Assembly (NCBI GenBank): GCA_013374015.1
Contig: BLLL01000010.1
Span: 1-64,000, forward strand
Source: Candidatus Desulfovibrio kirbyi
Lineage (GTDB): Bacteria > Desulfobacterota > Desulfovibrionia > Desulfovibrionales > Desulfovibrionaceae
DNA: 64,000 bases
Reading direction: 5' to 3'
Part shown: piece by piece, positions 1 through 64,000 of the stretch
Numbering within the stretch: the first letter of the stretch is position 1
How the letters are laid out: every line of letters begins with the position of its first letter
Made by a program: the position numbers and the translations under genes
Notes under the pieces: model-generated
What the model was told of the DNA's origin: nothing
The model's input: the letters and a program-made list of their open reading frames with translations, nothing else
Databases searched by the model: none

Positions 1-192
1 GTAAGGCCTCAGTTGAAAATATGGGGTAGATTGCCGACTGCCGTATATATGTTCGCCGGCGTGTGCCTGTCAAGAGATTTTGTGGTTTTTGCAGATTATT
101 TCAGATTTTTTTGTCGAGGCCAAAGCTATGTGAATGCGCCCGCAACGCTTATTTCTTGACGGCAGGGGATGTTATTGTGATACTTTTGTCTT

Positions 193-807
193 ATGGCGGT
201 ACGTGAAATCCGGAATGCGGCAACGCGCGCGCTGTTGTTGATACGGCACGGGGCATTGCCGCCTAATCCTGAACGGCGCTTTATCGGAGCGCAGGATATT
301 CCCTTAAGTGGTACGGGGCGCGCGCAGATCCGCGCGCTCGGGCAAGAACTGGCGGCAGAACTGCGCGACAGGCCGCCTACGGCAATCATTTCTTCAGATC
401 TTGCGCGCTGCAGAGAAACGGCGGATATTCTGACAAAGGCTTTTGCTCCTGTTGCCGGAGGTGCGTCTTCGCACGCCGACGCCGGTTTTCGCGAGATCAG
501 CCTAGGCGTGTGGCAGGGGCGAACAGTGGAGGAAATTGAGAAGAGCTTTCCCGGGCAGTATGCGCAACGCGGGCGGGATATGGCGGGATTTTGTCCGGCT
601 GGCGGAGAAAATTTTATCACAGTACGCCAACGCGCTTTGGCGGCGATGGAGCGCTGGCGCACACGGTATCCGGAGGGCATTTTGCTGATTGTGGCGCACG
701 CCGGAATCAACGCTGTTCTGATCGCGCAGTATCTGTCCCTGCCCATGACCGACCTGGTGCGTATCCCGCAGCCCTATGCGTGCAGAACTTGGTTGAATGA
801 CGTTTGA
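193..807 (+). CDS. histidine phosphatase family protein (phosphoglycerate mutase/CobC-like)
   Basis: A 204-residue member of the histidine phosphatase superfamily, which removes phosphate from small metabolites through a phospho-histidine. The N-terminal LIRHG motif (about residues 16-20) carries the nucleophilic His and its Arg partner. The C-terminal VAHAG block (about 159-163) carries the second catalytic His, and the FREISLGVWQG stretch is typical of the CobC/alpha-ribazole phosphatase and GpmB-like branch. The length is normal for the family. The substrate cannot be read from the sequence. A role in cobalamin loop assembly is possible, but no cob genes are nearby, so phosphoglycerate mutase-like is the safer name. 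It is monocistronic, followed by a palindrome at 819-875. Confidence 0.85.
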   Translation: MAVREIRNAATRALLLIRHGALPPNPERRFIGAQDIPLSGTGRAQIRALGQELAAELRDRPPTAIISSDLARCRETADILTKAFAPVAGGASSHADAGFREISLGVWQGRTVEEIEKSFPGQYAQRGRDMAGFCPAGGENFITVRQRALAAMERWRTRYPEGILLIVAHAGINAVLIAQYLSLPMTDLVRIPQPYACRTWLNDV

Positions 808-818
808 GGTTCAAAATG

Positions 819-875
819 ATGACCGTCCCCAAGGATCGCTTGGGGGATATCGAACGAAGGACCGGGGACGGTCAT
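819..875. repeat. REP-like palindrome with nested hairpin
   Basis: Perfect 12-bp outer arms (ATGACCGTCCCC at 819-830, GGGGACGGTCAT at 864-875) enclose a second inverted repeat, CCCCAAG/CTTGGGG, at 827-845. It lies between two convergent genes and has no T-run directly after it. The arm sequence resembles the REP/BIME palindromes associated with RAYT transposases in some Proteobacteria, as far as I recall. It could also act as a bidirectional terminator. Confidence 0.45.
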
Positions 876-986
876 GGGAAGAATTCAGTGTCGCAACGTC
901 TGGTTGTCTGTTGCTTCGTTTCAATTTTGACTGAAATTTTTTTGATAGGATATGCGTCATGCCTTTTTTGAACCGGTCGTTTTCGT

Positions 987-1529
987 TTATATCGTCGGCA
1001 ACAATTCCTGAATTATGCGTTTTGCATATTCTTTCGGGCTTTCAGCATGCGCGGGCACGCGCACACCGCCCCAGCGCCGGTAGAGCGAGCGCCGCTCGTT
1101 AAAGAGGTTGGCAAGCGTCTGCTCTTTTGCAATAACAAGCCCGCGTTGCGGGTTGCGGATGAGGCGTTGCTCAATCACAGGCCAGGCCACATCCAGATGT
1201 ACGATGGTACCTAGGCTTGCAAGGTGAAGCATTGTTTCTTCACGGTACACAACGCTGCCGCCGGTGGCGATGACAGTGCGGCTGACCTTGAGAGTGCACA
1301 AAAGAGCGCTCTCCACACGTAAAAAAGATTCTTTGCCAAGAGATTCAAGAATAGTTTGCAGGGGCTGCCCGTAAGTTGCCTCTATCAGATGATCACTGTC
1401 CAGAAACGCCCACGCAAGTTCACGGGCTAGCTCTTTGCCGACGGTCGATTTGCCCGAGGCGGCCATGCCGATCAGGATAATACAAGGGCTGGGGTGTGAC
1501 GGCGGTGTCATCAGGCCAAGCGTTGACAT
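987..1529 (-). CDS. shikimate kinase-like P-loop kinase
   Basis: A 180-residue P-loop kinase of the shikimate kinase fold. A Walker A loop (GMAASGKSTVG, about residues 21-31) is followed by a DSD acid motif (about 44-46), an RVE near 71, and TGGS where classical AroK/AroL have GGG. The LID region keeps arginines (RNPQRG). By family it would phosphorylate shikimate in the chorismate pathway. The GGS variant and the isolated position leave room for another small hydroxylated substrate. I recall, without certainty, a shikimate-kinase-like homoserine kinase being reported from Desulfovibrio. A promoter is visible upstream at 1565-1593, and an AGGA ribosome site precedes the ATG. Confidence 0.75.
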   Translation of the reverse strand: MSTLGLMTPPSHPSPCIILIGMAASGKSTVGKELARELAWAFLDSDHLIEATYGQPLQTILESLGKESFLRVESALLCTLKVSRTVIATGGSVVYREETMLHLASLGTIVHLDVAWPVIEQRLIRNPQRGLVIAKEQTLANLFNERRSLYRRWGGVRVPAHAESPKEYAKRIIQELLPTI

Positions 1530-1564
1530 GTATCCTGTTTATCCAAATTTTTCCTCGCTGACAA

Positions 1565-1593
1565 ATGGTAAAAATTTTATTTCCACTTGTAAA
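1565..1593 (-). promoter_or_regulatory. sigma70 promoter of the shikimate-kinase-like gene
   Basis: On the minus strand, TTTACA (1588-1593) and TACCAT (1565-1570) are separated by exactly 17 bp. This puts transcription start near 1558, about 30 nt before the ATG at 1529. The match is 5/6 at -35 and moderate at -10. Confidence 0.45.
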
Positions 1594-1751
1594 GAATGCA
1601 CATTTCGGTCTAACATGTTCCTGTAATACTTGAAAAGTAGCTCTCTGCCGGGCATTATCCTTATTTCCTGCGGCAATCAGAACCCGCGAAATGGGGTATC
1701 GCGACAACAAGCGGCCAGTCAGGTGATTAACCGTCAACTAGGGAGGACACC

Positions 1752-3242
1752 ATGACCCAGCGTGAAAAACCCATTGAATACCGCATTGAACACGACTTTA
1801 TCGGCGAAAGGGAAGTGCCTGCGGGCGCGTATTACGGTGTGCAGTCCTTGCGCGGCAAAGAAAATTTCCCCATTACCGGCGACAGGATTCAGCCCAGCCT
1901 GATCAGGGCCATCGCCATGGTCAAGAAAGCCGCTGCCATCGCCAACAGGGACGTGGGGCTTCTTGAACCGGCATTGTGCAAGGCCATTGTGGCCGCGTGC
2001 GATGAGATCATTGCCGACAAGCACCACGATGAATTTATTGTGGACCCCATCCAGGGCGGCGCCGGGACATCGTTCAATATGAATGCCAACGAGGTCATTG
2101 CCAACAGGGCGCTGGAAATCCTGGGCAAGCCCTTGGGGCGGTACGACATTCTTTCTCCCAACACCGTGGACATGGGGCAATCCGCAAACGACGCCTTTCC
2201 CACAGCCATCCATGTAGCCGTTCTTGCTGATCTGGACAGCCTGATCGCGGAAATGCGCCGCATGCACGATTCCTTTGTGGGCAACGCCAGAAAATTCCAC
2301 GGTATGATCAAGATGGGCCGCACCCACTTGCAGGACGCTGTGCCCATACGGCTGGGGCAGGAATTTGAAGCCTATGCCCGCGTTATCAAGCGCGATATCA
2401 ATCGCATCAACGGCAGCGGGCAGCACCTCTATGTGATCAACCTCGGAGCGACGGCCGTGGGCACGGGGCTGAATGCCGATCCGGAATATATCAAGCTGGC
2501 GGTCAAGTATTTGTCGGAAATCAGCGGCTACTGCATGGTCAATGCGGAACATCTCGTGGACGCCACCCAGAATACGGACGCCTATACCGAAGTTTCCGCA
2601 TCCCTGAAAGTCTGCATGATGAACATGTCAAAAATCGCCAACGATATCCGCATGATGGCCTCCGGCCCCCGTTGCGGTCTGGCGGAACTCAATCTGCCCC
2701 CGCGTCAGCCCGGCTCATCCATCATGCCCGGCAAGGTCAACCCGGTGATGGCGGAAGTGGTCAATCAGGTGGCTTTTCAGGTTATCGGCAATGACAACAC
2801 CATCTGTCTTGCTTCTGAGGCCGGTCAGTTTGAACTGAACGTCATGGAGCCGGTGCTGGTGCACAACCTGCTGCAGAGCATACGCATCATGCGCAACGCT
2901 TTCCGCGTATTCCGCGAATTCCTGCTGGAAGGCTTGACGTCTAACGAGAAACGCATGAGCGACTATGTGGAGAACAGTGTGGGCATCATCACCGCCGTTT
3001 CGCCGCATATCGGCTATGAGGCCGCAGCCGCGATAGCCAAAGAGGCCATCACGACAGGCAAACCCGTGCGCGAATTGCTGATTCGTGAAAATCTGCTCAC
3101 AAAAGAAGATTTGGACAGCATCCTGCATCCGCTGGAAATGACCCAGCCGGGCATTGCCGGATACGCCCTGCTGAAAGCCAGAAAAAAGGCGGACAAAGGC
3201 GCCGGGAAAACAGCCCAAAAAACAAAGAACTCCGGGAAATGA
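1752..3242 (+). CDS. aspA: aspartate ammonia-lyase
   Basis: Aspartase of 496 residues, converting L-aspartate to fumarate and ammonia in the cytoplasm. In an anaerobe this can supply fumarate for respiration or amino-acid fermentation. The fumarase/aspartase signature GSSIMPGKVNPVMAE is intact around residues 318-332 and contains the catalytic serine loop. The N-terminal YYGVQSLR and TSFNMNANEVIANRA blocks separate aspartase from class II fumarase. The length is normal apart from a short Lys-rich tail. A strong GGGAGG ribosome site lies 6 bp before the ATG. The gene stands alone and ends in a hairpin at 3257-3302. Confidence 0.95.
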   Translation: MTQREKPIEYRIEHDFIGEREVPAGAYYGVQSLRGKENFPITGDRIQPSLIRAIAMVKKAAAIANRDVGLLEPALCKAIVAACDEIIADKHHDEFIVDPIQGGAGTSFNMNANEVIANRALEILGKPLGRYDILSPNTVDMGQSANDAFPTAIHVAVLADLDSLIAEMRRMHDSFVGNARKFHGMIKMGRTHLQDAVPIRLGQEFEAYARVIKRDINRINGSGQHLYVINLGATAVGTGLNADPEYIKLAVKYLSEISGYCMVNAEHLVDATQNTDAYTEVSASLKVCMMNMSKIANDIRMMASGPRCGLAELNLPPRQPGSSIMPGKVNPVMAEVVNQVAFQVIGNDNTICLASEAGQFELNVMEPVLVHNLLQSIRIMRNAFRVFREFLLEGLTSNEKRMSDYVENSVGIITAVSPHIGYEAAAAIAKEAITTGKPVRELLIRENLLTKEDLDSILHPLEMTQPGIAGYALLKARKKADKGAGKTAQKTKNSGK

Positions 3243-3256
3243 CACCCAGGCGCTTT

Positions 3257-3302
3257 ACAAAGTCCCAACAGCCCGCGCCGCGCGCTGTTTTGGGACTTTG
3301 TT
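3257..3302 (+). terminator. hairpin terminator after aspA
   Basis: ACAAAGTCCCAACAGC (3257-3272) pairs with a complementary arm ending at 3302, with a 2-nt bulge. The stem is about 16 bp. A T-rich stretch follows shortly after (from 3308). It lies between the convergent aspA and nitronate monooxygenase genes and may work in both directions. Confidence 0.6.
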
Positions 3303-3392
3303 GTGATACATTTTTCTTTATGATAGTATCGAAGCCGGTTTACGCCATCCAGAGCATTCGGCTATTTTTAACAGCAAAAAGCTTGTCAGATT

Positions 3393-4532
3393 TTACCCTA
3401 TACGGTCGAGGACAGTTTGTACGCCCTTGCCGAAAGCGCCGACGGCTTCGTCAAACTCGCGCTGCAATGAATCCATAAGTTCCCGCACAGAAACAATTTC
3501 GTTCACACGAAAAACATTTGCGCCGCAAAAGGCAAAGCCGCGTTCCAGGTTGCCTTTCATGGCGTTGGCAAGCACCTGGGCTATGCAGTAGGGCGTTTTT
3601 TCCTGCCGGCAACTGCTCACGCAGTGAAAAATACATTTGAAGGGTTTTGTAAGGCCGTTGCGTACAGACGCGATAAATTCATTGTTCAGTGCGCGGCCGG
3701 GCAAGCCGACAGGGCTTGTAATAATGGTCACGTCTTCCTCTTTTGCGGTGAGATAAGACTGTTTGAAACGCATATCCGCATCACACTCATGCGTTGCCAC
3801 AAAACGCGTACCCATCTGCACGCCGGCAGCCCCCATATCCAGAAACTCCTTGATATCCGCGCCCGTATACACGCCGCCGGCCGCAATCACAGGCACAGCG
3901 CGCCCAAATTTGTCTTCAAAGGGCTTGACCGCGTTAATGACCTCGGGCACAAGGTTCTCCAGCGTGCAGGAAGGGTCAAAAATTTCCGCGGGCTTGAATC
4001 CCAGATGTCCGCCAGCCTTGGGGCCTTCCACTACAAAGGCGTCCGGCAGATAGTTGAAATGGGATATCCATTTTTTTGCCAAAATTACCGCCGCCCTTGC
4101 CGAGGAAACAATGGGCACAAGTTTTGTTTTGAATTCTTCTTTTTTTTCTTCACAAAGCTGCAAGAGGTGGCGCGGCATATCTGTAGGCAGGCCCGCGCCG
4201 GAAAAAATCACGTCAATCCTTTCTTCGATGGCCGTGCGCACCATCTCCCTGAACGTGGTCAATACCACCATAATATTAACGCCGATAAGGCCGTGGGAAA
4301 GTTCTTGCGCCTTGGCGATTTCTTGGCGCAGGGCGCGCAAATTGGCCTCAAGCGGATTTTTGGCGATGTCCGGCTCTTTCATGCCGATCATGGCGGCCGC
4401 AATAACCCCTATGCCGCCCTGACTGGCTACCGCAGACGCCAAACCAGAAAGGGATATGCCCACCCCCATGCCGCCTTGCACAATGGGCACTTTAGCCGTT
4501 ATGTCGCCAATCTTGAGTAAGGGGAAAGTCAT
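3393..4532 (-). CDS. nitronate monooxygenase / NPD-family flavoprotein
   Basis: A 379-residue FMN-dependent TIM-barrel protein of the nitronate monooxygenase (2-nitropropane dioxygenase) family. Visible hallmarks are the N-terminal PIVQGGMGVGIS, a conserved VEGPKAGGHLG block around residues 168-178 that binds phosphate/FMN, AAGGVYTGADI, and MGAAGVQMGTRF near 240. The family includes nitronate detoxifying enzymes and FabK-type enoyl-ACP reductases. The cysteine-rich C-terminal segment (FHCVSSC...PYC, about 300-316) is typical of the longer anaerobe proteins annotated as nitronate monooxygenase. The physiological substrate is unknown. It is monocistronic on the minus strand. Confidence 0.85.
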   Translation of the reverse strand: MTFPLLKIGDITAKVPIVQGGMGVGISLSGLASAVASQGGIGVIAAAMIGMKEPDIAKNPLEANLRALRQEIAKAQELSHGLIGVNIMVVLTTFREMVRTAIEERIDVIFSGAGLPTDMPRHLLQLCEEKKEEFKTKLVPIVSSARAAVILAKKWISHFNYLPDAFVVEGPKAGGHLGFKPAEIFDPSCTLENLVPEVINAVKPFEDKFGRAVPVIAAGGVYTGADIKEFLDMGAAGVQMGTRFVATHECDADMRFKQSYLTAKEEDVTIITSPVGLPGRALNNEFIASVRNGLTKPFKCIFHCVSSCRQEKTPYCIAQVLANAMKGNLERGFAFCGANVFRVNEIVSVRELMDSLQREFDEAVGAFGKGVQTVLDRIG

Positions 4533-4991
4533 CGCATAGCCTCCATACTGAATTCACAAAATTATCTAGTGTCTAATTGCGCTAGTTTCGTCTAAGATAG
4601 AATATGCTAATCTGGATAGTTATTATCAAAATTATGCTCTGAACTTTAGCAGTTGGACACCAGACAGTGTAGTCACAAGATTGCCTAGAGTTGGTTTTTT
4701 TGATATACTTTGTTTGTTGATCAACTACCACAGTGAGGTTTTCATGTCCATACCAGCGCACAGGCGATTTGGGGCATGTCCGCACCGCCCCCGAGTCAAG
4801 GTTTTTTAAAGCTGACGATACCTGAGGTTGCCGTCCGCCCCGAAGTCCGCGATGCGTTTTGGGGCAGGTGGGCGTATCCGGCACGGCCCCCTGTTTTTTA
4901 TCCATGGCGTCGGCATACAAAGAAAGTCCTAAGCGTTAAGTCGAATGAGTAGCTGTTCATTGCGATGTCAAGCTCTTTTTTTGCAAGTGTC
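4533..4991. other. gene-poor stretch with one dispersed palindrome
   Basis: No convincing gene. A minus-strand reading frame at 4582-4920 encodes 112 residues with no recognised family. Part of that frame runs through the palindromic repeat at 4829-4873, which argues against it being a real gene. The AT-rich part near 4560-4730 may be relic DNA. Confidence 0.4.
4829..4873. repeat. dispersed palindromic repeat, copy 1
   Basis: Positions 4835-4865 (31 nt) are identical to 25363-25393. The element is a hairpin: CCGTCCGCCCC at 4831-4841 pairs imperfectly with the GGGGCAGG arm from 4861, around a loop containing CGCGATGCG. The outer arms have drifted compared with the perfectly paired second copy. 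Confidence 0.7.
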
Positions 4992-5021
4992 TTGACAAAA
5001 TGAATATGCTTGAGCTATGTA
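4992..5021 (+). promoter_or_regulatory. sigma70 promoter upstream of tRNA-Ala
   Basis: TTGACA at 4992-4997 and TATGTA at 5016-5021 with an 18-bp spacer. Transcription would start about 80 nt before the mature tRNA. The leader contains a 9-bp perfect hairpin (GAGCAGTCG at 5069-5077, CGACTGCTC at 5087-5095) that may be a processing structure. Confidence 0.6.
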
Positions 5022-5108
5022 GACGCGTCGTGTTGTGGCATTGTCCTGCTGGCAATGAGTGTGTATGTGAGCAGTCGTGTTTTAGGCGACTGCTCAAAGA
5101 ATGATTGT

Positions 5109-5184
5109 GGGGCTGTAGCTCAGTTGGGAGAGTTCTTGAATGGCATTCAAGGGGTCGTCGGTTCAATTCCGTCCAGCTCCACCA
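5109..5184 (+). tRNA. tRNA-Ala(GGC)
   Basis: A full 76-nt cloverleaf with encoded CCA. The acceptor stem GGGGCTG/CAGCTCC includes the G3:U70 wobble pair that identifies alanine tRNAs. The anticodon stem CTTGA/TCAAG is perfectly paired around loop ATGGCAT, giving anticodon GGC (reads GCC). The T-loop is TTCAATT. The D-stem ends in GAGT, so it closes with a G-U pair, and T-stem pair 50:64 appears to be T-T. The tRNA is probably functional. Confidence 0.93.
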
Positions 5185-5193
5185 AAAATTACA

Positions 5194-5226
5194 AGGGCTT
5201 ACGAAAAATCACCGTAAGCCTTTTTT
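5194..5226 (+). terminator. terminator after tRNA-Ala
   Basis: GGCTTACG pairs with CGTAAGCC around a short A-rich loop and is followed directly by six T residues. This is a classic rho-independent terminator 10 nt downstream of the tRNA CCA end. Confidence 0.8.
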
Positions 5227-5275
5227 GTATGGAAGTCATTTCGTAGAGAATTGGAAAGCATTTTGTCATAACGCA

Positions 5276-5764
5276 ATGTCTCAAAAAAATGTGCTGATTT
5301 TGGGTGTCGGCAATATTTTGCTGACAGACGAAGGCTTTGGTGTGCGGGCTGTTGAGTATTTGCAAAGCCGTTATCAATGGCCTGCTTCTGTGCGCCTGAT
5401 GGATGGCGGCACCTCAGGGGTGTTGCTCATGCCGCAGATTCTGGAGTGTGATCTGCTGGTGGTTCTGGATATTGTTTTGGGAACAGATCCTCCCGGCGCA
5501 GTGTATCTGCTGGAGGGTGAAACTTTAAGGAAAAGTTTGAGTTTTCGCGATTCCATGCACCAGACTGATTTGCTGGACACGCTGATTATGTGCGACTTGG
5601 CAGGGCACAGGCCGCATGCGCTGGTTTTTGGCTTACAGCCCTTTGATTACAAGACAATGGGTATAGAGTTGACGCCGCAAGCGCAGGCTCTTGTGCCGGA
5701 ATTTTGCCATAAGGTTGTGGACGAATTGTCCCGGCTTGGCATTGCAATGGCGATTGCTCTATAG
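5276..5764 (+). CDS. NiFe-hydrogenase maturation protease
   Basis: A 162-residue endopeptidase of the HyaD/HybD/HynC family, which clips the C-terminal tail of the hydrogenase large subunit after Ni insertion. The N-terminus has the family motif GVGNILLTDEGFGVR with the Ni-probing Glu, then a DGGTSG strand-turn (about residues 41-46) and a DIV segment. The open frame extends back to 5105, but that region is the tRNA gene, so the ATG at 5276 is chosen. No hydrogenase subunit genes lie in the window, so the target enzyme must be encoded elsewhere. It is convergent with recN. Confidence 0.88.
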   Translation: MSQKNVLILGVGNILLTDEGFGVRAVEYLQSRYQWPASVRLMDGGTSGVLLMPQILECDLLVVLDIVLGTDPPGAVYLLEGETLRKSLSFRDSMHQTDLLDTLIMCDLAGHRPHALVFGLQPFDYKTMGIELTPQAQALVPEFCHKVVDELSRLGIAMAIAL

Positions 5765-5808
5765 GATATTATCCGGATATCTTAGAACATTTTTAATGTT
5801 AATCTGCG

Positions 5809-7398
5809 CTAGCCCTTCAGGCTTTGCGCCAGCGCCTCGCCCCGGGCGCCGCCTCCCGCCATTCTGGCGAGTTCCTCAAGGCGCTGATTGTCGTCCAACG
5901 GTGTGCACAGGGTAAAGGTGGCGTCGTCACGCACGACCTTGCTGATATGAAAATGTTTTGTCGCGTGCGCGGCCAGTTGCGGCCAGTGAGTGATCAGTAA
6001 CATTTGGCGTTTTTTGGACAGAGAGTTGAGCTTGTCGGCAAGTTTGTTCAGCGCCAGTCCTCCAACGCCCGCGTCCACCTCGTCAAAAATGCAGGTGGCG
6101 TCTTTGTTTTCCCGTTGCATGCCGACAAGCGCCAATAAAAAACGTGAAAGCTCGCCGCCTGAGGCAATGCGGTCAAGCGGTTGGGGCGGTTGTCCGGGAT
6201 TGGGCGCCCAGAGCAGGCGTGTGTGCTCCTCTGTAACGCCAGGCCAGAGTTCGTGACAAAGAAAATCTGGAATGACGCGAATTTGTTCAGAAAAACCAAG
6301 ATCGCGCAATTCGGCTTCGATATTTCGCCCAAACATATTCGCGATGTTGTGGCGTAGCGGTTTGATTCGCGTGACCACATCCGCAAGTTTTTTCGCAAGC
6401 GCTTTTTCCTCCCGTGAAAGGCGTGAAATATCCAGAGCGCACGCGTCCAGAAAGGACAGATTGTCGGCAATTTCTTGGCGCAGGCATAGTATTTCCGCAA
6501 GGCCGCGGCGCAGTGTGCGTTTGAGTTGGGCAAGGGCAAAGAGGCGAGATTCAATGCTGTCGATGTCGGTTGACGCGCCTTGCTGCTGCGGGCGACGAAA
6601 TTTGTCGCCCAGATGCGCCAGGCGCGTTCGCGCTTCGGACACCGCTTCGGCGTCAACCGCAAGCCCGGCATCATCACCGCTCATTTTGCGCAGGAGGCGC
6701 TCAAAGTGTCCCAGCAAATCCAAAAGTCCGTTTTCTCCGTGCAGAAGGCCGAGGGCGTTTTCATAATTTTCGCGTAGGTGGGCGCACGCGCGGGCATTCG
6801 CGCGTAATGCCTCCAGTGCTTCTTCCTCACCCTCTCTGGGCGCTACCCGATCTATCTGTTGCTGCTGCATTTCCAGAAGATCGCGCCGTTCCGCCAGAGC
6901 AGACTGTTTGTCCAATAATGCTCTGTGGCTGGTCGCAATTTCCCGGAGTTGCGCAAGAAGATCGTCTCGTTCCCGCAGGAGTTGTGGTTCCGGCAGCATG
7001 TTCTCTATCAGGCGCGCTTGAAAAGCCGGCTGTAAAAGCTGCTGCTGGGAATGTTGGCTTGTGAAGGTGACAAGGCGTTCCCGCAATGCCCGCAATTCAT
7101 CCTGCGCCGTGAGGGTATTGTTGACAAACAGACGGCTGCGACCACTTTGTGTTGAAAGTTCACGCCGCAGCGTAATTTCGTTGCCCTCAAGTACAAAGAG
7201 AGCTTCAACCTGTGCGCGGTCAGCTCCGGGACGCACCATCTCCGCCGTTAGCCTGTCGCCCAACAAAAACCCCAGAGCTTTGAGGACAAAACTTTTTCCC
7301 GCGCCTGTTTCACCGGTGAGTGCATTCATGCCGGCGGCGAATTCAAGTTCCATGTTTTCGATGAGCGCAAGATTACGTATATGTAAATATTCCAGCAT
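5809..7398 (-). CDS. recN: DNA repair protein RecN
   Basis: A 529-residue SMC-like ATPase that acts at double-strand breaks in recombinational repair. The N-terminal half has the IRNLALIENMELEF start and Walker A GETGAGKS (about residues 29-36). A long coiled-coil-rich middle follows. The C-terminal half has the signature LSRFLLAL and Walker B FDEVDAGVGG. The family is usually about 550 residues, so the coiled coil is slightly short. It is the last gene of a minus-strand run (adk, rdgC pieces, two ABC permeases, recN), starting 13 bp after the preceding stop. Confidence 0.95.
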   Translation of the reverse strand: MLEYLHIRNLALIENMELEFAAGMNALTGETGAGKSFVLKALGFLLGDRLTAEMVRPGADRAQVEALFVLEGNEITLRRELSTQSGRSRLFVNNTLTAQDELRALRERLVTFTSQHSQQQLLQPAFQARLIENMLPEPQLLRERDDLLAQLREIATSHRALLDKQSALAERRDLLEMQQQQIDRVAPREGEEEALEALRANARACAHLRENYENALGLLHGENGLLDLLGHFERLLRKMSGDDAGLAVDAEAVSEARTRLAHLGDKFRRPQQQGASTDIDSIESRLFALAQLKRTLRRGLAEILCLRQEIADNLSFLDACALDISRLSREEKALAKKLADVVTRIKPLRHNIANMFGRNIEAELRDLGFSEQIRVIPDFLCHELWPGVTEEHTRLLWAPNPGQPPQPLDRIASGGELSRFLLALVGMQRENKDATCIFDEVDAGVGGLALNKLADKLNSLSKKRQMLLITHWPQLAAHATKHFHISKVVRDDATFTLCTPLDDNQRLEELARMAGGGARGEALAQSLKG

Positions 7399-7411
7399 AA
7401 TGTTACTAGGT

Positions 7412-8230
7412 TTATGTGAGTCGCGGGTCCAGTATGTCGCGCAGGCTTTCGCCCAGCAAATTATAGCCCAGCACCGTGATTAAAATGGCCAGTCCGGGAT
7501 ACACCGAAAGCCAGGGCGCTGTTTCAATAACAGATTTTCCCTCCATGAGCATGTTGCCCCAGCTGGCTGTGGGGGGTTGTACGCCAAGTCCCAGAAAGCT
7601 CAGGGAGGATTCCATCAGTATGGCGCCGGCAACTCCCAGCGTGGCGGTAATCAGCACGGGCGCTAGGGTATTGGGTAAAATATGGCGAAGCAGTATGTGT
7701 CGCGTGGGGCAGCCGGCCAGGCGTGCGGCGGCCACAAAGTCGCGTTCACGCAGGCTTAATGTTTCGGCGCGTACTAGGCGCGTTACCCCCATCCAGGAGG
7801 TCAGACCAATGACAATCATAATATTTGTGAGATTGGGTTCCAGAAAAGCAATAACGGATAAAATGAGAAAAAACGAGGGAAAACAGAGCATAATATCTAC
7901 TATTCGCATGATGATTTCGTCTGTCCACCGTCTGAAATACCCGCTGACAAGACCAAGAGTTGTGCCGATGGCAATAGAAATGCCGACAGCCACAAAGCCG
8001 ACCCACAGGGAGATGCGTCCGCCGTGGAGCAGACGTGAAAGGACATCACGCCCAAGCCTGTCTGTGCCAAGCAAAAAGTGTGAGGACGGCGGGGCAAGAA
8101 TATCGTCAAGGTGCTGGGTATTGGGGGGATAGGGCGCCAGCAATGGGGCGGCAAGGGCGGACAGCGACATAAGGATTACAATGCCGAAGCCCAGCAGAAA
8201 CATGGGGTTGCGCAGGCATCTGGATCCCAT
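7412..8230 (-). CDS. oligopeptide/dipeptide-type ABC transporter permease (DppC-like)
   Basis: An inner-membrane permease of 272 residues with the DppC/OppC architecture: an N-terminal transmembrane helix (about residues 11-31), a short periplasmic segment with LGTDRLGRDVLSRLLHG, then five predicted helices. The cytoplasmic EAA-type loop DFVAAARLAG...ILLRHILPN lies near residues 156-178 and contacts the ATPase. It overlaps the stop of the upstream permease gene by 1 bp. No binding protein or ATPase gene accompanies the pair, so substrate and partners are unknown. Confidence 0.88.
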   Translation of the reverse strand: MGSRCLRNPMFLLGFGIVILMSLSALAAPLLAPYPPNTQHLDDILAPPSSHFLLGTDRLGRDVLSRLLHGGRISLWVGFVAVGISIAIGTTLGLVSGYFRRWTDEIIMRIVDIMLCFPSFFLILSVIAFLEPNLTNIMIVIGLTSWMGVTRLVRAETLSLRERDFVAAARLAGCPTRHILLRHILPNTLAPVLITATLGVAGAILMESSLSFLGLGVQPPTASWGNMLMEGKSVIETAPWLSVYPGLAILITVLGYNLLGESLRDILDPRLT

Positions 8231-9285
8231 CAGGCAGTTTCTCCGGCGGTACGGATGCGCGGATCGGCAAGTCCGTAGCAGATGTCGGCCAGAAGGTTGC
8301 CGGCCAGCGTGAGCACCGCCCCTAAAACAAGATTGCCCATAATCATGGTGTAGTCACGCGCCATAACGGCGGCATAAAATAACTGTCCAAGACCGGGCAA
8401 AGCAAAGATTGATTCAATAATTACGCTGCCTCCGATGAGGCCGGGCACGGAAAGTCCGAGCAGCGTGATGACCGGCAAAAGTGCGTTGCGCAAGGCGTGA
8501 CGCCACACAACAGCGCGCGTGGAAAGGCCTTTTGCCCGCGCGGTGAGGATGTAGTCCTGACGCAGCGCTCCCAGCATGCAGGCGCGCATGTAGCGCGACA
8601 TGCCCGCCAGCCCGCCGACTGTATAGACCAGGATGGGCAGGGTCAGATGGGCGGCAAGGTCACAGAATTTGCCCCAGGCATCCAACTGTGCGTAGTTCAT
8701 TGACATGATGCCGGAAATCGGCAACCATTGAAGCTCAATGCCGAAAAACAGCATGAGCAGCAGGGCAAGCCAGAAAGAGGGCATGGCGAAACCCAGAAAA
8801 ACCAGCAGCGTGATTCCACGGTCCAAGGGCGAATTTTGTTTTACAGCCGAAATAACCCCGGCCGGGATGGCGAGAATCAGGGTGAGCAGCAGTGAAATCA
8901 GGTTCATGGAAACAGTCAGGGGGAGACGCTCCAGAATTTTTGTCAGCACAGGACGGGCGTCGGCGGACATGGAATTGCCGAAATCAAGGTGCAACAAACG
9001 GAAAAGCCAGTCCGCGTATTGGACGTACAGGGGACGGTTCAGGCCGTACAGATCTTCAAGACGTTGTCTTGCCGCCGCGCCGGCCAGGGGGTTCAGGGTT
9101 GTTTCCATATCCGTTGGGGAGCCGGGCGCAAGATGGATCACCAGAAAGCTGATCAGGGTGATGCCAAGGAGCACAACAAGCATCCAGAGCAGTTTTTTTA
9201 CGGTCTTTATGGCAAGATTGACAGTGTTTGCCGTTATATAAACGGGTGAGGTGGTGGTCATGGTTATGCGATTTTTGTCAGCCAT
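8230..9285 (-). CDS. oligopeptide/dipeptide-type ABC transporter permease (DppB-like)
   Basis: A 351-residue inner-membrane permease with the DppB/OppB layout: a first helix (about residues 35-55, [19 protein letters not shown]), a periplasmic region with [16 protein letters not shown], then five helices. The EAA loop [12 protein letters not shown]...[11 protein letters not shown] is near residues 243-270. It partners the DppC-like protein directly downstream. The ATG at 9285 overlaps the preceding rdgC 3' gene by 22 bp. A second ATG at 9261, just after that gene's stop, is an equally good start, because the first residues are not conserved-looking. Confidence 0.87.
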
Positions 9286-9785
9286 TGCCCTATGCGTGTC
9301 ACTTCAGTGAGCCAGTCCTCCGAGAGACGCAGCCTGAGAAAACGGGCGTACAGGCTGTCCAGCATGCCTGTGCAGATGCCCATCAGATATATTTTTTCCA
9401 GCAGCAGGGCGTCCGGGTCCGCGTTTTTGTCAGCGGCGTCGAGTTTGGGGGTTTTGAGGCTGCTAAGGCAAAGGTCTTCCGCCCTGAGAGTGACCTGAAA
9501 TTCCGCCCCGTCCTTTTCAATGCGCAGTTGCGCACGGGTAACTTTTTTGCCTGTGCCTAGGCCAAAGCGAGCTTCCCGTAGTGGAGATGATGTTCCTGAT
9601 ACCGAGGCGGTTTCGCGGGCGCTGCCTTCACCGCCCTGAACAACGATTCGCTGCTCCATGGAAACAGAAAAGGGCGCGCCGTCCGTATCCGTAAAAGCGC
9701 CGGGGGTTGTGTCGCTCTGGTACCAAAGCCAGGTCAGAAATTCTTGTCCAAGAATATGGTCTGTTGATTCATCACGTTGTGACAT
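9264..9785 (-). CDS. RdgC-like protein, C-terminal half as a separate frame
   Basis: A 173-residue product that resembles the C-terminal part of RdgC, the ring-shaped DNA-binding protein that modulates Rec[18 protein letters not shown] parallels the RdgC LTEWV..G..P.GF segment, and [13 protein letters not shown] parallels its AGK.VT.LAL segment. It lies in the same reading frame as the preceding gene, separated only by one TGA stop and three codons, and has its own GAGAGG-type ribosome site. It is either a naturally split gene or the result of a nonsense change. The assignment rests on remembered family patterns. Confidence 0.6.
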
Positions 9786-9794
9786 TGTCGCCTC

Positions 9795-10406
9795 TCATTG
9801 CGTGAAGGAGGTGGGTTCAAGCCGATCCAGGCAGATCAGGCTTTCTTCGTCAAGCAGGGAAGAGGCGAGTTCGTAAGGGGTCAGCTGGCCGATGTGCAGG
9901 TCAAAGGAATGCAAAAAGAGTTCTGCAAACATGTCCAGCAAGTTATCTTGGGTGGAGGCAAACCAGACAGTGTGTGTTTCTGTGTGCCAGAGTGTGTCAA
10001 ATGTGCCCGGCACGGGCAGGAAACGGCGGCGCAAACGCAGGAGTACCTGTTCTTTGATTTCCTGTTTGCGGTCACGCGCGATAAAGGCTTTGCCGGGTGT
10101 GCGTTTTTTTTCTTCACGCAAGGCCAGAGCAAGGTGTTTTTTGACCACGCCCGCGGGGATGCGCCGGGTGTCCACACGCAACGAAAAGAGGATATACGCG
10201 CCTTTTTGCGGCGGAGCCGATTCCCATGAGGTGTCCAGCATGTCCCCAAAGGCCACCCATCCGTGGGACTGCACTTCCGGAATCTCGTCAATGTCCTGAA
10301 AGGCAAAGCGTTTGAGCCTGTCCGGAATCTGCTGCCAGAGTTCCTCCGGCACAGTGTCCAGAATGTGGAATCGCGTAAAACTGCACGAACTGTTGGAAAA
10401 GCCCAT
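9795..10406 (-). CDS. rdgC: RdgC-like protein, N-terminal half
   Basis: A 203-residue protein matching the N-terminal and central part of RdgC (recombination-associated DNA-binding protein). Features include GWVAFGDMLD near residue 48, then a basic, charged helix region (RRIPAGVVKKHLALALREEK, then KQEIKEQVLLRLRRRFLPVPG) and a strand with WFASTQDNLLDMFAELF. Full RdgC is about 300 residues. Here the rest is encoded by the next frame. The start at 10406 is chosen over 10448 because GTGGAG sits 6 bp before it. It lies between adk and the permease genes. Confidence 0.7.
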   Translation of the reverse strand: MGFSNSSCSFTRFHILDTVPEELWQQIPDRLKRFAFQDIDEIPEVQSHGWVAFGDMLDTSWESAPPQKGAYILFSLRVDTRRIPAGVVKKHLALALREEKKRTPGKAFIARDRKQEIKEQVLLRLRRRFLPVPGTFDTLWHTETHTVWFASTQDNLLDMFAELFLHSFDLHIGQLTPYELASSLLDEESLICLDRLEPTSFTQ

Positions 10407-10463
10407 AAAAACTCCACTGCCGGATTGTTCAAATTGAGCTACTACCAATCAGCAGGTGCAACG

Positions 10464-11135
10464 TCATTTCAGTTGTGCAAGCAGGGTTTCCTTGATGGAA
10501 TCAATGCTACCTTCACCGTTGAGTTCAATATATGTTGTTTTTCCTGAATCTGCCAGCTTTTTAAAATACCCAGCAGCGGCCAGCGTTCCGTCAACAGTGT
10601 TGTAGTAAATACCGTGGCGTTTGCTGATGGCGGCTTCATTCTGGTCGTCGCTGCGGCTGGAAAGTTCCGCGCCGCAGACGCGGCACACATCGCTCGCGGG
10701 TTTGATGGCGTCAATAAAAATATTATTGGGGTGGTTGTTGTTTGCCTTGCAGAGGCGGCGTCCCACAATGCGGTTTTTTGCCACGTCGCGGGGCAGCAAT
10801 ATTTCCACCACATAGTCAAGGCGCATGTTTTCTTTTTGCAGCGCTTTCCACAATTTCTCCGCCTGTACCATATTGCGGGGAAAGCCGTCCAGAAGCCAGC
10901 CCTTTGCGCCTTTGTTTTTCAGTGTTTCCAGCACCATGGGGATAGTAATGTCGTCCGGTACCAGATCGCCGCGATCAGTATAGGCTTTTGCCTGTTTGCC
11001 CAATTCTGTGCCGTCGCCGATGTGTTCCCGAAAAATTGCGCCGGATTCAATATGGGCAATGGCGTACTTTTGTTTGATCAGGTCGCCCTGTGTGCCCTTG
11101 CCGCTGCCGTTAGGTCCAAAAATCAGGATGTTCAC
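10464..11135 (-). CDS. adk: adenylate kinase
   Basis: Adenylate kinase of 223 residues, interconverting ATP + AMP and 2 ADP. The P-loop GPNGSGKGTQG (residues 7-17), the AMP-binding SGAIFREHI block, DGFPRN (about 83-88) and the LID start GRRLCK are all present. The LID/core shows C..C-type positions (CRVCGAEL and an upstream CK) that could bind zinc, as in many anaerobe and Gram-positive enzymes, although only part of the four-ligand set is obvious. It is the first gene of the minus-strand run ending with recN. Confidence 0.93.
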   Translation of the reverse strand: MNILIFGPNGSGKGTQGDLIKQKYAIAHIESGAIFREHIGDGTELGKQAKAYTDRGDLVPDDITIPMVLETLKNKGAKGWLLDGFPRNMVQAEKLWKALQKENMRLDYVVEILLPRDVAKNRIVGRRLCKANNNHPNNIFIDAIKPASDVCRVCGAELSSRSDDQNEAAISKRHGIYYNTVDGTLAAAGYFKKLADSGKTTYIELNGEGSIDSIKETLLAQLK

Positions 11136-11260
11136 GCCGTTTCTCCTTAGGTTTTTATTGTCATGCGCGCTTTTTGAAAAGAATACACCTTAGAATAATT
11201 AGCCGTAACAAGGCGCAAGGTCAATGCGTTTTGCGATTTTTACGGGTGGACGCCGCGTGT

Positions 11261-14110
11261 TCAGCGAAAAATTTTCCACGCGCCTTCCACAACGCCGCCC
11301 AGTATGTCCACCACGCCGTGCGTGATGTCCCCAAGCGTATTCAGAATCACCTTGCCCGCATGGATGCTCGTTTTGCTTTTGTCCATGCTGCCGTATATAT
11401 GCACGGGAATATCGGGCAGATTGTTCATACTCACGATATAATTGCAGTCCAGCGTGTCGTTGTTGAGATCAAACCATCCGCCGCCTTTGATGACAAGACC
11501 GTCGCCTTGGAGATGGAAATCATTGCCGCGCAGCACGCCTGCCGTCAGTATGGCTGAAGCGGAGGCAGCGCTGAACAGTGTGGGTTTGCCCTTGAGTGTC
11601 CCGTTGTCATCACATTTTTGATATGAGCCGTTTTTCACGGAAAAACGCGCAGTTCCGTTGAGGGCGGCCGGCAACTGTCCCGGCCCGGTAAGGGCACCAC
11701 GAAGCGTTGCAGTAAGGGTTGCCTTGCCGCCCAGCGCGGAATTGCCGCCCCTGTCCTTGCTTGCGGTAGTGAGGGTAAAGTTTTCAGCAGAAAACGAGCT
11801 TTTAAAGTTCAGACCTTTGGCAAATGTGATGGTGCATTTTCCCTGCAACGGCGCTTCATAAAATACGGCGCTTGCCGCCGGGCAGGTGAGTTGGCCGTTG
11901 GTGAGCGAGATCGGTAATTTGACGGAATGCAGTTGCAGTTTCCATGCGGTAAGTCTGGCTACCCGCAGTTCTCCGTGTGCGTTGACTGTGCGTAAAAAAC
12001 GCAGATCCCATATGGCGGGCAGTGATTTTCGTTCCGGTTTTTTTGAAGCGGCGGGGAGGGGATTGCCGCGAATGGCGTCAATGTTCAGATGATCGGCTTC
12101 AAGATCGAAATCAAGGCGCGGTTGTTGCTGCCAGAAAAGAAGAAGATTGCCCGAAAGCGCTGTTTGCGGAAATCGGACGCGGAGCGTGCTTAAGGCAAGC
12201 TCCTGTCCGCTCCCTTTGAAAGCGGTTTCCAGCGTCAGTGACCGCAGGGCCTGCGGAAGGCGTAGCGGCGTGCCGGTCGCAAGCCGTAGCGTATCGTCCA
12301 GATTTCCGCTTTTGGCAGCCAGTTTGCCCTGCCAGACAAAACCTGATTTGTCCTCGCTTAGTTGTACACTGCCCTGGGCGTCTATTCCCAGGGCGTTCAG
12401 GCGCGCATCCGTGACGGAAAACTGACTGTTCACGCTTTGACAGGAGAATGTCCCCGCCAGTTTTGCCTGCATGCTTGCCGGAAAAGGACTCTGTTCCGGC
12501 TGAAGAGAAAGTGTCAGAATGCCCGGGCAATTTTGAAAATCCACTGTGCCAGTTGTGCTGCTGCCGCCGAAGTATACCATACCGCTCAGTTCCGAGCGCA
12601 GGGTAACCCCCGGCGTGTTCAGCGTGTTTTGCCACTGTCCGTTCAGGCCGAGACGCCCGTTTTCCCAGACGGCGGAACGCAAGGCGAGCGTTGCGTCCAG
12701 ATCGGCAAAGGCATGGTGTTTTGTTTCGTTTTTGCCTGTTGACGGTTTTGGCAAACGCACGAAACCCCTTGTGGCTTTTGACGCAACGTTGCCTTTGAGG
12801 TTTGCCAGAAAAAGCGCAAGCTCGCGTCCCTGGCTTGTTATGTTGCAATCCGCCTGAAAACGGTCGCTGTGGACAGGTATGACCGGCAGCGCTCTGACGA
12901 GCGGCACTCCCTCAATATCGCGTAAACGCAGCGTGATGGCGTAGGTGATGTCGTGCCTGTCGTCGAGCGTGGCGCCAAGGGTGGCCTGCCCGTAGACAGT
13001 GCCGTTGTAAAGTTTGCTGTCCGCGGTGAGCACGGTGTCTTCCATACCGTTTTTGTCGGTGCTGCCCGGACGGATAACAACAAGTGCTTCGTTGAGGGGC
13101 AGGGGGCCATAGTCCAGTTGACGCGCACCCAGGCGGATGTCATAGCCTATGCTGATCGAATTCGGCGTACTGGGCGCTCCGGGTTTGGGAGTCAGCGCTT
13201 CGTGCGGGAAAATTGGGGCCTGCGGCAGTTCGGCAGCCGCTTCAGGCAGACCTGTTTCAAGCCTGAGGCGTTCAGCGCTCAAATTCAGGGCTACTGTTGG
13301 ATTTGTCCAGCTTTCAACGCCTCCGGAACCGGTAAAACGTGCGTTTGCCGCGTGGGCTGCAATAGAGGGTACGGAAAGCCCCTGTGTGTCCAGAGTAAAC
13401 TCCAGAGCGCAGTCCGTGATATCATCCAGTGTTACTTGCAGGCCTGGCGTGAGATTGCGGGCAAAACCAAACCAGCGCGTCAGGCTGAGGTGGTCAAGGT
13501 GCAACCGTCCTTGCAGTGACGGCAGGTTTGGGGAGGGTGTTCCATCGGGCAAGGTGAGTACGGCGCTGAGTTGCCCGCCGTCGTCGCCAAGGCGCATGTC
13601 CGTGATTTCAAAGCGCGCCTGCTGAAGCTCTACAACGGCAGTGCCGCGCAGAGAAAAGGGCAGCAGGGCTTCGTTCTTGCGAAAATGTCCGCGTATATCT
13701 GTTGCGACTGTCCATGTGGCGTCCTGTTTTGACAGGTCGGCGGTAAAGTCGAGGCGTTCCAGCCAGGGCGAAGCGCGGAGTGTGCCGCTGACGGCGCGCG
13801 GCAAAAATTCGCCCCGGAACAATGCATAAAAATCCGGGCGCAGTATGACGGAATCCGCGGCGATGGAGACTCCGTCGCGCTCCACAGTGAGGCTGCGAAC
13901 GATGACGGAGGGTACGGGCAGGGTCACAATATCCACCTCACCGACAGTGACAGTGCAGGCGATATCCGTCGAAAATTCCGTCAAAAAGCGTTGCGCCAGG
14001 GGTTTTGCATTGATCTGGGCAAGACAATAGAGTGCCGCCGCAAGGACAGTCGGCAGCAGGATGAGCGCGGTGACAAGACAGAGTACAAGATGAGAACGTT
14101 TCGGGGGCAT
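11261..14110 (-). CDS. AsmA-like inner-membrane-anchored periplasmic protein
   Basis: A 949-residue protein with one N-terminal transmembrane helix (about residues 8-28), then a long periplasmic part rich in beta-strands. The VTVGEVDIVTLPVPSVIVRSLTVERDG start and the repeated LNG.../L.GKATLTATLRG strands toward the C-terminus are typical of the AsmA/TamB/YhdP superfamily. These proteins are thought to bridge or move lipids across the envelope or assist outer-membrane assembly. The C-terminal AsmA domain (LNGTARFSVKNGSY, about residue 810 on) and the terminal LGGVVEGAWKIFR match DUF748-like members. Its exact cargo is unknown. A small membrane protein gene sits just upstream. Confidence 0.8.
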   Translation of the reverse strand: MPPKRSHLVLCLVTALILLPTVLAAALYCLAQINAKPLAQRFLTEFSTDIACTVTVGEVDIVTLPVPSVIVRSLTVERDGVSIAADSVILRPDFYALFRGEFLPRAVSGTLRASPWLERLDFTADLSKQDATWTVATDIRGHFRKNEALLPFSLRGTAVVELQQARFEITDMRLGDDGGQLSAVLTLPDGTPSPNLPSLQGRLHLDHLSLTRWFGFARNLTPGLQVTLDDITDCALEFTLDTQGLSVPSIAAHAANARFTGSGGVESWTNPTVALNLSAERLRLETGLPEAAAELPQAPIFPHEALTPKPGAPSTPNSISIGYDIRLGARQLDYGPLPLNEALVVIRPGSTDKNGMEDTVLTADSKLYNGTVYGQATLGATLDDRHDITYAITLRLRDIEGVPLVRALPVIPVHSDRFQADCNITSQGRELALFLANLKGNVASKATRGFVRLPKPSTGKNETKHHAFADLDATLALRSAVWENGRLGLNGQWQNTLNTPGVTLRSELSGMVYFGGSSTTGTVDFQNCPGILTLSLQPEQSPFPASMQAKLAGTFSCQSVNSQFSVTDARLNALGIDAQGSVQLSEDKSGFVWQGKLAAKSGNLDDTLRLATGTPLRLPQALRSLTLETAFKGSGQELALSTLRVRFPQTALSGNLLLFWQQQPRLDFDLEADHLNIDAIRGNPLPAASKKPERKSLPAIWDLRFLRTVNAHGELRVARLTAWKLQLHSVKLPISLTNGQLTCPAASAVFYEAPLQGKCTITFAKGLNFKSSFSAENFTLTTASKDRGGNSALGGKATLTATLRGALTGPGQLPAALNGTARFSVKNGSYQKCDDNGTLKGKPTLFSAASASAILTAGVLRGNDFHLQGDGLVIKGGGWFDLNNDTLDCNYIVSMNNLPDIPVHIYGSMDKSKTSIHAGKVILNTLGDITHGVVDILGGVVEGAWKIFR

Positions 14111-14170
14111 GGCGGATGTCCGGTTGTTGAATGAGACGTTTACATCAGAAGTCGTTACATCAGCTTTTCC

Positions 14171-14494
14171 TCAGGTCCTTTTTGTCATGCCTTCAATGGT
14201 GTCAAAATGCAGTGCCAGTCCTGAATCGTCCTTGTCCGGCTTGAAATCAAGATGCGCAAGATTTTGGTTGACGGTTGGGGGCTGAGCATCGGCGTGGCGT
14301 GGCGTGGCGGTGTGGCTGGAGGGTGAGGCACCGTTGTGTTGCGTGGAAATGACGGGGGTGCGCAGCAACGCGTGCAGTTGCGCGTGATCGTCGTGCAAGG
14401 CGCGGTATATCTGGTTTTGCCTGCGCAGAACATAAAGCAAAACAGAGAGTATGCCAAAAAAACATAAAAAAATGAAGAGCATAAATGGGAGCAT
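14171..14494 (-). CDS. small single-span membrane protein, unknown function
   Basis: A predicted 107-residue protein with one hydrophobic helix at the N-terminus (LPFMLFIFLCFFGILSVLLYV), followed by a polar, His/Thr/Pro-rich low-complexity tail, so it is probably anchored in the inner membrane. I do not recognise a family. The start at 14494 is chosen because ATGAGG precedes it at good spacing. In-frame starts further upstream (14506, 14548 TTG) are possible. It lies 60 bp upstream of the AsmA-like gene on the same strand and may be cotranscribed. Confidence 0.5.
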   Translation of the reverse strand: MLPFMLFIFLCFFGILSVLLYVLRRQNQIYRALHDDHAQLHALLRTPVISTQHNGASPSSHTATPRHADAQPPTVNQNLAHLDFKPDKDDSGLALHFDTIEGMTKRT

Positions 14495-15139
14495 GGTGTG
14501 CCTCATGACGATTCGTTTTTTGTTCCGGATAGATTTTGGACTCTTCAAGGCAACGGTTCACAAAGTTGTCAAGACATGTTTGCAGGGCATCAAAAACTAT
14601 CGACCGGAGTTCCTGCAAGACGTTTGCCGTAATGAGTCCTTTATAAGCCGATGCGTAGTAGCGCACAAGTGTTTCTGACGGATTTTCAGTTCGCTTTCAA
14701 TGTGCTTTTGAATAAGAATGACAACAAGCATTTTATTCCATCCCATATAATCAATTTTATCTTGAATAATCATATAGTTATCCTGTCATAATTTCCGCTT
14801 TTAGTCCTGTCAAATCCGGCAAAATCCGTGTGCGGTGCGGGTAGACTTGCGGGTACATTTTTGGTATCTGTTGCCTTGAATAATGCTTGATAATCAAGGA
14901 TTATTCGAGGTATAGTCTTTCAGTTGAAAAAACGGAAGGGGAAAATACGAATATGCAATTTCTATATCTTTAATATATTGATAATATTATATTTAATAGA
15001 AAATTGCGGGTATATTCGCGGAAAACAGGAAATTATTATCCCCTAGAGCCTAACAATGAAACTCACGGATACCTTTGTAAAACGTAAGCAGGGCAACAGA
15101 TAAAGCGCAGAAACACGCAGACGGCGGCGGGCTGTTCCT
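14495..15139. other. AT-rich intergenic region upstream of metE
   Basis: No gene supported. The sequence becomes strongly AT-rich from about 14700 to 15010. An imperfect inverted repeat spans about 14954-15008 (GCAATTTCTAT against ATAGAAAATTGC). No recombinase, IS end or tRNA is visible here. Confidence 0.4.
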
Positions 15140-15168
15140 TTGACAGAATAGACATCATCAAATATCAA
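15140..15168 (+). promoter_or_regulatory. promoter of the metE riboswitch transcript
   Basis: TTGACA (15140-15145) is a perfect -35. Exactly 17 bp later TATCAA (15163-15168) can serve as a -10, placing transcription start close to the first conserved riboswitch base. The -10 is weak, but its position fits. Confidence 0.5.
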
Positions 15169-15171
15169 TAT

Positions 15172-15317
15172 ATGTAGATATTGTGATAAGAAACAGAAAG
15201 CGGTGAAAATCCTCTGCGGACGCGCCACTGTAACCGGTAATAACCAGCCGTAGCCACTGCCTGATTTTTGCAGGTGGGAAGGTTCAGGCATATATAGAAC
15301 CGGAAGCCAGAGACGAC
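15172..15317 (+). ncRNA. cobalamin riboswitch
   Basis: Conserved blocks of the B12 aptamer occur in order: GGTGAAAATC (near 15205), GCCACTGTAACCGG (near 15223, the B12-box region), AGCCACTGCC, GGGAAGG (near 15278), and GGAAGCCAGAGAC at the 3' end. It lies about 150 nt upstream of metE, the cobalamin-independent methionine synthase, the classic target that B12 turns off. A later hairpin (CCGTAAT/ATTACGG at 15387-15411) may belong to the expression platform. Confidence 0.9.
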
Positions 15318-15465
15318 TTGTCACAATCGCCGCGATTGGCGCGGCACGGCAGTACTGTTTCGCGTTTAGGCACTTGCCCGGACTATCCGTAATACGTTTC
15401 TCGCATTACGGCTCTGGCTTCGCGTGAAATGGACTGCTCTTTCAACACTTTTGGAAGGAGCAATC

Positions 15466-17742
15466 ATGCAAACTCACATCCTCGGCTTCCCGCGCATCGG
15501 GAAAAAAAGGGAGCTGAAACAAGCTCTCGAATCTTTCTGGAATGGCGATCTTTCCGCCCAAGCTCTCACTGAGACAAGTAAGGAACTGAAAAAAAAGCAC
15601 TGGCACATCCAAAAGAGCGCAGGTCTTGATTATGTCACCACCGGCGACTTTTCCCTGTATGACCAGATGTTGGACACCACTCTCATGCTTGGCGTTATTC
15701 CGCAGCGTTTTCAAGGCTGCAATAAGGATTCACCGCTGGAGTTATATTTCAGTCTGGCTCGTGGACACGCCGGGCGCAACATCGCGGCTCTGGAGATGAC
15801 AAAGTGGTTCGACACCAATTATCACTATCTGGTTCCTGAAATTGAGGCCAACGGGTCGTGGATGGCCGGAACGCACCCGGTTGTTGAAGATACGCTGCTT
15901 GCGCGGAAACTTGGCTTTTTACCTAAACCCGCGCTGATTGGCCCATTTACCTGGCTCACCCTGGCAAAAGCTCAAAAGGGAGAGCATAAATGGTCACGAC
16001 TCAATTCAGTTGCCAATGTTTACGCAAATTTGCTTTCCACCCTTTCCAACCACTGCGGCTGCATCCAGATTGATGAACCCGTGTTATGTACGGAACTCTT
16101 GCCGGAAGAAGCCCGCAAGCAATTCCAAGAAGTCTATGCCTCCCTGAATGTGGCTTGCGGCGTAACAAAACTCATGTTGGCTACATATTTCGGGCCGCTT
16201 GCGCAAAATATTAAGATCGCAGCCAGTTCCGGCTGCTCACTCCTGCATGTTGATATGGTACGGGGCAAAGGGCAACTTGAGGCTATTTTGTCATCACTTC
16301 CCAAAGATATGTCACTTTCGCTTGGAGTGGTGGATGGCCGCAACATCTGGAAAACAGACTATTCCAAAGCCGTTCCGCTTATCAGACGGGCTGTTTCAGC
16401 TCTCGGCAGGGAACGTGTGCTGCTCGCTTCCAGTTGCTCATTGTTACACTGCCCGGTCGATGTGACGGAAGAAACAGCTCTGCCGGAACATATCAAGAGT
16501 CGTATGGCTTTTGCCGTGCAAAAATGCTACGAATTGACGGAACTGTGTGAAATTGCGGAACGTGGTAACGCCATAGCGTTGGCTGAGAATGTAGCTATGC
16601 TGCAACGCACTGCCGCTCATCCTGATATTTGCGTATCTGCCGTGCGTAAACGCGCGTCTTCTGTCACACCTGCCATGTTTAAACGCCATTCCACATATCA
16701 GAAACGCCGTACTGCCCAAAACTGGTTGCATCTGCCTGTATTACCGACAACCACAATAGGCTCTTTTCCGCAAACAGAGACTATCCGCAAAACCCGTTTA
16801 TCCTATAAACGTGGCGAGATTCAGGAAACGGATTATATCGCCGCCATACGCCGTGAAATACGGGACTGCATTGAAAAACAGGAAAAACTCAATCTTGATG
16901 TGTTGGTTCACGGCGAAGCCGAGCGCAATGACATGGTGGAATACTTCGGGCAGCAGCTTGGTGGTTTCTGCTTTACGCAAAACGGATGGGTACAGAGCTA
17001 CGGCAGCCGCTGCGTGAAACCTCCGGTTATTTACGGTGATGTATACCGCAAGGCTCCTATGACTGTTGACTGGATATGCTACGCACAGTCTCTCACACAA
17101 AAGCCGGTTAAAGGCATGCTGACCGGACCGGTGACTATTTTGTGCTGGAGTTTTGTGCGTGACGATATTGAACGGAGCGAAGTCTGCAAACAGATAGCTC
17201 TCGCCATTCGTGACGAGGTGCAGGAGTTGGAAAAAGCAGGTGTTCGTATTATCCAGATTGATGAGGCAGCCTTGCGCGAAGGCATGCCGCTGACCGCCGC
17301 AGAGGCGGAAGCATATCTGCAATGGGCTGTGGAGGCGTTCAGATTATCTTCTTCCGGTGTTGAAGACGCAACACAGATACACACGCATATGTGCTACAGC
17401 GAATTCAATGTTATTCTTTCCTCAATAGCTCAAATGGATGCTGACGTTATCAGTATTGAATCCAGCCGTAGCGGCATGGAACTTCTGGATGCCTTTACCG
17501 ATTTTCATTATCCGCGAGCTGTGGGGCCGGGTGTCTATGACATTCATAGTCCCCGCATCCCTTCCGTTGAAGAAATAGCTGAATTGTTGCACAAAGCTTT
17601 ACGGCATATTCCCAAAGAACAACTATGGGTTAACCCGGACTGCGGTTTGAAAACTCGCCAATGGAAAGAAGCCTACACGGCATTGGAAAACATGGTTACT
17701 GCTGCCAAAAAAGTTAGACTTACATTGGGAACAACATCCTAG
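15466..17742 (+). CDS. metE: cobalamin-independent methionine synthase
   Basis: MetE of 758 residues, transferring the methyl group of 5-methyltetrahydropteroyl-triglutamate to homocysteine. The N-terminal domain starts THILGFPRIGKKRELK. The catalytic C-terminal barrel begins near residue 420 (LPTTTIGSFPQTETIRKTR). Zinc-site segments are VHGEAERNDMVEYF, IQIDEAALREG, HTHMCYSEF (His-x-Cys) and NPDCGLKTR (Cys near the end). The length is normal. The ATG at 15466 follows GGAAGGAG; the frame opens slightly earlier, but that start lacks a ribosome site. Expression is presumably repressed by cobalamin via the riboswitch at 15172. Confidence 0.96.
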   Translation: MQTHILGFPRIGKKRELKQALESFWNGDLSAQALTETSKELKKKHWHIQKSAGLDYVTTGDFSLYDQMLDTTLMLGVIPQRFQGCNKDSPLELYFSLARGHAGRNIAALEMTKWFDTNYHYLVPEIEANGSWMAGTHPVVEDTLLARKLGFLPKPALIGPFTWLTLAKAQKGEHKWSRLNSVANVYANLLSTLSNHCGCIQIDEPVLCTELLPEEARKQFQEVYASLNVACGVTKLMLATYFGPLAQNIKIAASSGCSLLHVDMVRGKGQLEAILSSLPKDMSLSLGVVDGRNIWKTDYSKAVPLIRRAVSALGRERVLLASSCSLLHCPVDVTEETALPEHIKSRMAFAVQKCYELTELCEIAERGNAIALAENVAMLQRTAAHPDICVSAVRKRASSVTPAMFKRHSTYQKRRTAQNWLHLPVLPTTTIGSFPQTETIRKTRLSYKRGEIQETDYIAAIRREIRDCIEKQEKLNLDVLVHGEAERNDMVEYFGQQLGGFCFTQNGWVQSYGSRCVKPPVIYGDVYRKAPMTVDWICYAQSLTQKPVKGMLTGPVTILCWSFVRDDIERSEVCKQIALAIRDEVQELEKAGVRIIQIDEAALREGMPLTAAEAEAYLQWAVEAFRLSSSGVEDATQIHTHMCYSEFNVILSSIAQMDADVISIESSRSGMELLDAFTDFHYPRAVGPGVYDIHSPRIPSVEEIAELLHKALRHIPKEQLWVNPDCGLKTRQWKEAYTALENMVTAAKKVRLTLGTTS

Positions 17743-18178
17743 ATTTTTATCTCGGCAATCTAATTTTATGTGCAGCTTCCCATAAAAGAAATAACTTCCG
17801 CCATTGTTGTCATGCGTGGGGCGTCAGGTAAGGCAAGCCGCAAGGCGGACTCCCCTCGAATGCCCGGCGCATGACAACCTGTAGGGGGAAATCTTCCTCT
17901 ATTGTGGCGTAAATCCACCATATATAGGAGTGTTGGCGGCTTTGGTTATAATCAGAAGTTTGCCTAGTTGCGACCTGCTCCAAACTCCATAAATAACCTT
18001 TACCAGCGCCCACGGAAACGCGGGCGCTATTGTTTTGCCCCGCTGCCTCACTGTTTCCATAAAACTGTAAATCAGCTAAATTTACATTGTTATCATACAT
18101 TACGCGTTCTGTATAATGTCGAATATCTGAAGCCTCTCTCCGGTGCGCATCCGTAAACGCGCAGGCCGCGAGACAAAT
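17743..18178. other. intergenic region with two hairpin elements
   Basis: No gene supported. It contains the 73-bp palindrome at 17806-17878 and a hairpin near 18004-18030 (AGCGCCC/GGGCGCT) followed by TATTGTTTTG, which looks like a rho-independent terminator on the plus strand. Short open frames here have no recognisable product. Confidence 0.45.
17806..17878. repeat. 73-bp palindromic element
   Basis: Perfect 11-bp arms GTTGTCATGCG (17806-17816) and CGCATGACAAC (17868-17878) enclose GGGG/CCCC and a smaller GCCGCAAGGC hairpin. It lies 64 bp after metE. It is a candidate REP/MITE-type element or complex terminator. There is no second copy in this window. Confidence 0.4.
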
Positions 18179-18502
18179 TCAGTCGGGCTCTTCAACATTT
18201 CCCAGATATTTCAGCACATCATAGTGCAGATGGTCCAGAATGCGCGTCAGTTCGGACACGCAGTCGTCCCCGACAGCCCGGCCCAGCAGATTGACGACAA
18301 AAGCCGCGCGTCTGGCATTGAGCAGCGCCTGAACCCCTTGGGTGTCGTCACCGCTGACTCCGGTAACAGAATCAATAAACTTCTCCACCTCTTCTTCGGT
18401 AACGTATTTGATGGGCTGAGGTTTTTCGTCAAGAAAAACGATCCCGTCACGTAGCGCAAACAGTATCTGTTTGCCGCGCAGTTCAGCAATGCACACTTCC
18501 AT
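18179..18502 (-). CDS. hypothetical protein downstream of pyrC
   Basis: A 107-residue acidic protein with no signal peptide or membrane segment. It starts 7 bp after the pyrC stop on the same strand, so it is probably cotranscribed with pyrBC. The sequence (VTEEEVEKFIDSVTGV, NLLGRAVGDDC, ILDHLHYDVLKYLG) suggests a small helical protein. I do not recognise a named family. Coding character and tight spacing support it as real. Confidence 0.6.
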   Translation of the reverse strand: MEVCIAELRGKQILFALRDGIVFLDEKPQPIKYVTEEEVEKFIDSVTGVSGDDTQGVQALLNARRAAFVVNLLGRAVGDDCVSELTRILDHLHYDVLKYLGNVEEPD

Positions 18503-18509
18503 TATACTA

Positions 18510-19772
18510 TTATACTATGCGCACACCGGCAATCCAGTGATGCTTGAGACGCCCGCGCAGTTTTTTTCCCAAAAAAGGCGTGTTGCAGCTTTTGGAATAC
18601 AGAGTTTGCGGGCACGGCTCCCAGATTTCATCGGGGTCCATCAGGAAGAAGTCCGCCGGGTCCCCGGGCGCAAAGCCGTTGTGCGGCAAATGAAAGAGTT
18701 CCGCCGGTCGCGCGCACCACAGATGCTGCATCTCCGCTTCTGTCAGCACATTGTCGTGCACCAGCCCCCAAGTCAGGGCAAGGGCCAAATCAAGGCCGGT
18801 CATGCCGCAGAGGGCGGCATCCAGAGTGGTGTCCTTTTCATGGGTTGCGTGCGGGGCGTGGTCGGTTGTCAAAATATCAATAAGGCCGCTTTTGAGCGCT
18901 TCGCGCAGGGCGTCTCTGTCTTGAACCGTGCGCAGGGGGGGGCTTGTTTTTGCGGCTGTATTGTAGCCGTCCAGCGCGCTTTCGTCCAGCAGCAGGTAGT
19001 GGGGGCAGGTTTCGGCGCTCACCTTGACACCCCGCGCCTTGCCCCAGGCAATGACGTCCAGCGTCAGCTTTGCCGAAACATGGGCGATATGCACCGGCAC
19101 ATCCAGATATTCCGCCAGCATAATGTCGCGTGCGGCCTGCACGGCTTCGCCGACAGTCGGCTGCCCCTTGACGCCCAGAAGACCGCTGACGACCCCTTCG
19201 TTCATCTGCCATCCTTTGCCCAGGCGCGTGTCTTCGCAGTGGTCAATAAACAGCAGCCCAAGATCGGCAGCGTATTCCAGTATACGGCGCAACAGTTCCG
19301 TATTGCCGACAGGGTGGCCGTCGTTGGATACGGCCACGCAGCCGGCCTCACGCAGTTCCGCCAGGGGGGACATTTCCTCGCCCTTCAGGCCGGGCGTTGC
19401 CGCGGCTATCGGGTACAGACGCGGGCCGTTGGGATGGCTAGCGCGCGCCCGATCCAGCATAAAGCGGGTTACAGCGGCTGTGTCGTTAACGGGATGTGTG
19501 TTCGCCATGCACATGACAGCGCCAAAGCCGCCGTGCGCCGCCGCCGTAAGGCCGGAGGCGATGTCCTCTTTGTATTCATAACCGGGTTCACGCAAGTGTG
19601 TGTGCGCGTCAATCAGGCTCGGCATCAGCACAAGGCCGCGGGCGTCAAAGGCTTCGCAGCCGTCCGGCACAGGCCGGAGTCCCGCCGGTGTTAGCGTTGC
19701 TACGCTTGTCCCGCTCACCAGCAGATCAACAGGCGCGCCGAGATGACGGGCGTTTGTAATACACACTGTCAT
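18510..19772 (-). CDS. pyrC: dihydroorotase
   Basis: A 420-residue dihydroorotase of the amidohydrolase superfamily, third step of pyrimidine synthesis (carbamoyl-aspartate to dihydroorotate). Metal ligands are visible: [10 protein letters not shown] near residue 55, HCED near 182, HVSAK near 235, and DHAPH near 308 with the catalytic Asp. The substrate-binding Asn in MANTHPVND is present. The length matches class I bacterial enzymes. Its start overlaps the pyrB stop by 4 bp (ATGA), implying translational coupling and the common PyrB-PyrC association. Confidence 0.94.
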
Positions 19773-20725
19773 GCGGAGCCTCCATCGCTGCCCATGACAA
19801 GCAGGTACAGCACTGCCATGCGCGTTGCCACCCCCGCCGCCACCTGATCAAGGATAAGGCTTTCGGGCGCGTCGGCGACATCGTTGGCAATTTCAATCCC
19901 GCGGTTTATGGGGCCGGGATGCAGCACCCGCGCCTTGGGCGCGGCCAGCGCAAGGCGCCGGCTGTCAAGGCAGAAACGTTTTGAGTATTCGTCCAGATTC
20001 GGCAAAAGGCCTGCCTGCTGCCGCTCCAATTGCAAACGCAGACACATGACCGCGTCCACGCCGCGCACGGCCTGTTCAAGATGCGCGTACACCTCAACAG
20101 GCCAGGTGTGCACACCGGCAGGCAACAGAGTGCGCGGCGCGCAAAGCCGGATGTTGACGCCGAGCAGCGAGAGCAGATGCACGTTGGAGCGGGCAACACG
20201 GCTGTGGGCAATATCTCCCAATATCAACAGGGTGCGTCCGGCAAACTCCCCGCCCCATGCCTCATGCAGGGAAAAACAGTCAAGGAGCGCCTGGGTGGGG
20301 TGCGCGTGCCATCCGTCGCCGCCATTGACTATCGCGCAGGAAAGCCGCGCCGCCAGATAGCGGGCCGCGCCGCTGCTTGTATGACGCAACACGACAACAT
20401 CCGGCCCCATGGCTTGCAGGGTCAGCCCCGTGTCCTTGAGGCTCTCTCCCTTGTTCAGGCTGGAGCCTGACTTGCCCAGAGTGTGGGTGTCCGCGCCGAG
20501 GCGTTTTCCGGCAACCTCAAAGGAGGTCTTGGTGCGCGTGCTGTCTTCGGCAAAAAACAGTACCACTGTTTTTCCCTTGAGCGTGGGCACTTTTTTGACG
20601 GGCCTGCGGTTGATTTCCTGAAATGATGAGGCCAGATCAATCAGGCGGAGCACATCCTGTCCGCTCAACTGGGTCACGTCCAGCAAATGCCTATGCTGCC
20701 AGCAATAGCGGTTGTCATCGTTCAT
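19769..20725 (-). CDS. pyrB: aspartate carbamoyltransferase catalytic chain
   Basis: A 318-residue transcarbamylase, condensing carbamoyl phosphate with aspartate. The carbamoyl-phosphate site STRTKTSFE (Lys in place of the usual Arg) is near residue 60, then [16 protein letters not shown] near 137 and [11 protein letters not shown] near 270, typical of ATCase. The ATG at 20725 overlaps the stop of the galE remnant in an ATGA. A slightly longer start at 20740 is also open. No pyrI regulatory chain is nearby, fitting the PyrB that pairs with dihydroorotase. Confidence 0.94.
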
Positions 20726-21015
20726 AGTTTTTTTGCCCATATCCAGTCTGTGCTCAGTCTGTGAGCAATATCCGACAGAGCCGGCTGCCAGTCAAGAATA
20801 ATCTTTGCCCGTGTTGCGTCCGCGACAAGGCGCGGCGGATCGCCCGCACGCCGCGCAGATACTGTGTACGGCACAGGCGCTCCCACAATCCGTTCTGTCG
20901 CGGACAGCAGTTCCTTTATGGAAAAACCGTTCCCGCTACCAAGGTTGACCGACATGCTCTGCCCTTGGTCTGCAAGATGCTCCAAGGCAAGAGTGTGCGC
21001 GATATCGTCACGCAA
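20722..21015 (-). pseudogene. galE: UDP-glucose 4-epimerase remnant (C-terminal part only)
   Basis: About 97 codons matching only the C-terminal third of GalE-type epimerases: LALEHLADQGQSMSVNLGSGNGFS, ATERIVGAPVPY, ARRAGDPPRLVADATRAK..LDWQP. The Rossmann GxxGxxG domain and catalytic YxxxK are missing. The homology stops near 21005, where an oppositely oriented nrdJ remnant begins, so one deletion probably removed both 5' ends. The 4-bp overlap of its stop with the pyrB start is the relic of a former galE-pyrB operon. Confidence 0.8.
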
Positions 21016-21239
21016 ATCAAGGGAATGGCGGCGAGCACCCGGTATTTCGCGGCAAGGGGCTTTTGCTCTCCATTCCCGACGCCATAGCCTGGGTACTGGA
21101 AAAGCAGTACCTCAGCGACGATTCGCTGGGCAATGTGACGGATCTGGCCGGGCGAAGCTGCCCGGAATGTGGGGAGCAGCTCATATTTCAGGAAGGATGC
21201 CTGACGTGTCCCTCGTGCGGTTTTTCTCGTTGCTGCTAA
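21012..21239 (+). pseudogene. nrdJ: B12-dependent ribonucleotide reductase remnant (C-terminal tail)
   Basis: The extreme C-terminus of an adenosylcobalamin-dependent class II reductase (NrdJ): LLLSIPDAIAWVLEKQYL followed by the zinc-ribbon/redox tail CPECG...QEGCLTCPSCGFSRCC and a TAA stop at 21237-21239. The upstream part QIKGI...GGEHPVF is split between two frames by an apparent 1-nt loss near 21026. All catalytic domains are absent. The organism must therefore rely on another ribonucleotide reductase or an intact copy elsewhere. Confidence 0.75.
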
Positions 21240-21415
21240 CAGGGTTAAATGGCAAAAGAATAGAAAGGCGCAGTCTCTCCCAGACGATCTTCAGGGCTTT
21301 CATTGGTGTTGCGCAACATGCACATGGCGCAAAGCGCAAAAATGGCGATCTTCTTTGTTTCAAATGAGTTCTACATAACTTTAGATTTATTTGTACGATT
21401 TCGGGTTAAAAGTTG
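21240..21415. other. short noncoding region before the autotransporter promoter
   Basis: Nothing recognisable between the nrdJ remnant and the promoter at 21416. Composition shifts from GC-rich to AT-rich around 21360. Confidence 0.4.
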
Positions 21416-21444
21416 TTGACATGTTTTTGTTGATTATGTATTAT
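21416..21444 (+). promoter_or_regulatory. strong sigma70 promoter of the autotransporter gene
   Basis: TTGACA (21416-21421), a 17-bp spacer and TATTAT (21439-21444): a perfect -35 and a 5/6 -10. Transcription would start near 21451, about 80 nt before the ATG at 21533. This is the best-matching promoter I see in the window. Confidence 0.75.
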
Positions 21445-21476
21445 GTAAAAAAAGGTATTCTGACGCGGACGTTATA

Positions 21477-21532
21477 ATGGCGTTGCGTGAGGAGGGCTTT
21501 TTGCTTAACCTTAAACCACAGGAAGGTATGAC

Positions 21533-21536
<4 letters not shown>
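21477..21536 (+). CDS. possible 19-codon leader peptide
   Basis: An open frame (MALREEGFLLNLKPQEGMT) starting at ATG 21477 in the autotransporter mRNA leader. Its TGA stop (21534-21536) overlaps the ATG-ATG starts of the main frame (21533, 21536), the arrangement used for translational coupling. It has no good ribosome site of its own at the ATG, and the overlap could be chance. No family match is recognised. Confidence 0.25.
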
Positions 21537-25307
<3,771 letters not shown>

Positions 25308-25356
25308 CATCAGTGCCTGACGGCAAACTGATTCCACTGCCTGATTGTTCATTTTG

Positions 25357-25401
25357 TGCCGCCCGCCCCGAAGTCCGCGATGCGTTTTGGGGCGGGCGGT
25401 C
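25357..25401. repeat. dispersed palindromic repeat, copy 2
   Basis: Perfect 11-bp arms CCGCCCGCCCC (25359-25369) and GGGGCGGGCGG (25389-25399) around a 19-nt loop. Positions 25363-25393 are identical to 4835-4865. It lies between the convergent autotransporter and PfkB genes. Two copies 20 kb apart in unrelated surroundings indicate a REP-type family. Confidence 0.75.
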
Positions 25402-25515
25402 GTGTGCAAGCCGGATGAATACTTGAGTGCCTCTACCACATTTTAAGCGCAGCATCGTTGCTGCCTCCGATGTGTAAGAAGGCGGCAAAAAACCAAAACC
25501 TTGCAAAAGTGCAAA

Positions 25516-25554
25516 AAGAGGCTACGACTTTGTCGTAATCTCTTGATTTTTTTT
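25516..25554 (+). terminator. rho-independent terminator between convergent genes
   Basis: AAGAG-GCT-ACGAC / GTCGT-AAT-CTCTT forms a two-part stem with a TTT loop, followed by GATTTTTTTT. It would end transcription from the autotransporter side about 200 nt after its stop. Confidence 0.55.
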
Positions 25555-25577
25555 GGCTCAGCATGGCGAACTCCATG

Positions 25578-26522
25578 CTAAAATTTGGGCATGTCGCCGA
25601 AGGCCGCCCCGTAGCGTTTTTTGAATATCGTTTTTGTAAACTTGTGCTCCTGTGTGCCCATATGCTCCAGAGCAAAACTCGCGCTTACAGAGCCAAGGCG
25701 CGCGGCTGCCGGCATGGACAGCCCGCGCGCCAAACCCTTGAGCAGTCCGGCGCGGTGGGCGTCTCCGGCGCCGGTGGGATCAACCACTTTTGAAGGCGTC
25801 ACCGGTGGGATACGCAGTTCAGTGCCGTCAGCGCCGCGAACGAGCGCGCCTTCCGCGCCCAGCGTCGTCACAAGCCAGAGCGTGCGTCCGAGCAGTTCAT
25901 TTTCCGTTTTGCGCGTGGCCTTGCAGATCATGCTCAACTCATAATCGTTGGTGATGCAGGCAAGCGAGCCTTCTATGCCCGCCAGCAGATCGCCGGCGGG
26001 GAGTACAGGGATCTGTTGTCCCGGGTCATAGATGTAGGGCACGCCTTTTTCGCGGTACAGGGCGGGCAGGCGGCGCATGTCGTCCATATTGCCGGGGGAG
26101 ACGATGGCGGTGTCCGTGTCCGCGTTGAGATTCGCAAAGGAGTATGTGGAGGGCAGCGACATGGCGCCCGGATAAAACCCGGTGATCTGGTTGCCGTTCA
26201 GGTCTGTTGTGATGTAGCAGTTTGCCGTAAATTCCCCGCTGTCGCGGCGTATGCCGTCAAGCGGGAGGCCCAGGGCTTGCAGGCCGGCGGCGTACGGGTC
26301 AAAGTCCCGGCCGGCGGCGGACACAATAACGGGTTTTTCGTCAAGCAGTGCCAGGGAATATGCGATGTTGCCCGCGCAGCCGCCGCGCCGTTCGTTCATG
26401 CTGTCCACCATAAAGCTCATGTTGATCATGCGCAGTTTGTCTTTCAGGATATGGTCCTGAAAGTTGCCGGGGAAGGTCATGATTCGGTCAAAGGCAAGAG
26501 AACCGGAGATGTAGATGGACAT
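25578..26522 (-). CDS. PfkB-family carbohydrate/nucleoside kinase
   Basis: A 314-residue ribokinase-like (PfkB) kinase. The N-terminal GGCAGNIAYSLALL motif (about residues 47-60) binds the substrate, and the C-terminal DPTGAGDAHRAGLL (about 249-262) holds the catalytic Asp and anion hole; the usual Phe after GDA is replaced by His. The overall pattern (ISGSLAFDRIM, ITNDYELSMI) is like bacterial adenosine/nucleoside kinase-type members, but sugar specificity cannot be fixed from sequence. It is followed on the same strand by no further gene; cutA lies 20 bp upstream on the same strand. Confidence 0.85.
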   Translation of the reverse strand: MSIYISGSLAFDRIMTFPGNFQDHILKDKLRMINMSFMVDSMNERRGGCAGNIAYSLALLDEKPVIVSAAGRDFDPYAAGLQALGLPLDGIRRDSGEFTANCYITTDLNGNQITGFYPGAMSLPSTYSFANLNADTDTAIVSPGNMDDMRRLPALYREKGVPYIYDPGQQIPVLPAGDLLAGIEGSLACITNDYELSMICKATRKTENELLGRTLWLVTTLGAEGALVRGADGTELRIPPVTPSKVVDPTGAGDAHRAGLLKGLARGLSMPAAARLGSVSASFALEHMGTQEHKFTKTIFKKRYGAAFGDMPKF

Positions 26523-26542
26523 GGGAACCTCGTAAGAATTTG

Positions 26543-26863
26543 TTAGCCGGACGGTAAGCTGTTTTCTCTAATCCAGTCCAGAAAGGGTGTAAAGCCCGTT
26601 TCTATCGGTAAGGCCACAATGCACGGCACTTCGTGCGGGTGGTGTTTTCGGACGGCTTGGCAAAAATTTTCAAAAGCCGCGCGGCTGACCTGCGCCAGCA
26701 ACAGATATTCCCGGGATTCGCGCACGCTGCCTTGCCAGCGGTATACAGAGCGCACGCCGCGGAGCAGATTGACGCCGGCGGCCAGCTTTTCCGCCACCAG
26801 CATGTCGGCCAGGGCGTGGGCGTTTTTTTTGTCAGGTACGGTAATGTAAACCAGCAGAGTCAT
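26543..26863 (-). CDS. cutA: divalent-cation tolerance protein CutA
   Basis: A 106-residue CutA1 protein, a very stable trimer linked to copper tolerance in E. coli, though its general role is unclear. Typical features are VYITVPDKKNAHALADMLVAEKLAAGVN near the N-terminus, the SVYRWQG core and the HPHEVPCIVALPI block near residue 75. The frame extends 39 codons upstream, but the ATG at 26863 gives the normal family length. It sits 20 bp upstream of the PfkB gene on the same strand, so the two may share a transcript. Confidence 0.88.
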   Translation of the reverse strand: MTLLVYITVPDKKNAHALADMLVAEKLAAGVNLLRGVRSVYRWQGSVRESREYLLLAQVSRAAFENFCQAVRKHHPHEVPCIVALPIETGFTPFLDWIRENSLPSG

Positions 26864-26965
26864 GGCGGCTTCCCGCGTTTGTCGGAATCCCCCGAAATGT
26901 TGTTCAGATAAGCGTACGCGTATTGAGTGAAAAAATGAAGTATTCATAGTGTGGCTTTTTATGTT

Positions 26966-27082
26966 CAGCAAGGATACCATAATGCCTTGCAGGTCCTGAA
27001 TCCCAGAGGTCTTGTCGCGGTGCGTGACTATGTTATGAGCGAGGACAGGATTTTCCGAAGGAGGGGGCGTTTTTTGGCGTAA
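26966..27082 (+). pseudogene. possible SAM-dependent methyltransferase fragment
   Basis: A 38-codon open stretch without a start codon: QQGYHNALQVLNPRGLVAVRDYVMSED followed by a basic tail and TAA. The ALQVLNPRGLVAVRDYVM segment resembles the L.PGG..V.RD.VM strand of class I O-methyltransferases. It is too short to be functional and is probably a relic. Confidence 0.35.
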
Positions 27083-27084
27083 CT

Positions 27085-27249
27085 ATGTTTGTGAATAAGG
27101 TTACTAGTGACCATATGGGCTATTTTGGATATAATCCTAATCTTGGCTATAATACGTATGTCGAAATTATTGGTTTTGACAGATTGATAACCGCTGCTAA
27201 ACAGCGAAATAGAGCCTTCTTTGACCAATTGGGACTTCCATCAAACTAA
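27085..27249 (+). CDS. 54-residue orphan ORF at the edge of the defence locus
   Basis: ATG 27085 to TAA 27249 encodes a product with FGYNPNLGYNTYVEIIGFDRLITAAKQRNRAFFDQLGL. The aromatic-rich first half and helical end look like the C-terminal end of a larger protein rather than a complete one. I do not recognise the family. AT-richer composition than the genes to the left suggests it came with the restriction locus. Confidence 0.35.
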   Translation: MFVNKVTSDHMGYFGYNPNLGYNTYVEIIGFDRLITAAKQRNRAFFDQLGLPSN

Positions 27250-27321
27250 CCAACTCCCCCATGTTTTTTCTGAAAGAAACAGCAGGTGCAAAAGCGATTC
27301 CCCAATGTTTGGATCGTAACG

Positions 27322-27771
27322 ATGCGAAAAAATAAAAAGAGCCATAAACTTATTGTCTTAGACAGCCATGTGATTGAGATCGCCGAAAAATATTTGAGTT
27401 CAGTAGACCCAATCCTTGGGAAAATCATAAAAAGCCATAAGCCATGCACAATCTGTGAAAAAGAAGGCGAAAGGGATCTTTTTGAGCAGTTATGTCTTTC
27501 AATTATCGGCCAGCAATTATCTGTTAAGGTGTCTCGAATAATCAGGGAACGCATACGAAATCAGATTGAAGTTTTCACATACAATTCCATACTTCATACA
27601 GATGAAGAAACACTGAGAGCTAATGGTTTATCTCGGGCTAAAATAAAGTATATTAAACCTCTCTCAACTTCTAGCGTTTCAAAAAAATGTTTCTTGACAC
27701 ATCTGCCAGTATGCACTATATTTAGTTCATTGATTAAATATGGAGGTTTTTATGTGTTCAGTCTTAGCTAA
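27322..27771 (+). pseudogene. truncated HhH-GPD DNA glycosylase (AlkA-like)
   Basis: The first about 110 residues match the N-terminal part of AlkA-like DNA-3-methyladenine glycosylases: DPILGKIIKSHKP, DLFEQLCLSIIGQQLSVKVSRIIRERI and LRANGLSRAKIKYIKPL. Homology then breaks off, and the helix-hairpin-helix LPGIG motif and catalytic Asp are missing. The frame runs on through unrelated residues to 27771, overlapping the start of the methyltransferase gene. It is probably inactive. A glycosylase beside a cytosine methyltransferase could once have repaired deaminated 5-methylcytosine. Confidence 0.6.
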
Positions 27772-30652
27772 TGCCGCTTCCAGAATAATCAGTAAGCGTA
27801 ATATAGATCGAACAATGCCATTTTTACGTCGCAAGCAGACTGGAAGCTTTTATACATCTGACGATTTAACAGCCGCAATGATTGATGATCTCATACAGTG
27901 CTTGCCTGATCATAAGCGCAATACACTGTATAATTTACGTTTTCTTGAGCCTTGTGTCGGTGCGGGAAGCTTTGTATTTGCCTATTTATTGGCGGCATTG
28001 CGGTTTAAATTCACACAAGAGCAGTCACACAAATTGATTAACAATATATACGTCTGCGATATCAACGCTGATGCTATTAATTCCTATTCTGTTGCATTGC
28101 GCGATTTTGCTTTAAAATACTTTGGTATCAGTCTTGCTGAGGACTATTTTGCCACGCATGTTGGTGGTGGTCTGTTGTTCAACCTCGACAGCGCCATGCC
28201 ACGCTATACATCAATCGACAGTATTTTTGGCAATTGTATGGAAAATAGTTTTGATATCATAGTTACTAATCCCCCTTACAAAAATCTTAAGGCAGAGCGA
28301 AAACATTATCAGTCAATTGAAGCATATAACGCCGACAGGGCAAGATATGCTACAGTAACTGAACAAGCGGCACGGCATTTGCATTATTCTATACACGGGG
28401 TAAATAATTTGTTTAAGTTATTCTTTGAGGAAATTTTTGAACGTTATGCAGCTAAAGACGGCATAATATCTTTGTTGGTACCTTCTTCAATTTTAACTGA
28501 TAAAACTTGTGAACAGTTGCGCAGGCGGATATTTGCTACATCGGGGATTAAGTCCATTAAGGTTATCGGGGAAAATAGCACTGTTGTCGATGCGCAGCAG
28601 GCGTTGTGCGCCCTACTTATCCAAAAAAATGTGCAGTTTCAAACTATGGAGGTCTGTCAAAACTACGGTACACTTAAGGCGAAAGCCGTAACAATAGAAA
28701 CAGCGAAAGCCATTGACAAGGACTTAGGACATTCAATTCTCATATTAGATCCATCTGAATATGAGAAATTGAGACAATTAAAAAAATATCCAAAGATTAA
28801 GGAGTTGTCTTTTATTGTAAATATGCGAGGTGAACTTGACCTCACAGCTAATAAGGGCGCAATTGTTACACAAAATACTGGATATCCATTGATCCGTGGG
28901 AGAAATATTGGATATTATCAATTACTAGGTATGCCGACCGATGAATTTGTTGCGCCATCATTCGTAAAACAAAGCTCAAAACGGTGTTTTATTGACGGTG
29001 AGCGTCTTATATGCCAGCAAATTGCCAACATGTCTAAGGAGAGAAGACTAACATTTGCTGTTATACAGAAGTATAATGTACTAGGTAACACATGCAATTT
29101 TATAGCAATCAAAGAAAATAAATATGATATAGACATATATTTTATGCTTGGTCTGCTTAACTCAAGCATAATGAATTGGTACTTCAAAATTCAAAGCAGT
29201 AATAATCACATTAATAATTATGAAATTGCCTGTTTTCCTGTACCGGTAGATTTTAATTGTAAATCTCAAATTGCTGACCTGGCAAAAGAATACATCGCAG
29301 ATACAAATAGAACACTGCTTCTTGACAGAATTGACGAGTTAGTTAAAGAAGCATTTTGTTTAAACAGAATTGAAATCAAAATGGAACTCCCCACATTTCC
29401 AGATACAACTGCGTTTGATAAAAGAGTTATTTGTGCTATAACCGAAAAGCAAGAAAAGCTATCCCGTGGAGAAATTCTAAACCACACCACATTCAAACTC
29501 AGCAAGTTGGACTTGGAAATGGTTCGTTCCGTACCACAAGGCGGCAATTGGAAAAATATTCCCACCGAAACAGTCGCTAAGTCAAAGAGATTGGAGCAAA
29601 TCACCAAAACTGGAGGGCGCACTACACTCTACGGACGCATTGACTACAATAAGCCGGGTTATACGATAACGACATATTTCAACCGTCCCGGCAATGGAAC
29701 GTATATACATCCCGTTCACGACAGGGTTCTGTCAGTTCGCGAAGCGGCAAGGTTTCAGACGTTTCCCGATTCATATTACTTTTGCGGAAATAAAACGCAG
29801 TTGCTCAATCAAGTCGGCAACGCCGTACCTCCTCTGTTCGCTTATCAAATAGCAAAAAAACTGATTGACGAGGTCGGTTGTGAACGCTCACTTGACTTAT
29901 TTTGTGGCGCAGGCGGCATGACACTCGGTTTCAAACAGGCAGGAATTAAATCTGTGTTAAGTACAGATATTGAGCCGATCGCTTGCCTTACGTTGAAAGT
30001 AAACAATCCCGAGATTCCCGTTCTGTGCGGCAATGTAACCCAAGAGGACATAAAGGCGAAGATACTTGAAGCCACCCTTGCGAACAATGTTGATATGCTC
30101 TGCGGAGGGCCACCATGCCAAGGGTTCTCAATGGCGGGTCATAGGCTGTCCGATGATCCGCGAAATCAGCTAGTTAAGGATTTTATTGATATTGTCAGGC
30201 AGGTGAAGCCGAAAATTCTTGTACTTGAGAATGTCGAAGGATTGCTAACATTTCAAGGTGGCGCAATATATCGCCTCATCCACGATATGTTTTCCGAAAT
30301 CGGCTACAACACCGAGGGGAGGCTTATGCAGACCCACCTCTTTGGCGTACCTCAAAAGCGCAAGCGTGTCATTATAATGTGCATCAGGGATGATGCTGGT
30401 TTGTCAGCGAGCAAACTATATCCCACGCCTGTAACCACGGACGAACACTCGCAGAGCACCGCACGGGAAGCTATCTCCGATTTAGAGAGCGTTGAATGTG
30501 GCGATGGAGCTAAGTATGACGGTGCAGAGTATTCGAATTTTGTCGCTATGTTGAAAGGCGAGGTCACGCAGGATGTATTCCTGCGCGGACTCGTGGGGAA
30601 CAGCAAGCGTCAAAATATCCCAAAGTTTAAGCAGTTGTTGCTGTTTGGATAA
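27752..30652 (+). CDS. fused type IIS DNA methyltransferase: adenine-N6 domain + circularly permuted cytosine-C5 domain
   Basis: About 966 residues (numbering from the frame start at 27740). The N-terminal half is an N6-adenine methyltransferase: SAM motif LEPCVGAGSF (69-78), DINADA near 107, catalytic NPPY (177-180), then a TaqI/Eco57I-like recognition region to about 540. The C-terminal half is a 5-cytosine methyltransferase with motifs out of usual order: recognition-type segment (VPQGGNWKNIP), motif IX RVLSVREAARFQTFP (662-676), motif X QVGNAVPP (691-698), then motif I LDLFCGAGG (718), PPC catalytic Cys 793, ENV (830-832) and QKRKR (872-876). Each domain would protect one strand of an asymmetric site. 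GGAGG 5 bp before ATG 27752 fixes the start. It is convergent with the endonuclease, overlapping 26 bp. Confidence 0.92.
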   Translation: MCSVLANAASRIISKRNIDRTMPFLRRKQTGSFYTSDDLTAAMIDDLIQCLPDHKRNTLYNLRFLEPCVGAGSFVFAYLLAALRFKFTQEQSHKLINNIYVCDINADAINSYSVALRDFALKYFGISLAEDYFATHVGGGLLFNLDSAMPRYTSIDSIFGNCMENSFDIIVTNPPYKNLKAERKHYQSIEAYNADRARYATVTEQAARHLHYSIHGVNNLFKLFFEEIFERYAAKDGIISLLVPSSILTDKTCEQLRRRIFATSGIKSIKVIGENSTVVDAQQALCALLIQKNVQFQTMEVCQNYGTLKAKAVTIETAKAIDKDLGHSILILDPSEYEKLRQLKKYPKIKELSFIVNMRGELDLTANKGAIVTQNTGYPLIRGRNIGYYQLLGMPTDEFVAPSFVKQSSKRCFIDGERLICQQIANMSKERRLTFAVIQKYNVLGNTCNFIAIKENKYDIDIYFMLGLLNSSIMNWYFKIQSSNNHINNYEIACFPVPVDFNCKSQIADLAKEYIADTNRTLLLDRIDELVKEAFCLNRIEIKMELPTFPDTTAFDKRVICAITEKQEKLSRGEILNHTTFKLSKLDLEMVRSVPQGGNWKNIPTETVAKSKRLEQITKTGGRTTLYGRIDYNKPGYTITTYFNRPGNGTYIHPVHDRVLSVREAARFQTFPDSYYFCGNKTQLLNQVGNAVPPLFAYQIAKKLIDEVGCERSLDLFCGAGGMTLGFKQAGIKSVLSTDIEPIACLTLKVNNPEIPVLCGNVTQEDIKAKILEATLANNVDMLCGGPPCQGFSMAGHRLSDDPRNQLVKDFIDIVRQVKPKILVLENVEGLLTFQGGAIYRLIHDMFSEIGYNTEGRLMQTHLFGVPQKRKRVIIMCIRDDAGLSASKLYPTPVTTDEHSQSTAREAISDLESVECGDGAKYDGAEYSNFVAMLKGEVTQDVFLRGLVGNSKRQNIPKFKQLLLFG

Positions 30653-32030
30653 TGCGGGTTTCAATGCGACTGACAAGCCGCTCTAACATCTTTCGGCAAA
30701 CAACAAAATCACCGTTTTTTATTGCTGCACAAAGGCGGACTAACTCCGCTCGCTCCTCCTCCGTCAAGTTGGGCACCAAGTGACGATTGTCTTTCGTTGC
30801 GTAGTCCTCCAGCGATTGAAAAGCTATTCGTCTAAATCGATCAAGTTCCTTTTTGCCCCGCTCGGTGATGTTTCGCTTCGTTTGTTTGACGATGTTGCCG
30901 TTCGCGTCAAACTTGTATGCGTAGTGAAAGCCTTCATATTTTGGATCAATGAACTCTTTAACGAGAAACGCACGTCCACACTCTTCTGCATCGTCAACGA
31001 TTGACTTAAGGACAAACATATAATTTGCCAGGTTCTGCTTCAACATATCGCGATAAACGGTCGCGACAATGTCGGCATGCTGCTTATCATAGTTTGTCTT
31101 GATAAATTCCCATATCTCGGCAGAGAACCAGGACATCGGGGACACATCGCTTGCCGCTTCCACAGTAAGAATCGCTTTAATATCATCGACAAGCAAGCGA
31201 TCGCGTTTAGTAGAATTGTCGCTATTTGTCATCGGACGAATATATCGCGGATCATGAACGAAACCGAGTGAAATTGGCCCCATATGATCTGCGCTCATGA
31301 CACTGAAACTCTGACTGCCCATAAACATATCGGCAGCGTGAAGATTGCCATCGCTCCAGTATTCGTAGGCGCGGCGGTCTTTTGTATAGCTTTTGAGGTT
31401 TTCGCGAGAACGCCCTTTGTCCTGTGTAGCACGGCAACAACGATTATAAGTATGGAAGCCATCATAGCGGTCGGGAAAGTTGGACATCGCACCGGGGCTA
31501 AGTAAGGCTTTTCCATCTTCGCGGCACTTACGCTCACACATGTCGATTATTTCGTTTTTGCTCTTGCCGTCAACCTCTTCTAGCTCAAACTTAGATTTGA
31601 AGAACGTCATTAACGTATTCTCTGGTACACCACTTTCAAGGATTTTCTCCCATATCTCACCGATATGGTTGCACCCGGTAAATTGTAGACCAAACTTACT
31701 CTCAATAGCTTTAAGAAAATTCACACTCGGATAGTGGTAGTAAATCGACATATGTGAGCCGCAAATCTGACACACTTTGATTTTAGTAGGGTGAATTTCT
31801 AACATGACATTGGCATAAACGCCAGGCTGAATATGCATGCCTAGACTACGGGCTTTATCCTCTGCCCACTTTATGCGGCGCTTGCCGATAGTGGTTTTCG
31901 CCGAGGCCACCCAAGCGAGCAAGCCATCTCTCTTACGTTCAATCGGTAACCCACTGTAATTCGGGTGTTTAACGATGGTTTCCATATAAGATAAAAAGTC
32001 AGGGTGCCACTTTCGCTCTGTTTTTGCCAT
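30627..32030 (-). CDS. type IIS restriction endonuclease, Alw26I/Eco31I/Esp3I family
   Basis: A 467-residue endonuclease resembling the Alw26I/Eco31I/Esp3I family, whose members recognise GTCTC-type asymmetric sites and cut outside them with one HNH site. Family blocks include the N-terminal WHPDFLSYMETIVKHPNY, CQICGSHMSIYYHYP (87-101), YNRCCR (195-200), DRRAYEYWSDGN (218-229) and the presumed HNH core SADHMGPISLGF (246-257) with NSDNSTKRDRL (269-279) supplying the Asn. No frameshift is seen, so it may be active. It faces the fused methyltransferase, tail to tail. The exact recognition sequence cannot be deduced. Confidence 0.85.
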   Translation of the reverse strand: MAKTERKWHPDFLSYMETIVKHPNYSGLPIERKRDGLLAWVASAKTTIGKRRIKWAEDKARSLGMHIQPGVYANVMLEIHPTKIKVCQICGSHMSIYYHYPSVNFLKAIESKFGLQFTGCNHIGEIWEKILESGVPENTLMTFFKSKFELEEVDGKSKNEIIDMCERKCREDGKALLSPGAMSNFPDRYDGFHTYNRCCRATQDKGRSRENLKSYTKDRRAYEYWSDGNLHAADMFMGSQSFSVMSADHMGPISLGFVHDPRYIRPMTNSDNSTKRDRLLVDDIKAILTVEAASDVSPMSWFSAEIWEFIKTNYDKQHADIVATVYRDMLKQNLANYMFVLKSIVDDAEECGRAFLVKEFIDPKYEGFHYAYKFDANGNIVKQTKRNITERGKKELDRFRRIAFQSLEDYATKDNRHLVPNLTEEERAELVRLCAAIKNGDFVVCRKMLERLVSRIETRIIQTATTA

Positions 32031-32070
32031 GTTATTTTATCCTCCTTATTACGGGAACTAAAGGACAGTA

Positions 32071-32415
32071 TTAAGGTTTCACAATAGTTTTCATCGGTTT
32101 TTTCCCAGCACTCGCCAGCGTTGCATTGAGCGCATCCTGTTTTTGTGCAAAACGTGCGGGTTGAACAAAATAAAAATCAAAAAGCCCTTCAAGAATATTA
32201 AGCAGCCATTCTGCCTCCTCATGTTCTACAGGGAGAATCTGACCTGTAGCAGCTTTTTTCATCGGATGCGCAGCTATATTACCAATATTCCTGACAGCAT
32301 CAATAGACTCTGCCAAATATGAAGGCAAAATGTTTGACTCTAAAACGTTAGTGATTTCCTGATATAAAGTCGCTTCTGCTATGCCGGCTTTTTCTCTAAG
32401 GAAGCGTTGGATTGT
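32071..32415 (-). pseudogene. DUF4145-like protein, 5'-truncated
   Basis: An in-frame stretch without a proper start: FLREKAGIAEATLYQEI, then LPSYLAESIDAVRNIGNIAAHP and EAEWLLNILEGLFDFYFVQPA. This matches the C-terminal part of DUF4145 proteins, which often accompany restriction or other defence genes. A TGA (32416-32418) blocks the frame upstream, and the N-terminal half is gone. It lies 40 bp upstream of the endonuclease gene on the same strand. Confidence 0.6.
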
Positions 32416-32552
32416 TCAGCAAAGCTGGCCAGTGCGGATGCAAAATTTTCATCGTACAAGCTTGCTTTTGACGAAAAAAGGATTATTTTACTCGCTTGGT
32501 AATTAATACGTACATGGCGCGTGTTGGCGTCAGGTTTTATGATGGAGCAGTC

Positions 32553-33668
32553 ATGGTCGAGAATAGAAGAGCGGTAGGGTGTTTTCTGATGGTTGCGCTT
32601 ACGGCGCTTCTCACGGCGTGTGGCGGCGACGATAAAAAAGCGCAGCCGCTGATGCCCGTGTCGGTTTATTCGGTTGTGGCGCGTGACGAGCCGTGGCCGG
32701 TTGAGTATCAGGCGCAGGCTATCGGTTCGCGCGCTGTGGAGGTGCGCGCCCGCGTCCAGGGGATTATTGAAAAACGACTCTACGAAGAAGGCGATTTTGT
32801 GAAGGCGGGGCAACAGCTTTTTCAGCTTGAGCGCGATCAGTATGAGGCTATGGCGCAGCAGGCCGAGGCGCGTTTTGACAGCGCTTCTCGCGAGTGGAAG
32901 CGCATAGTCCCCCTGTACGAAAAAAACGCCGTTTCCCAGAAAGACCGCGACAATGCCCGCGCTGCCTATGAAAGCGCCAGGGCGGAACTGCGGCAGGCAA
33001 AAATCAATCTGGACTACTGTCAGGTGGTGTCGCCGGTTTCCGGCTACAGCAGCAAGGAGAATTTTACCGTCGGCAACCTAGTGAGCAACAATTCACTGCT
33101 TACCTACGTTAACCAGACTGATCCCATGCACATTGATTTTGCCATAGCCGCCCCGGACTATATGCGCCGCAGGCAGCTTGCCAGGGAAGGCCGCCTTGCG
33201 CTGCCGCCGCAACATCGTTACAAGGCGAGGCTGCGCCTGCTGGACGGAAGCCTGCATGCCGGCGATGGGGACATTACCTTTATTGACAGCCAGGTGCAGC
33301 CGACCACAGGCGTTATCAAGGCGCGCGCCGTTTTTTCCAATGCCGACGGCGGCATCATGCCCGGCCAGTATGTGCGTGTGCGTATGGAGGGCGATATTCT
33401 TAAAAACGCTGTGCTCATACCCCAGAAATGCGTGATGCTGACCCAGCAGGGAGCGCAGGTTATGGCGCTTGACAAGGACGACAAGGCGTTTACCGTGCCG
33501 GTGAGTCTGAATGTGGCTGTGGGGGACAAATATCTTGTGGAATCCGGTCTTGTGGGCGGCGAACGCATCATCAGCGAAGGTCTGGTCAAGGCGCGCCCCG
33601 GAATGACGGTGCGTGTTTTTGAAACGCCGGCAAAGGCAGAACGACAGTCCCCTGCCGGACAAAAGTAG
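32553..33668 (+). CDS. RND efflux periplasmic adaptor (membrane fusion lipoprotein)
   Basis: A 371-residue AcrA/MexA-type adaptor linking the inner-membrane pump to the outer-membrane channel. The lipoprotein signal ends LLTACGG, so the mature Cys would be acylated. The barrel-sandwich half-motif VEVRARVQGIIEKRLYEEGDFVKAGQ is near residue 60. An alpha-hairpin runs about 85-150, and the C-terminal membrane-proximal domain includes GGIMPGQYVRVRM. The ATG at 32553 follows GGAG; earlier in-frame codons lack a site. It is the first gene of a three-gene operon, 6 bp before the pump gene. Confidence 0.93.
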   Translation: MVENRRAVGCFLMVALTALLTACGGDDKKAQPLMPVSVYSVVARDEPWPVEYQAQAIGSRAVEVRARVQGIIEKRLYEEGDFVKAGQQLFQLERDQYEAMAQQAEARFDSASREWKRIVPLYEKNAVSQKDRDNARAAYESARAELRQAKINLDYCQVVSPVSGYSSKENFTVGNLVSNNSLLTYVNQTDPMHIDFAIAAPDYMRRRQLAREGRLALPPQHRYKARLRLLDGSLHAGDGDITFIDSQVQPTTGVIKARAVFSNADGGIMPGQYVRVRMEGDILKNAVLIPQKCVMLTQQGAQVMALDKDDKAFTVPVSLNVAVGDKYLVESGLVGGERIISEGLVKARPGMTVRVFETPAKAERQSPAGQK

Positions 33669-33674
33669 GCGCAC

Positions 33675-36600
33675 ATGTCCGCTTCATCCAAGCCAAATTT
33701 CTTTTTGCGCCGTCCTGTCCTTTCGGCTGTGATTTCTATTGTTATCACGCTTGTCGGGGCGCTGGCCATGAATGCCCTGCCTGTTGCCCAGTATCCCGAG
33801 CTTGTGCCGCCAATGGTGACTGTGTCGGCGTTCTATCCGGGCGCTTCGGCGGAAACTATTTCCTCCACAGTGCTTGCGCCGCTGGAAGTGAGCATCAACG
33901 GCGTGGAAAATATGCTCTACATGACCTCCACGGCGTCTTCAGGTTCCGGTTCGGGCAGTATCAACGTGTATTTCGCCCTGGGCACAAATCCCGACATGGC
34001 GCTTGTCAACGTCAACAACAAGGTCAATCTGGCGCAGACCACGCTGCCGGAAGAGGTGCGCCGCCAGGGCGTGACCGTGCTCAAGCGTTCTCCGGCCATT
34101 TTGCAGATGGTAACTCTGTATTCGCCGGACGGGCGGTACGACCAGGTTTTCCTCCACAACTACACGCAAACGAATGTTGTGGACGAGATCAAGCGTGTGC
34201 CCGGCGTCGGCGACTGCATGCTTTTCGGCTCCAGGGATTACAGCATGCGTATCTGGCTGCAACCGGACAAACTCGCCAAATACGGCATGACCGTTACGGA
34301 TGTGGCAAACGCCATCCTGGACCAGAACGCGCAGTTCGCCCCCGGTCGCCTTGGGGAAATGCCTTCGCCGGCCACAACGGAGCTCACCTGGCAGATTGAC
34401 GCAAAAGGGCGTTTGGTCACGCCGGCGGAATTTGGCGAAATTGTCGTGCGCACAGCGCCGGACAGCGCCGTGCTGCGATTGAAAGACGTGGCTGACGTGG
34501 CGCTTGGCGGCAAGGACTACAGCGTCGGTTCGGAATACAATAAACAGCCTTGCGTCGGGGTTGGCGTGTATCTTTTGCCCGGCGCCAATGCCATTGAAAC
34601 GGGCGAACGTGTGCAGGCGCGGCTGCTGGAGATTGCCGAAGGCTTCCCAAAGGGCATAGACTATCAGATAGTTGTGGACACCAACGACTTTGTTGTCGAA
34701 TCCATCAAGGAAGTGATTTTTACTCTGGTGGAAGCGATGATTCTGGTGTTTATCGTGGTTTTTGTGTTTCTGCAAAACTGGCGCGCCACGCTTATTCCCT
34801 GCATTGCCGTGCCCGTGTCGATCATCGGCACGTTCGCCGGGCTTTACGCGCTTGGCTACACCATAAACACACTCACGCTTTTTGCCATGGTGCTGGCCAT
34901 CGGCATTGTGGTGGACGACGCCATTGTTGTGCTGGAGAACGTGGAGCGCATCATGCGCACCGAACATCTGCCGGCAAAAGAGGCCACGGCCAAGGCCATG
35001 AACGAGGTGACAGCACCTGTCATCGCCATTGTGCTTGTCCTGTGCGCGGTCTTTATCCCTGTTTCCTTTATGGGTGGACTGGCTGGGCAGATGTACAAGC
35101 AGTTCGCCATCACCATTTCCGTTTCTGTCGTGCTTTCGGGTATTGTGGCTTTGACGCTGACCCCGGCGCTCTGCGCCCTGCTGCTCAAGCCGCATGTTCA
35201 GGGCTACACGGCGGCGCGGTTTTTTGTGCGGTTCAACTATTTTTTTGCGACGGTCACGCACGGCTATGTGCGTATTGTGCGCTTTGTGAAAAACGCCGGA
35301 CTGCGCGCCCTTTTGTGCTGCGCTGTGATGTTGGCGCTTATATGGGCGTTGTTTAAGGTAGTGCCGGGCGGTCTTGTGCCCAATGAAGACCTTGGTTTTG
35401 TGCTGGGCATTGCCATTCTGGACGACGGCGCTTCCCAGCACCGCACGCGCGTCGTCACGCAAAAGATTGCAGATGTGATCCTTAATGATCCCGCAGGCCA
35501 ACGTGTCATCACTATCAACGGTATTGACATTACAAGCATGTCCGTCAAGAGCAATTATGGCACGTTTTTTGCGAAGTTGAAACCTTGGGGAGAGCGCACC
35601 ACTCCAAGCATGTCCCTTGACGCCATGACCGGCAAGGTTATGGGCGTGACCATGATGCAGCCGGAGGCTTTTGTGCTGGCCTTTGGCCCATCGCCCATCC
35701 CCGGCATGAGCGCAACGGGCGGTTTTGAAGGCTATATTCAGATGCGCGGCGACGGCACTGTCCATGATCTGGAAGCCGGAGCCAACAAGGTTATTGCCGA
35801 AGCGATGTCCGCCGAAGGAGAAGGCACCGGCGCGCGTAAAAAGTATCCTGCCATAGGCAATGTGCGCAGCCTGTTTTCAACAGGCGCGCCGCAGTTGTAC
35901 GCCAATCTTGACCGTGAACGCTGTCTGGATATGGGCGTGAAAATTTCTGACGTCTTTACCGCCATGAGCGCAACGCTTGGTGGATATTATGTAAATGATT
36001 TTAACTATATAGGGAGGACATTCCAGGTGCGGATGCAGGCCGAAGCCGCCTACCGCATACTGCCGGAATCGCTCAACGACATTTTTGTGCGTGGATCAAA
36101 GGGGGACATGATCCCGCTTTCCGCCGTGATGACTCTGGAGCAGCGCACAGCCCCCCAGACAATGGAGCGGTATAATGTGTTCCCCGCCGCGCATTTTCTT
36201 GGCAATCCCGCGCCTGGGTATTCCTCCGGACAGGCACTTGAGGCTATGGAACAGGCGGCATCCGCCGCGCTGTCGTCAGACTACGCCCTTGGCTGGGTGG
36301 GGTCGTCCCTGCAGGAAAAGCTGGCAAGCGCGGACACGACGATAATTTTTGTGCTTGCGCTTGTGATGGTGTTTCTGTTATTGGCTGCGCAGTATGAGAG
36401 CTGGTCTCTGCCGCTGGTCGTGCTCACCGCCGTGCCCTTCGGGGTGTTCGGCGCTCTGGTGGCCACATGGCTGCGCGATCTCTCAAACGATGTGTATTTT
36501 CAGGTGGCGCTGGTCACGCTGGTGGGGCTTGCCGCCAAAAACGCCATTCTGATTGTGGAATTTGCCGTTGAGGCGTGGCGTGGCGGATGCAGCCTTGATG

Positions 36601-36893
36601 TCGCGGCCATGCATGCCTCGCGTCTGCGTTTTCGTCCTATTGTTATGACATCGCTGGCCTTTATTCTTGGGTGTGTGCCGTTGGCCATCAGTACCGGCGC
36701 CGGCGCCAACAGCCGTCACGCCATCGGAACGGCCGTTATCGGCGGCATGTTGGCCGCCACATGCATAGCCACGCTGTTTGTTCCGTATTTTTTTAAGATT
36801 ATCATGTCCCTTTCGCTGAAACTTCAGGGTAAAAAAGACCCTTATGAGGGGCTTGCACATCCTGATGATGATGTTGAGGAGGAGCGTCTATGA
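33675..36893 (+). CDS. RND multidrug efflux transporter (AcrB/HAE1 family)
   Basis: A 1072-residue proton-driven exporter with 12 transmembrane helices and two large periplasmic loops. It starts FFLRRPVLSAVISIVITLVGALAMNALPVAQYPELVPP, the standard HAE-1 opening. Proton-relay residues are present: adjacent Asp pair in AIGIVVDDAIVVLENVERI (TM4) and the Lys in GLAAKNAILIVEFA (TM10). The length is normal. Substrates are likely amphiphilic toxicants such as bile salts or antibiotics, by family. The stop overlaps the outer-membrane factor start by 4 bp (ATGA). Confidence 0.96.
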   Translation: MSASSKPNFFLRRPVLSAVISIVITLVGALAMNALPVAQYPELVPPMVTVSAFYPGASAETISSTVLAPLEVSINGVENMLYMTSTASSGSGSGSINVYFALGTNPDMALVNVNNKVNLAQTTLPEEVRRQGVTVLKRSPAILQMVTLYSPDGRYDQVFLHNYTQTNVVDEIKRVPGVGDCMLFGSRDYSMRIWLQPDKLAKYGMTVTDVANAILDQNAQFAPGRLGEMPSPATTELTWQIDAKGRLVTPAEFGEIVVRTAPDSAVLRLKDVADVALGGKDYSVGSEYNKQPCVGVGVYLLPGANAIETGERVQARLLEIAEGFPKGIDYQIVVDTNDFVVESIKEVIFTLVEAMILVFIVVFVFLQNWRATLIPCIAVPVSIIGTFAGLYALGYTINTLTLFAMVLAIGIVVDDAIVVLENVERIMRTEHLPAKEATAKAMNEVTAPVIAIVLVLCAVFIPVSFMGGLAGQMYKQFAITISVSVVLSGIVALTLTPALCALLLKPHVQGYTAARFFVRFNYFFATVTHGYVRIVRFVKNAGLRALLCCAVMLALIWALFKVVPGGLVPNEDLGFVLGIAILDDGASQHRTRVVTQKIADVILNDPAGQRVITINGIDITSMSVKSNYGTFFAKLKPWGERTTPSMSLDAMTGKVMGVTMMQPEAFVLAFGPSPIPGMSATGGFEGYIQMRGDGTVHDLEAGANKVIAEAMSAEGEGTGARKKYPAIGNVRSLFSTGAPQLYANLDRERCLDMGVKISDVFTAMSATLGGYYVNDFNYIGRTFQVRMQAEAAYRILPESLNDIFVRGSKGDMIPLSAVMTLEQRTAPQTMERYNVFPAAHFLGNPAPGYSSGQALEAMEQAASAALSSDYALGWVGSSLQEKLASADTTIIFVLALVMVFLLLAAQYESWSLPLVVLTAVPFGVFGALVATWLRDLSNDVYFQVALVTLVGLAAKNAILIVEFAVEAWRGGCSLDVAAMHASRLRFRPIVMTSLAFILGCVPLAISTGAGANSRHAIGTAVIGGMLAATCIATLFVPYFFKIIMSLSLKLQGKKDPYEGLAHPDDDVEEERL

Positions 36894-38401
36894 ACCGCAA
36901 CGTCTGCCTCTGCCTTGCGTTTTTTCTGCTGTTCACGGGCTGTTCCCTTGCGCCGCGTTATGAGCGTCCGGAGCAGGCCATGCCGGCTGAATGGCGCAGT
37001 GTCGAGCCTGCCCCGGCGCCGCTTGACACTGACTGGTGGGTGCGGTTTACCGATCCGGCGCTGACGGCGCTGATTGAAGAAGCCTTGAAAAACAATCAGG
37101 ATTTGGCTGAATCACTCGCAAAAATTGATTCGGCGGCAGCCCAGGCAGGAATCGGGGCATCGGCGCTCTTTCCCGCAGTGACCGCCGGCATTGACGCGAA
37201 CGCCCAGCAGCTTTCGGAAAAAACTGTGGACACCCTGCCCTTTGAAGAGACCGGCAGAACGCGGTCTTACACGACCTATCAGCGTGGAATCAGCACAAGC
37301 TGGGCAGTGGACCTTTGGGGGAAATACCGCAATCAGTACACAGCCCTTACAGACGTGTTCATGAGCACTGTGTTTGGGCATGAAGCACTGCGGCTTGCTG
37401 TGGCAGGTCAGGTGGCTCAGGGGTATTTTGCCCTGCTTGCCCAGAATATGCAGCTTGATACGGCGCGCCGCACGCTCAAAAGTCGTGAGGAGTCTTTCGG
37501 CATCTATACAAGCCGCTACAAACAGGGCGATATTACAGAGCTTGACTGGCAGCGCGCCAGGGCCGAGGTGGAAACGGCGCGTGCGCAGGTGCATGCCTCA
37601 ACGGTTGGGTTAGACAGGACGCAAGCCGCTCTTGCCGTGCTGGTGGGGCGTTCTCCGCGTGAGATCGTGCAGGATGCCGTGCTGCGGGGCAAGGAACTCG
37701 ACACGCTGCCATCGCCGCCGGTACTGCCCGCAGGCCTGCCCTCAGAACTGCTTGAACGCAGGCCGGATCTGCGCGCTGCGGAATTTATGATTATGGCCTA
37801 TAATGCCAATATCGGCGCGGCGCGCGCCGAATTTTTTCCTTCTGTTTCCCTGACGGGCATGTTCGGATCCCTCAGCGCGTCTGTCGGCAATCTTTTTCTT
37901 GGCGCGGCCTCCGTGTGGAGCTACGGCGGGACGGCCTCTCTGCCGCTTCTGGATTTCGGGCGCAACTGGTATGGCGTAAAGGATGCGGAAGCCCAGAAAA
38001 AAGCCTCTGTTGCCGTGTATCGAAAAGCTGTGCAGACGGCGTTTCAGGACATACGCATCGCCTTGGCGGCCCAGCGTGAAGCCGACGCCATTGTGCGGAG
38101 CATAGGGATACAGGCGGACAGCCTCAGGCGCGCTGTAGAGATTGCCACACTCCAGTACGACAACGGCTATACGGACTACCTCACCGTGCTGGATGCCCAG
38201 CGTCAGTTGTTTGCAGTGGAAATGCAGCATGCGACGGCGTTGCGCGACCGCCTTGACGCGGTGGTGAATGTGTGTCTGGCGCTCGGCGGCGGTTGGCAGG
38301 ACCCCCGTCCGTCCTCTGAAGCGACGGACTCTTCAAAGGATTCTTCCGGCGTTTCCCACAGCGCATCCGGCGCCGCTGTCGATGAGCGTCAGAGGTTGTA
38401 G
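36890..38401 (+). CDS. outer-membrane efflux channel lipoprotein (OprM/NodT family)
   Basis: A 503-residue TolC-fold protein completing the tripartite pump. The signal ends LLFTGCSLAPRYERP, a lipobox typical of OprM/CmeC-type channels. The two OEP repeats are visible as TALIEEALKNNQDL (about 61-74) and LPSELLERRPDLRAAE (about 283-298), each followed by long helical stretches. A Ser-rich C-terminal tail extends past the usual end (about 30 residues). It is translationally coupled to the pump gene, and a secreted protein gene follows 15 bp later. Confidence 0.94.
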   Translation: MNRNVCLCLAFFLLFTGCSLAPRYERPEQAMPAEWRSVEPAPAPLDTDWWVRFTDPALTALIEEALKNNQDLAESLAKIDSAAAQAGIGASALFPAVTAGIDANAQQLSEKTVDTLPFEETGRTRSYTTYQRGISTSWAVDLWGKYRNQYTALTDVFMSTVFGHEALRLAVAGQVAQGYFALLAQNMQLDTARRTLKSREESFGIYTSRYKQGDITELDWQRARAEVETARAQVHASTVGLDRTQAALAVLVGRSPREIVQDAVLRGKELDTLPSPPVLPAGLPSELLERRPDLRAAEFMIMAYNANIGAARAEFFPSVSLTGMFGSLSASVGNLFLGAASVWSYGGTASLPLLDFGRNWYGVKDAEAQKKASVAVYRKAVQTAFQDIRIALAAQREADAIVRSIGIQADSLRRAVEIATLQYDNGYTDYLTVLDAQRQLFAVEMQHATALRDRLDAVVNVCLALGGGWQDPRPSSEATDSSKDSSGVSHSASGAAVDERQRL

Positions 38402-38416
38402 AGGAACGCTGTCGGC

Positions 38417-38980
38417 ATGAACGCAGGGTGTGTGCGGGTTGCCCGTTTTGTTTTGCCCGGTAGCGCGGTTTTTTGGATTTTTTTGTTTTTTTCCTTTTTT
38501 TTTCTTGCGGGATCGGTACCGGTTGCAGCGCCGGCCAAAAAAAACCTGCATGCCCCGGCATGGGTTTTTGAAAAATCCGCAGATCGCGCCGCCGCTCTGT
38601 GGCATGAAGGTGTGCGCGTTCAGGATATCCGTGACAGGGCCATGTCGGGCAAGACCGCGAACACCGATTCAGGCGTTGCGCCGGCGCCGGATGCGCTTGG
38701 CAAACGCAAAAAGCAGCAACCTCTCGGATTCGAGATGCGCAACGAAACTTCGGACTGGCGCGAGGCAACGCCTGAGGAAACAGCGCGGCCTGATGAATCC
38801 TTGCCCATTGAGAACCGTTACGTTGTGCGCGCCTTTGCCGATGTGGATGCGAGCGAGAATTTGAGCATCAATGTCGGGCCGGAATTGATTTTGAAGGATG
38901 AGCAGCACCAGATCGGCAAGACGGACAAACAGCCGGATTCATCCCTTGGCGTGGGCATGGGATTCAAATTTGATTTTTGA
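38417..38980 (+). CDS. secreted protein of unknown function, last gene of the efflux operon
   Basis: A 187-residue protein with a strongly hydrophobic N-terminal segment (about residues 12-38), either a signal peptide or an anchor, then a polar region. It begins 15 bp after the channel gene, so it probably belongs to the efflux transcript. The C-terminal NLSINVGPELILKDEQ and GVGMGFKFDF strands, with a terminal Phe, resemble the edge of an outer-membrane beta-structure. No family is recognised; a cell-envelope role is a guess. Confidence 0.6.
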   Translation: MNAGCVRVARFVLPGSAVFWIFLFFSFFFLAGSVPVAAPAKKNLHAPAWVFEKSADRAAALWHEGVRVQDIRDRAMSGKTANTDSGVAPAPDALGKRKKQQPLGFEMRNETSDWREATPEETARPDESLPIENRYVVRAFADVDASENLSINVGPELILKDEQHQIGKTDKQPDSSLGVGMGFKFDF

Positions 38981-39767
38981 AGTTGATGGGGAATCGTCCC
39001 AATCGCCAGCAATAGCGATCTGTGCCGTATCTTTTGGGCAATGCGCGGAAACCGTTGAGAGGTTATTGTCCCTGCCGCGCCTCTCTGCAAGCGATCAGCG
39101 GTATATTGACAGATTTGCCTTGCCCGGGCAACGGCTTGCCCGCTGTGTGGGGCGGTGGCTCTTGCGCGTTTGTCTGACTTTTCTTGGAAACAACGCCATT
39201 GCGCTGGAAAGAGGGGTCTACGGTCAGCCTGTGCCCGTCGGCGGGGAATTTTCCGCAAGTTTCAGTTATTGCCCAGGAATCGCTGTTGCTGCAGCAGGCC
39301 GGAGTTGCCGCATCGGCGTTGATGTTGAACCGGAAGCGGAACTTGCCCTGAGCGATATTCGCCGCGCCTTGAGTCCGTTGGAACTGGACAGGGTGGCGCG
39401 TAAAGAAGATATTCCTGAATCGCCGGCATTGTGCTGGGTGGGCAAGGAGGCTGTGCTCAAGGCGGACGGACGCGGTTTCGCATCCGCCGGTGCCCTGCAA
39501 GACGATTTGTTTGCGCCTGACCCCATACTGGAGGGCGCGCCTTGGCGCGTGTCCCGGTACATTCTCAATTTTCCCGACAGAATATGCGCGGTGGCTCTGG
39601 CATGCGACAGGGGAGAGATCCTCTGGCCGGATGCGCATGTTTCTTCCCTGATTGAGGAAGGATCGCGCGCCGGACTTGTGTTTCCCGAAGTCAGCCCTTG
39701 GACAAAAGCCGCCCACCTAGGTTCTGTCGACATTCACTTGAGCCACAGTAAAGGCGGGGGAATATAA
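38898..39767 (+). CDS. 4'-phosphopantetheinyl transferase (Sfp/AcpT type)
   Basis: A transferase that moves phosphopantetheine from CoA to a carrier-protein serine. The superfamily signature is clear: GVDVEPE (Mg-binding Asp/Glu) and, about 50 residues later, WVGKEAVLKADGRG. The frame is 289 codons from 38898, but its first 28 codons overlap the previous gene, so the true start is probably a later TTG near 38964. The C-terminal residues run into IS4-type relic sequence, which may have replaced the native end. No acyl carrier or NRPS/PKS gene is close. Confidence 0.82.
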   Translation: MSSTRSARRTNSRIHPLAWAWDSNLIFEVDGESSQSPAIAICAVSFGQCAETVERLLSLPRLSASDQRYIDRFALPGQRLARCVGRWLLRVCLTFLGNNAIALERGVYGQPVPVGGEFSASFSYCPGIAVAAAGRSCRIGVDVEPEAELALSDIRRALSPLELDRVARKEDIPESPALCWVGKEAVLKADGRGFASAGALQDDLFAPDPILEGAPWRVSRYILNFPDRICAVALACDRGEILWPDAHVSSLIEEGSRAGLVFPEVSPWTKAAHLGSVDIHLSHSKGGGI

Positions 39768-40137
39768 GTCTCATGGTCAAGGAGGGTATTAATTTTGACA
39801 CCACCCTGTTGTGGCGGTACGTTGCCCATGGAAACAGCGAAGGGCACAGGCGTGGCGTCCATGCTGTAGAGCTTGCACTTGAAGCGAAATTTGTGCCGTG
39901 GAGCCTGTGGGGGGCGCACAAATGGCAGAACTTTTTACCGGCTGCCGAACAGGGTGTGGATACCAATCGCGCATGGAAGGCCGGGCCGTAAGCTGGATAA
40001 AAGCCATGACTGCGAATTGTTCCTTGAATCCGAATGTTCGGGACGATCGTCCTGCTTTGTGACGGTGTTCAAGGTTTTGAACAAGCGCGAAGACAGGCCA
40101 GAACGTTAACGAGACATTCAGCACGTTGAGCCGTGAT
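39734..40137 (-). pseudogene. IS4-family transposase relic
   Basis: Minus-strand fragments in several frames match an IS4-type transposase: LNVSLTFWPVFALVQNLEHRHKAGRSSRTFGFKEQF and FIQLTARPSMRD from the N-terminus, then RFKCKLYSMDATPV with LCPSLFPWATYRHN in another frame, then GGVKINTLLDHETYIP with the catalytic-Asp region. Deletions and at least one frameshift separate them, and the C-terminal part is missing. Terminal inverted repeats are not apparent. This explains the lack of an intact gene between 39768 and 40201. Confidence 0.65.
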
Positions 40138-40201
40138 ATGCTTGCGGCGCAGGAGTGGCAGACGAAGTAACGGTAAGGGCTTACACATGAAGGAAGGGCA
40201 T

Positions 40202-41110
40202 ATGTCAGACCAGGAAGATATCGCCTACAACGTTTTGCAGCTTCTTGGCGTGGCGCTGTTGCAGCGCACCGGAGCAATGCAGTACGTGGTTTGCGGCAAG
40301 GTGCCGCAGTTTTATGAAGTTCTTTTCCCTTCCACTGCGGAAGGTCCCTGCGCCGCCCCGTGGAAATTCTCTCCTATGCTTGAATTTTTTATGGAAGATG
40401 TGGAGCGTTTTTTTGAGTTGAAGAAAACCGGAATTTTGACTTCCGGCGTCTGGCAGGAAAATGGAAAGACGGAAACCGACACGGCCATGATTGCCGCGGC
40501 CACAACCTTCGGCGCGAAACAGGTGCTGACTGTCCGCTTGCTGCGCGCGGAATTTAAAGAACGTCAGGATGTTCGCGAACAGTCTCTGCAGCACCGCCAA
40601 CTGTCGCAAAATTTGAAATATTATCAAAAAGAGGCCACTCTTGACGCCTTGACCAAGGTATTTAATAAAGAAACATTTTCAGCACTTCTGCTGGACGAAA
40701 TAAAGCGCAGCCACGCCCTAGAGTATCCCCTTTCCCTTTTGATTCTGGATATTGACGATTTCAAGAAGGTCAACGACACGTATGGGCATTTGGCTGGGGA
40801 CAAGGTGCTGTCCTCCCTTGCGGAGTGTGTGAAAAAAACCTTGCGCAGCGGGGATATTGTCGCCCGTTTCGGCGGGGAGGAATTTGTTGTTCTTCTTCCG
40901 CACAGCAACGCGAAACAGGCGCACAACATTGGAGAAAAAATTCGTAGAAATATCACATTGATACGCGCAGATGTCCACCATCCCATAACTGTAAGCATGG
41001 GTTGCGCAACCTATATCCCCGGTGAAGTGAGTGAAAATTTTTTGGCGCGGGCCGACACTGGTCTGTACGAAGCTAAAGCCAGCGGTAAAAATCGTGTTTG
41101 CACACGATAA
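40202..41110 (+). CDS. diguanylate cyclase (GGDEF domain)
   Basis: A 302-residue protein making cyclic di-GMP. The N-terminal about 135 residues form a sensory region without membrane helices or a recognised fold, then a short coiled coil (KERQDVREQSLQHRQLSQNLKYYQKEAT), then the GGDEF domain. The active-site loop is GGEEF in ARFGGEEFVVLLP. Substrate-binding DALTKVFNK and DIDDFKKVNDTYGHLAGD are intact. No RxxD inhibitory site is obvious ahead of GGEEF. The ATG at 40202 has GGAAGGGC before it. It is likely active in the cytoplasm. Confidence 0.92.
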   Translation: MSDQEDIAYNVLQLLGVALLQRTGAMQYVVCGKVPQFYEVLFPSTAEGPCAAPWKFSPMLEFFMEDVERFFELKKTGILTSGVWQENGKTETDTAMIAAATTFGAKQVLTVRLLRAEFKERQDVREQSLQHRQLSQNLKYYQKEATLDALTKVFNKETFSALLLDEIKRSHALEYPLSLLILDIDDFKKVNDTYGHLAGDKVLSSLAECVKKTLRSGDIVARFGGEEFVVLLPHSNAKQAHNIGEKIRRNITLIRADVHHPITVSMGCATYIPGEVSENFLARADTGLYEAKASGKNRVCTR

Positions 41111-41522
41111 CGCGCCATACATTTTGCAACAGAAGAAAATTTTTTGCATTGGCGCAGTATGAAGCCTTTGAGATGCATCGGAATTTACACCGAAAACTGG
41201 CTCTGGAAATAGAGAACATTGAAAATCAGTGCATACAGACAAACGATGTGCTACTCTTGCTGATTTTTTAAAAAATGATGGATCGAGCATACAGCGAAGA
41301 GGACAAGCGGTATGTGGACGCCCTGCACGACTATTACAATCCGTCCAGAAAGCCCTCTTCCAGAAAGCCCCAAATTTTTGGAACGGGGCTTTACAAATGC
41401 GCCGTCAGCGGTTATACAATTTTATTAAATTTTGTTAAAAAATAGTGAAATTGGATACTTTTATTCCGTAATTTCATTCCCGATGCCATACGTTACTATT
41501 GTTTGTTGTGACAGGAGGGAGT
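41111..41522. other. intergenic region before the dksA-type gene
   Basis: No convincing gene. A hairpin AAAGCCCC (41364-41371) / GGGGCTTT (41385-41392) is present without a T-run. The last 120 bp are AT-rich and probably hold the dksA promoter. A 56-codon frame at 41275-41445 lacks a ribosome site and a known family. Confidence 0.4.
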
Positions 41523-41885
41523 ATGGACAATAATGAGTTAGAAGCGTTCCGCAAGCTTCTTTCTGCAATGTTGGAAGAAGCCCAGCAGAAAGGCGATTCA
41601 ACGCTGGAAGAATTGACCGACAGCAATGAGGTGTTTGCCGATCCGGCAGACAGGGCTACAGCCGAATCCGACCGGGCTTTCATGCTGCGCATTCGTGACC
41701 GTGAACGTCGCCTGATTCGCAAAATCCAGGCTGCGGTGCAGCGTATTGAAGACGGTACATACGGAATTTGCGAAGAATGCGGCGACGAGATCAGTATCGC
41801 GCGCCTCAAGGCGCGTCCGGTAACGCGATTGTGCATCAACTGTAAGGCCCGGCAGGAAGCGGACGAACACCTCCGCGGTGATTAG
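41523..41885 (+). CDS. dksA: DksA/TraR-type zinc-finger transcription regulator
   Basis: A 120-residue protein of the DksA/TraR family, which binds the RNA polymerase secondary channel and works with ppGpp. The C-terminal zinc finger is complete: CEECGDE (C-x2-C) and CINC (C-x2-C) near residues 84-107, in the typical GTYGICEECGDEISIARLKARPVTRLCI layout. The N-terminal coiled coil includes the tip region with acidic residues (FADPADRATAESDRA). It is shorter than E. coli DksA (151 residues). AGGAGGG precedes the ATG. Confidence 0.9.
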   Translation: MDNNELEAFRKLLSAMLEEAQQKGDSTLEELTDSNEVFADPADRATAESDRAFMLRIRDRERRLIRKIQAAVQRIEDGTYGICEECGDEISIARLKARPVTRLCINCKARQEADEHLRGD

Positions 41886-42122
41886 AACCATTTCAATTCC
41901 TTAGATACGGTACGGGAGGGCCAAGAGGTTCTAGAATTGCCCATTGTTATCAGTGATTCGTTCATATTTGCTCATGAACACCGATAACCGGTTTTCATAA
42001 CTTTTCTTAGATTTATGAATTGAGTTCTAGTCAACATTCTCTTTATGATATAATTAATTCGGAATCCTGCTCCCTCAGCCAGACCAATGCTTTCGGGAAA
42101 TCCGAATTCGTCTGTTTTTTCT

Positions 42123-43010
42123 CTAAAAAACCTTGGGTAAATTGGAATCTGAATCCAGCGGCTCAGGGAATAAGACAATATCCATGTTGAGATTTTGACG
42201 AACGGAATCTACCGCTTGTTCCATAGCGGCATGTACTTCGGAAAATTGCATTGAAGGAACAATCTCAATATGTGCCGAAGCATACTTGCGGGACGGGCCG
42301 TAATCATGTACGGCCAAGCCATGCATGCCTTCAATACCTTCAATGGCGAGGACAATCTCGCGAATTTGCTGTTCAATTCTTGCGTCTTTCATTTTTCCCA
42401 AAATGGGATCAATGGCGTTTTTGGCAGATTTAATTCCCGCGCAAAAAATTGCCACGGCCACGGCAAGGCCGATCGCCGCGTCAACGGGAAATTCAGTGTA
42501 CTCTGCGACTGCAAAGGAAAGCAAAGTTACGCCTGTGATAGCTGCATCGGAAATACTGTCTATGATGCCTGCCTGGATTGCCGTTGATTGAAGAATTTTA
42601 TTCGCCCGTCGGTAGAACAGACTCATAATGAGCTTTGCTAGTACGCTGCAACCCAAACCGCAGATCACAAAAGAGTTCAATTTTACAGGTTGAGGCTCCA
42701 GAAATCGCTCCAGAGCGAATTTTCCCACTCCAAAACCTGTTGCCATGATCAGGAAGGACACAATCAATTCGGCGATATATTCTATTCGGCCATGTCCGAA
42801 AGGATGCCGTTCATCGGGAGCCTTCCCCGCCATATAGAACCCTACAGCCAGAGCCAGGGAACTGCCCGTGTCCGTCAGATTGTTGAAGGCGTCCGAAAGC
42901 ACGGCCGCGCTGTTTGCCGCCAGCCCAATAGCCAGTTTGGCGGCAAACAACACCAGATTGCACAGAACGCCCGCAAGGCTGACCAGAGTCCCATACTGTT
43001 CACGTTGCAT
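42123..43010 (-). CDS. cation diffusion facilitator transporter (CDF family)
   Basis: About 295 residues, an inner-membrane metal/proton antiporter exporting Zn, Fe or Mn. TM2 carries SAAVLSDAFNNLTDTGSS with the HxxxD-type site here as S/D-N/D, and TM5 carries SISDAAI with Asp. A DERHPFGHGRIEYIAEL loop follows TM3, as is standard for FieF-like members. The C-terminal cytoplasmic domain has GMHGLAVHDYGPSRKYASAHIEI. The frame opens at 43103, but the ATG at 43010 fits the family start and has GGAAAAG upstream. Metal specificity is not deducible. Confidence 0.87.
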   Translation of the reverse strand: MQREQYGTLVSLAGVLCNLVLFAAKLAIGLAANSAAVLSDAFNNLTDTGSSLALAVGFYMAGKAPDERHPFGHGRIEYIAELIVSFLIMATGFGVGKFALERFLEPQPVKLNSFVICGLGCSVLAKLIMSLFYRRANKILQSTAIQAGIIDSISDAAITGVTLLSFAVAEYTEFPVDAAIGLAVAVAIFCAGIKSAKNAIDPILGKMKDARIEQQIREIVLAIEGIEGMHGLAVHDYGPSRKYASAHIEIVPSMQFSEVHAAMEQAVDSVRQNLNMDIVLFPEPLDSDSNLPKVF

Positions 43011-43167
43011 TATGACGCTTTTCCTGTTTCCTGTCCGGTCTGAACATAGACACAAGATGTTTTCGCCTAGAAACGTCCCTGCGGCCATGTCCGTGATGTT
43101 CATGGCCTATGCTGGGGGGCATGGCATGAGCAGAGCTCCCTTGCGAGAGGGCAAAAATGTGCGGACG

Positions 43168-44484
43168 TCACAGGATATACTGCCGTAACTCTTGATCTTC
43201 GCGCACATCTTGCAAATGTTCCGCCACATAGGCATTGTTCACCACTACCTGCACGCCCGGGGTGTCCGGCGCGTCAAAGGAAATGTCCGCCAGAATTTTT
43301 TCCATAATGGTATACAGGCGGCGCGCCCCGATGTTTTCTGTGCGGGAATTGGTGTCTTCGGCAAAGGCGGCAATTTCGCAAAGCCCGTCATCGGTAAATT
43401 GCAGGGTGATTTCTTCTGTTGCCAGCAGGGCGGCGTATTGCTTTGTCAGCGCGTTGTCCGGTTCGGTGAGGATGCGCAGGAATTCTTCCTTGCCCAAGGG
43501 CTGCAATTCAACCCGCAGGGGGAAGCGTCCCTGCAGTTCAGGGATCATATCCGAAGGTTTGCTGAAATTGAATGCCCCGGCCGCGATAAAGAGAATGTGA
43601 TCTGTCCGGATCATTCCGTGTTTTGTATTGACAACGCTGCCTTCCACAATAGGCAGCAGGTCGCGCTGCACGCCTTCGCGCGAAATGTCTGAAGTGCGGT
43701 TTTGTGAGGAAGAGGCAATTTTGTCAATTTCGTCGATAAACACAATGCCACTTTCTTCCACGCGTTCTTTGGCCAGTTCCGAAATCGCTTCCTGGTCTAT
43801 CAGCTTGTCGGATTCTTCCTGTGTCAAAACATTAAAGGCAACGCCGATTTTCATTTTGCGGAGTCTGCTGCGCGGAGGGAAGGCCTTGCTGAACATATCC
43901 TTCATCTGTCCTCCCATTTGTTCCATGCCCGGGATAGCAAAGACATCAATGATGGGGCCGGACTGCTCTGTCACCTCTATTTCAACTTCACGCTGGTCCA
44001 GAAAGCCCAGGCGAAACTGCCGGAGCAGTTTTTCCCGTGTGGAGTTGTGCTCTTTCTGACCAAAGGAAGATGGTAGCAGCAGATCCACAAGACGCGCTTC
44101 CGCAGCCGCTTCCGCAGTCTTGCGAACGCGGGTTTTCTCTTCTTCCTGCACAAGATTTATACCTATTTCCATAAGGTCGCGTATTATGGATTCCACATCG
44201 CGTCCCACATAGCCCACCTCAGTGAATTTTGTGGCTTCCACCTTGAGGAAGGGTGCGCCGGAAAGCTTGGCTAGGCGTCGCGCTATCTCGGTTTTGCCAA
44301 CGCCGGTTGGCCCCATCATGATAATATTTTTCGGTGCTACTTCATCACGCAGTTCAGGCGCGAGCCGGCGGCGACGCCACCGGTTGCGCACAGCCACAGC
44401 CACCATGCGCTTGGCCTGTTCCTGACCGACCACAAACTTGTTCAGTTCAGCTACAATTTCACGTGGCGATAAGGCGCTCATCAA
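43168..44484 (-). CDS. hslU: HslU (ClpY) ATPase subunit of the HslVU protease
   Basis: A 438-residue AAA+ unfoldase feeding the HslV peptidase. It begins [22 protein letters not shown]. Walker A is GPTGVGKTE near residue 56, the pore loop TEVGYVGRD (GYVG) is near 91, Walker B is [10 protein letters not shown] near 247, and the sensor arginine region includes [15 protein letters not shown]. The conserved C-terminal tail ends [10 protein letters not shown], which inserts into HslV. hslV is not adjacent, so it must lie elsewhere if present. The length is normal. Confidence 0.95.
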
Positions 44485-44530
44485 CGACTCCGATATTGTT
44501 AAAAATGTGCAGTGCGTTTACTCTGTGCCT

Positions 44531-44764
44531 ATGAATGTGATTGTGCTGGAAGAATGGCTGCCGGTCAGGGTGTTTCCCTTGTTGTTTTTCAGTGGCGTGT
44601 TGTTGCAGACGGCCTGGTTTTTTTGTCGTCGCCGCGGTTTGTTTTTTGCCGGCATTGTTTTTGTACTGTCAGCCGCAGCCCTTGACCGTGATCTTGCGCT
44701 GGCTGTGGGGCAGGTACTGGCGGCCATTGGGATCCGCATCTTTTGTCAGGGTATCAAAGGTTAG
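44531..44764 (+). CDS. small membrane protein, unknown function
   Basis: A predicted 77-residue protein with two hydrophobic helices (FPLLFFSGVLLQTAWFF and GLFFAGIVFVLSAAAL). The layout, with CRRRG between helices, resembles the short lipid-A-biosynthesis N-terminal (LAB_N) domain proteins, but this is not certain. It is divergent from hslU and ends just before a terminator. The start at 44531 is chosen for the compact two-helix form. Confidence 0.5.
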   Translation: MNVIVLEEWLPVRVFPLLFFSGVLLQTAWFFCRRRGLFFAGIVFVLSAAALDRDLALAVGQVLAAIGIRIFCQGIKG

Positions 44765-44770
44765 GAAAAA

Positions 44771-44806
44771 GACAAACCCCGGCGAGCCAGGGTTTGTCTT
44801 GGTTTT
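44771..44806. terminator. bidirectional terminator between convergent genes
   Basis: GACAAACCC (44771-44779) pairs with GGGTTTGTC (44790-44798) around a 10-nt loop, followed by TTGGTTTT. It serves the small membrane protein gene on the plus strand, and an A-rich left flank could serve ppaC on the minus strand. Confidence 0.75.
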
Positions 44807-44820
44807 AGTAGCGCAGGAAA

Positions 44821-45738
44821 TTATTTGAAGGCCTTTTCAAAATTTGGGACGACCTGCTTTTTACGGCTCATAACGCCGGGCAGCCACACAGACTTGCCTT
44901 CGGCCTTGACGCCGAAGGCCTTTTCCACAATGGCAGGATTGTCGGAAACGATCAGCATTTCCGAACCTTCCTTCATAATGTCTGTGAGCAGCAGAAAAAC
45001 GCTGTGGCGGCCTTCGCTTTTCACCTTTTCTATCTCCGCCTGCAAATCGGCCTTGACTTTTTCCAGAATGGAAAGGTCCACAACTTCAAGCTGGCCGATT
45101 CCCACCTTGTTGCCGTTCATGTCAAAGTCCTTGTAGTCGCGGAAGACCAAGTCGTGCATGGATGCGCCCTCTACGGCGCTCTTGACCTTGAACATTTCCA
45201 TGCCCAGCGCTTTCACATCGGCGACACCGGCGATTTTTGCCAGGGCGTCAACTGCCTGTTTGTCCGCTTCGGTGCATGTGGGGGATTTGAAAATGACCGT
45301 GTCGGAAAGGATGGCGCAGAGCATGCCGCCGGCAATGTTTTTTGGAATTTCAATACAATAAAAATCGTATATGCTTTTGAGCACGGTAGTTGTACATCCG
45401 ACCGGCCAGATCCAGGCCTCCAACGGTGTGGAAGTTGTCACATCGCCCAGTTTGTGGTGGTCAACGATACCGAGTATTGTGGCGGAATCCATGCCTTGCG
45501 GGGCCTGCGGCAAATCTGAGTAATCCACGAGGTAGAGTTGCTTACCGGCCACATCAGTGACGACTTGGGGGGCTGAAAGACCAAATTTTTTGAGGACAAA
45601 TTCCGTTTCAGGGGTTGGTTGTCCTTGGGCTGCCGGGGTAGCGGCAAAACCGCGTTTGGCGTACAAGTCGGCGGCGGCAATGGCGGAAATAATGCTGTCT
45701 GTGTCAGGGTTCATGTGGCCTAGGACAAGTGCGGACAT
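44821..45738 (-). CDS. ppaC: manganese-dependent inorganic pyrophosphatase
   Basis: A 305-residue family II pyrophosphatase of the DHH superfamily, hydrolysing PPi from biosynthesis; in sulfate reducers it also pulls sulfate activation by removing PPi from APS formation. Metal-site motifs are LGHMNPDTDS (N-terminal, His/Asp), DYSDL near 78 and DHHKLGD near 98. The C-terminal substrate-binding SRKKQ lies close to the end. The length is normal and CBS inserts are absent. The ATG at 45738 follows AGGAGA; the frame start at 45762 is less likely. Confidence 0.95.
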   Translation of the reverse strand: MSALVLGHMNPDTDSIISAIAAADLYAKRGFAATPAAQGQPTPETEFVLKKFGLSAPQVVTDVAGKQLYLVDYSDLPQAPQGMDSATILGIVDHHKLGDVTTSTPLEAWIWPVGCTTTVLKSIYDFYCIEIPKNIAGGMLCAILSDTVIFKSPTCTEADKQAVDALAKIAGVADVKALGMEMFKVKSAVEGASMHDLVFRDYKDFDMNGNKVGIGQLEVVDLSILEKVKADLQAEIEKVKSEGRHSVFLLLTDIMKEGSEMLIVSDNPAIVEKAFGVKAEGKSVWLPGVMSRKKQVVPNFEKAFK

Positions 45739-45914
45739 GGTGGCGTCTCCTTTTACGTACAATTTGTTTGTATGTAGACTACACTACGGGGCATGCGATA
45801 ACCTAATTCAAAATGTTGTTTTTGCCAAGAGTGGCGAGAATATTTTTGTGGAGCGTCGAAAAAATGGTTGCCGCCCGGCGAATAATGTGTAAATTACTTT
45901 ATGTTGAGGCTGTT

Positions 45915-47597
45915 ATGAGTAACGAACCAGACAAAATCATTTATTCCATGGTACGCGTATCAAAGCGGCACGGCCAGAAAGAAGTGTTGAAAGATATTTC
46001 TCTTTCCTATTTTTATGGCGCTAAAATCGGCGTTCTGGGGCTTAACGGCGCGGGCAAGTCAAGCCTGCTGAAAATTCTGGCAGGCGTGGACCAAGCCTTT
46101 GAAGGCAAAATTGCCTTAGCGCCCGGCTATACAACAGGCTATCTGGAGCAGGAGCCGCTTGTCGATGAAACGCGGAGCGTGCGCGAAGTGGTGGAGGAGG
46201 GTGTTGCCGAACTGAGCGCTGTTGCCAGAGAGTTTGAAGACATCAACGCCCGTTTTGCGGAACCGATGGAGCCTGAAGCTATGGATTCCCTGCTCGCGCG
46301 TCAGGCTGAAGTGCAGGAACTTATGGACTCTAAAGGCATTTGGGATCTGGATTCTCGTGTGGAAATGGCAATGGATGCGTTACGTTGTCCGCCGGGAGAG
46401 ATGGCTGTTTCCACGATTTCGGGCGGTGAGCGCAGGCGCGTGGCCCTGTGCCGGCTTCTTCTGCAAAACCCCGATATTCTGTTGCTGGATGAACCCACAA
46501 ACCATCTGGACGCCGAATCCGTGGCATGGCTGGAGCGCTATCTTTCCACATTTCCCGGAACAGTCATTGCAGTTACCCATGACCGCTATTTTCTGGACAA
46601 CGTGGCGGGCTGGATACTGGAGCTTGACCGTGGGCGCGGGATTCCCTGGAAGGGCAACTATTCTTCCTGGCTTGACCAGAAGCAAAAGCGTCTGGCGGGC
46701 GAGGAAAAGTCCGAGACCGGGCGTCAAAAAACCTTGGCGCGTGAACTTGAGTGGATACACATGTCCCCCAAGGGGCGTCATGCCAAGGGCAAGGCTAGAA
46801 TAACCGCCTATGAAGCCATGCTTTCTCACGAAAGTGAAAGGCGCGCGCCCGATCTGGAAATTTATATTCCGCCCGGGCCGCGGCTTGGCAAAAGCGCTAT
46901 TGAACTGAAGGACGTGACAAAAAGCATGGGCGACAAACTGCTTATGGAAAACGTTGGCGCTCTGATTCCACCTGGCGCTGTTGTGGGTGTCATAGGTCCG
47001 AACGGCGCCGGCAAGACAACTTTATTTCGTATGCTGACAGGTGAGGAAAAGCCGGATTCCGGAACATTGACAGTTGGTGATACCGTGCGTTTTGCGTATG
47101 TTGACCAGGGGCGCGCTTCTCTTATGTCTGGCAAAACCGTGTACGAACTGCTCAGCGAGGGACGGGAAACCGTCAAACTTGGCGGACGTGAGGTAAACGC
47201 GCGCGCGTACTGCACACGGTTCAATTTTCACGGCGCTGATCAGCAAAAAAAGGCGGAAATGCTTTCCGGCGGCGAGCGCAACAGGCTACATCTCGCGCAA
47301 ATGCTCAAAAGTGGGGCAAATGTACTTTTGCTGGACGAACCGACAAATGATATTGACGTAAACACCATGCGCGCTCTGGAAGACGCGCTGGACAATTTTG
47401 CGGGTTGCGTGCTCGTGATAAGTCACGATCGCTGGTTTTTGGACCGTATTGCCACGCATCTGCTTGTTTTTGAAGGTGATTCCAGTGTTGTCTATTTTGA
47501 GGGAAACTATGCTGACTATGAACAGGACCGTAAAAAACGTCTTGGCAAAGACGCGGACACGCCGCACAGGATCAAGTTTCGCAAATTGACGCGATGA
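45915..47597 (+). CDS. ettA: energy-dependent translational throttle protein EttA (ABC-F)
   Basis: A 560-residue soluble ABC-F protein with two nucleotide-binding domains and no membrane part. It binds the ribosomal E site and gates translation by energy state. First domain: GLNGAGKSS, signature SGGERRR, Walker B LLLDEPTNHLD. Linker: the arginine-rich PtIM region containing ARELEWIHMSPKGRHAKGKAR near residue 270. Second domain: GPNGAGKTT, SGGERNR, LLLDEPTNDID. The frame opens at 45813, but ATG 45915 gives the standard start (MSNEPDKIIYSMVRVSK). It lies 31 bp upstream of era. Confidence 0.95.
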   Translation: MSNEPDKIIYSMVRVSKRHGQKEVLKDISLSYFYGAKIGVLGLNGAGKSSLLKILAGVDQAFEGKIALAPGYTTGYLEQEPLVDETRSVREVVEEGVAELSAVAREFEDINARFAEPMEPEAMDSLLARQAEVQELMDSKGIWDLDSRVEMAMDALRCPPGEMAVSTISGGERRRVALCRLLLQNPDILLLDEPTNHLDAESVAWLERYLSTFPGTVIAVTHDRYFLDNVAGWILELDRGRGIPWKGNYSSWLDQKQKRLAGEEKSETGRQKTLARELEWIHMSPKGRHAKGKARITAYEAMLSHESERRAPDLEIYIPPGPRLGKSAIELKDVTKSMGDKLLMENVGALIPPGAVVGVIGPNGAGKTTLFRMLTGEEKPDSGTLTVGDTVRFAYVDQGRASLMSGKTVYELLSEGRETVKLGGREVNARAYCTRFNFHGADQQKKAEMLSGGERNRLHLAQMLKSGANVLLLDEPTNDIDVNTMRALEDALDNFAGCVLVISHDRWFLDRIATHLLVFEGDSSVVYFEGNYADYEQDRKKRLGKDADTPHRIKFRKLTR

Positions 47598-47628
47598 CTG
47601 TGTAACATAGGGAATATATGGAATTACT

Positions 47629-48558
47629 GTGACGGATATAGGGTACCGGTGCGGATGGGTGGCTATCATGGGACCGCCCAATGCGGGCAAATCAACATTG
47701 ATGAACGCGCTGCTTGGGCAGAAGATAACGATCGTGACCCCCAGACCGCAGACAACACGCAATCAGATTACGGGTATTTTGACCGCTTTTGATTCCCAGA
47801 TTATTTTTATGGACACGCCGGGACTGACCCAGATGCGCGGCCGTTTGAACAAAACCATGATTCAGGCCGTATGGCAGAGCATTGGGCAGGCGAACGTGAT
47901 TATGCCGGTGCTGGACGCTTATTTGTACATACGGCATCCTGAATTTCTTGAACGTGATTTTGCTCCTGTGGCGGAGGCTCTGGCCAGTGACGACCGCCCG
48001 ATGATTGCCGTGGCGAACAAGATTGACCTGTTTGGAAACAAAACCCGTATGCTGCCTTTGTTGTCCGGCTTGCAGGAACTGTGGCCAAAAGTCGAAATTT
48101 TTCCGGCTTCCGCGCTGACCAGAGAAGGGCTGTCAGATCTTGTGGCGCTTGTTCGGAGCAGGTTGCCGCAGTCCCCGGCGATTTTTCCTGAGGACCAAAT
48201 CTCAACAGCGCCTCTGCGTTTTATGGTTTCCGAGATCATCCGCGAGAAGATTTTTTTGTATATGCGTCAGGAAGTGCCTTACGGCGCCGCCGTTGAAATT
48301 GAACAGTGGGAAGAATATCCAGAGAGTGAGCAGACCATTGTCCACGCCGTCATTTATGTGGCGCGTCCTATGCACAAAATAATGCTCATTGGTCGCGGAG
48401 GAAGCGGAATAAAACAGATCGGCAGCGAGGCGCGCAGGGATATTCTTGAGCTTGTGGAAGGCAAGGTGCATCTGGAACTCTGGGTGAAGGTGCGTGAACG
48501 CTGGACAGAAGACCAGACGTTTTTACGTGAGCTTGCCAGACAGGCGGAGCCTGTGTGA
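47629..48558 (+). CDS. era: GTPase Era
   Basis: A 309-residue Era GTPase assisting 16S rRNA maturation and 30S assembly. G-motifs: G1 GPPNAGKST (about 16-24), G2 RPQTTR, G3 DTPGL, G4 NKID near 131. The C-terminal KH domain contains the Era-type [18 protein letters not shown] block. The start is GTG at 47629, placed so that the sequence [11 protein letters not shown] leads into G1. Its stop overlaps the YggS start (GTGTGA), so the two are translationally coupled. Confidence 0.95.
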
Positions 48559-49280
48559 TTGTTTCGGCTATAACGGAATTGCGGCGTCGCTATGAAAGCG
48601 TGCTTGAGCGGCTTGAGGCGGCGTGTCTTGCCTGTGGGCGTCCGCGCAATGATGTGGCGCTTGTTGCGGTGTCAAAATTCTGTTCGGCGCGGGCAGTGAG
48701 TGAAATCGCCGCGGCAGGCCAGGCGGATTTTGGTGAAAGTTATGTTCTGGAAGCCTTGGCAAAGCGCGAGGATTTGGCCAAAGTTCCGCACTGCGCCGGC
48801 ATCAGATGGCACATGGTCGGTCACGTGCAGACGCGTAAGGCCGCCCAAACGGCAGGCGTCTTTGCCCTTGTGCATTCGCTGGATTCGGTCAGGTCGGCCG
48901 CCGCGTTTGAGCGCCGTCTGCTGGTCAGCGGCTCGCGTCAGGCTGTGCTGGCGCAGGTCAATACAGCCGGTGAGCTGCAAAAATCAGGTGTGAGGCCTGA
49001 GGAGTTGTTTGCGCTGGTCGATTACATTACAGAGCAGTGTCCGCATCTGGAACTGCGAGGGCTTATGTGTCTGCCGCCTGTTTTTGATGCCGGTGAGGCC
49101 GCACGTCCGCATTTTGCGCGTTTGTATGCCCTGCGGGAGAGTTTACGTAGCCGTCTGGGGCTTGCCCTGCCGGAGCTTTCAATGGGCATGAGCGGAGATT
49201 TTGCTGCTGCTGTAGCTGAAGGCGCCACGCTTGTACGGATCGGGACGGATATTTTTGGAGTGCGGTCTGAAAACCGTTGA
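48555..49280 (+). CDS. YggS/PLPBP-type pyridoxal-phosphate homeostasis protein
   Basis: A 241-residue single-domain TIM-barrel PLP protein related to alanine racemase, thought to regulate B6 vitamer pools. The PLP lysine lies in LVAVSKF near residue 39. [11 protein letters not shown] (normally FGENYVQE), [11 protein letters not shown] (normally WHfIGxLQxNK), CLPP and [22 protein letters not shown] are the family blocks. It starts with GTG overlapping the era stop. YggS usually sits near proC or yggT; the era linkage is different but not informative. Confidence 0.92.
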
Positions 49281-49366
49281 CTTGCGGCACAAAATATGCA
49301 TATGAACTGCCCAGAAGCGCGGGCAGAGTGGTGTTACTAGACTGAAGCGCGGTAACGAGGTGCAGT

Positions 49367-49807
49367 ATGTCGCAGGACGAACAGGAAGCCCTTGCCGCCC
49401 AGTGGGCTGAAGCGCTGGCCCCTGACAAAGAGGCAAGAAGCGCTGCGGATGGTGGCGGGGCGGCATCACTCAACTCCAGTCCGGTAAGCAAAGCCAAATT
49501 TAAGGACATGACGAAAATGTCCCGTCAGCCGCGTGACAATCAGCTCAAACGGGAACTTGACTTCATTCTGGACATTCCGCTGGAGGTTTCCGCGGAGCTT
49601 GGGCGCACACGCCTGCTGATCAATGAACTGCTCCAGCTTGGACAGGGATCGGTGGTGGAATTGAACAAGCTTGCCGGAGAACCTCTGGAAGTCTATGTTA
49701 ACGGCAAACTTGTCGCGCGCGGAGAGGCAGTTGTCATCAATGAAAAATTTGGCGTTCGTCTTACGGACATCATCAGCCCCATTGAAAGGGTGAAACAGCT
49801 TGGATAG
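49367..49807 (+). CDS. fliN: flagellar motor switch protein FliN
   Basis: A 146-residue C-ring component that, with FliM and FliG, sets rotation direction. The C-terminal SpoA/FliN domain spans about residues 60-140: LDFILDIPLEVSAELGRTRLLINELLQLGQGSVVELNKLAGEPLEVYVNGKL and RGEAVVINEKFGVRLTDI. The N-terminal 55 residues are polar and variable, as is usual. No other flagellar gene is in the window. It would be a plain motility gene, unless motility was lost and this is a survivor. Confidence 0.94.
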   Translation: MSQDEQEALAAQWAEALAPDKEARSAADGGGAASLNSSPVSKAKFKDMTKMSRQPRDNQLKRELDFILDIPLEVSAELGRTRLLINELLQLGQGSVVELNKLAGEPLEVYVNGKLVARGEAVVINEKFGVRLTDIISPIERVKQLG

Positions 49808-50024
49808 CGCCCCTGTTACGTTCGTCGCTGTGGGCACTCAGACTTCCGCGCCGTTTTCGTTCGGCGGCTATGCGCAGGCGGATCGGTATTATGAAATAAA
49901 ACAGTTGCCGGAGAACTCGCCCCCCCTGCCGTATTCTTACCGTATCACGGCAAAGCAGGCAAGCGTCGACTTGATGGGAGAGAATTTCACTCAAGCCGTT
50001 TACCGGAAAGAATCACGTCATTGA
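49800..50024 (+). CDS. small hypothetical protein overlapping fliN
   Basis: A 74-residue frame starting with TTG 49800, overlapping the fliN stop by 8 bp, and ending 7 bp inside the 3' end of convergent folK. No signal or membrane segment. The sequence (FVAVGTQTSAPFSFGGYAQADRYYEIKQLPENSPPLPYSYRI) is codon-structured, but the family is unknown. Tight coupling to fliN argues for reality; the non-ATG start argues for caution. Confidence 0.4.
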   Translation: MDSAPVTFVAVGTQTSAPFSFGGYAQADRYYEIKQLPENSPPLPYSYRITAKQASVDLMGENFTQAVYRKESRH

Positions 50025-50533
50025 AAAATTTTGTTGCCGTCTGTGCGGTAGTCCAGTTGTGACAGCCAGTGCGTTGCGGGAATGCCGTGGATGCTGATGT
50101 CCGGCGCGATATCAATCAGGGGAAGCAAAACAAAGGCGCGCTTGGTAATCCTTGGATGAGGCAGCACGCACCGTATGTCATTTGAGCATTCTGTGCCGTA
50201 CAGCAAAAGATCCGCGTCAATAACCCGCGGGCCAAAGCGTTTCGCAAGGTCTGCGCTACGTTTTCTTCCCAAAGACGTTTCTATTTCAAGCAGGGTTTCA
50301 AGCAACTGCAAAGGCCGCCACGAACCTCTAGGCAACAGTTCCAGCGCCTGATTTGAAAACCAGGGCTGTTCCGCATAGTCCTGAGGTTGCGTGACATAGA
50401 TTTTTGAAACCGCGCCGATCCTGACATGCTGAAGCCGTTCCATGTGATGCCGCGCGCGTGCCAGCATTTCGTCCGCGTTACCGGCGTTGGAGCCAAGGCC
50501 TACATACGCCCGAATGAGAGTTGCGTTTGGCAT
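50018..50533 (-). CDS. folK: HPPK, folate biosynthesis pyrophosphokinase
   Basis: A 171-residue 2-amino-4-hydroxy-6-hydroxymethyldihydropteridine diphosphokinase, transferring pyrophosphate from ATP in folate synthesis. AYVGLGSNAGN begins the fold. QPWFSNQALEL, then the catalytic RFGPRVIDADLLLYG (Mg-binding Asp pair) and LPHPRITKRAFVLLPL are all present. The frame runs upstream to 50668, but the ATG at 50533 gives the normal start and length. It is divergent from xerD by 23 bp, so the two share a very short promoter region. Confidence 0.95.
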   Translation of the reverse strand: MPNATLIRAYVGLGSNAGNADEMLARARHHMERLQHVRIGAVSKIYVTQPQDYAEQPWFSNQALELLPRGSWRPLQLLETLLEIETSLGRKRSADLAKRFGPRVIDADLLLYGTECSNDIRCVLPHPRITKRAFVLLPLIDIAPDISIHGIPATHWLSQLDYRTDGNKIFQ

Positions 50534-50556
50534 GAGGAAAGCGTACCAGAAGGGGT

Positions 50557-51492
50557 ATGACAAGTTCAAGTGGCGTACCTTCAAACACATGCTTGGCTGA
50601 CCTCGCGCCGATCTGGAGGGACCATTTGCTGGCGGAGCTTGCACTTTCGCCGCACACGGTCGAATCATACTGGCTGGACATCAGGAATTTTTTTTCTTTT
50701 CAGAGCAGACTCGCGGAGCGTCCGACGCAGGGCGAGGGGCACGAACCGGATGCGCAGGAAATTTTTTTGTATATGGCGTGGCTGCGCGCGCAGCGCGTTG
50801 CTGCAAGCACGCTGGCTAGGCGGCTCTCCGCCCTGCGCTCCTTTTTCGCGTTTGCGGTGGAAGAAAAAGCGCTGCAAAACAATCCTGTGGCATTGCATGA
50901 AAATCCCAGACTGCCGCGCTATCTTCCGGAAGCTTTGAACCGTGAGGAGATGCGGTCTTTGCTGGCAGTACCCAAACTTGATAATAAAAACGGGTACCGC
51001 GACCGTTGCATACTGGAGTTGCTCTATGCCGCAGGCCTTCGGGTGTCTGAACTTTCTCAACTGACTGTTGATGGTCTGGATTTGCAGCGTGGCCTAGTGC
51101 GTGTATTCGGCAAAGGGGCAAAAGAACGCCTGGCGCCGTTGCACGGGTTGATGCGCCAATTGCTGGACACGTATTGCAAACAATGGCGACCGCTGTTCAA
51201 CCCCTTGGGGAAGCAGCTTTTTGTTAATCACTCGGGCAGGGAGCTGACTCGCCAGTATATCTGGAAGATGGTTAAAAAATACGCCTTGCTGTCAGGCGTC
51301 AGATGCGCTATTTCACCGCATACCTTCCGGCATTCCTTTGCAACGCACCTGTTGGAAGGCGGAGCGGACTTGCGTGTCGTGCAGATGCTGCTGGGGCATG
51401 CCGATATAAGCGCGACAGAAATATACACGCATGTCCAGACCGAACGGCTGCGCGCGCTGCACCATCAATTTCACCCCAGGAACAGAATGTGA
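50557..51492 (+). CDS. xerD: site-specific tyrosine recombinase XerD
   Basis: A 311-residue integrase-family recombinase resolving chromosome dimers at dif. The N-terminal SAM-like domain has LSPHTVESYWLDIRNFFSF. Catalytic residues: Arg in YAAGLRVSELSQL, Lys near FGKGAKER, HTFRHSFATHLLEGG (His, Arg), LGHADISATEIYTHV (His and nucleophile Tyr). The length fits XerC/XerD; it resembles XerD somewhat more, but a single-recombinase XerH-like role is not excluded. It overlaps the next gene at GTGA. Confidence 0.9.
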   Translation: MTSSSGVPSNTCLADLAPIWRDHLLAELALSPHTVESYWLDIRNFFSFQSRLAERPTQGEGHEPDAQEIFLYMAWLRAQRVAASTLARRLSALRSFFAFAVEEKALQNNPVALHENPRLPRYLPEALNREEMRSLLAVPKLDNKNGYRDRCILELLYAAGLRVSELSQLTVDGLDLQRGLVRVFGKGAKERLAPLHGLMRQLLDTYCKQWRPLFNPLGKQLFVNHSGRELTRQYIWKMVKKYALLSGVRCAISPHTFRHSFATHLLEGGADLRVVQMLLGHADISATEIYTHVQTERLRALHHQFHPRNRM

Positions 51493-54167
51493 AGAGCGCG
51501 AAACACACCCTTATCACCTGCCACGTCAATGCGGATTTTGACGCCTTTGCTGCAATGTTGGCCGCGCGTCATCTGTACGGCAACGCCGCGTTGCTTTTCC
51601 CCGGCTCTCAGGAGCGCGGTTTGCAAAAACTCTATGCGTCATTGAATGCCGCCGAGTACGGCTTCTTGGAATCCTCAAATATCTCATGGAATTCTATCGA
51701 CAGGCTTGTCCTGGTCGATACCCGCCAGCGCGGGCGCATACGCCATGTGACGCAGCTGCTTGACAGGCAGGACATACGCATTGAAGCATGGGACCATCAT
51801 CCTGATTCGCAAGACGATGTGACGGCTGATCCCTTATATTTTGACCGCGTTGGGGCAGTCACAAGTCTGCTTGTCCATAAGCTGCGGGAGGCCGGCATAT
51901 CCTTGGACAGCGAGGAGGCGACCCTGCTTGGCCTTGGCATTTACAGCGATACCGGATCATTTACGTATTCCTCAACAACCGCCGCGGACTTCCAAGCGTC
52001 GTCGTGGCTGCTCGGTCAGGGGATGGATGTCAACCGTATCAATGAGATGGCTGCCCATGAGCTTACAAGCTTGCATATTCAGGTGTTGAACAGCCTGCTC
52101 GAGTCAGCGTGCGCCTACACGTTTAACAATGTTTCCGTAGTGCTGGCAGAAGCACTTGTGGATCACTATCTGGGAGATTTTGCCAGTTTGGCGCAACAGT
52201 TGATGGAAATGGAAAAATTTTCTGTGCTGTTTGCTGTAGGTTTGATGGCCGATCGCATTCAGGTGGTGGCGCGCAGCCGTGACCCCGCAATTGATGTGGG
52301 GAATATTTGTGCGCATTTTGGCGGTGGCGGACACGCCTACGCCGCTTCGGCATCCATCAGGAACATGACCTTGCAGGAGGTGCGCGATGCATTGCTACGT
52401 TGTTTGCACGAACAGGTCAATCCGGGAAAATCGGCGCGGGAATATATGTCCGCGCCTGTCATAGGCATTGAAACAAACGCCACTATTCGTGAGGCGGATG
52501 CCCTTATGTTTCATTCCGGCATCAAATCTTTGATTGTTTTTGCCAAGAACACGCGCACATGCGTGGGGCTGCTGGACACGCAGATCGCTACGCGCGCCAT
52601 CGCGCACGGCTTGGGCGAGACTGTGGTTGACGAGTATATGCAGCGTTATGTATTGACCTTGTCGCCTGAAGCTACCCTGCAGGATTTGACATCCGTTATT
52701 GTGGGCACGCGCCAGCGGCTTGCCCCCATTGTTAAAGACGGTTGCGTTGTGGGTGTGGTGACGCGCACAGACCTTATCAATGTTTTTGCCAACGAGTCCG
52801 GCTGGATGGCAGAACAAAGCATCCGCACCGGCAAAGAACGCAACGTCAGTAAATATATTCAGGGCAGGTTGCCTCAGGAAACGCGCGACATACTGCGTCT
52901 GGCAGGTGAACTGGGGCATCAACGCGCGTTACCTGTGTATGTTGTGGGTGGGTTTGTGCGCGATCTTCTGCTGAACAATCCCAATCAGGACATTGATCTT
53001 GTGGTGGAAGGCGACGGCAATGCCCTGGCAAAGGCATTGTCCAAAAAACTGAAGGGCAGGGTGCGCGAACACCAGAAATTTTTAACGTCGGTCGTGATTT
53101 TCCACAACGCTTCCGGTGTTGAGCAACGCATTGACATAGCGACAGCGCGCCTTGAATACTATGAATATCCTGCCGCCTTGCCCACAGTGGAACTTTCCTC
53201 CATAAAGATGGACATTTTTCGTCGAGATTTCTCAATCAATGCTTTGGCCGTACGTATTGACAGCCCTCATTTTGGGGAACTGGTCGATTTTTTCGGCGGG
53301 CAGCGGGACATTAAAGACCGTGCCATACGTGTTTTGAACACATTAAGTTTCGTGGAGGATCCCACTCGTTGTTTACGGGCAGTGCTTTTTGAACAGCGGT
53401 ATAAATTCAGGCTTGGCGCGGGCACAGAAAAACTGATCAAAAATGTCATTTCTCTCAATCTGATGGATCGTCTTGCAAAGTCGCGGATTTTTCATGAATA
53501 CCGGCATATTTGTGACGAAACAGAGCCGTTGGACTGTTTTGTCCGTATGGATGAACTCGGCATTTTGCAGGCCATTGCGCCGCAGTTTGCTCTGACTCCT
53601 AAAAAAACGCGTCTGTTGCGCAGAATTACGGAAATGCTTGCTTGGTACCGGCTGCTCTATTTTGACGAATCGCCGCAGAAATGGTTTTTGTATTTTTTGG
53701 GCATTAACGCCGGGCTGACATATGCCGAAGCGGCTTACGGCTACGCCCGCCTGGGCCTGCCGGAAATGAAAAAAAACGAAATGCTGCAACAACGTGAGAT
53801 AATGCGCGCCTCTATCGGCAAGCTGGAAAATTGGCAACTGCAGGATGCTGCCGGCAAGGCAAAAGTGAGCGTGCTGTATGAGATGCTGTCTCCAGTATCT
53901 CTGGAGAGTCTGCTATATCTCATGGCGTTTACAGAAAATTCCGGATTACAGAAAAACCTGTCACGTTATATTACCCAATGGCGCCAGGAAAAGTCGGACA
54001 TAAGCGGTGCGGACTTGCTCGACCTTGGTCTTGCTCCGGGACAGGATTTTGGGCGCATCCTCAAAGCAGTACTCGTCGGCAAGCTGGACGGCAAGGCGGT
54101 CACCAAGGAAAGTCAACTTGCGCTGGCGCGGGAGATCGCGCACGCTTCAGCCGTCCTCCCCGCCTGA
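51489..54167 (+). CDS. DHH-CBS-tRNA nucleotidyltransferase/poly(A) polymerase fusion
   Basis: An 892-residue multidomain enzyme. An N-terminal DHH phosphoesterase (HVNADFDAFAAML, WDHHPDS near residue 94, GIYSDTGSF) with a DHHA1 end (HFGGGGHAYAA near 278) is followed by two CBS motifs (about 305-430) and then a class II nucleotidyltransferase domain: YVVGGFVRDLLL and DIDLVVEG near 480-500, then RRDFSINAL and EDPTRCLRA. This domain order is known from Deltaproteobacteria and Aquifex-type tRNA A-adding enzymes. The GTG start at 51489 overlaps the xerD stop. It may combine RNA 3'-end repair with nucleotide hydrolysis. Confidence 0.92.
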   Translation: MKSAKHTLITCHVNADFDAFAAMLAARHLYGNAALLFPGSQERGLQKLYASLNAAEYGFLESSNISWNSIDRLVLVDTRQRGRIRHVTQLLDRQDIRIEAWDHHPDSQDDVTADPLYFDRVGAVTSLLVHKLREAGISLDSEEATLLGLGIYSDTGSFTYSSTTAADFQASSWLLGQGMDVNRINEMAAHELTSLHIQVLNSLLESACAYTFNNVSVVLAEALVDHYLGDFASLAQQLMEMEKFSVLFAVGLMADRIQVVARSRDPAIDVGNICAHFGGGGHAYAASASIRNMTLQEVRDALLRCLHEQVNPGKSAREYMSAPVIGIETNATIREADALMFHSGIKSLIVFAKNTRTCVGLLDTQIATRAIAHGLGETVVDEYMQRYVLTLSPEATLQDLTSVIVGTRQRLAPIVKDGCVVGVVTRTDLINVFANESGWMAEQSIRTGKERNVSKYIQGRLPQETRDILRLAGELGHQRALPVYVVGGFVRDLLLNNPNQDIDLVVEGDGNALAKALSKKLKGRVREHQKFLTSVVIFHNASGVEQRIDIATARLEYYEYPAALPTVELSSIKMDIFRRDFSINALAVRIDSPHFGELVDFFGGQRDIKDRAIRVLNTLSFVEDPTRCLRAVLFEQRYKFRLGAGTEKLIKNVISLNLMDRLAKSRIFHEYRHICDETEPLDCFVRMDELGILQAIAPQFALTPKKTRLLRRITEMLAWYRLLYFDESPQKWFLYFLGINAGLTYAEAAYGYARLGLPEMKKNEMLQQREIMRASIGKLENWQLQDAAGKAKVSVLYEMLSPVSLESLLYLMAFTENSGLQKNLSRYITQWRQEKSDISGADLLDLGLAPGQDFGRILKAVLVGKLDGKAVTKESQLALAREIAHASAVLPA

Positions 54168-54199
54168 CGGCAAACTGATTTCGCACTGTTATTTAACAG

Positions 54200-54580
54200 T
54201 TACACGGCTGCTACGGCTTCAATCTCCACCTTTGCCCCAAGGGGAAGGTTTTTCACGGCAAAGCAGCTTCTGGCAGGGAAGGGTTTTGCAAAAAACGTCG
54301 CGTACACTTCGTTCACTGCCGCAAAGTCTTTGATATCCGCAAGAAAGATGGTTGTCTTCACCACTTTTGCGAGATCGCTTCCTCCAGCTTCCAGAATGTT
54401 TTTCACGTTAGTGAGCGAGTTCTTCGCCTGCGCCCTGATATCTTCCGGCATGGTCTTGGTTGCCGGGTCCATGGGAAGCTGACCGGAAGTAAAAATTAAG
54501 CCTCCAACGGCGATGGCCTGGGAATAGGGCCCCACAGCGCCGGGTGCTCTGTTTGTGTCAATAACTGAAAGCGCGCTCAT
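54200..54580 (-). CDS. ridA: RidA family enamine/imine deaminase
   Basis: A 126-residue RidA (YjgF/UK114) protein, which hydrolyses reactive enamines such as 2-aminoacrylate and so protects PLP enzymes. The signature RSCFAVKNLPLGAKVEIEAVA near the C-terminus contains the catalytic Arg. NRAPGAVGPYSQAIAVG and FTSGQLPMDP are in the N-terminal part. It is divergent from the YgeV-like regulator, 140 bp apart. A functional link is plausible, because diaminopropionate ammonia-lyase in the next operon releases an aminoacrylate-type intermediate. Confidence 0.94.
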   Translation of the reverse strand: MSALSVIDTNRAPGAVGPYSQAIAVGGLIFTSGQLPMDPATKTMPEDIRAQAKNSLTNVKNILEAGGSDLAKVVKTTIFLADIKDFAAVNEVYATFFAKPFPARSCFAVKNLPLGAKVEIEAVAAV

Positions 54581-54720
54581 GTTATCCTCCTTGATTATTT
54601 ACTATTTATGCAGGGATCTGTTGGCTTTGCCCTGCGTTGAGATGACATATAATAGAACAAAGTGAAGCGCTTCGTCAATACGCTTTACTGTCGGCAAGTA
54701 ATTTCCTACAATTTTTACCC

Positions 54721-56544
54721 ATGAACAAAGCTCATAAAAATATAGCCAGCCTGGCTAATATACAACGGCACGTACAGTCTTACGCCGATGTTATTTCCCG
54801 CGTCACAGGCATTGATGTGGAAATTGTGGACAGCAACATGGTACGCATTGCAGGCACCGGTATCTATGAGGCCGGCGTTGGCGACAGCTTGGTCAATGCC
54901 GGTGAAATTTACAAGGAGGTCGCACGCACCCGCGAGACCATCATTGTGGAAACCCCCCGCTACCACGTCATCTGCGCCCGATGTCCGGAGCGGGCAACCT
55001 GCAGGGAGTGCTTCTCCTTAGCCACTCCTATTGTGGACGGGGACATACACTATGGCGTCATAGGGTTTGTATGCTTTAACGATACCGATCGTGACCGTGT
55101 GCTCAGTTCGCAGGACAGCTATCTAATCTTTATCACCTTTTTAGCCGATACCCTTGCCCGTAAGGTAGGAGATTTGAGTCGCTTGAAGCATGCGACCCAT
55201 GTGCTCGACCTCATGCTGCAGGTAGTGGACATGCCGGGGCAGGGGATAATGCTCTTTGACCAGAAAGGCGTCTGCATCTATTGCAACACACCGGCTAAAG
55301 ACCTCTTCGGCATTATGCCGGAGACGGGTATGAATCTTTCCGCCATTGAGCGCAACGGTCAGAGCATCTACGAGTTTGAGGAATTTGAGGTACACGCGCC
55401 AAATAATCGCAGTTTTTCCCTGCTTGGGCGACTTAAGGAACTGGACGCCGAACCGCACAACAAGGCCACGCTCTTTGTATTTGAGCTGCCGACAAGGCTT
55501 GCCCAGTTTGTGGGTGATCTTTCCGCTGCCGGAGCGGTGGCGGAATTTGACAGCATTATCGGCGATTCAAATGCCCTGAGCAAGCTCAAAAACCGGGCTA
55601 TGCGCGTGGCAGGTTCCAATTCCACCGTGCTTATTACCGGAGAATCCGGCACCGGCAAGGAATTGCTGGCCCGCGCCATCCATCAGGCAAGCCCCAGACG
55701 CAACGCGCCCTTTATTGCCATTAACTGCGGCGGCATTCCCGATACGCTGCTTGAAAGCGAGCTTTTCGGCTACGTCAGCGGCGCGTTCACCGGCGCGTCC
55801 AGCAAGGGGCGCATGGGCAAGTTTGAGCTGGCTGATGGCGGAGTGATTTTTCTGGATGAAATATCCTCCATGCCGCTGTACGTGCAGGTAAAACTTTTGC
55901 GTGTATTGCAGGAGCGCTCCATCGTGCGCCTTGGTTCCAACCGTCTTATTCGCGTGGATGTGCGCGTTATTGCCGTCAGTAATGAAAACCTTCAGGAATG
56001 TATCAGCCGCAATGTATTCCGCGAAGACCTCTACTACAGACTCAACGTCATCCCCCTTGACATCCCCCCTCTGCGCGAACGCACAGGCGATGTGGCTATG
56101 TTGGCAGACTACTTCCTCGGCAAGTACAGCGAGCTTTTTCACAAGAAAAAACCCCGTCTGCGCGCTTCTGTGCTGCGTATGCTGGAAGAATACGACTGGC
56201 CCGGCAACGTGCGCGAGCTGGAACATGCAGTGGAATACGCCGTGAACATGATGCCTGAAAACGGTTCGCTTGATCTTGGCTGTCTGCCTGTCCAACTTCT
56301 GGAAACCGCAAGAAAAGGCGTTAAGGCGCAGCGTGGTGCGCCTGGGGACGGGGCGGCGATGCACGTCCGGACTGTTACGGAACCTCTGTCGGTTCTGGAA
56401 GAACGGGCCATCCGCGCAGCATTGGAGATTTACGGACGTAGCGTCGAAGGTAAAAAAAAGGCCGCTGCCGCGCTGGGCTTAAGCTTGGCAACTTTGTACC
56501 GCAAAATGAACGTTTTTCAGTTTGAGAAACACAGGCCATTCTGA
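54721..56544 (+). CDS. sigma54-dependent transcriptional activator (YgeV-like)
   Basis: A 607-residue enhancer-binding protein. The N-terminal sensory domain (1-160) holds a four-cysteine cluster C85-x2-C88-x5-C94-x2-C97 that may bind a metal or Fe-S centre. A PAS-like region follows (about 165-270). The AAA+ domain (about 275-515) has GESGTGKE, the sigma54-contact loop GAFTGA and Walker B GGVIFLDE. A C-terminal Fis-type HTH (KKAAAALGLSLATLYRKM) ends the protein. It resembles E. coli YgeV, which sits beside ygeWXYZ, and the same neighbour genes follow here. It probably senses a purine-related signal or redox state. Confidence 0.88.
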   Translation: MNKAHKNIASLANIQRHVQSYADVISRVTGIDVEIVDSNMVRIAGTGIYEAGVGDSLVNAGEIYKEVARTRETIIVETPRYHVICARCPERATCRECFSLATPIVDGDIHYGVIGFVCFNDTDRDRVLSSQDSYLIFITFLADTLARKVGDLSRLKHATHVLDLMLQVVDMPGQGIMLFDQKGVCIYCNTPAKDLFGIMPETGMNLSAIERNGQSIYEFEEFEVHAPNNRSFSLLGRLKELDAEPHNKATLFVFELPTRLAQFVGDLSAAGAVAEFDSIIGDSNALSKLKNRAMRVAGSNSTVLITGESGTGKELLARAIHQASPRRNAPFIAINCGGIPDTLLESELFGYVSGAFTGASSKGRMGKFELADGGVIFLDEISSMPLYVQVKLLRVLQERSIVRLGSNRLIRVDVRVIAVSNENLQECISRNVFREDLYYRLNVIPLDIPPLRERTGDVAMLADYFLGKYSELFHKKKPRLRASVLRMLEEYDWPGNVRELEHAVEYAVNMMPENGSLDLGCLPVQLLETARKGVKAQRGAPGDGAAMHVRTVTEPLSVLEERAIRAALEIYGRSVEGKKKAAAALGLSLATLYRKMNVFQFEKHRPF

Positions 56545-56550
56545 AACCAT

Positions 56551-56582
56551 AAATTTCTAATTTTGAGAAATTTCTAATTTTG
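56551..56582 (+). promoter_or_regulatory. direct repeats, candidate activator binding sites
   Basis: AAATTTCTAATTTTG occurs twice, at 56551-56565 and 56568-56582, a 17-bp period. Between and within them, AGAAATTTCT is palindromic. They lie 70-100 bp upstream of the -24/-12 element, the usual place for a sigma54 enhancer site, and directly after the YgeV-like gene. Confidence 0.6.
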
Positions 56583-56652
56583 CAACATATTTTCCTCTCA
56601 AAGCTAATATATAATATACTTATTTTATTGTATTTGTAGAATAGGGGCATAG

Positions 56653-56668
56653 TGGCCCTGTTTTTGCT
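56653..56668 (+). promoter_or_regulatory. sigma54 (-24/-12) promoter of the ygeX operon
   Basis: TGGCCCTGTTTTTGCT: the GG (56654-56655) and GC (56666-56667) pairs have the obligatory spacing, and TTGC at -12 is perfect. Transcription would start near 56680, 30 nt before ygeX. It fits the sigma54 activator encoded immediately upstream. Confidence 0.75.
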
Positions 56669-56709
56669 TATCCATATATGTTGTTCATTAACCTGTAATC
56701 AACGAGGCT

Positions 56710-57933
56710 ATGATGTCTGTCCGGATGTACGTAAATCCTGACCGCAAGGCTGCGGGATACGGCGTCAGCCTTGACGTCCTGTCACCCACAAACGCCGATG
56801 CGGTACGCCGCTACCATGAATCTTTCAAGGAATACAAGCAAACCCCGCTAACATTCCTGCCCGGTCTGGCGGCAAAGTTTAAGCTTAAGAATTTTATGGT
56901 CAAGGACGAATCGTTTCGCTACGGTCTGAACGCCTTCAAGGTGCTTGGAGCTTCCTATGCCATGGGCAGGTTTCTTGCAGGCAAGCTTGGCCGCGGCATG
57001 GAAGGCATGACCCGCAATGAGCTGTGCTCGCCGGATATTCGCCGGCAGACCGGCGACATTACCTTTATCACCACTACAGACGGCAATCATGGTCGCGGCC
57101 TTGCCTGGACAGCCCGCGAACTTGGCTACAAGGCCATTGTGTTCATGCCTGCGGGCTCGGCTTCCATACGTGTGCAAAACATACGGGCCGAGGATGCGGA
57201 ATGTACCGTAACCCAGCTTAACTACGATGAAGCGGTGCGCATGAGCTGGGAGCTGGCGCAAAAACACGGCTACGTTATGGTGCAGGACACAGCCTGGGAA
57301 GGCTATACAGAAATTCCCACCTGGATTATGCAGGGGTACATGACGCTGGCCCTTGAAGCCTTGGAGCAGATGAAGGTTGCCCGCGCCATGCCTACTCACT
57401 GTTTTTTGCAGGCAGGGGTCGGCTCTTTTGCCGGTGCTGTTGTGGGCTATTTGACCGCCGTGCTTGGCGCTGACGCGCCAAAATTCATTATTGTCGAACC
57501 GCACAAGGCCAACTGTATCTATACATCAGCCGTGGCGGGTGATGGTCGTCCACACAATGTCACAGGCGATTTGCACACCCTTATGGCAGGTCTTGCCTGT
57601 GGCGAACCTAACACCCTAAGCTGGGAAATTCTGCGCGACTACGCAACGGCCTATATTTCCTGTTCCGATTACATTGCGGCCAACGGCATGCGTGTGCTGG
57701 CTGCCCCGGTCGGCGGCGACAAGATCATCGTTTCCGGTGAATCCGGGGCTGTGACCACCGGCATTGCGCAGTGGCTCATGGAGCATCCGGCAGCCGCTAT
57801 TCAGCGCGAGGCGCTGGGGCTTGACAGCAATTCCTCGGTGCTGGTTGTCAGCACCGAAGGCGACACCGCTCCCGACGTTTACAAAAATATTGTCTGGTTC
57901 GGCGCTTGCCCTGACAACGACTGCCAAATGTAA
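56710..57933 (+). CDS. ygeX: 2,3-diaminopropionate ammonia-lyase
   Basis: DpaL (YgeX) of 407 residues, a PLP enzyme that turns 2,3-diaminopropionate into pyruvate and two ammonia. The PLP lysine is K77 in [15 protein letters not shown], the same number as in E. coli as I recall. [14 protein letters not shown] near 119 binds the cofactor phosphate, and the C-terminal GDTAPD is typical of fold-type II. The length is normal. It is first in an operon driven by the sigma54 promoter at 56653; two adjacent ATGs (56710, 56713) are possible starts. Confidence 0.94.
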
Positions 57934-57962
57934 CTATAAATGCTATGCAAGGAGAGTGTGCA

Positions 57963-59201
57963 ATGGACACAGGCAAAATCAATGAACTGAGCAAGAAATA
58001 CCAGCCGCGGATGGTGAAATTTTTGCGCGACATGATACGCATTCCCTCTGAAAGCTGTCAGGAAGAGGGCGTTATCAAGCGCATCAAGCAGGAAATGGAA
58101 GATGTGGGCTTTGATCGCGTGGAAATTGACAAGATGGGCAATATCATCGGTTATCTGGGCAACGGGCCGCGCCTCATCGCCTTTGACGCGCACATTGATA
58201 CAGTGGGCATTGGCGAGCGTACCAACTGGACATTTGACCCTTACGAGGGCTACGAAGACGAGGAAACCATTGGTGGGCGCGGCGGTTCGGATCAGGAAGG
58301 CGGCATGGCCTCCATTGTTTACGGCGGCCTTATTATGAAGGAACTTGGCCTTATCCCGGCTGATGTTACCGTGGCAATGGTTGGAACCGTGCAGGAAGAA
58401 GACTGCGACGGCCTGTGCTGGCAGTATCTCATCAAAGAACACGGCTTAAAGCCGGAATTTGTGGTTTCTACCGAGCCTACTGACGGCGGCATTTATCGCG
58501 GACAGCGCGGGCGCATGGAAATTCGCGTGGACGTGCGCGGTGTTTCCTGCCACGGTTCCGCCCCTGAGCGCGGCGACAACGCCATCTTCAATATGGCTCA
58601 TATCCTGACTGAACTTGAAGCATTGAACAAAAGGCTCAAGAACGACGATTTTCTGGGCAAGGGCACACTTACCGTCTCCCAGATACTTTATTCCTCACCC
58701 TCGCGCTGTGCAGTGGCCGACGGCTGCTCCATCTCCCTTGATCGTCGTCTGACAATGGGCGAGGACAAGGATTTGGCGCTTGGGCAAATTCGCGAATTGC
58801 CTTCAGTCAAAAAGCTGGGCGACAAGGTTACTGTGTCCATGTACACCTATGATTCCGCTTCCTGGACAAAGCTTGTCTACCCCACAGACTGCTACTTCCC
58901 CACCTGGGTGCTGCCCAAAGATTCTGTAGTGTGCAAATCCGCCGAAGCAGCTTATCGTGCACTGTTTAACGCCGAACCGCGTACCGATAAGTGGACGTTC
59001 TCCACCAACGGCGTATCCATCACGGGCATGTTCGGTATTCCTGTTGTTGGTTTTGGCCCCGGCAAGGAAAAGGAAGCCCACGCCCCCAACGAAAAAACCT
59101 GGAAAGCGGACCTTGTGCGCTGTGCCGCCCTGTACGCTGCCCTCCCTGAAACCTATGTGGCCAAAACAAGTAAGGCAGACGACCATGAGCGGCGCAAATA
59201 A
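57963..59201 (+). CDS. ygeY: YgeY-type M20 metallohydrolase
   Basis: A 412-residue zinc hydrolase of the M20/ArgE/DapE superfamily, the YgeY subfamily found with ygeX and ygeW and often described as selenium-metabolism-linked. Metal ligands: AHIDTVG (His/Asp) near 73, [10 protein letters not shown] (bridging Asp) near 105, QEEDCDG (catalytic Glu pair) near 142, EPTDGG near 170, and a late His in EKEAHAPNE. The substrate is not established; deacylation or decarbamoylation of a purine-derived amino acid is suggested by context. GGAGAG precedes ATG 57963. It overlaps the carbamate kinase start by 17 bp. Confidence 0.9.
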
Positions 59202-60156
59202 AAATCTGGCGGTTATCGCTATTGGCGGTAACTCCCTGATCAGTGAAAAAAATAAAAAGAGTGTTGAGGATCAGTACGATGCCATTCGCGTGACGGTGCG
59301 CCACATTGCCGATGTTATTGAATCAGGCCGTCAGGTTTGCATTACGCACGGCAACGGGCCGCAAGTGGGCTTCATTCTGCTTCGTAGCGAAATTGCCCGC
59401 AAGCAAACCGGTATGCACTCCGTGCCGCTGGTTTCTTGTGTGGCGGATACTCAGGGCGCTATCGGTTGGCAGATACAGCAGGCGCTTTCCAACGAATTGC
59501 GCGACCGGGGCAGCAAGGCCGCAGGCCGCGTGATAAGCTTGGTCACACAGGTACTCGTGGATGCGGACGATCCCGGTTTTAAGGCACCGGACAAGTACGT
59601 TGGCGAGTTTTATGACGAGGCCGAATTGCCTGGACTTAAGGCTCAGCATCCTGAATGGGCGCTCAAGCGGGATTCCGATCGTGGCTGGCGTCGCGTGGTG
59701 CCAAGTCCGGCGCCCAAGGAAATTGTAGAACTTGACGCCATCCGCGCTTTGCTTGCCGATGGTTTCAATCTTATCACCGTGGGCGGTGGGGGCATACCCG
59801 TTATTACCGATGCCAAAAATGACCTGCGCGGCGTGGATGCTGTTATTGACAAGGATCTGGCCTCGTGTCTTTTGGCAAACGGGCTGAAAGCCGGACTGCT
59901 TGTGATATCAACGGGTGTGGAAAAGGTTTGCGTCAACTTCGGCAAACCTGATCAGAAGGAACTTTCCGGCGTCACAGATGCTGAAATGCGCGCATATTAC
60001 GACGAAGGTCAGTTCCCTGCCGGCAGCATGGGACCAAAAATCAAGGCTGCGCTTGACTTCCTTGATAACGGCGGAGAAGAAGTTATCATCACCAACCCGG
60101 AAAACTTGAAGATTGCCATGTCAGGCAATGGCGGAACACATATAACACGGCGATAG
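59185..60156 (+). CDS. carbamate kinase
   Basis: A 323-residue amino-acid-kinase-family enzyme (YqeA/ArcC), converting carbamoyl phosphate and ADP to ATP, CO2 and ammonia. Motifs: VIAIGGNSL at the start, [10 protein letters not shown] near 54, GGGGIPVI near 200, [10 protein letters not shown] near 218 and ITNPENL near the end. The ATG at 59185 overlaps ygeY, which gives the normal length; the open frame further upstream is shadow. In this operon it would recover ATP from the carbamoyl phosphate made by the YgeW-type transcarbamoylase. It corresponds to yqeA in the E. coli cluster. Confidence 0.94.
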
Positions 60157-60199
60157 CGCAGCGAAAGTCAATTTAACGCAAAATATAAGGAGAAACACC

Positions 60200-61396
60200 A
60201 TGGATCGCGCCCGTATTCGCGAAATGATCAAAAATTTTGCCCAGCTTGATTATAAAAATATGCACATGCACGACTTTTTTGAAACTTGGCATAAAAGCGA
60301 CGATGAAATTGCCGCCACTTTCCAGGTTGCCGACATCTTGCGTGGTCTGCGTGAAGCGGGCATTTCCCCGCGTATTTTTGACTCCGGCCTTGGCATTTCG
60401 CTCTTTCGCGACAATTCCACCCGCACACGCTTTTCCTTTTCCTCTGCCTGTAACCTGCTTGGCTTGACAGCACAGGACCTGGACGAGGGCAAATCGCAGA
60501 TTGCCCACGGCGAAACCGTGCGCGAAACCGCCAACATGGTGTCTTTTATGGCGGAAACCATCGGCATTCGTGACGACATGTTCATCGGCAAGGGCAATGC
60601 CTATATGCGCGAAGTGTCCGCCGCCCTAGAAGATGGCTATCGCGATGGCGTGTTGGAACAGCGCCCGACCATTGTGGATTTGCAGTGTGATATTGATCAT
60701 CCCACCCAGTGCATGGCTGACATGCTGCATATTATCAACTACTATGGCGGCGTGGACAAGCTGAAGGGTAAAAAAATCGCCATGACCTGGGCGTACTCTC
60801 CCTCCTACGGCAAGCCGCTTTCCGTGCCGCAGGGCGTTATTGGTCTGATGACCCGCTTCGGCATGGACGTAACGCTGGCTCACCCTGCGGGCTACGATGT
60901 CATGCCCGCAGTGGAGACTATTGCCGCTGAAAACGCCAAAGCGTCCGGTTGCGTATACAAGCGCACCAATTCTATGGAAGAAGCTTTTGAGAACGCCGAT
61001 ATTGTCTATCCTAAGAGCTGGGCGCCGTATGCCGCCATGGAAAAACGCTCCGACCTGTACACAAAGGGCGATCAGGACGGCATCAAGAAACTTGAGAAGG
61101 AACTGCTTGCCCAGAACGCCAACTTCAAGAAATGGGAATGTACCGAGAAGCTCATGAAGACCACCGGTAAGGGTCAGGCTCTGTACATGCACTGCCTGCC
61201 AGCTGATATCACCGGCGTTTCCTGCAAGGAAGGCGAGGTAGAGGCATCAGTCTTCGACCGCTACCGTGTGCCCATGTACCGCGAAGCCAGCTATAAACCT
61301 TATATTATCGCTGCCATGATTCTGCTTGCCCGCAAGTCTGACCCGGCGGACACCCTCCTGCGTCTGCTTGATGGCGGCGCGCAACGCATCCGGTAA
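60200..61396 (+). CDS. ygeW: knotted carbamoyltransferase YgeW
   Basis: A 398-residue transcarbamoylase of the YgeW subgroup, longer than OTC/ATC. The carbamoyl-phosphate loop is DNSTRTRFSFSSA near 72, DHPTQ near 171 is typical of transcarbamoylases, and MHCLPADI near 330 forms the second-substrate site. The physiological acceptor is unsettled; in urate catabolic clusters it is thought to act in reverse on a carbamoylated purine breakdown product to give carbamoyl phosphate. It has AAGGAG before the ATG and sits 43 bp after carbamate kinase, fitting sequential use of the product. Confidence 0.93.
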   Translation: MDRARIREMIKNFAQLDYKNMHMHDFFETWHKSDDEIAATFQVADILRGLREAGISPRIFDSGLGISLFRDNSTRTRFSFSSACNLLGLTAQDLDEGKSQIAHGETVRETANMVSFMAETIGIRDDMFIGKGNAYMREVSAALEDGYRDGVLEQRPTIVDLQCDIDHPTQCMADMLHIINYYGGVDKLKGKKIAMTWAYSPSYGKPLSVPQGVIGLMTRFGMDVTLAHPAGYDVMPAVETIAAENAKASGCVYKRTNSMEEAFENADIVYPKSWAPYAAMEKRSDLYTKGDQDGIKKLEKELLAQNANFKKWECTEKLMKTTGKGQALYMHCLPADITGVSCKEGEVEASVFDRYRVPMYREASYKPYIIAAMILLARKSDPADTLLRLLDGGAQRIR

Positions 61397-61469
61397 ACTC
61401 TTCCGCCGGCAACCCGCGGTTCTTGCCGGATCATCAGGCGGGTTACCGGCATTACAAAGGATTTGTGCT

Positions 61470-62861
61470 ATGCAGACCCTGATCAGAAACGGAACGGTGG
61501 TACTACCCGATGAGACGATGAAAACGGATCTGCTGCTTGCGGACGGTCGCATCGTCGCCTTGGGACACGCTCTCAGGTCTGATGGGGCGGTTACGGTAGA
61601 CGCTTGCGGCAAGTATATACTGCCCGGCGGGGTAGACGTACACACCCATATAACGCTTGATATCGACGCAGCCGGCACGGATGCCTACTTTGCCGGCACC
61701 ATGCCCGCTGCCTGCGGCGGCACTACTGCCATTGTGGATCACATGGCCTTCATGCCCGAAAAACGTACCCTTGGGCAACATATAGCGGCTTACCGCGCGC
61801 TTGCCGAAAACAAGTCCGCTGTGGATTACGGCTTTCATGCCGTCATACAAACCCGTGATGAAATAAGCCTGCAATCTCTTAAGGCTTTGCCCGGGCAGGG
61901 GTACACATCCATTAAAGCCTATATGACCTATGATAATCACCTGAACGATGAGGCATTGTTCAAACTTCTGCGGTGCACAGATGAACTTGGCATGTTGTGC
62001 GCGGTACATGCCGAAAATCATCATGTGATTACCCTGTTGCGCGCTGAATGTAAGGCCAGGGGGCTTGGCGAACCGAAATGGCACGCCAGAAGCCGCCCTC
62101 CCCGCAGCGAGGCCGAGGCAATAAGCCGCGTACTGCATCTGGCGGCTATGGCCGGCGATGCCCCCGTGTATATTGTGCATTTGTCAACCGCGCTGGGGCT
62201 TGCTGAAATACGCAAGGCCAGGGCGCAGGGGCAGAAGAATATTTTTGCGGAAACCTGCACTCAGTATCTTACCCTTACAGAAGAACGCTATTGCGACAAG
62301 GAACAGGGTGCCAACTACATCATTGCCCCGCCGCTACGCGCGCAGGCGGATGTGGATGCCCTCTGGCATGGTTTGATAAACGGCGAAATACAAACTGTCG
62401 CCTCGGATCATTGTCCTTTTACAAGGGCAGACAAGGCGCGCGGGCGTGGCGACTTCACCTGTTGCGCCTGCGGCGCGCCCGGTATCGAAGAACGCTTTCC
62501 CCTGCTGTTTTCCGAAGGCGTTGCCAAGGGCCGTCTTTCCCTGAACGCCTTTGCCGCCCTTATTGCCGCAAACCCGGCCAAACTCACCGGGCTGTATCCG
62601 AAAAAGGGCGCGCTTATGTCCGGTTCCGATGCGGACATTGTTATTCTGGATCCGGGACTTGATCCGGCAAATGAATACACGCTGTCGGCGTCAGATCTGC
62701 ACGGCCCCTCGGATTATTCAGCCTATGAGGGCTTCAGACTTACAGGCCGCATTGAAGCGGTGTATTTACGCGGTCGCCGTATCGTTCACAACAATTCCTA
62801 TACAGGCAAACCCGGCGACGGGCAGTTTTTGCAACGGGGGCGCAGCATGCTTTCAGGTTAA
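61470..62861 (+). CDS. ygeZ: D-hydantoinase/dihydropyrimidinase-type amidohydrolase
   Basis: A 463-residue cyclic amidohydrolase (HyuA/YgeZ). Metal site: DVHTHITLD (HxH) near 56, carboxylated-Lys motif SIKAYMTYDN near 147, VHAENHH near 178, VHLS near 236 and SDHCPF near 311 with the Asp. Such enzymes open hydantoin or pyrimidine-like rings; in this cluster a purine-derived ring is the likely substrate. AAAGGA precedes ATG 61470, although the frame extends upstream. It lies between ygeW and ssnA, 22 bp before the latter. Confidence 0.93.
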   Translation: MQTLIRNGTVVLPDETMKTDLLLADGRIVALGHALRSDGAVTVDACGKYILPGGVDVHTHITLDIDAAGTDAYFAGTMPAACGGTTAIVDHMAFMPEKRTLGQHIAAYRALAENKSAVDYGFHAVIQTRDEISLQSLKALPGQGYTSIKAYMTYDNHLNDEALFKLLRCTDELGMLCAVHAENHHVITLLRAECKARGLGEPKWHARSRPPRSEAEAISRVLHLAAMAGDAPVYIVHLSTALGLAEIRKARAQGQKNIFAETCTQYLTLTEERYCDKEQGANYIIAPPLRAQADVDALWHGLINGEIQTVASDHCPFTRADKARGRGDFTCCACGAPGIEERFPLLFSEGVAKGRLSLNAFAALIAANPAKLTGLYPKKGALMSGSDADIVILDPGLDPANEYTLSASDLHGPSDYSAYEGFRLTGRIEAVYLRGRRIVHNNSYTGKPGDGQFLQRGRSMLSG

Positions 62862-62883
62862 TTTTGTAATTTTGGAGGGATAA

Positions 62884-64000
62884 ATGCTATACTTACGCAA
62901 CGCAAGATATCTCGACAGTGTCACCTTTACCCTTTTTGAGGGCAATATTGCCGTGGAAGAAGGCAAAAATGGCGGCATCTGTCTGGATGCGGCTATCCCC
63001 CCCTTGTCGGAACGTAATGCTGGCGATAGCGAGTTCGACTGCAAGGGGAAGCTCGTCATGCGAGCGCTTGCCTGCGGTCATCATCATATCTATTCCATAC
63101 TCTCACGGGGCATGCCGCCCCCGCAAAGAACGCCGCGGAGCTTCAACGACATGCTGGAGCTTGTGTGGTGGCGGCTGGACAAATGCCTTGATAACGACAT
63201 GACCTATGTTTCGGCGCTGGCTGCCGGACTTTTTATGGCAAAAAATGGCGTGACTTTTTGCATTGACCACCACGCCTCCCCGTTGGCGGTTGACGGCTCT
63301 CTTTCAGCCATATCCAGAGCTTTTGAGCAAATCGGCATTGGGTATCTGCTCTGCCACGAAACCTCTGACCGTGACGGCACTGACGTTGCCATGAAAAGCC
63401 TTGCCGAGCACGAGCGCTTTTTTGCCGCGGGCGGTAAGGGGCATGTGGGACTGCACGCTTCCTTCACCGTGTCCGATGATACCTTAAAGGCCGCTGTCAC
63501 TCTGGCGCAGAAGTACAATACCGGCATTCACATTCATGTAGCCGAAGCCAAATCCGATCAGGACCACTGCCTTGCCGCTTACGGCAAAACAGTGGTGCGG
63601 CGGATGAAGGATGCGGGCGTGCTGGATATGCCAAAAACCATTCTTGGACATTGCGTGCATGTGAGTGAGGAAGACAAGGCCATTCTGGCCACCTCGCCTG
63701 TCTGGATAGCCCAGAATGTCGAATCCAACATGAACAATAACGTGGGGCTTGGCGATTACAGCTTCAGCAAAAACGTCATGTTCGGCACCGACGGCATGCA
63801 TTCCGACATGATTCGCTCTGCCCAGGCAGCCTATTTCACAGGTGTGATGACAGAAGGACAGACGCCTGACGGGGCATACAAGCGTTTGCGCAACGTCCAC
63901 CGCCACAGCGCATTGCACGGGCCTGTGGGCGACGGGGCCAACAACCTCATGATTTTACGCTACGACAGTCCGACTCCGCTTGTGCCGGGTCTGCCCCGGG
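62884..64000 (+). CDS. ssnA: SsnA-type amidohydrolase (3' end beyond the window)
   Basis: The first 372 codons of an amidohydrolase of the SsnA/chlorohydrolase group; about 70 residues are missing past the window edge. Metal ligands: CGHHHIYS near 60, LHASFTV near 190, HIHVAEAKSD near 214, LGHCVHVSEED near 257 and GTDGMHSDM near 302. The first block has HHH where guanine deaminase-type enzymes have HxH. GGAGGG precedes the ATG. In E. coli ssnA lies in the same purine-related region as ygeW-Z and ygfK. It is likely a purine-ring hydrolase or deaminase. Confidence 0.9.
   Translation, partial: MLYLRNARYLDSVTFTLFEGNIAVEEGKNGGICLDAAIPPLSERNAGDSEFDCKGKLVMRALACGHHHIYSILSRGMPPPQRTPRSFNDMLELVWWRLDKCLDNDMTYVSALAAGLFMAKNGVTFCIDHHASPLAVDGSLSAISRAFEQIGIGYLLCHETSDRDGTDVAMKSLAEHERFFAAGGKGHVGLHASFTVSDDTLKAAVTLAQKYNTGIHIHVAEAKSDQDHCLAAYGKTVVRRMKDAGVLDMPKTILGHCVHVSEEDKAILATSPVWIAQNVESNMNNNVGLGDYSFSKNVMFGTDGMHSDMIRSAQAAYFTGVMTEGQTPDGAYKRLRNVHRHSALHGPVGDGANNLMILRYDSPTPLVPGLPR

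Follow-up and report, generated by a model that had tools for sequence, protein, structure and literature searches.

A fused adenine and circularly permuted cytosine methyltransferase in a type IIS cassette of Candidatus Desulfovibrio kirbyi: constant permutation and recurrent fusion in its family

A stretch of 64,000 nucleotides of the Candidatus Desulfovibrio kirbyi genome (assembly GCA_013374015.1, contig BLLL01000010.1, positions 1 to 64,000; hereafter the window) carries one gene whose product combines an N6-adenine (m6A) with a C5-cytosine (m5C) DNA methyltransferase, the motifs of the latter standing in a permuted order. This raises the question of whether permutation and fusion have a common cause. 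The first-pass annotation of the locus had suggested that they do, the permutation having possibly arisen when the cytosine domain was joined to its partner. Here, the architecture of the protein, its cassette and its relatives were examined.

The methyltransferase and its permuted cytosine domain

The fused m6A and circularly permuted m5C methyltransferase gene occupies positions 27752–30652 of the forward strand (966 aa). The longest open reading frame begins at 27740 (970 aa), and the ATG at 27752 is the likely start codon, favoured by the GGAGG ribosome-binding site located 5 nt upstream of it (27742–27746, forward strand). The frame is intact and contains no stop, and both methyltransferase domains share it. 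The coordinates in the first-pass annotation were those of the 966-aa frame and stand, but its residue numbers followed the 970-aa frame and thus slipped by four; motif positions below refer to the 970-aa frame.

The N-terminal half (27833–29431, forward strand) was assigned by TIGR02987, PF07669, PF12950 and structure to the gamma-class, TaqI/CamA-like m6A methyltransferases with a TaqI-type specificity domain. The TIGR02987 model (met_A_Alw26) matched residues 32–564 with 410.8 bits, above the curated cut-off of 353.5, and when the genome was searched with the same model this protein was the sole match above the cut-off (413 bits). Pfam searches revealed the Eco57I (PF07669) and TaqI_C (PF12950) domains, and the adenine motifs LEPC (residue 69) and NPPY (residues 177–180; 28268–28279, forward strand) were identified. 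The AlphaFold model of the whole protein is confident (pLDDT 85.8), and the fold of the m6A half aligned with those of CamA (Z 26.5), M.BseCI (24.4) and M.TaqI (23.1).

In the C-terminal half, a displaced block comprising the target recognition domain (TRD), motif IX and motif X (29474–29875, forward strand; residues 579–712) precedes the m5C catalytic core with motifs I–VIII (29876–30529, forward strand), the latter delimited by PF00145/TIGR00675 and by alignment of the model to M.HhaI. The motifs follow one another as GGNW (601), IX (REAAR, 667), X (GNAVPP, 693), I (DLFCGAGG, 719), IV (the catalytic PPC, 791–793; 30110–30118, forward strand), VI (ENV, 830) and VIII (QKRKR, 872), and the set of C5 motifs I, IV (PCQ), VI (ENV), VIII, IX and X is complete. 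PF00145 matched with 230.6 bits, split into two separate stretches of this half, and the match to DNMT1 was swapped, residues 579–714 aligning with its C-terminal part and residues 716–884 with its N-terminal part. The C5 part modelled alone with AlphaFold gave a confident structure (pLDDT 91.3, pTM 0.91). In a sequential structural alignment (Z 19.5, rmsd 2.5, 184 residues), in which matches are made in chain order and chiefly the C5 core block therefore appears, residue 1 of M.HhaI aligned to residue 142 of the C5 model, so the canonical chain starts past the displaced TRD-IX-X block. Seven C5 enzymes of canonical order served as controls, and for all of them (7/7) the same procedure returned the normal order. 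Judged from the motifs and the predicted fold, the placement of the TRD-IX-X block before motifs I–VIII is a real circular permutation of type H.

These results bear out the main description in the first-pass annotation, namely a single protein with m6A and m5C motifs and a cytosine motif order IX-X-I-IV-VI-VIII with PPC at 793. Both halves gave profile matches beyond chance (TIGR02987 on the m6A half and PF00145 on the m5C half), and the structure prediction proposed as a check of the permuted fold agreed with it.

The partner endonuclease

The gene on the opposite strand at 30627–32030 encodes a 467-aa type IIS restriction endonuclease of the Alw26I/Eco31I/Esp3I family, recognised by TIGR02986, PF09665 and a DH...N motif. 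It is convergent with the methyltransferase gene and overlaps it by 26 bp. The TIGR02986 (restrict_Alw26I) score was 450 bits (curated cut-off 443.85) and that of PF09665 was 279 bits; a search of the PDB returned no solved relative of the endonuclease. Residues DH (248–249) and N272, which were compared with HNH catalytic residues, are invariant among five aligned endonucleases. By these matches the methyltransferase and endonuclease genes form a type IIS restriction-modification cassette, and the membership in the Alw26I/Eco31I/Esp3I group that had been proposed from the letters alone is confirmed by both family models scoring above their cut-offs and by the convergent endonuclease gene.

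The aligned endonucleases differ past the HNH motif, where L006 (Eco31I-like) and L008 carry a CxxC pair, while the window endonuclease and its relatives from Bacillota plasmids, L004 and L005, carry SDNS. A zinc site seems to have been lost in the clade formed by the last three.

Permutation and fusion across the family

When genome contigs were scanned using five aligned endonucleases as the query, 64 loci in many phyla, including archaea, were identified. Viral contigs scanned with the endonuclease alignment yielded four loci, and a single-sequence scan of them found no confirmed relative; mainly viral carriage of the cassette was rejected on these counts. In one of the viral contigs (L073), two Alw26I-family endonuclease genes (712–2112 and 2129–3526) stand in tandem beside one fused methyltransferase. 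In two other cassettes the fused methyltransferase gene is interrupted, by a stop codon in frame in L031 and apparently by a frameshift in L034, and the adjoining endonuclease frame is full length or nearly so.

The order of the C5 blocks was scored with domain queries derived from the window protein, and in every protein holding both blocks the TRD-IX-X block came first. Once duplicates and broken copies had been discarded, 64 permuted proteins including the window's were taken into the tree, among them plasmid and phage rows found via the methyltransferase itself (L004, L005, L006, L007 and L008). Of these proteins, 34 were labelled as fused (block deep in the protein), 28 as separate and 2 as unsure; L037 was counted as separate, though its contig ends close to the start of its gene. 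Thus, the related cytosine domains besides the window's are permuted without exception (63/63), in fused proteins and in separate genes alike. The separate permuted members span Bacteroidota, Pseudomonadota, Cyanobacteriota, archaea and one Thermus phage, phiLo, whose permuted C5 methyltransferase (L007, 3992–5191) stands alone without an m6A half.

The tree groups the window C5 domain with that of L009 (78% identical); both fall in a clade made up mostly of Bacillota, and every member of this clade that could be scored is fused. Beyond this clade fused and separate forms are intermixed, and at least six changes of fusion state are placed on the tree. A single clade of fused enzymes was rejected by the AU test (p 0.00018), whereas a single clade of permuted enzymes was not (p 0.24). 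A single origin of the permutation is thus allowed by the tree, though not proven. In the best free tree one canonical enzyme, L079, sits close to the permuted proteins at the end of a long branch. This protein, encoded on an Enterococcus faecium plasmid beside a BpuSI-family endonuclease gene, is, of the canonical enzymes examined, the one most closely related to them over the entire TRD block, and it may stand close to the ancestor from which the permuted family arose.

In most separate pairs, the stop codon of the m6A gene overlaps the start codon of the C5 gene or directly adjoins it (ATGA and similar junctions). In three loci (L052, L056 and L057) the two genes lie in the same frame with one stop codon between them. 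Such arrangements make fusion or fission an easy step. Since all separate members are permuted too, permutation needs no fusion. We therefore regard the permutation as an old trait of the cytosine enzyme of this family and the fusion as an independent, repeatedly changed joining of neighbouring genes. As the tree is weakly rooted, it is possible that some of the separate forms were derived from fused ones by fission.

The view that the permutation was created at the moment of fusion, with the joining providing the C5 enzyme with its new N-terminus, would agree with the C-terminal position of the permuted domain in the window protein and the 33 other fused rows. The 28 separate rows that are equally permuted and the opposite outcomes of the two AU tests speak against it, as do M2.Eco31I and M2.BsaI, which are described in the literature as separate yet permuted (PMC5944983, PMC3874165). 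The suggestion made in the first-pass annotation is hence disfavoured, unless every separate member came from a fused ancestor by fission, and we consider it decidedly unlikely. Another explanation, an artefact of assembly or recombination in the host genome, would draw on its draft state (43 contigs); the annotation itself had named normally ordered homologues combined with a local rearrangement as the finding that would overturn it. The same order is, however, seen in L009 (identity of 78% over C5 columns and of 68% along the full protein), as well as in another 32 fused relatives whose assemblies are independent, and the predicted C5 fold is confident. These 33 fused homologues refute the artefact, whose probability is practically negligible. 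What is new here is the combination of constant permutation with recurrent fusion in one family, which makes it a clean natural case in which the permutation of a protein can be separated from the fusion of genes.

Proposed function

With a probability of about 0.9, the methyltransferase is the modification part of an Alw26I/Eco31I/Esp3I type IIS cassette, whose m6A and m5C marks on opposite strands shield the host from the endonuclease. In the proposed mechanism, the N-terminal half would recognise a short asymmetric site on one strand and methylate adenine at N6, and the C-terminal half, as a type-H permuted m5C enzyme, would methylate a cytosine on the opposite strand. Both marks would hide the host sites from the neighbouring endonuclease, whose cuts would fall a few bases beyond the site in DNA lacking the modification. 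By analogy with the family, the site is most likely GTCTC or this sequence extended by one base, and the assignment of the strands and the protection of the host would carry over from the family too. The earlier proposal that one polypeptide protects both strands of an asymmetric site follows from published data on the double methyltransferases of the family (PMC3874165, Table 3).

Two other readings of the locus were weighed against this one. The cassette might be decaying, its methyltransferase being inactive or setting an orphan mark and its endonuclease being dead. The truncated glycosylase at its flank, the neighbouring DUF4145 ORF, which is a fragment, and the absence from the endonuclease of the two cysteines that adjoin the HNH motif in the Eco31I-like sequence are all compatible with such decay. 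Nevertheless, neither of the two main ORFs is shortened and both score above curated cut-offs, all invariant catalytic motifs are retained, and the intact relatives L004 and L005 likewise lack the cysteine pair, which leaves decay as an unlikely reading. Alternatively, the two halves might target different sites, with the fusion acting as a co-expression device only, a notion that draws on the fact that each half has its own recognition domain (TaqI_C, PF12950, and the C5 TRD). A type IIS endonuclease, however, requires both strands to be protected after replication. In the characterised family members both modified bases lie in one asymmetric site (PMC3874165, PMC4659465), and separate targets are very improbable.

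Host genome and GTCTC counts

The GC content of the methyltransferase and endonuclease genes is 37–47% and that of the glycosylase remnant is 36%, against 57% for the genes on both sides, and this contrast suggests that the cassette was gained horizontally. It stands beside a cutA-kinase pair, which is a constant feature of the genus: cutA was detected in 30 of the 41 genomes searched, and the kinase gene adjoins it at every locus examined. Among the 101 genomes searched around the host, the family endonuclease was found in the host and one congener only.

The pentamer GTCTC is scarce in the 461 kb of host DNA that were counted, with an observed/expected ratio of 0.65 (rank 10 of 1024 pentamers), and no strong preference for flanking bases was seen at the host GTCTC sites, as would fit a five-base site. 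The ratio is 0.58 in G010, a congener in which no cassette was detected, and 0.78 in G009. As a relative without a detected cassette is equally GTCTC-poor, scarcity in the host does not single out the cassette, and avoidance of GTCTC was dropped as proof of the site.

Elsewhere in the window, a run of approximately 34 CA repeats (21608–21690) lies where a large autotransporter-like ORF (21615–25307, forward strand) begins. At the assembled repeat length the upstream ATGs are out of frame, as in phase-variable surface proteins.

Genes accompanying the cassette

Upstream of the methyltransferase gene lies a truncated AlkA-like HhH-GPD DNA glycosylase gene (27322–27666, the frame running to 27771, forward strand; PF00730, 31.7 bits). 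The likeness covers approximately the first 115 codons, and the gene is without the helix-hairpin-helix and catalytic Asp region; intact copies occur beside sister cassettes. No ortholog of the stub above 38% identity was found in 41 genomes of the genus, and the short cutA loci of the relatives contained no match to it beside cutA. Hence, a host alkA broken by insertion was rejected as its source, and it is more likely, given these comparisons, that the stub came with the cassette.

All-against-all clustering of neighbour genes showed that a glycosylase of this type, whose nearest solved relatives are 3-methyladenine glycosylases, is a neighbour in seven loci including the window. It adjoins the endonuclease gene on the same strand in L013 (6350–6973), L017 (6334–6996), L018 (6310–6957) and L020 (6311–6958) and divergently in L069 (6212–6811), and in L062 (11619–12257) it lies upstream of the m6A gene. 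With 129 HhH-GPD genes in 160 Mb (50 genomes), 0.14 glycosylase genes would be expected by chance within 1.5 kb of a cassette, and six were seen. When four related Bacillota loci were counted once, three loci remained (Poisson p ~0.0004); this count was made after the pattern had been noticed and is therefore a lead only. A literature search for a glycosylase tied to Alw26I-family cassettes found nothing specific. We tentatively propose, as a conjecture somewhat more likely to fail than to hold, that the cassette often travels with a dedicated AlkA-like repair partner, acting on methylation-caused damage or on T:G mismatches (cf. Vsr), of which the window stub would be a remnant. Should the recurrent glycosylase prove functional, a widely used class of type IIS restriction systems would be found to have a new repair accessory.

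Neighbour clustering distinguished two further families. A controller-like HTH_3 protein is present in 12 loci (four sampled members match HTH_3), and a family of ~150-aa proteins has its genes immediately adjacent to that of the fused methyltransferase in six cassettes (L018 11503–11970, L020 11490–11942, L017 2472–2933, L010 10971–11423, L073 6608–7069 and L016 4980–5189). The latter gave no Pfam match and, as we presume by eye, resembles a putative PUA/ASCH-type domain.

Comparison with known systems

In this family each half methylates one strand, at adenine or at cytosine, and the endonuclease cuts outside the unmarked site (PMC3874165, PMC4659465). Natural C5 enzymes with a type-H permutation include M.BssHII, M.Alw26I, M2.Eco31I, M.Esp3I and M2.BsaI, and 22 further permuted enzymes from REBASE are reported (PMC5944983). 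M.BssHII shares the permuted motifs with the window protein, but no m6A enzyme is described as fused to it. Conversely, CamA, M.BseCI and M.TaqI share the fold of the m6A half, with 16–19% identity over aligned residues, but recognise other sites and have no m5C partner.

Further counterparts are the M1/M2.Eco31I-like systems of Escherichia coli (L006), Enterobacter (L063) and Buttiauxella (L051), which have the same three activities, a permuted m5C enzyme and a convergent endonuclease. Unlike in the window, their m6A and m5C enzymes are encoded by separate overlapping genes (the m6A gene of L006 being broken), and the C5 domain of the Buttiauxella system is 39% identical to the window's. The nearest relative found, L009 of Lachnoclostridium sp., is fused and permuted with the same gene order, but its host is assigned to Bacillota, and no glycosylase gene was seen on either side of the cassette. 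Among characterised enzymes, M.Esp3I is a fusion of gamma-m6A and m5C domains, while Eco31I and BsaI are split (PMC3874165); like the window protein, the M.Esp3I/BsmBI type has an N-terminal gamma-m6A half, a C-terminal permuted m5C half and an Alw26I-family endonuclease as partner. Fusion and permutation have thus both been published already, and in combination in M.Esp3I, of which architecture the window protein is a further example.
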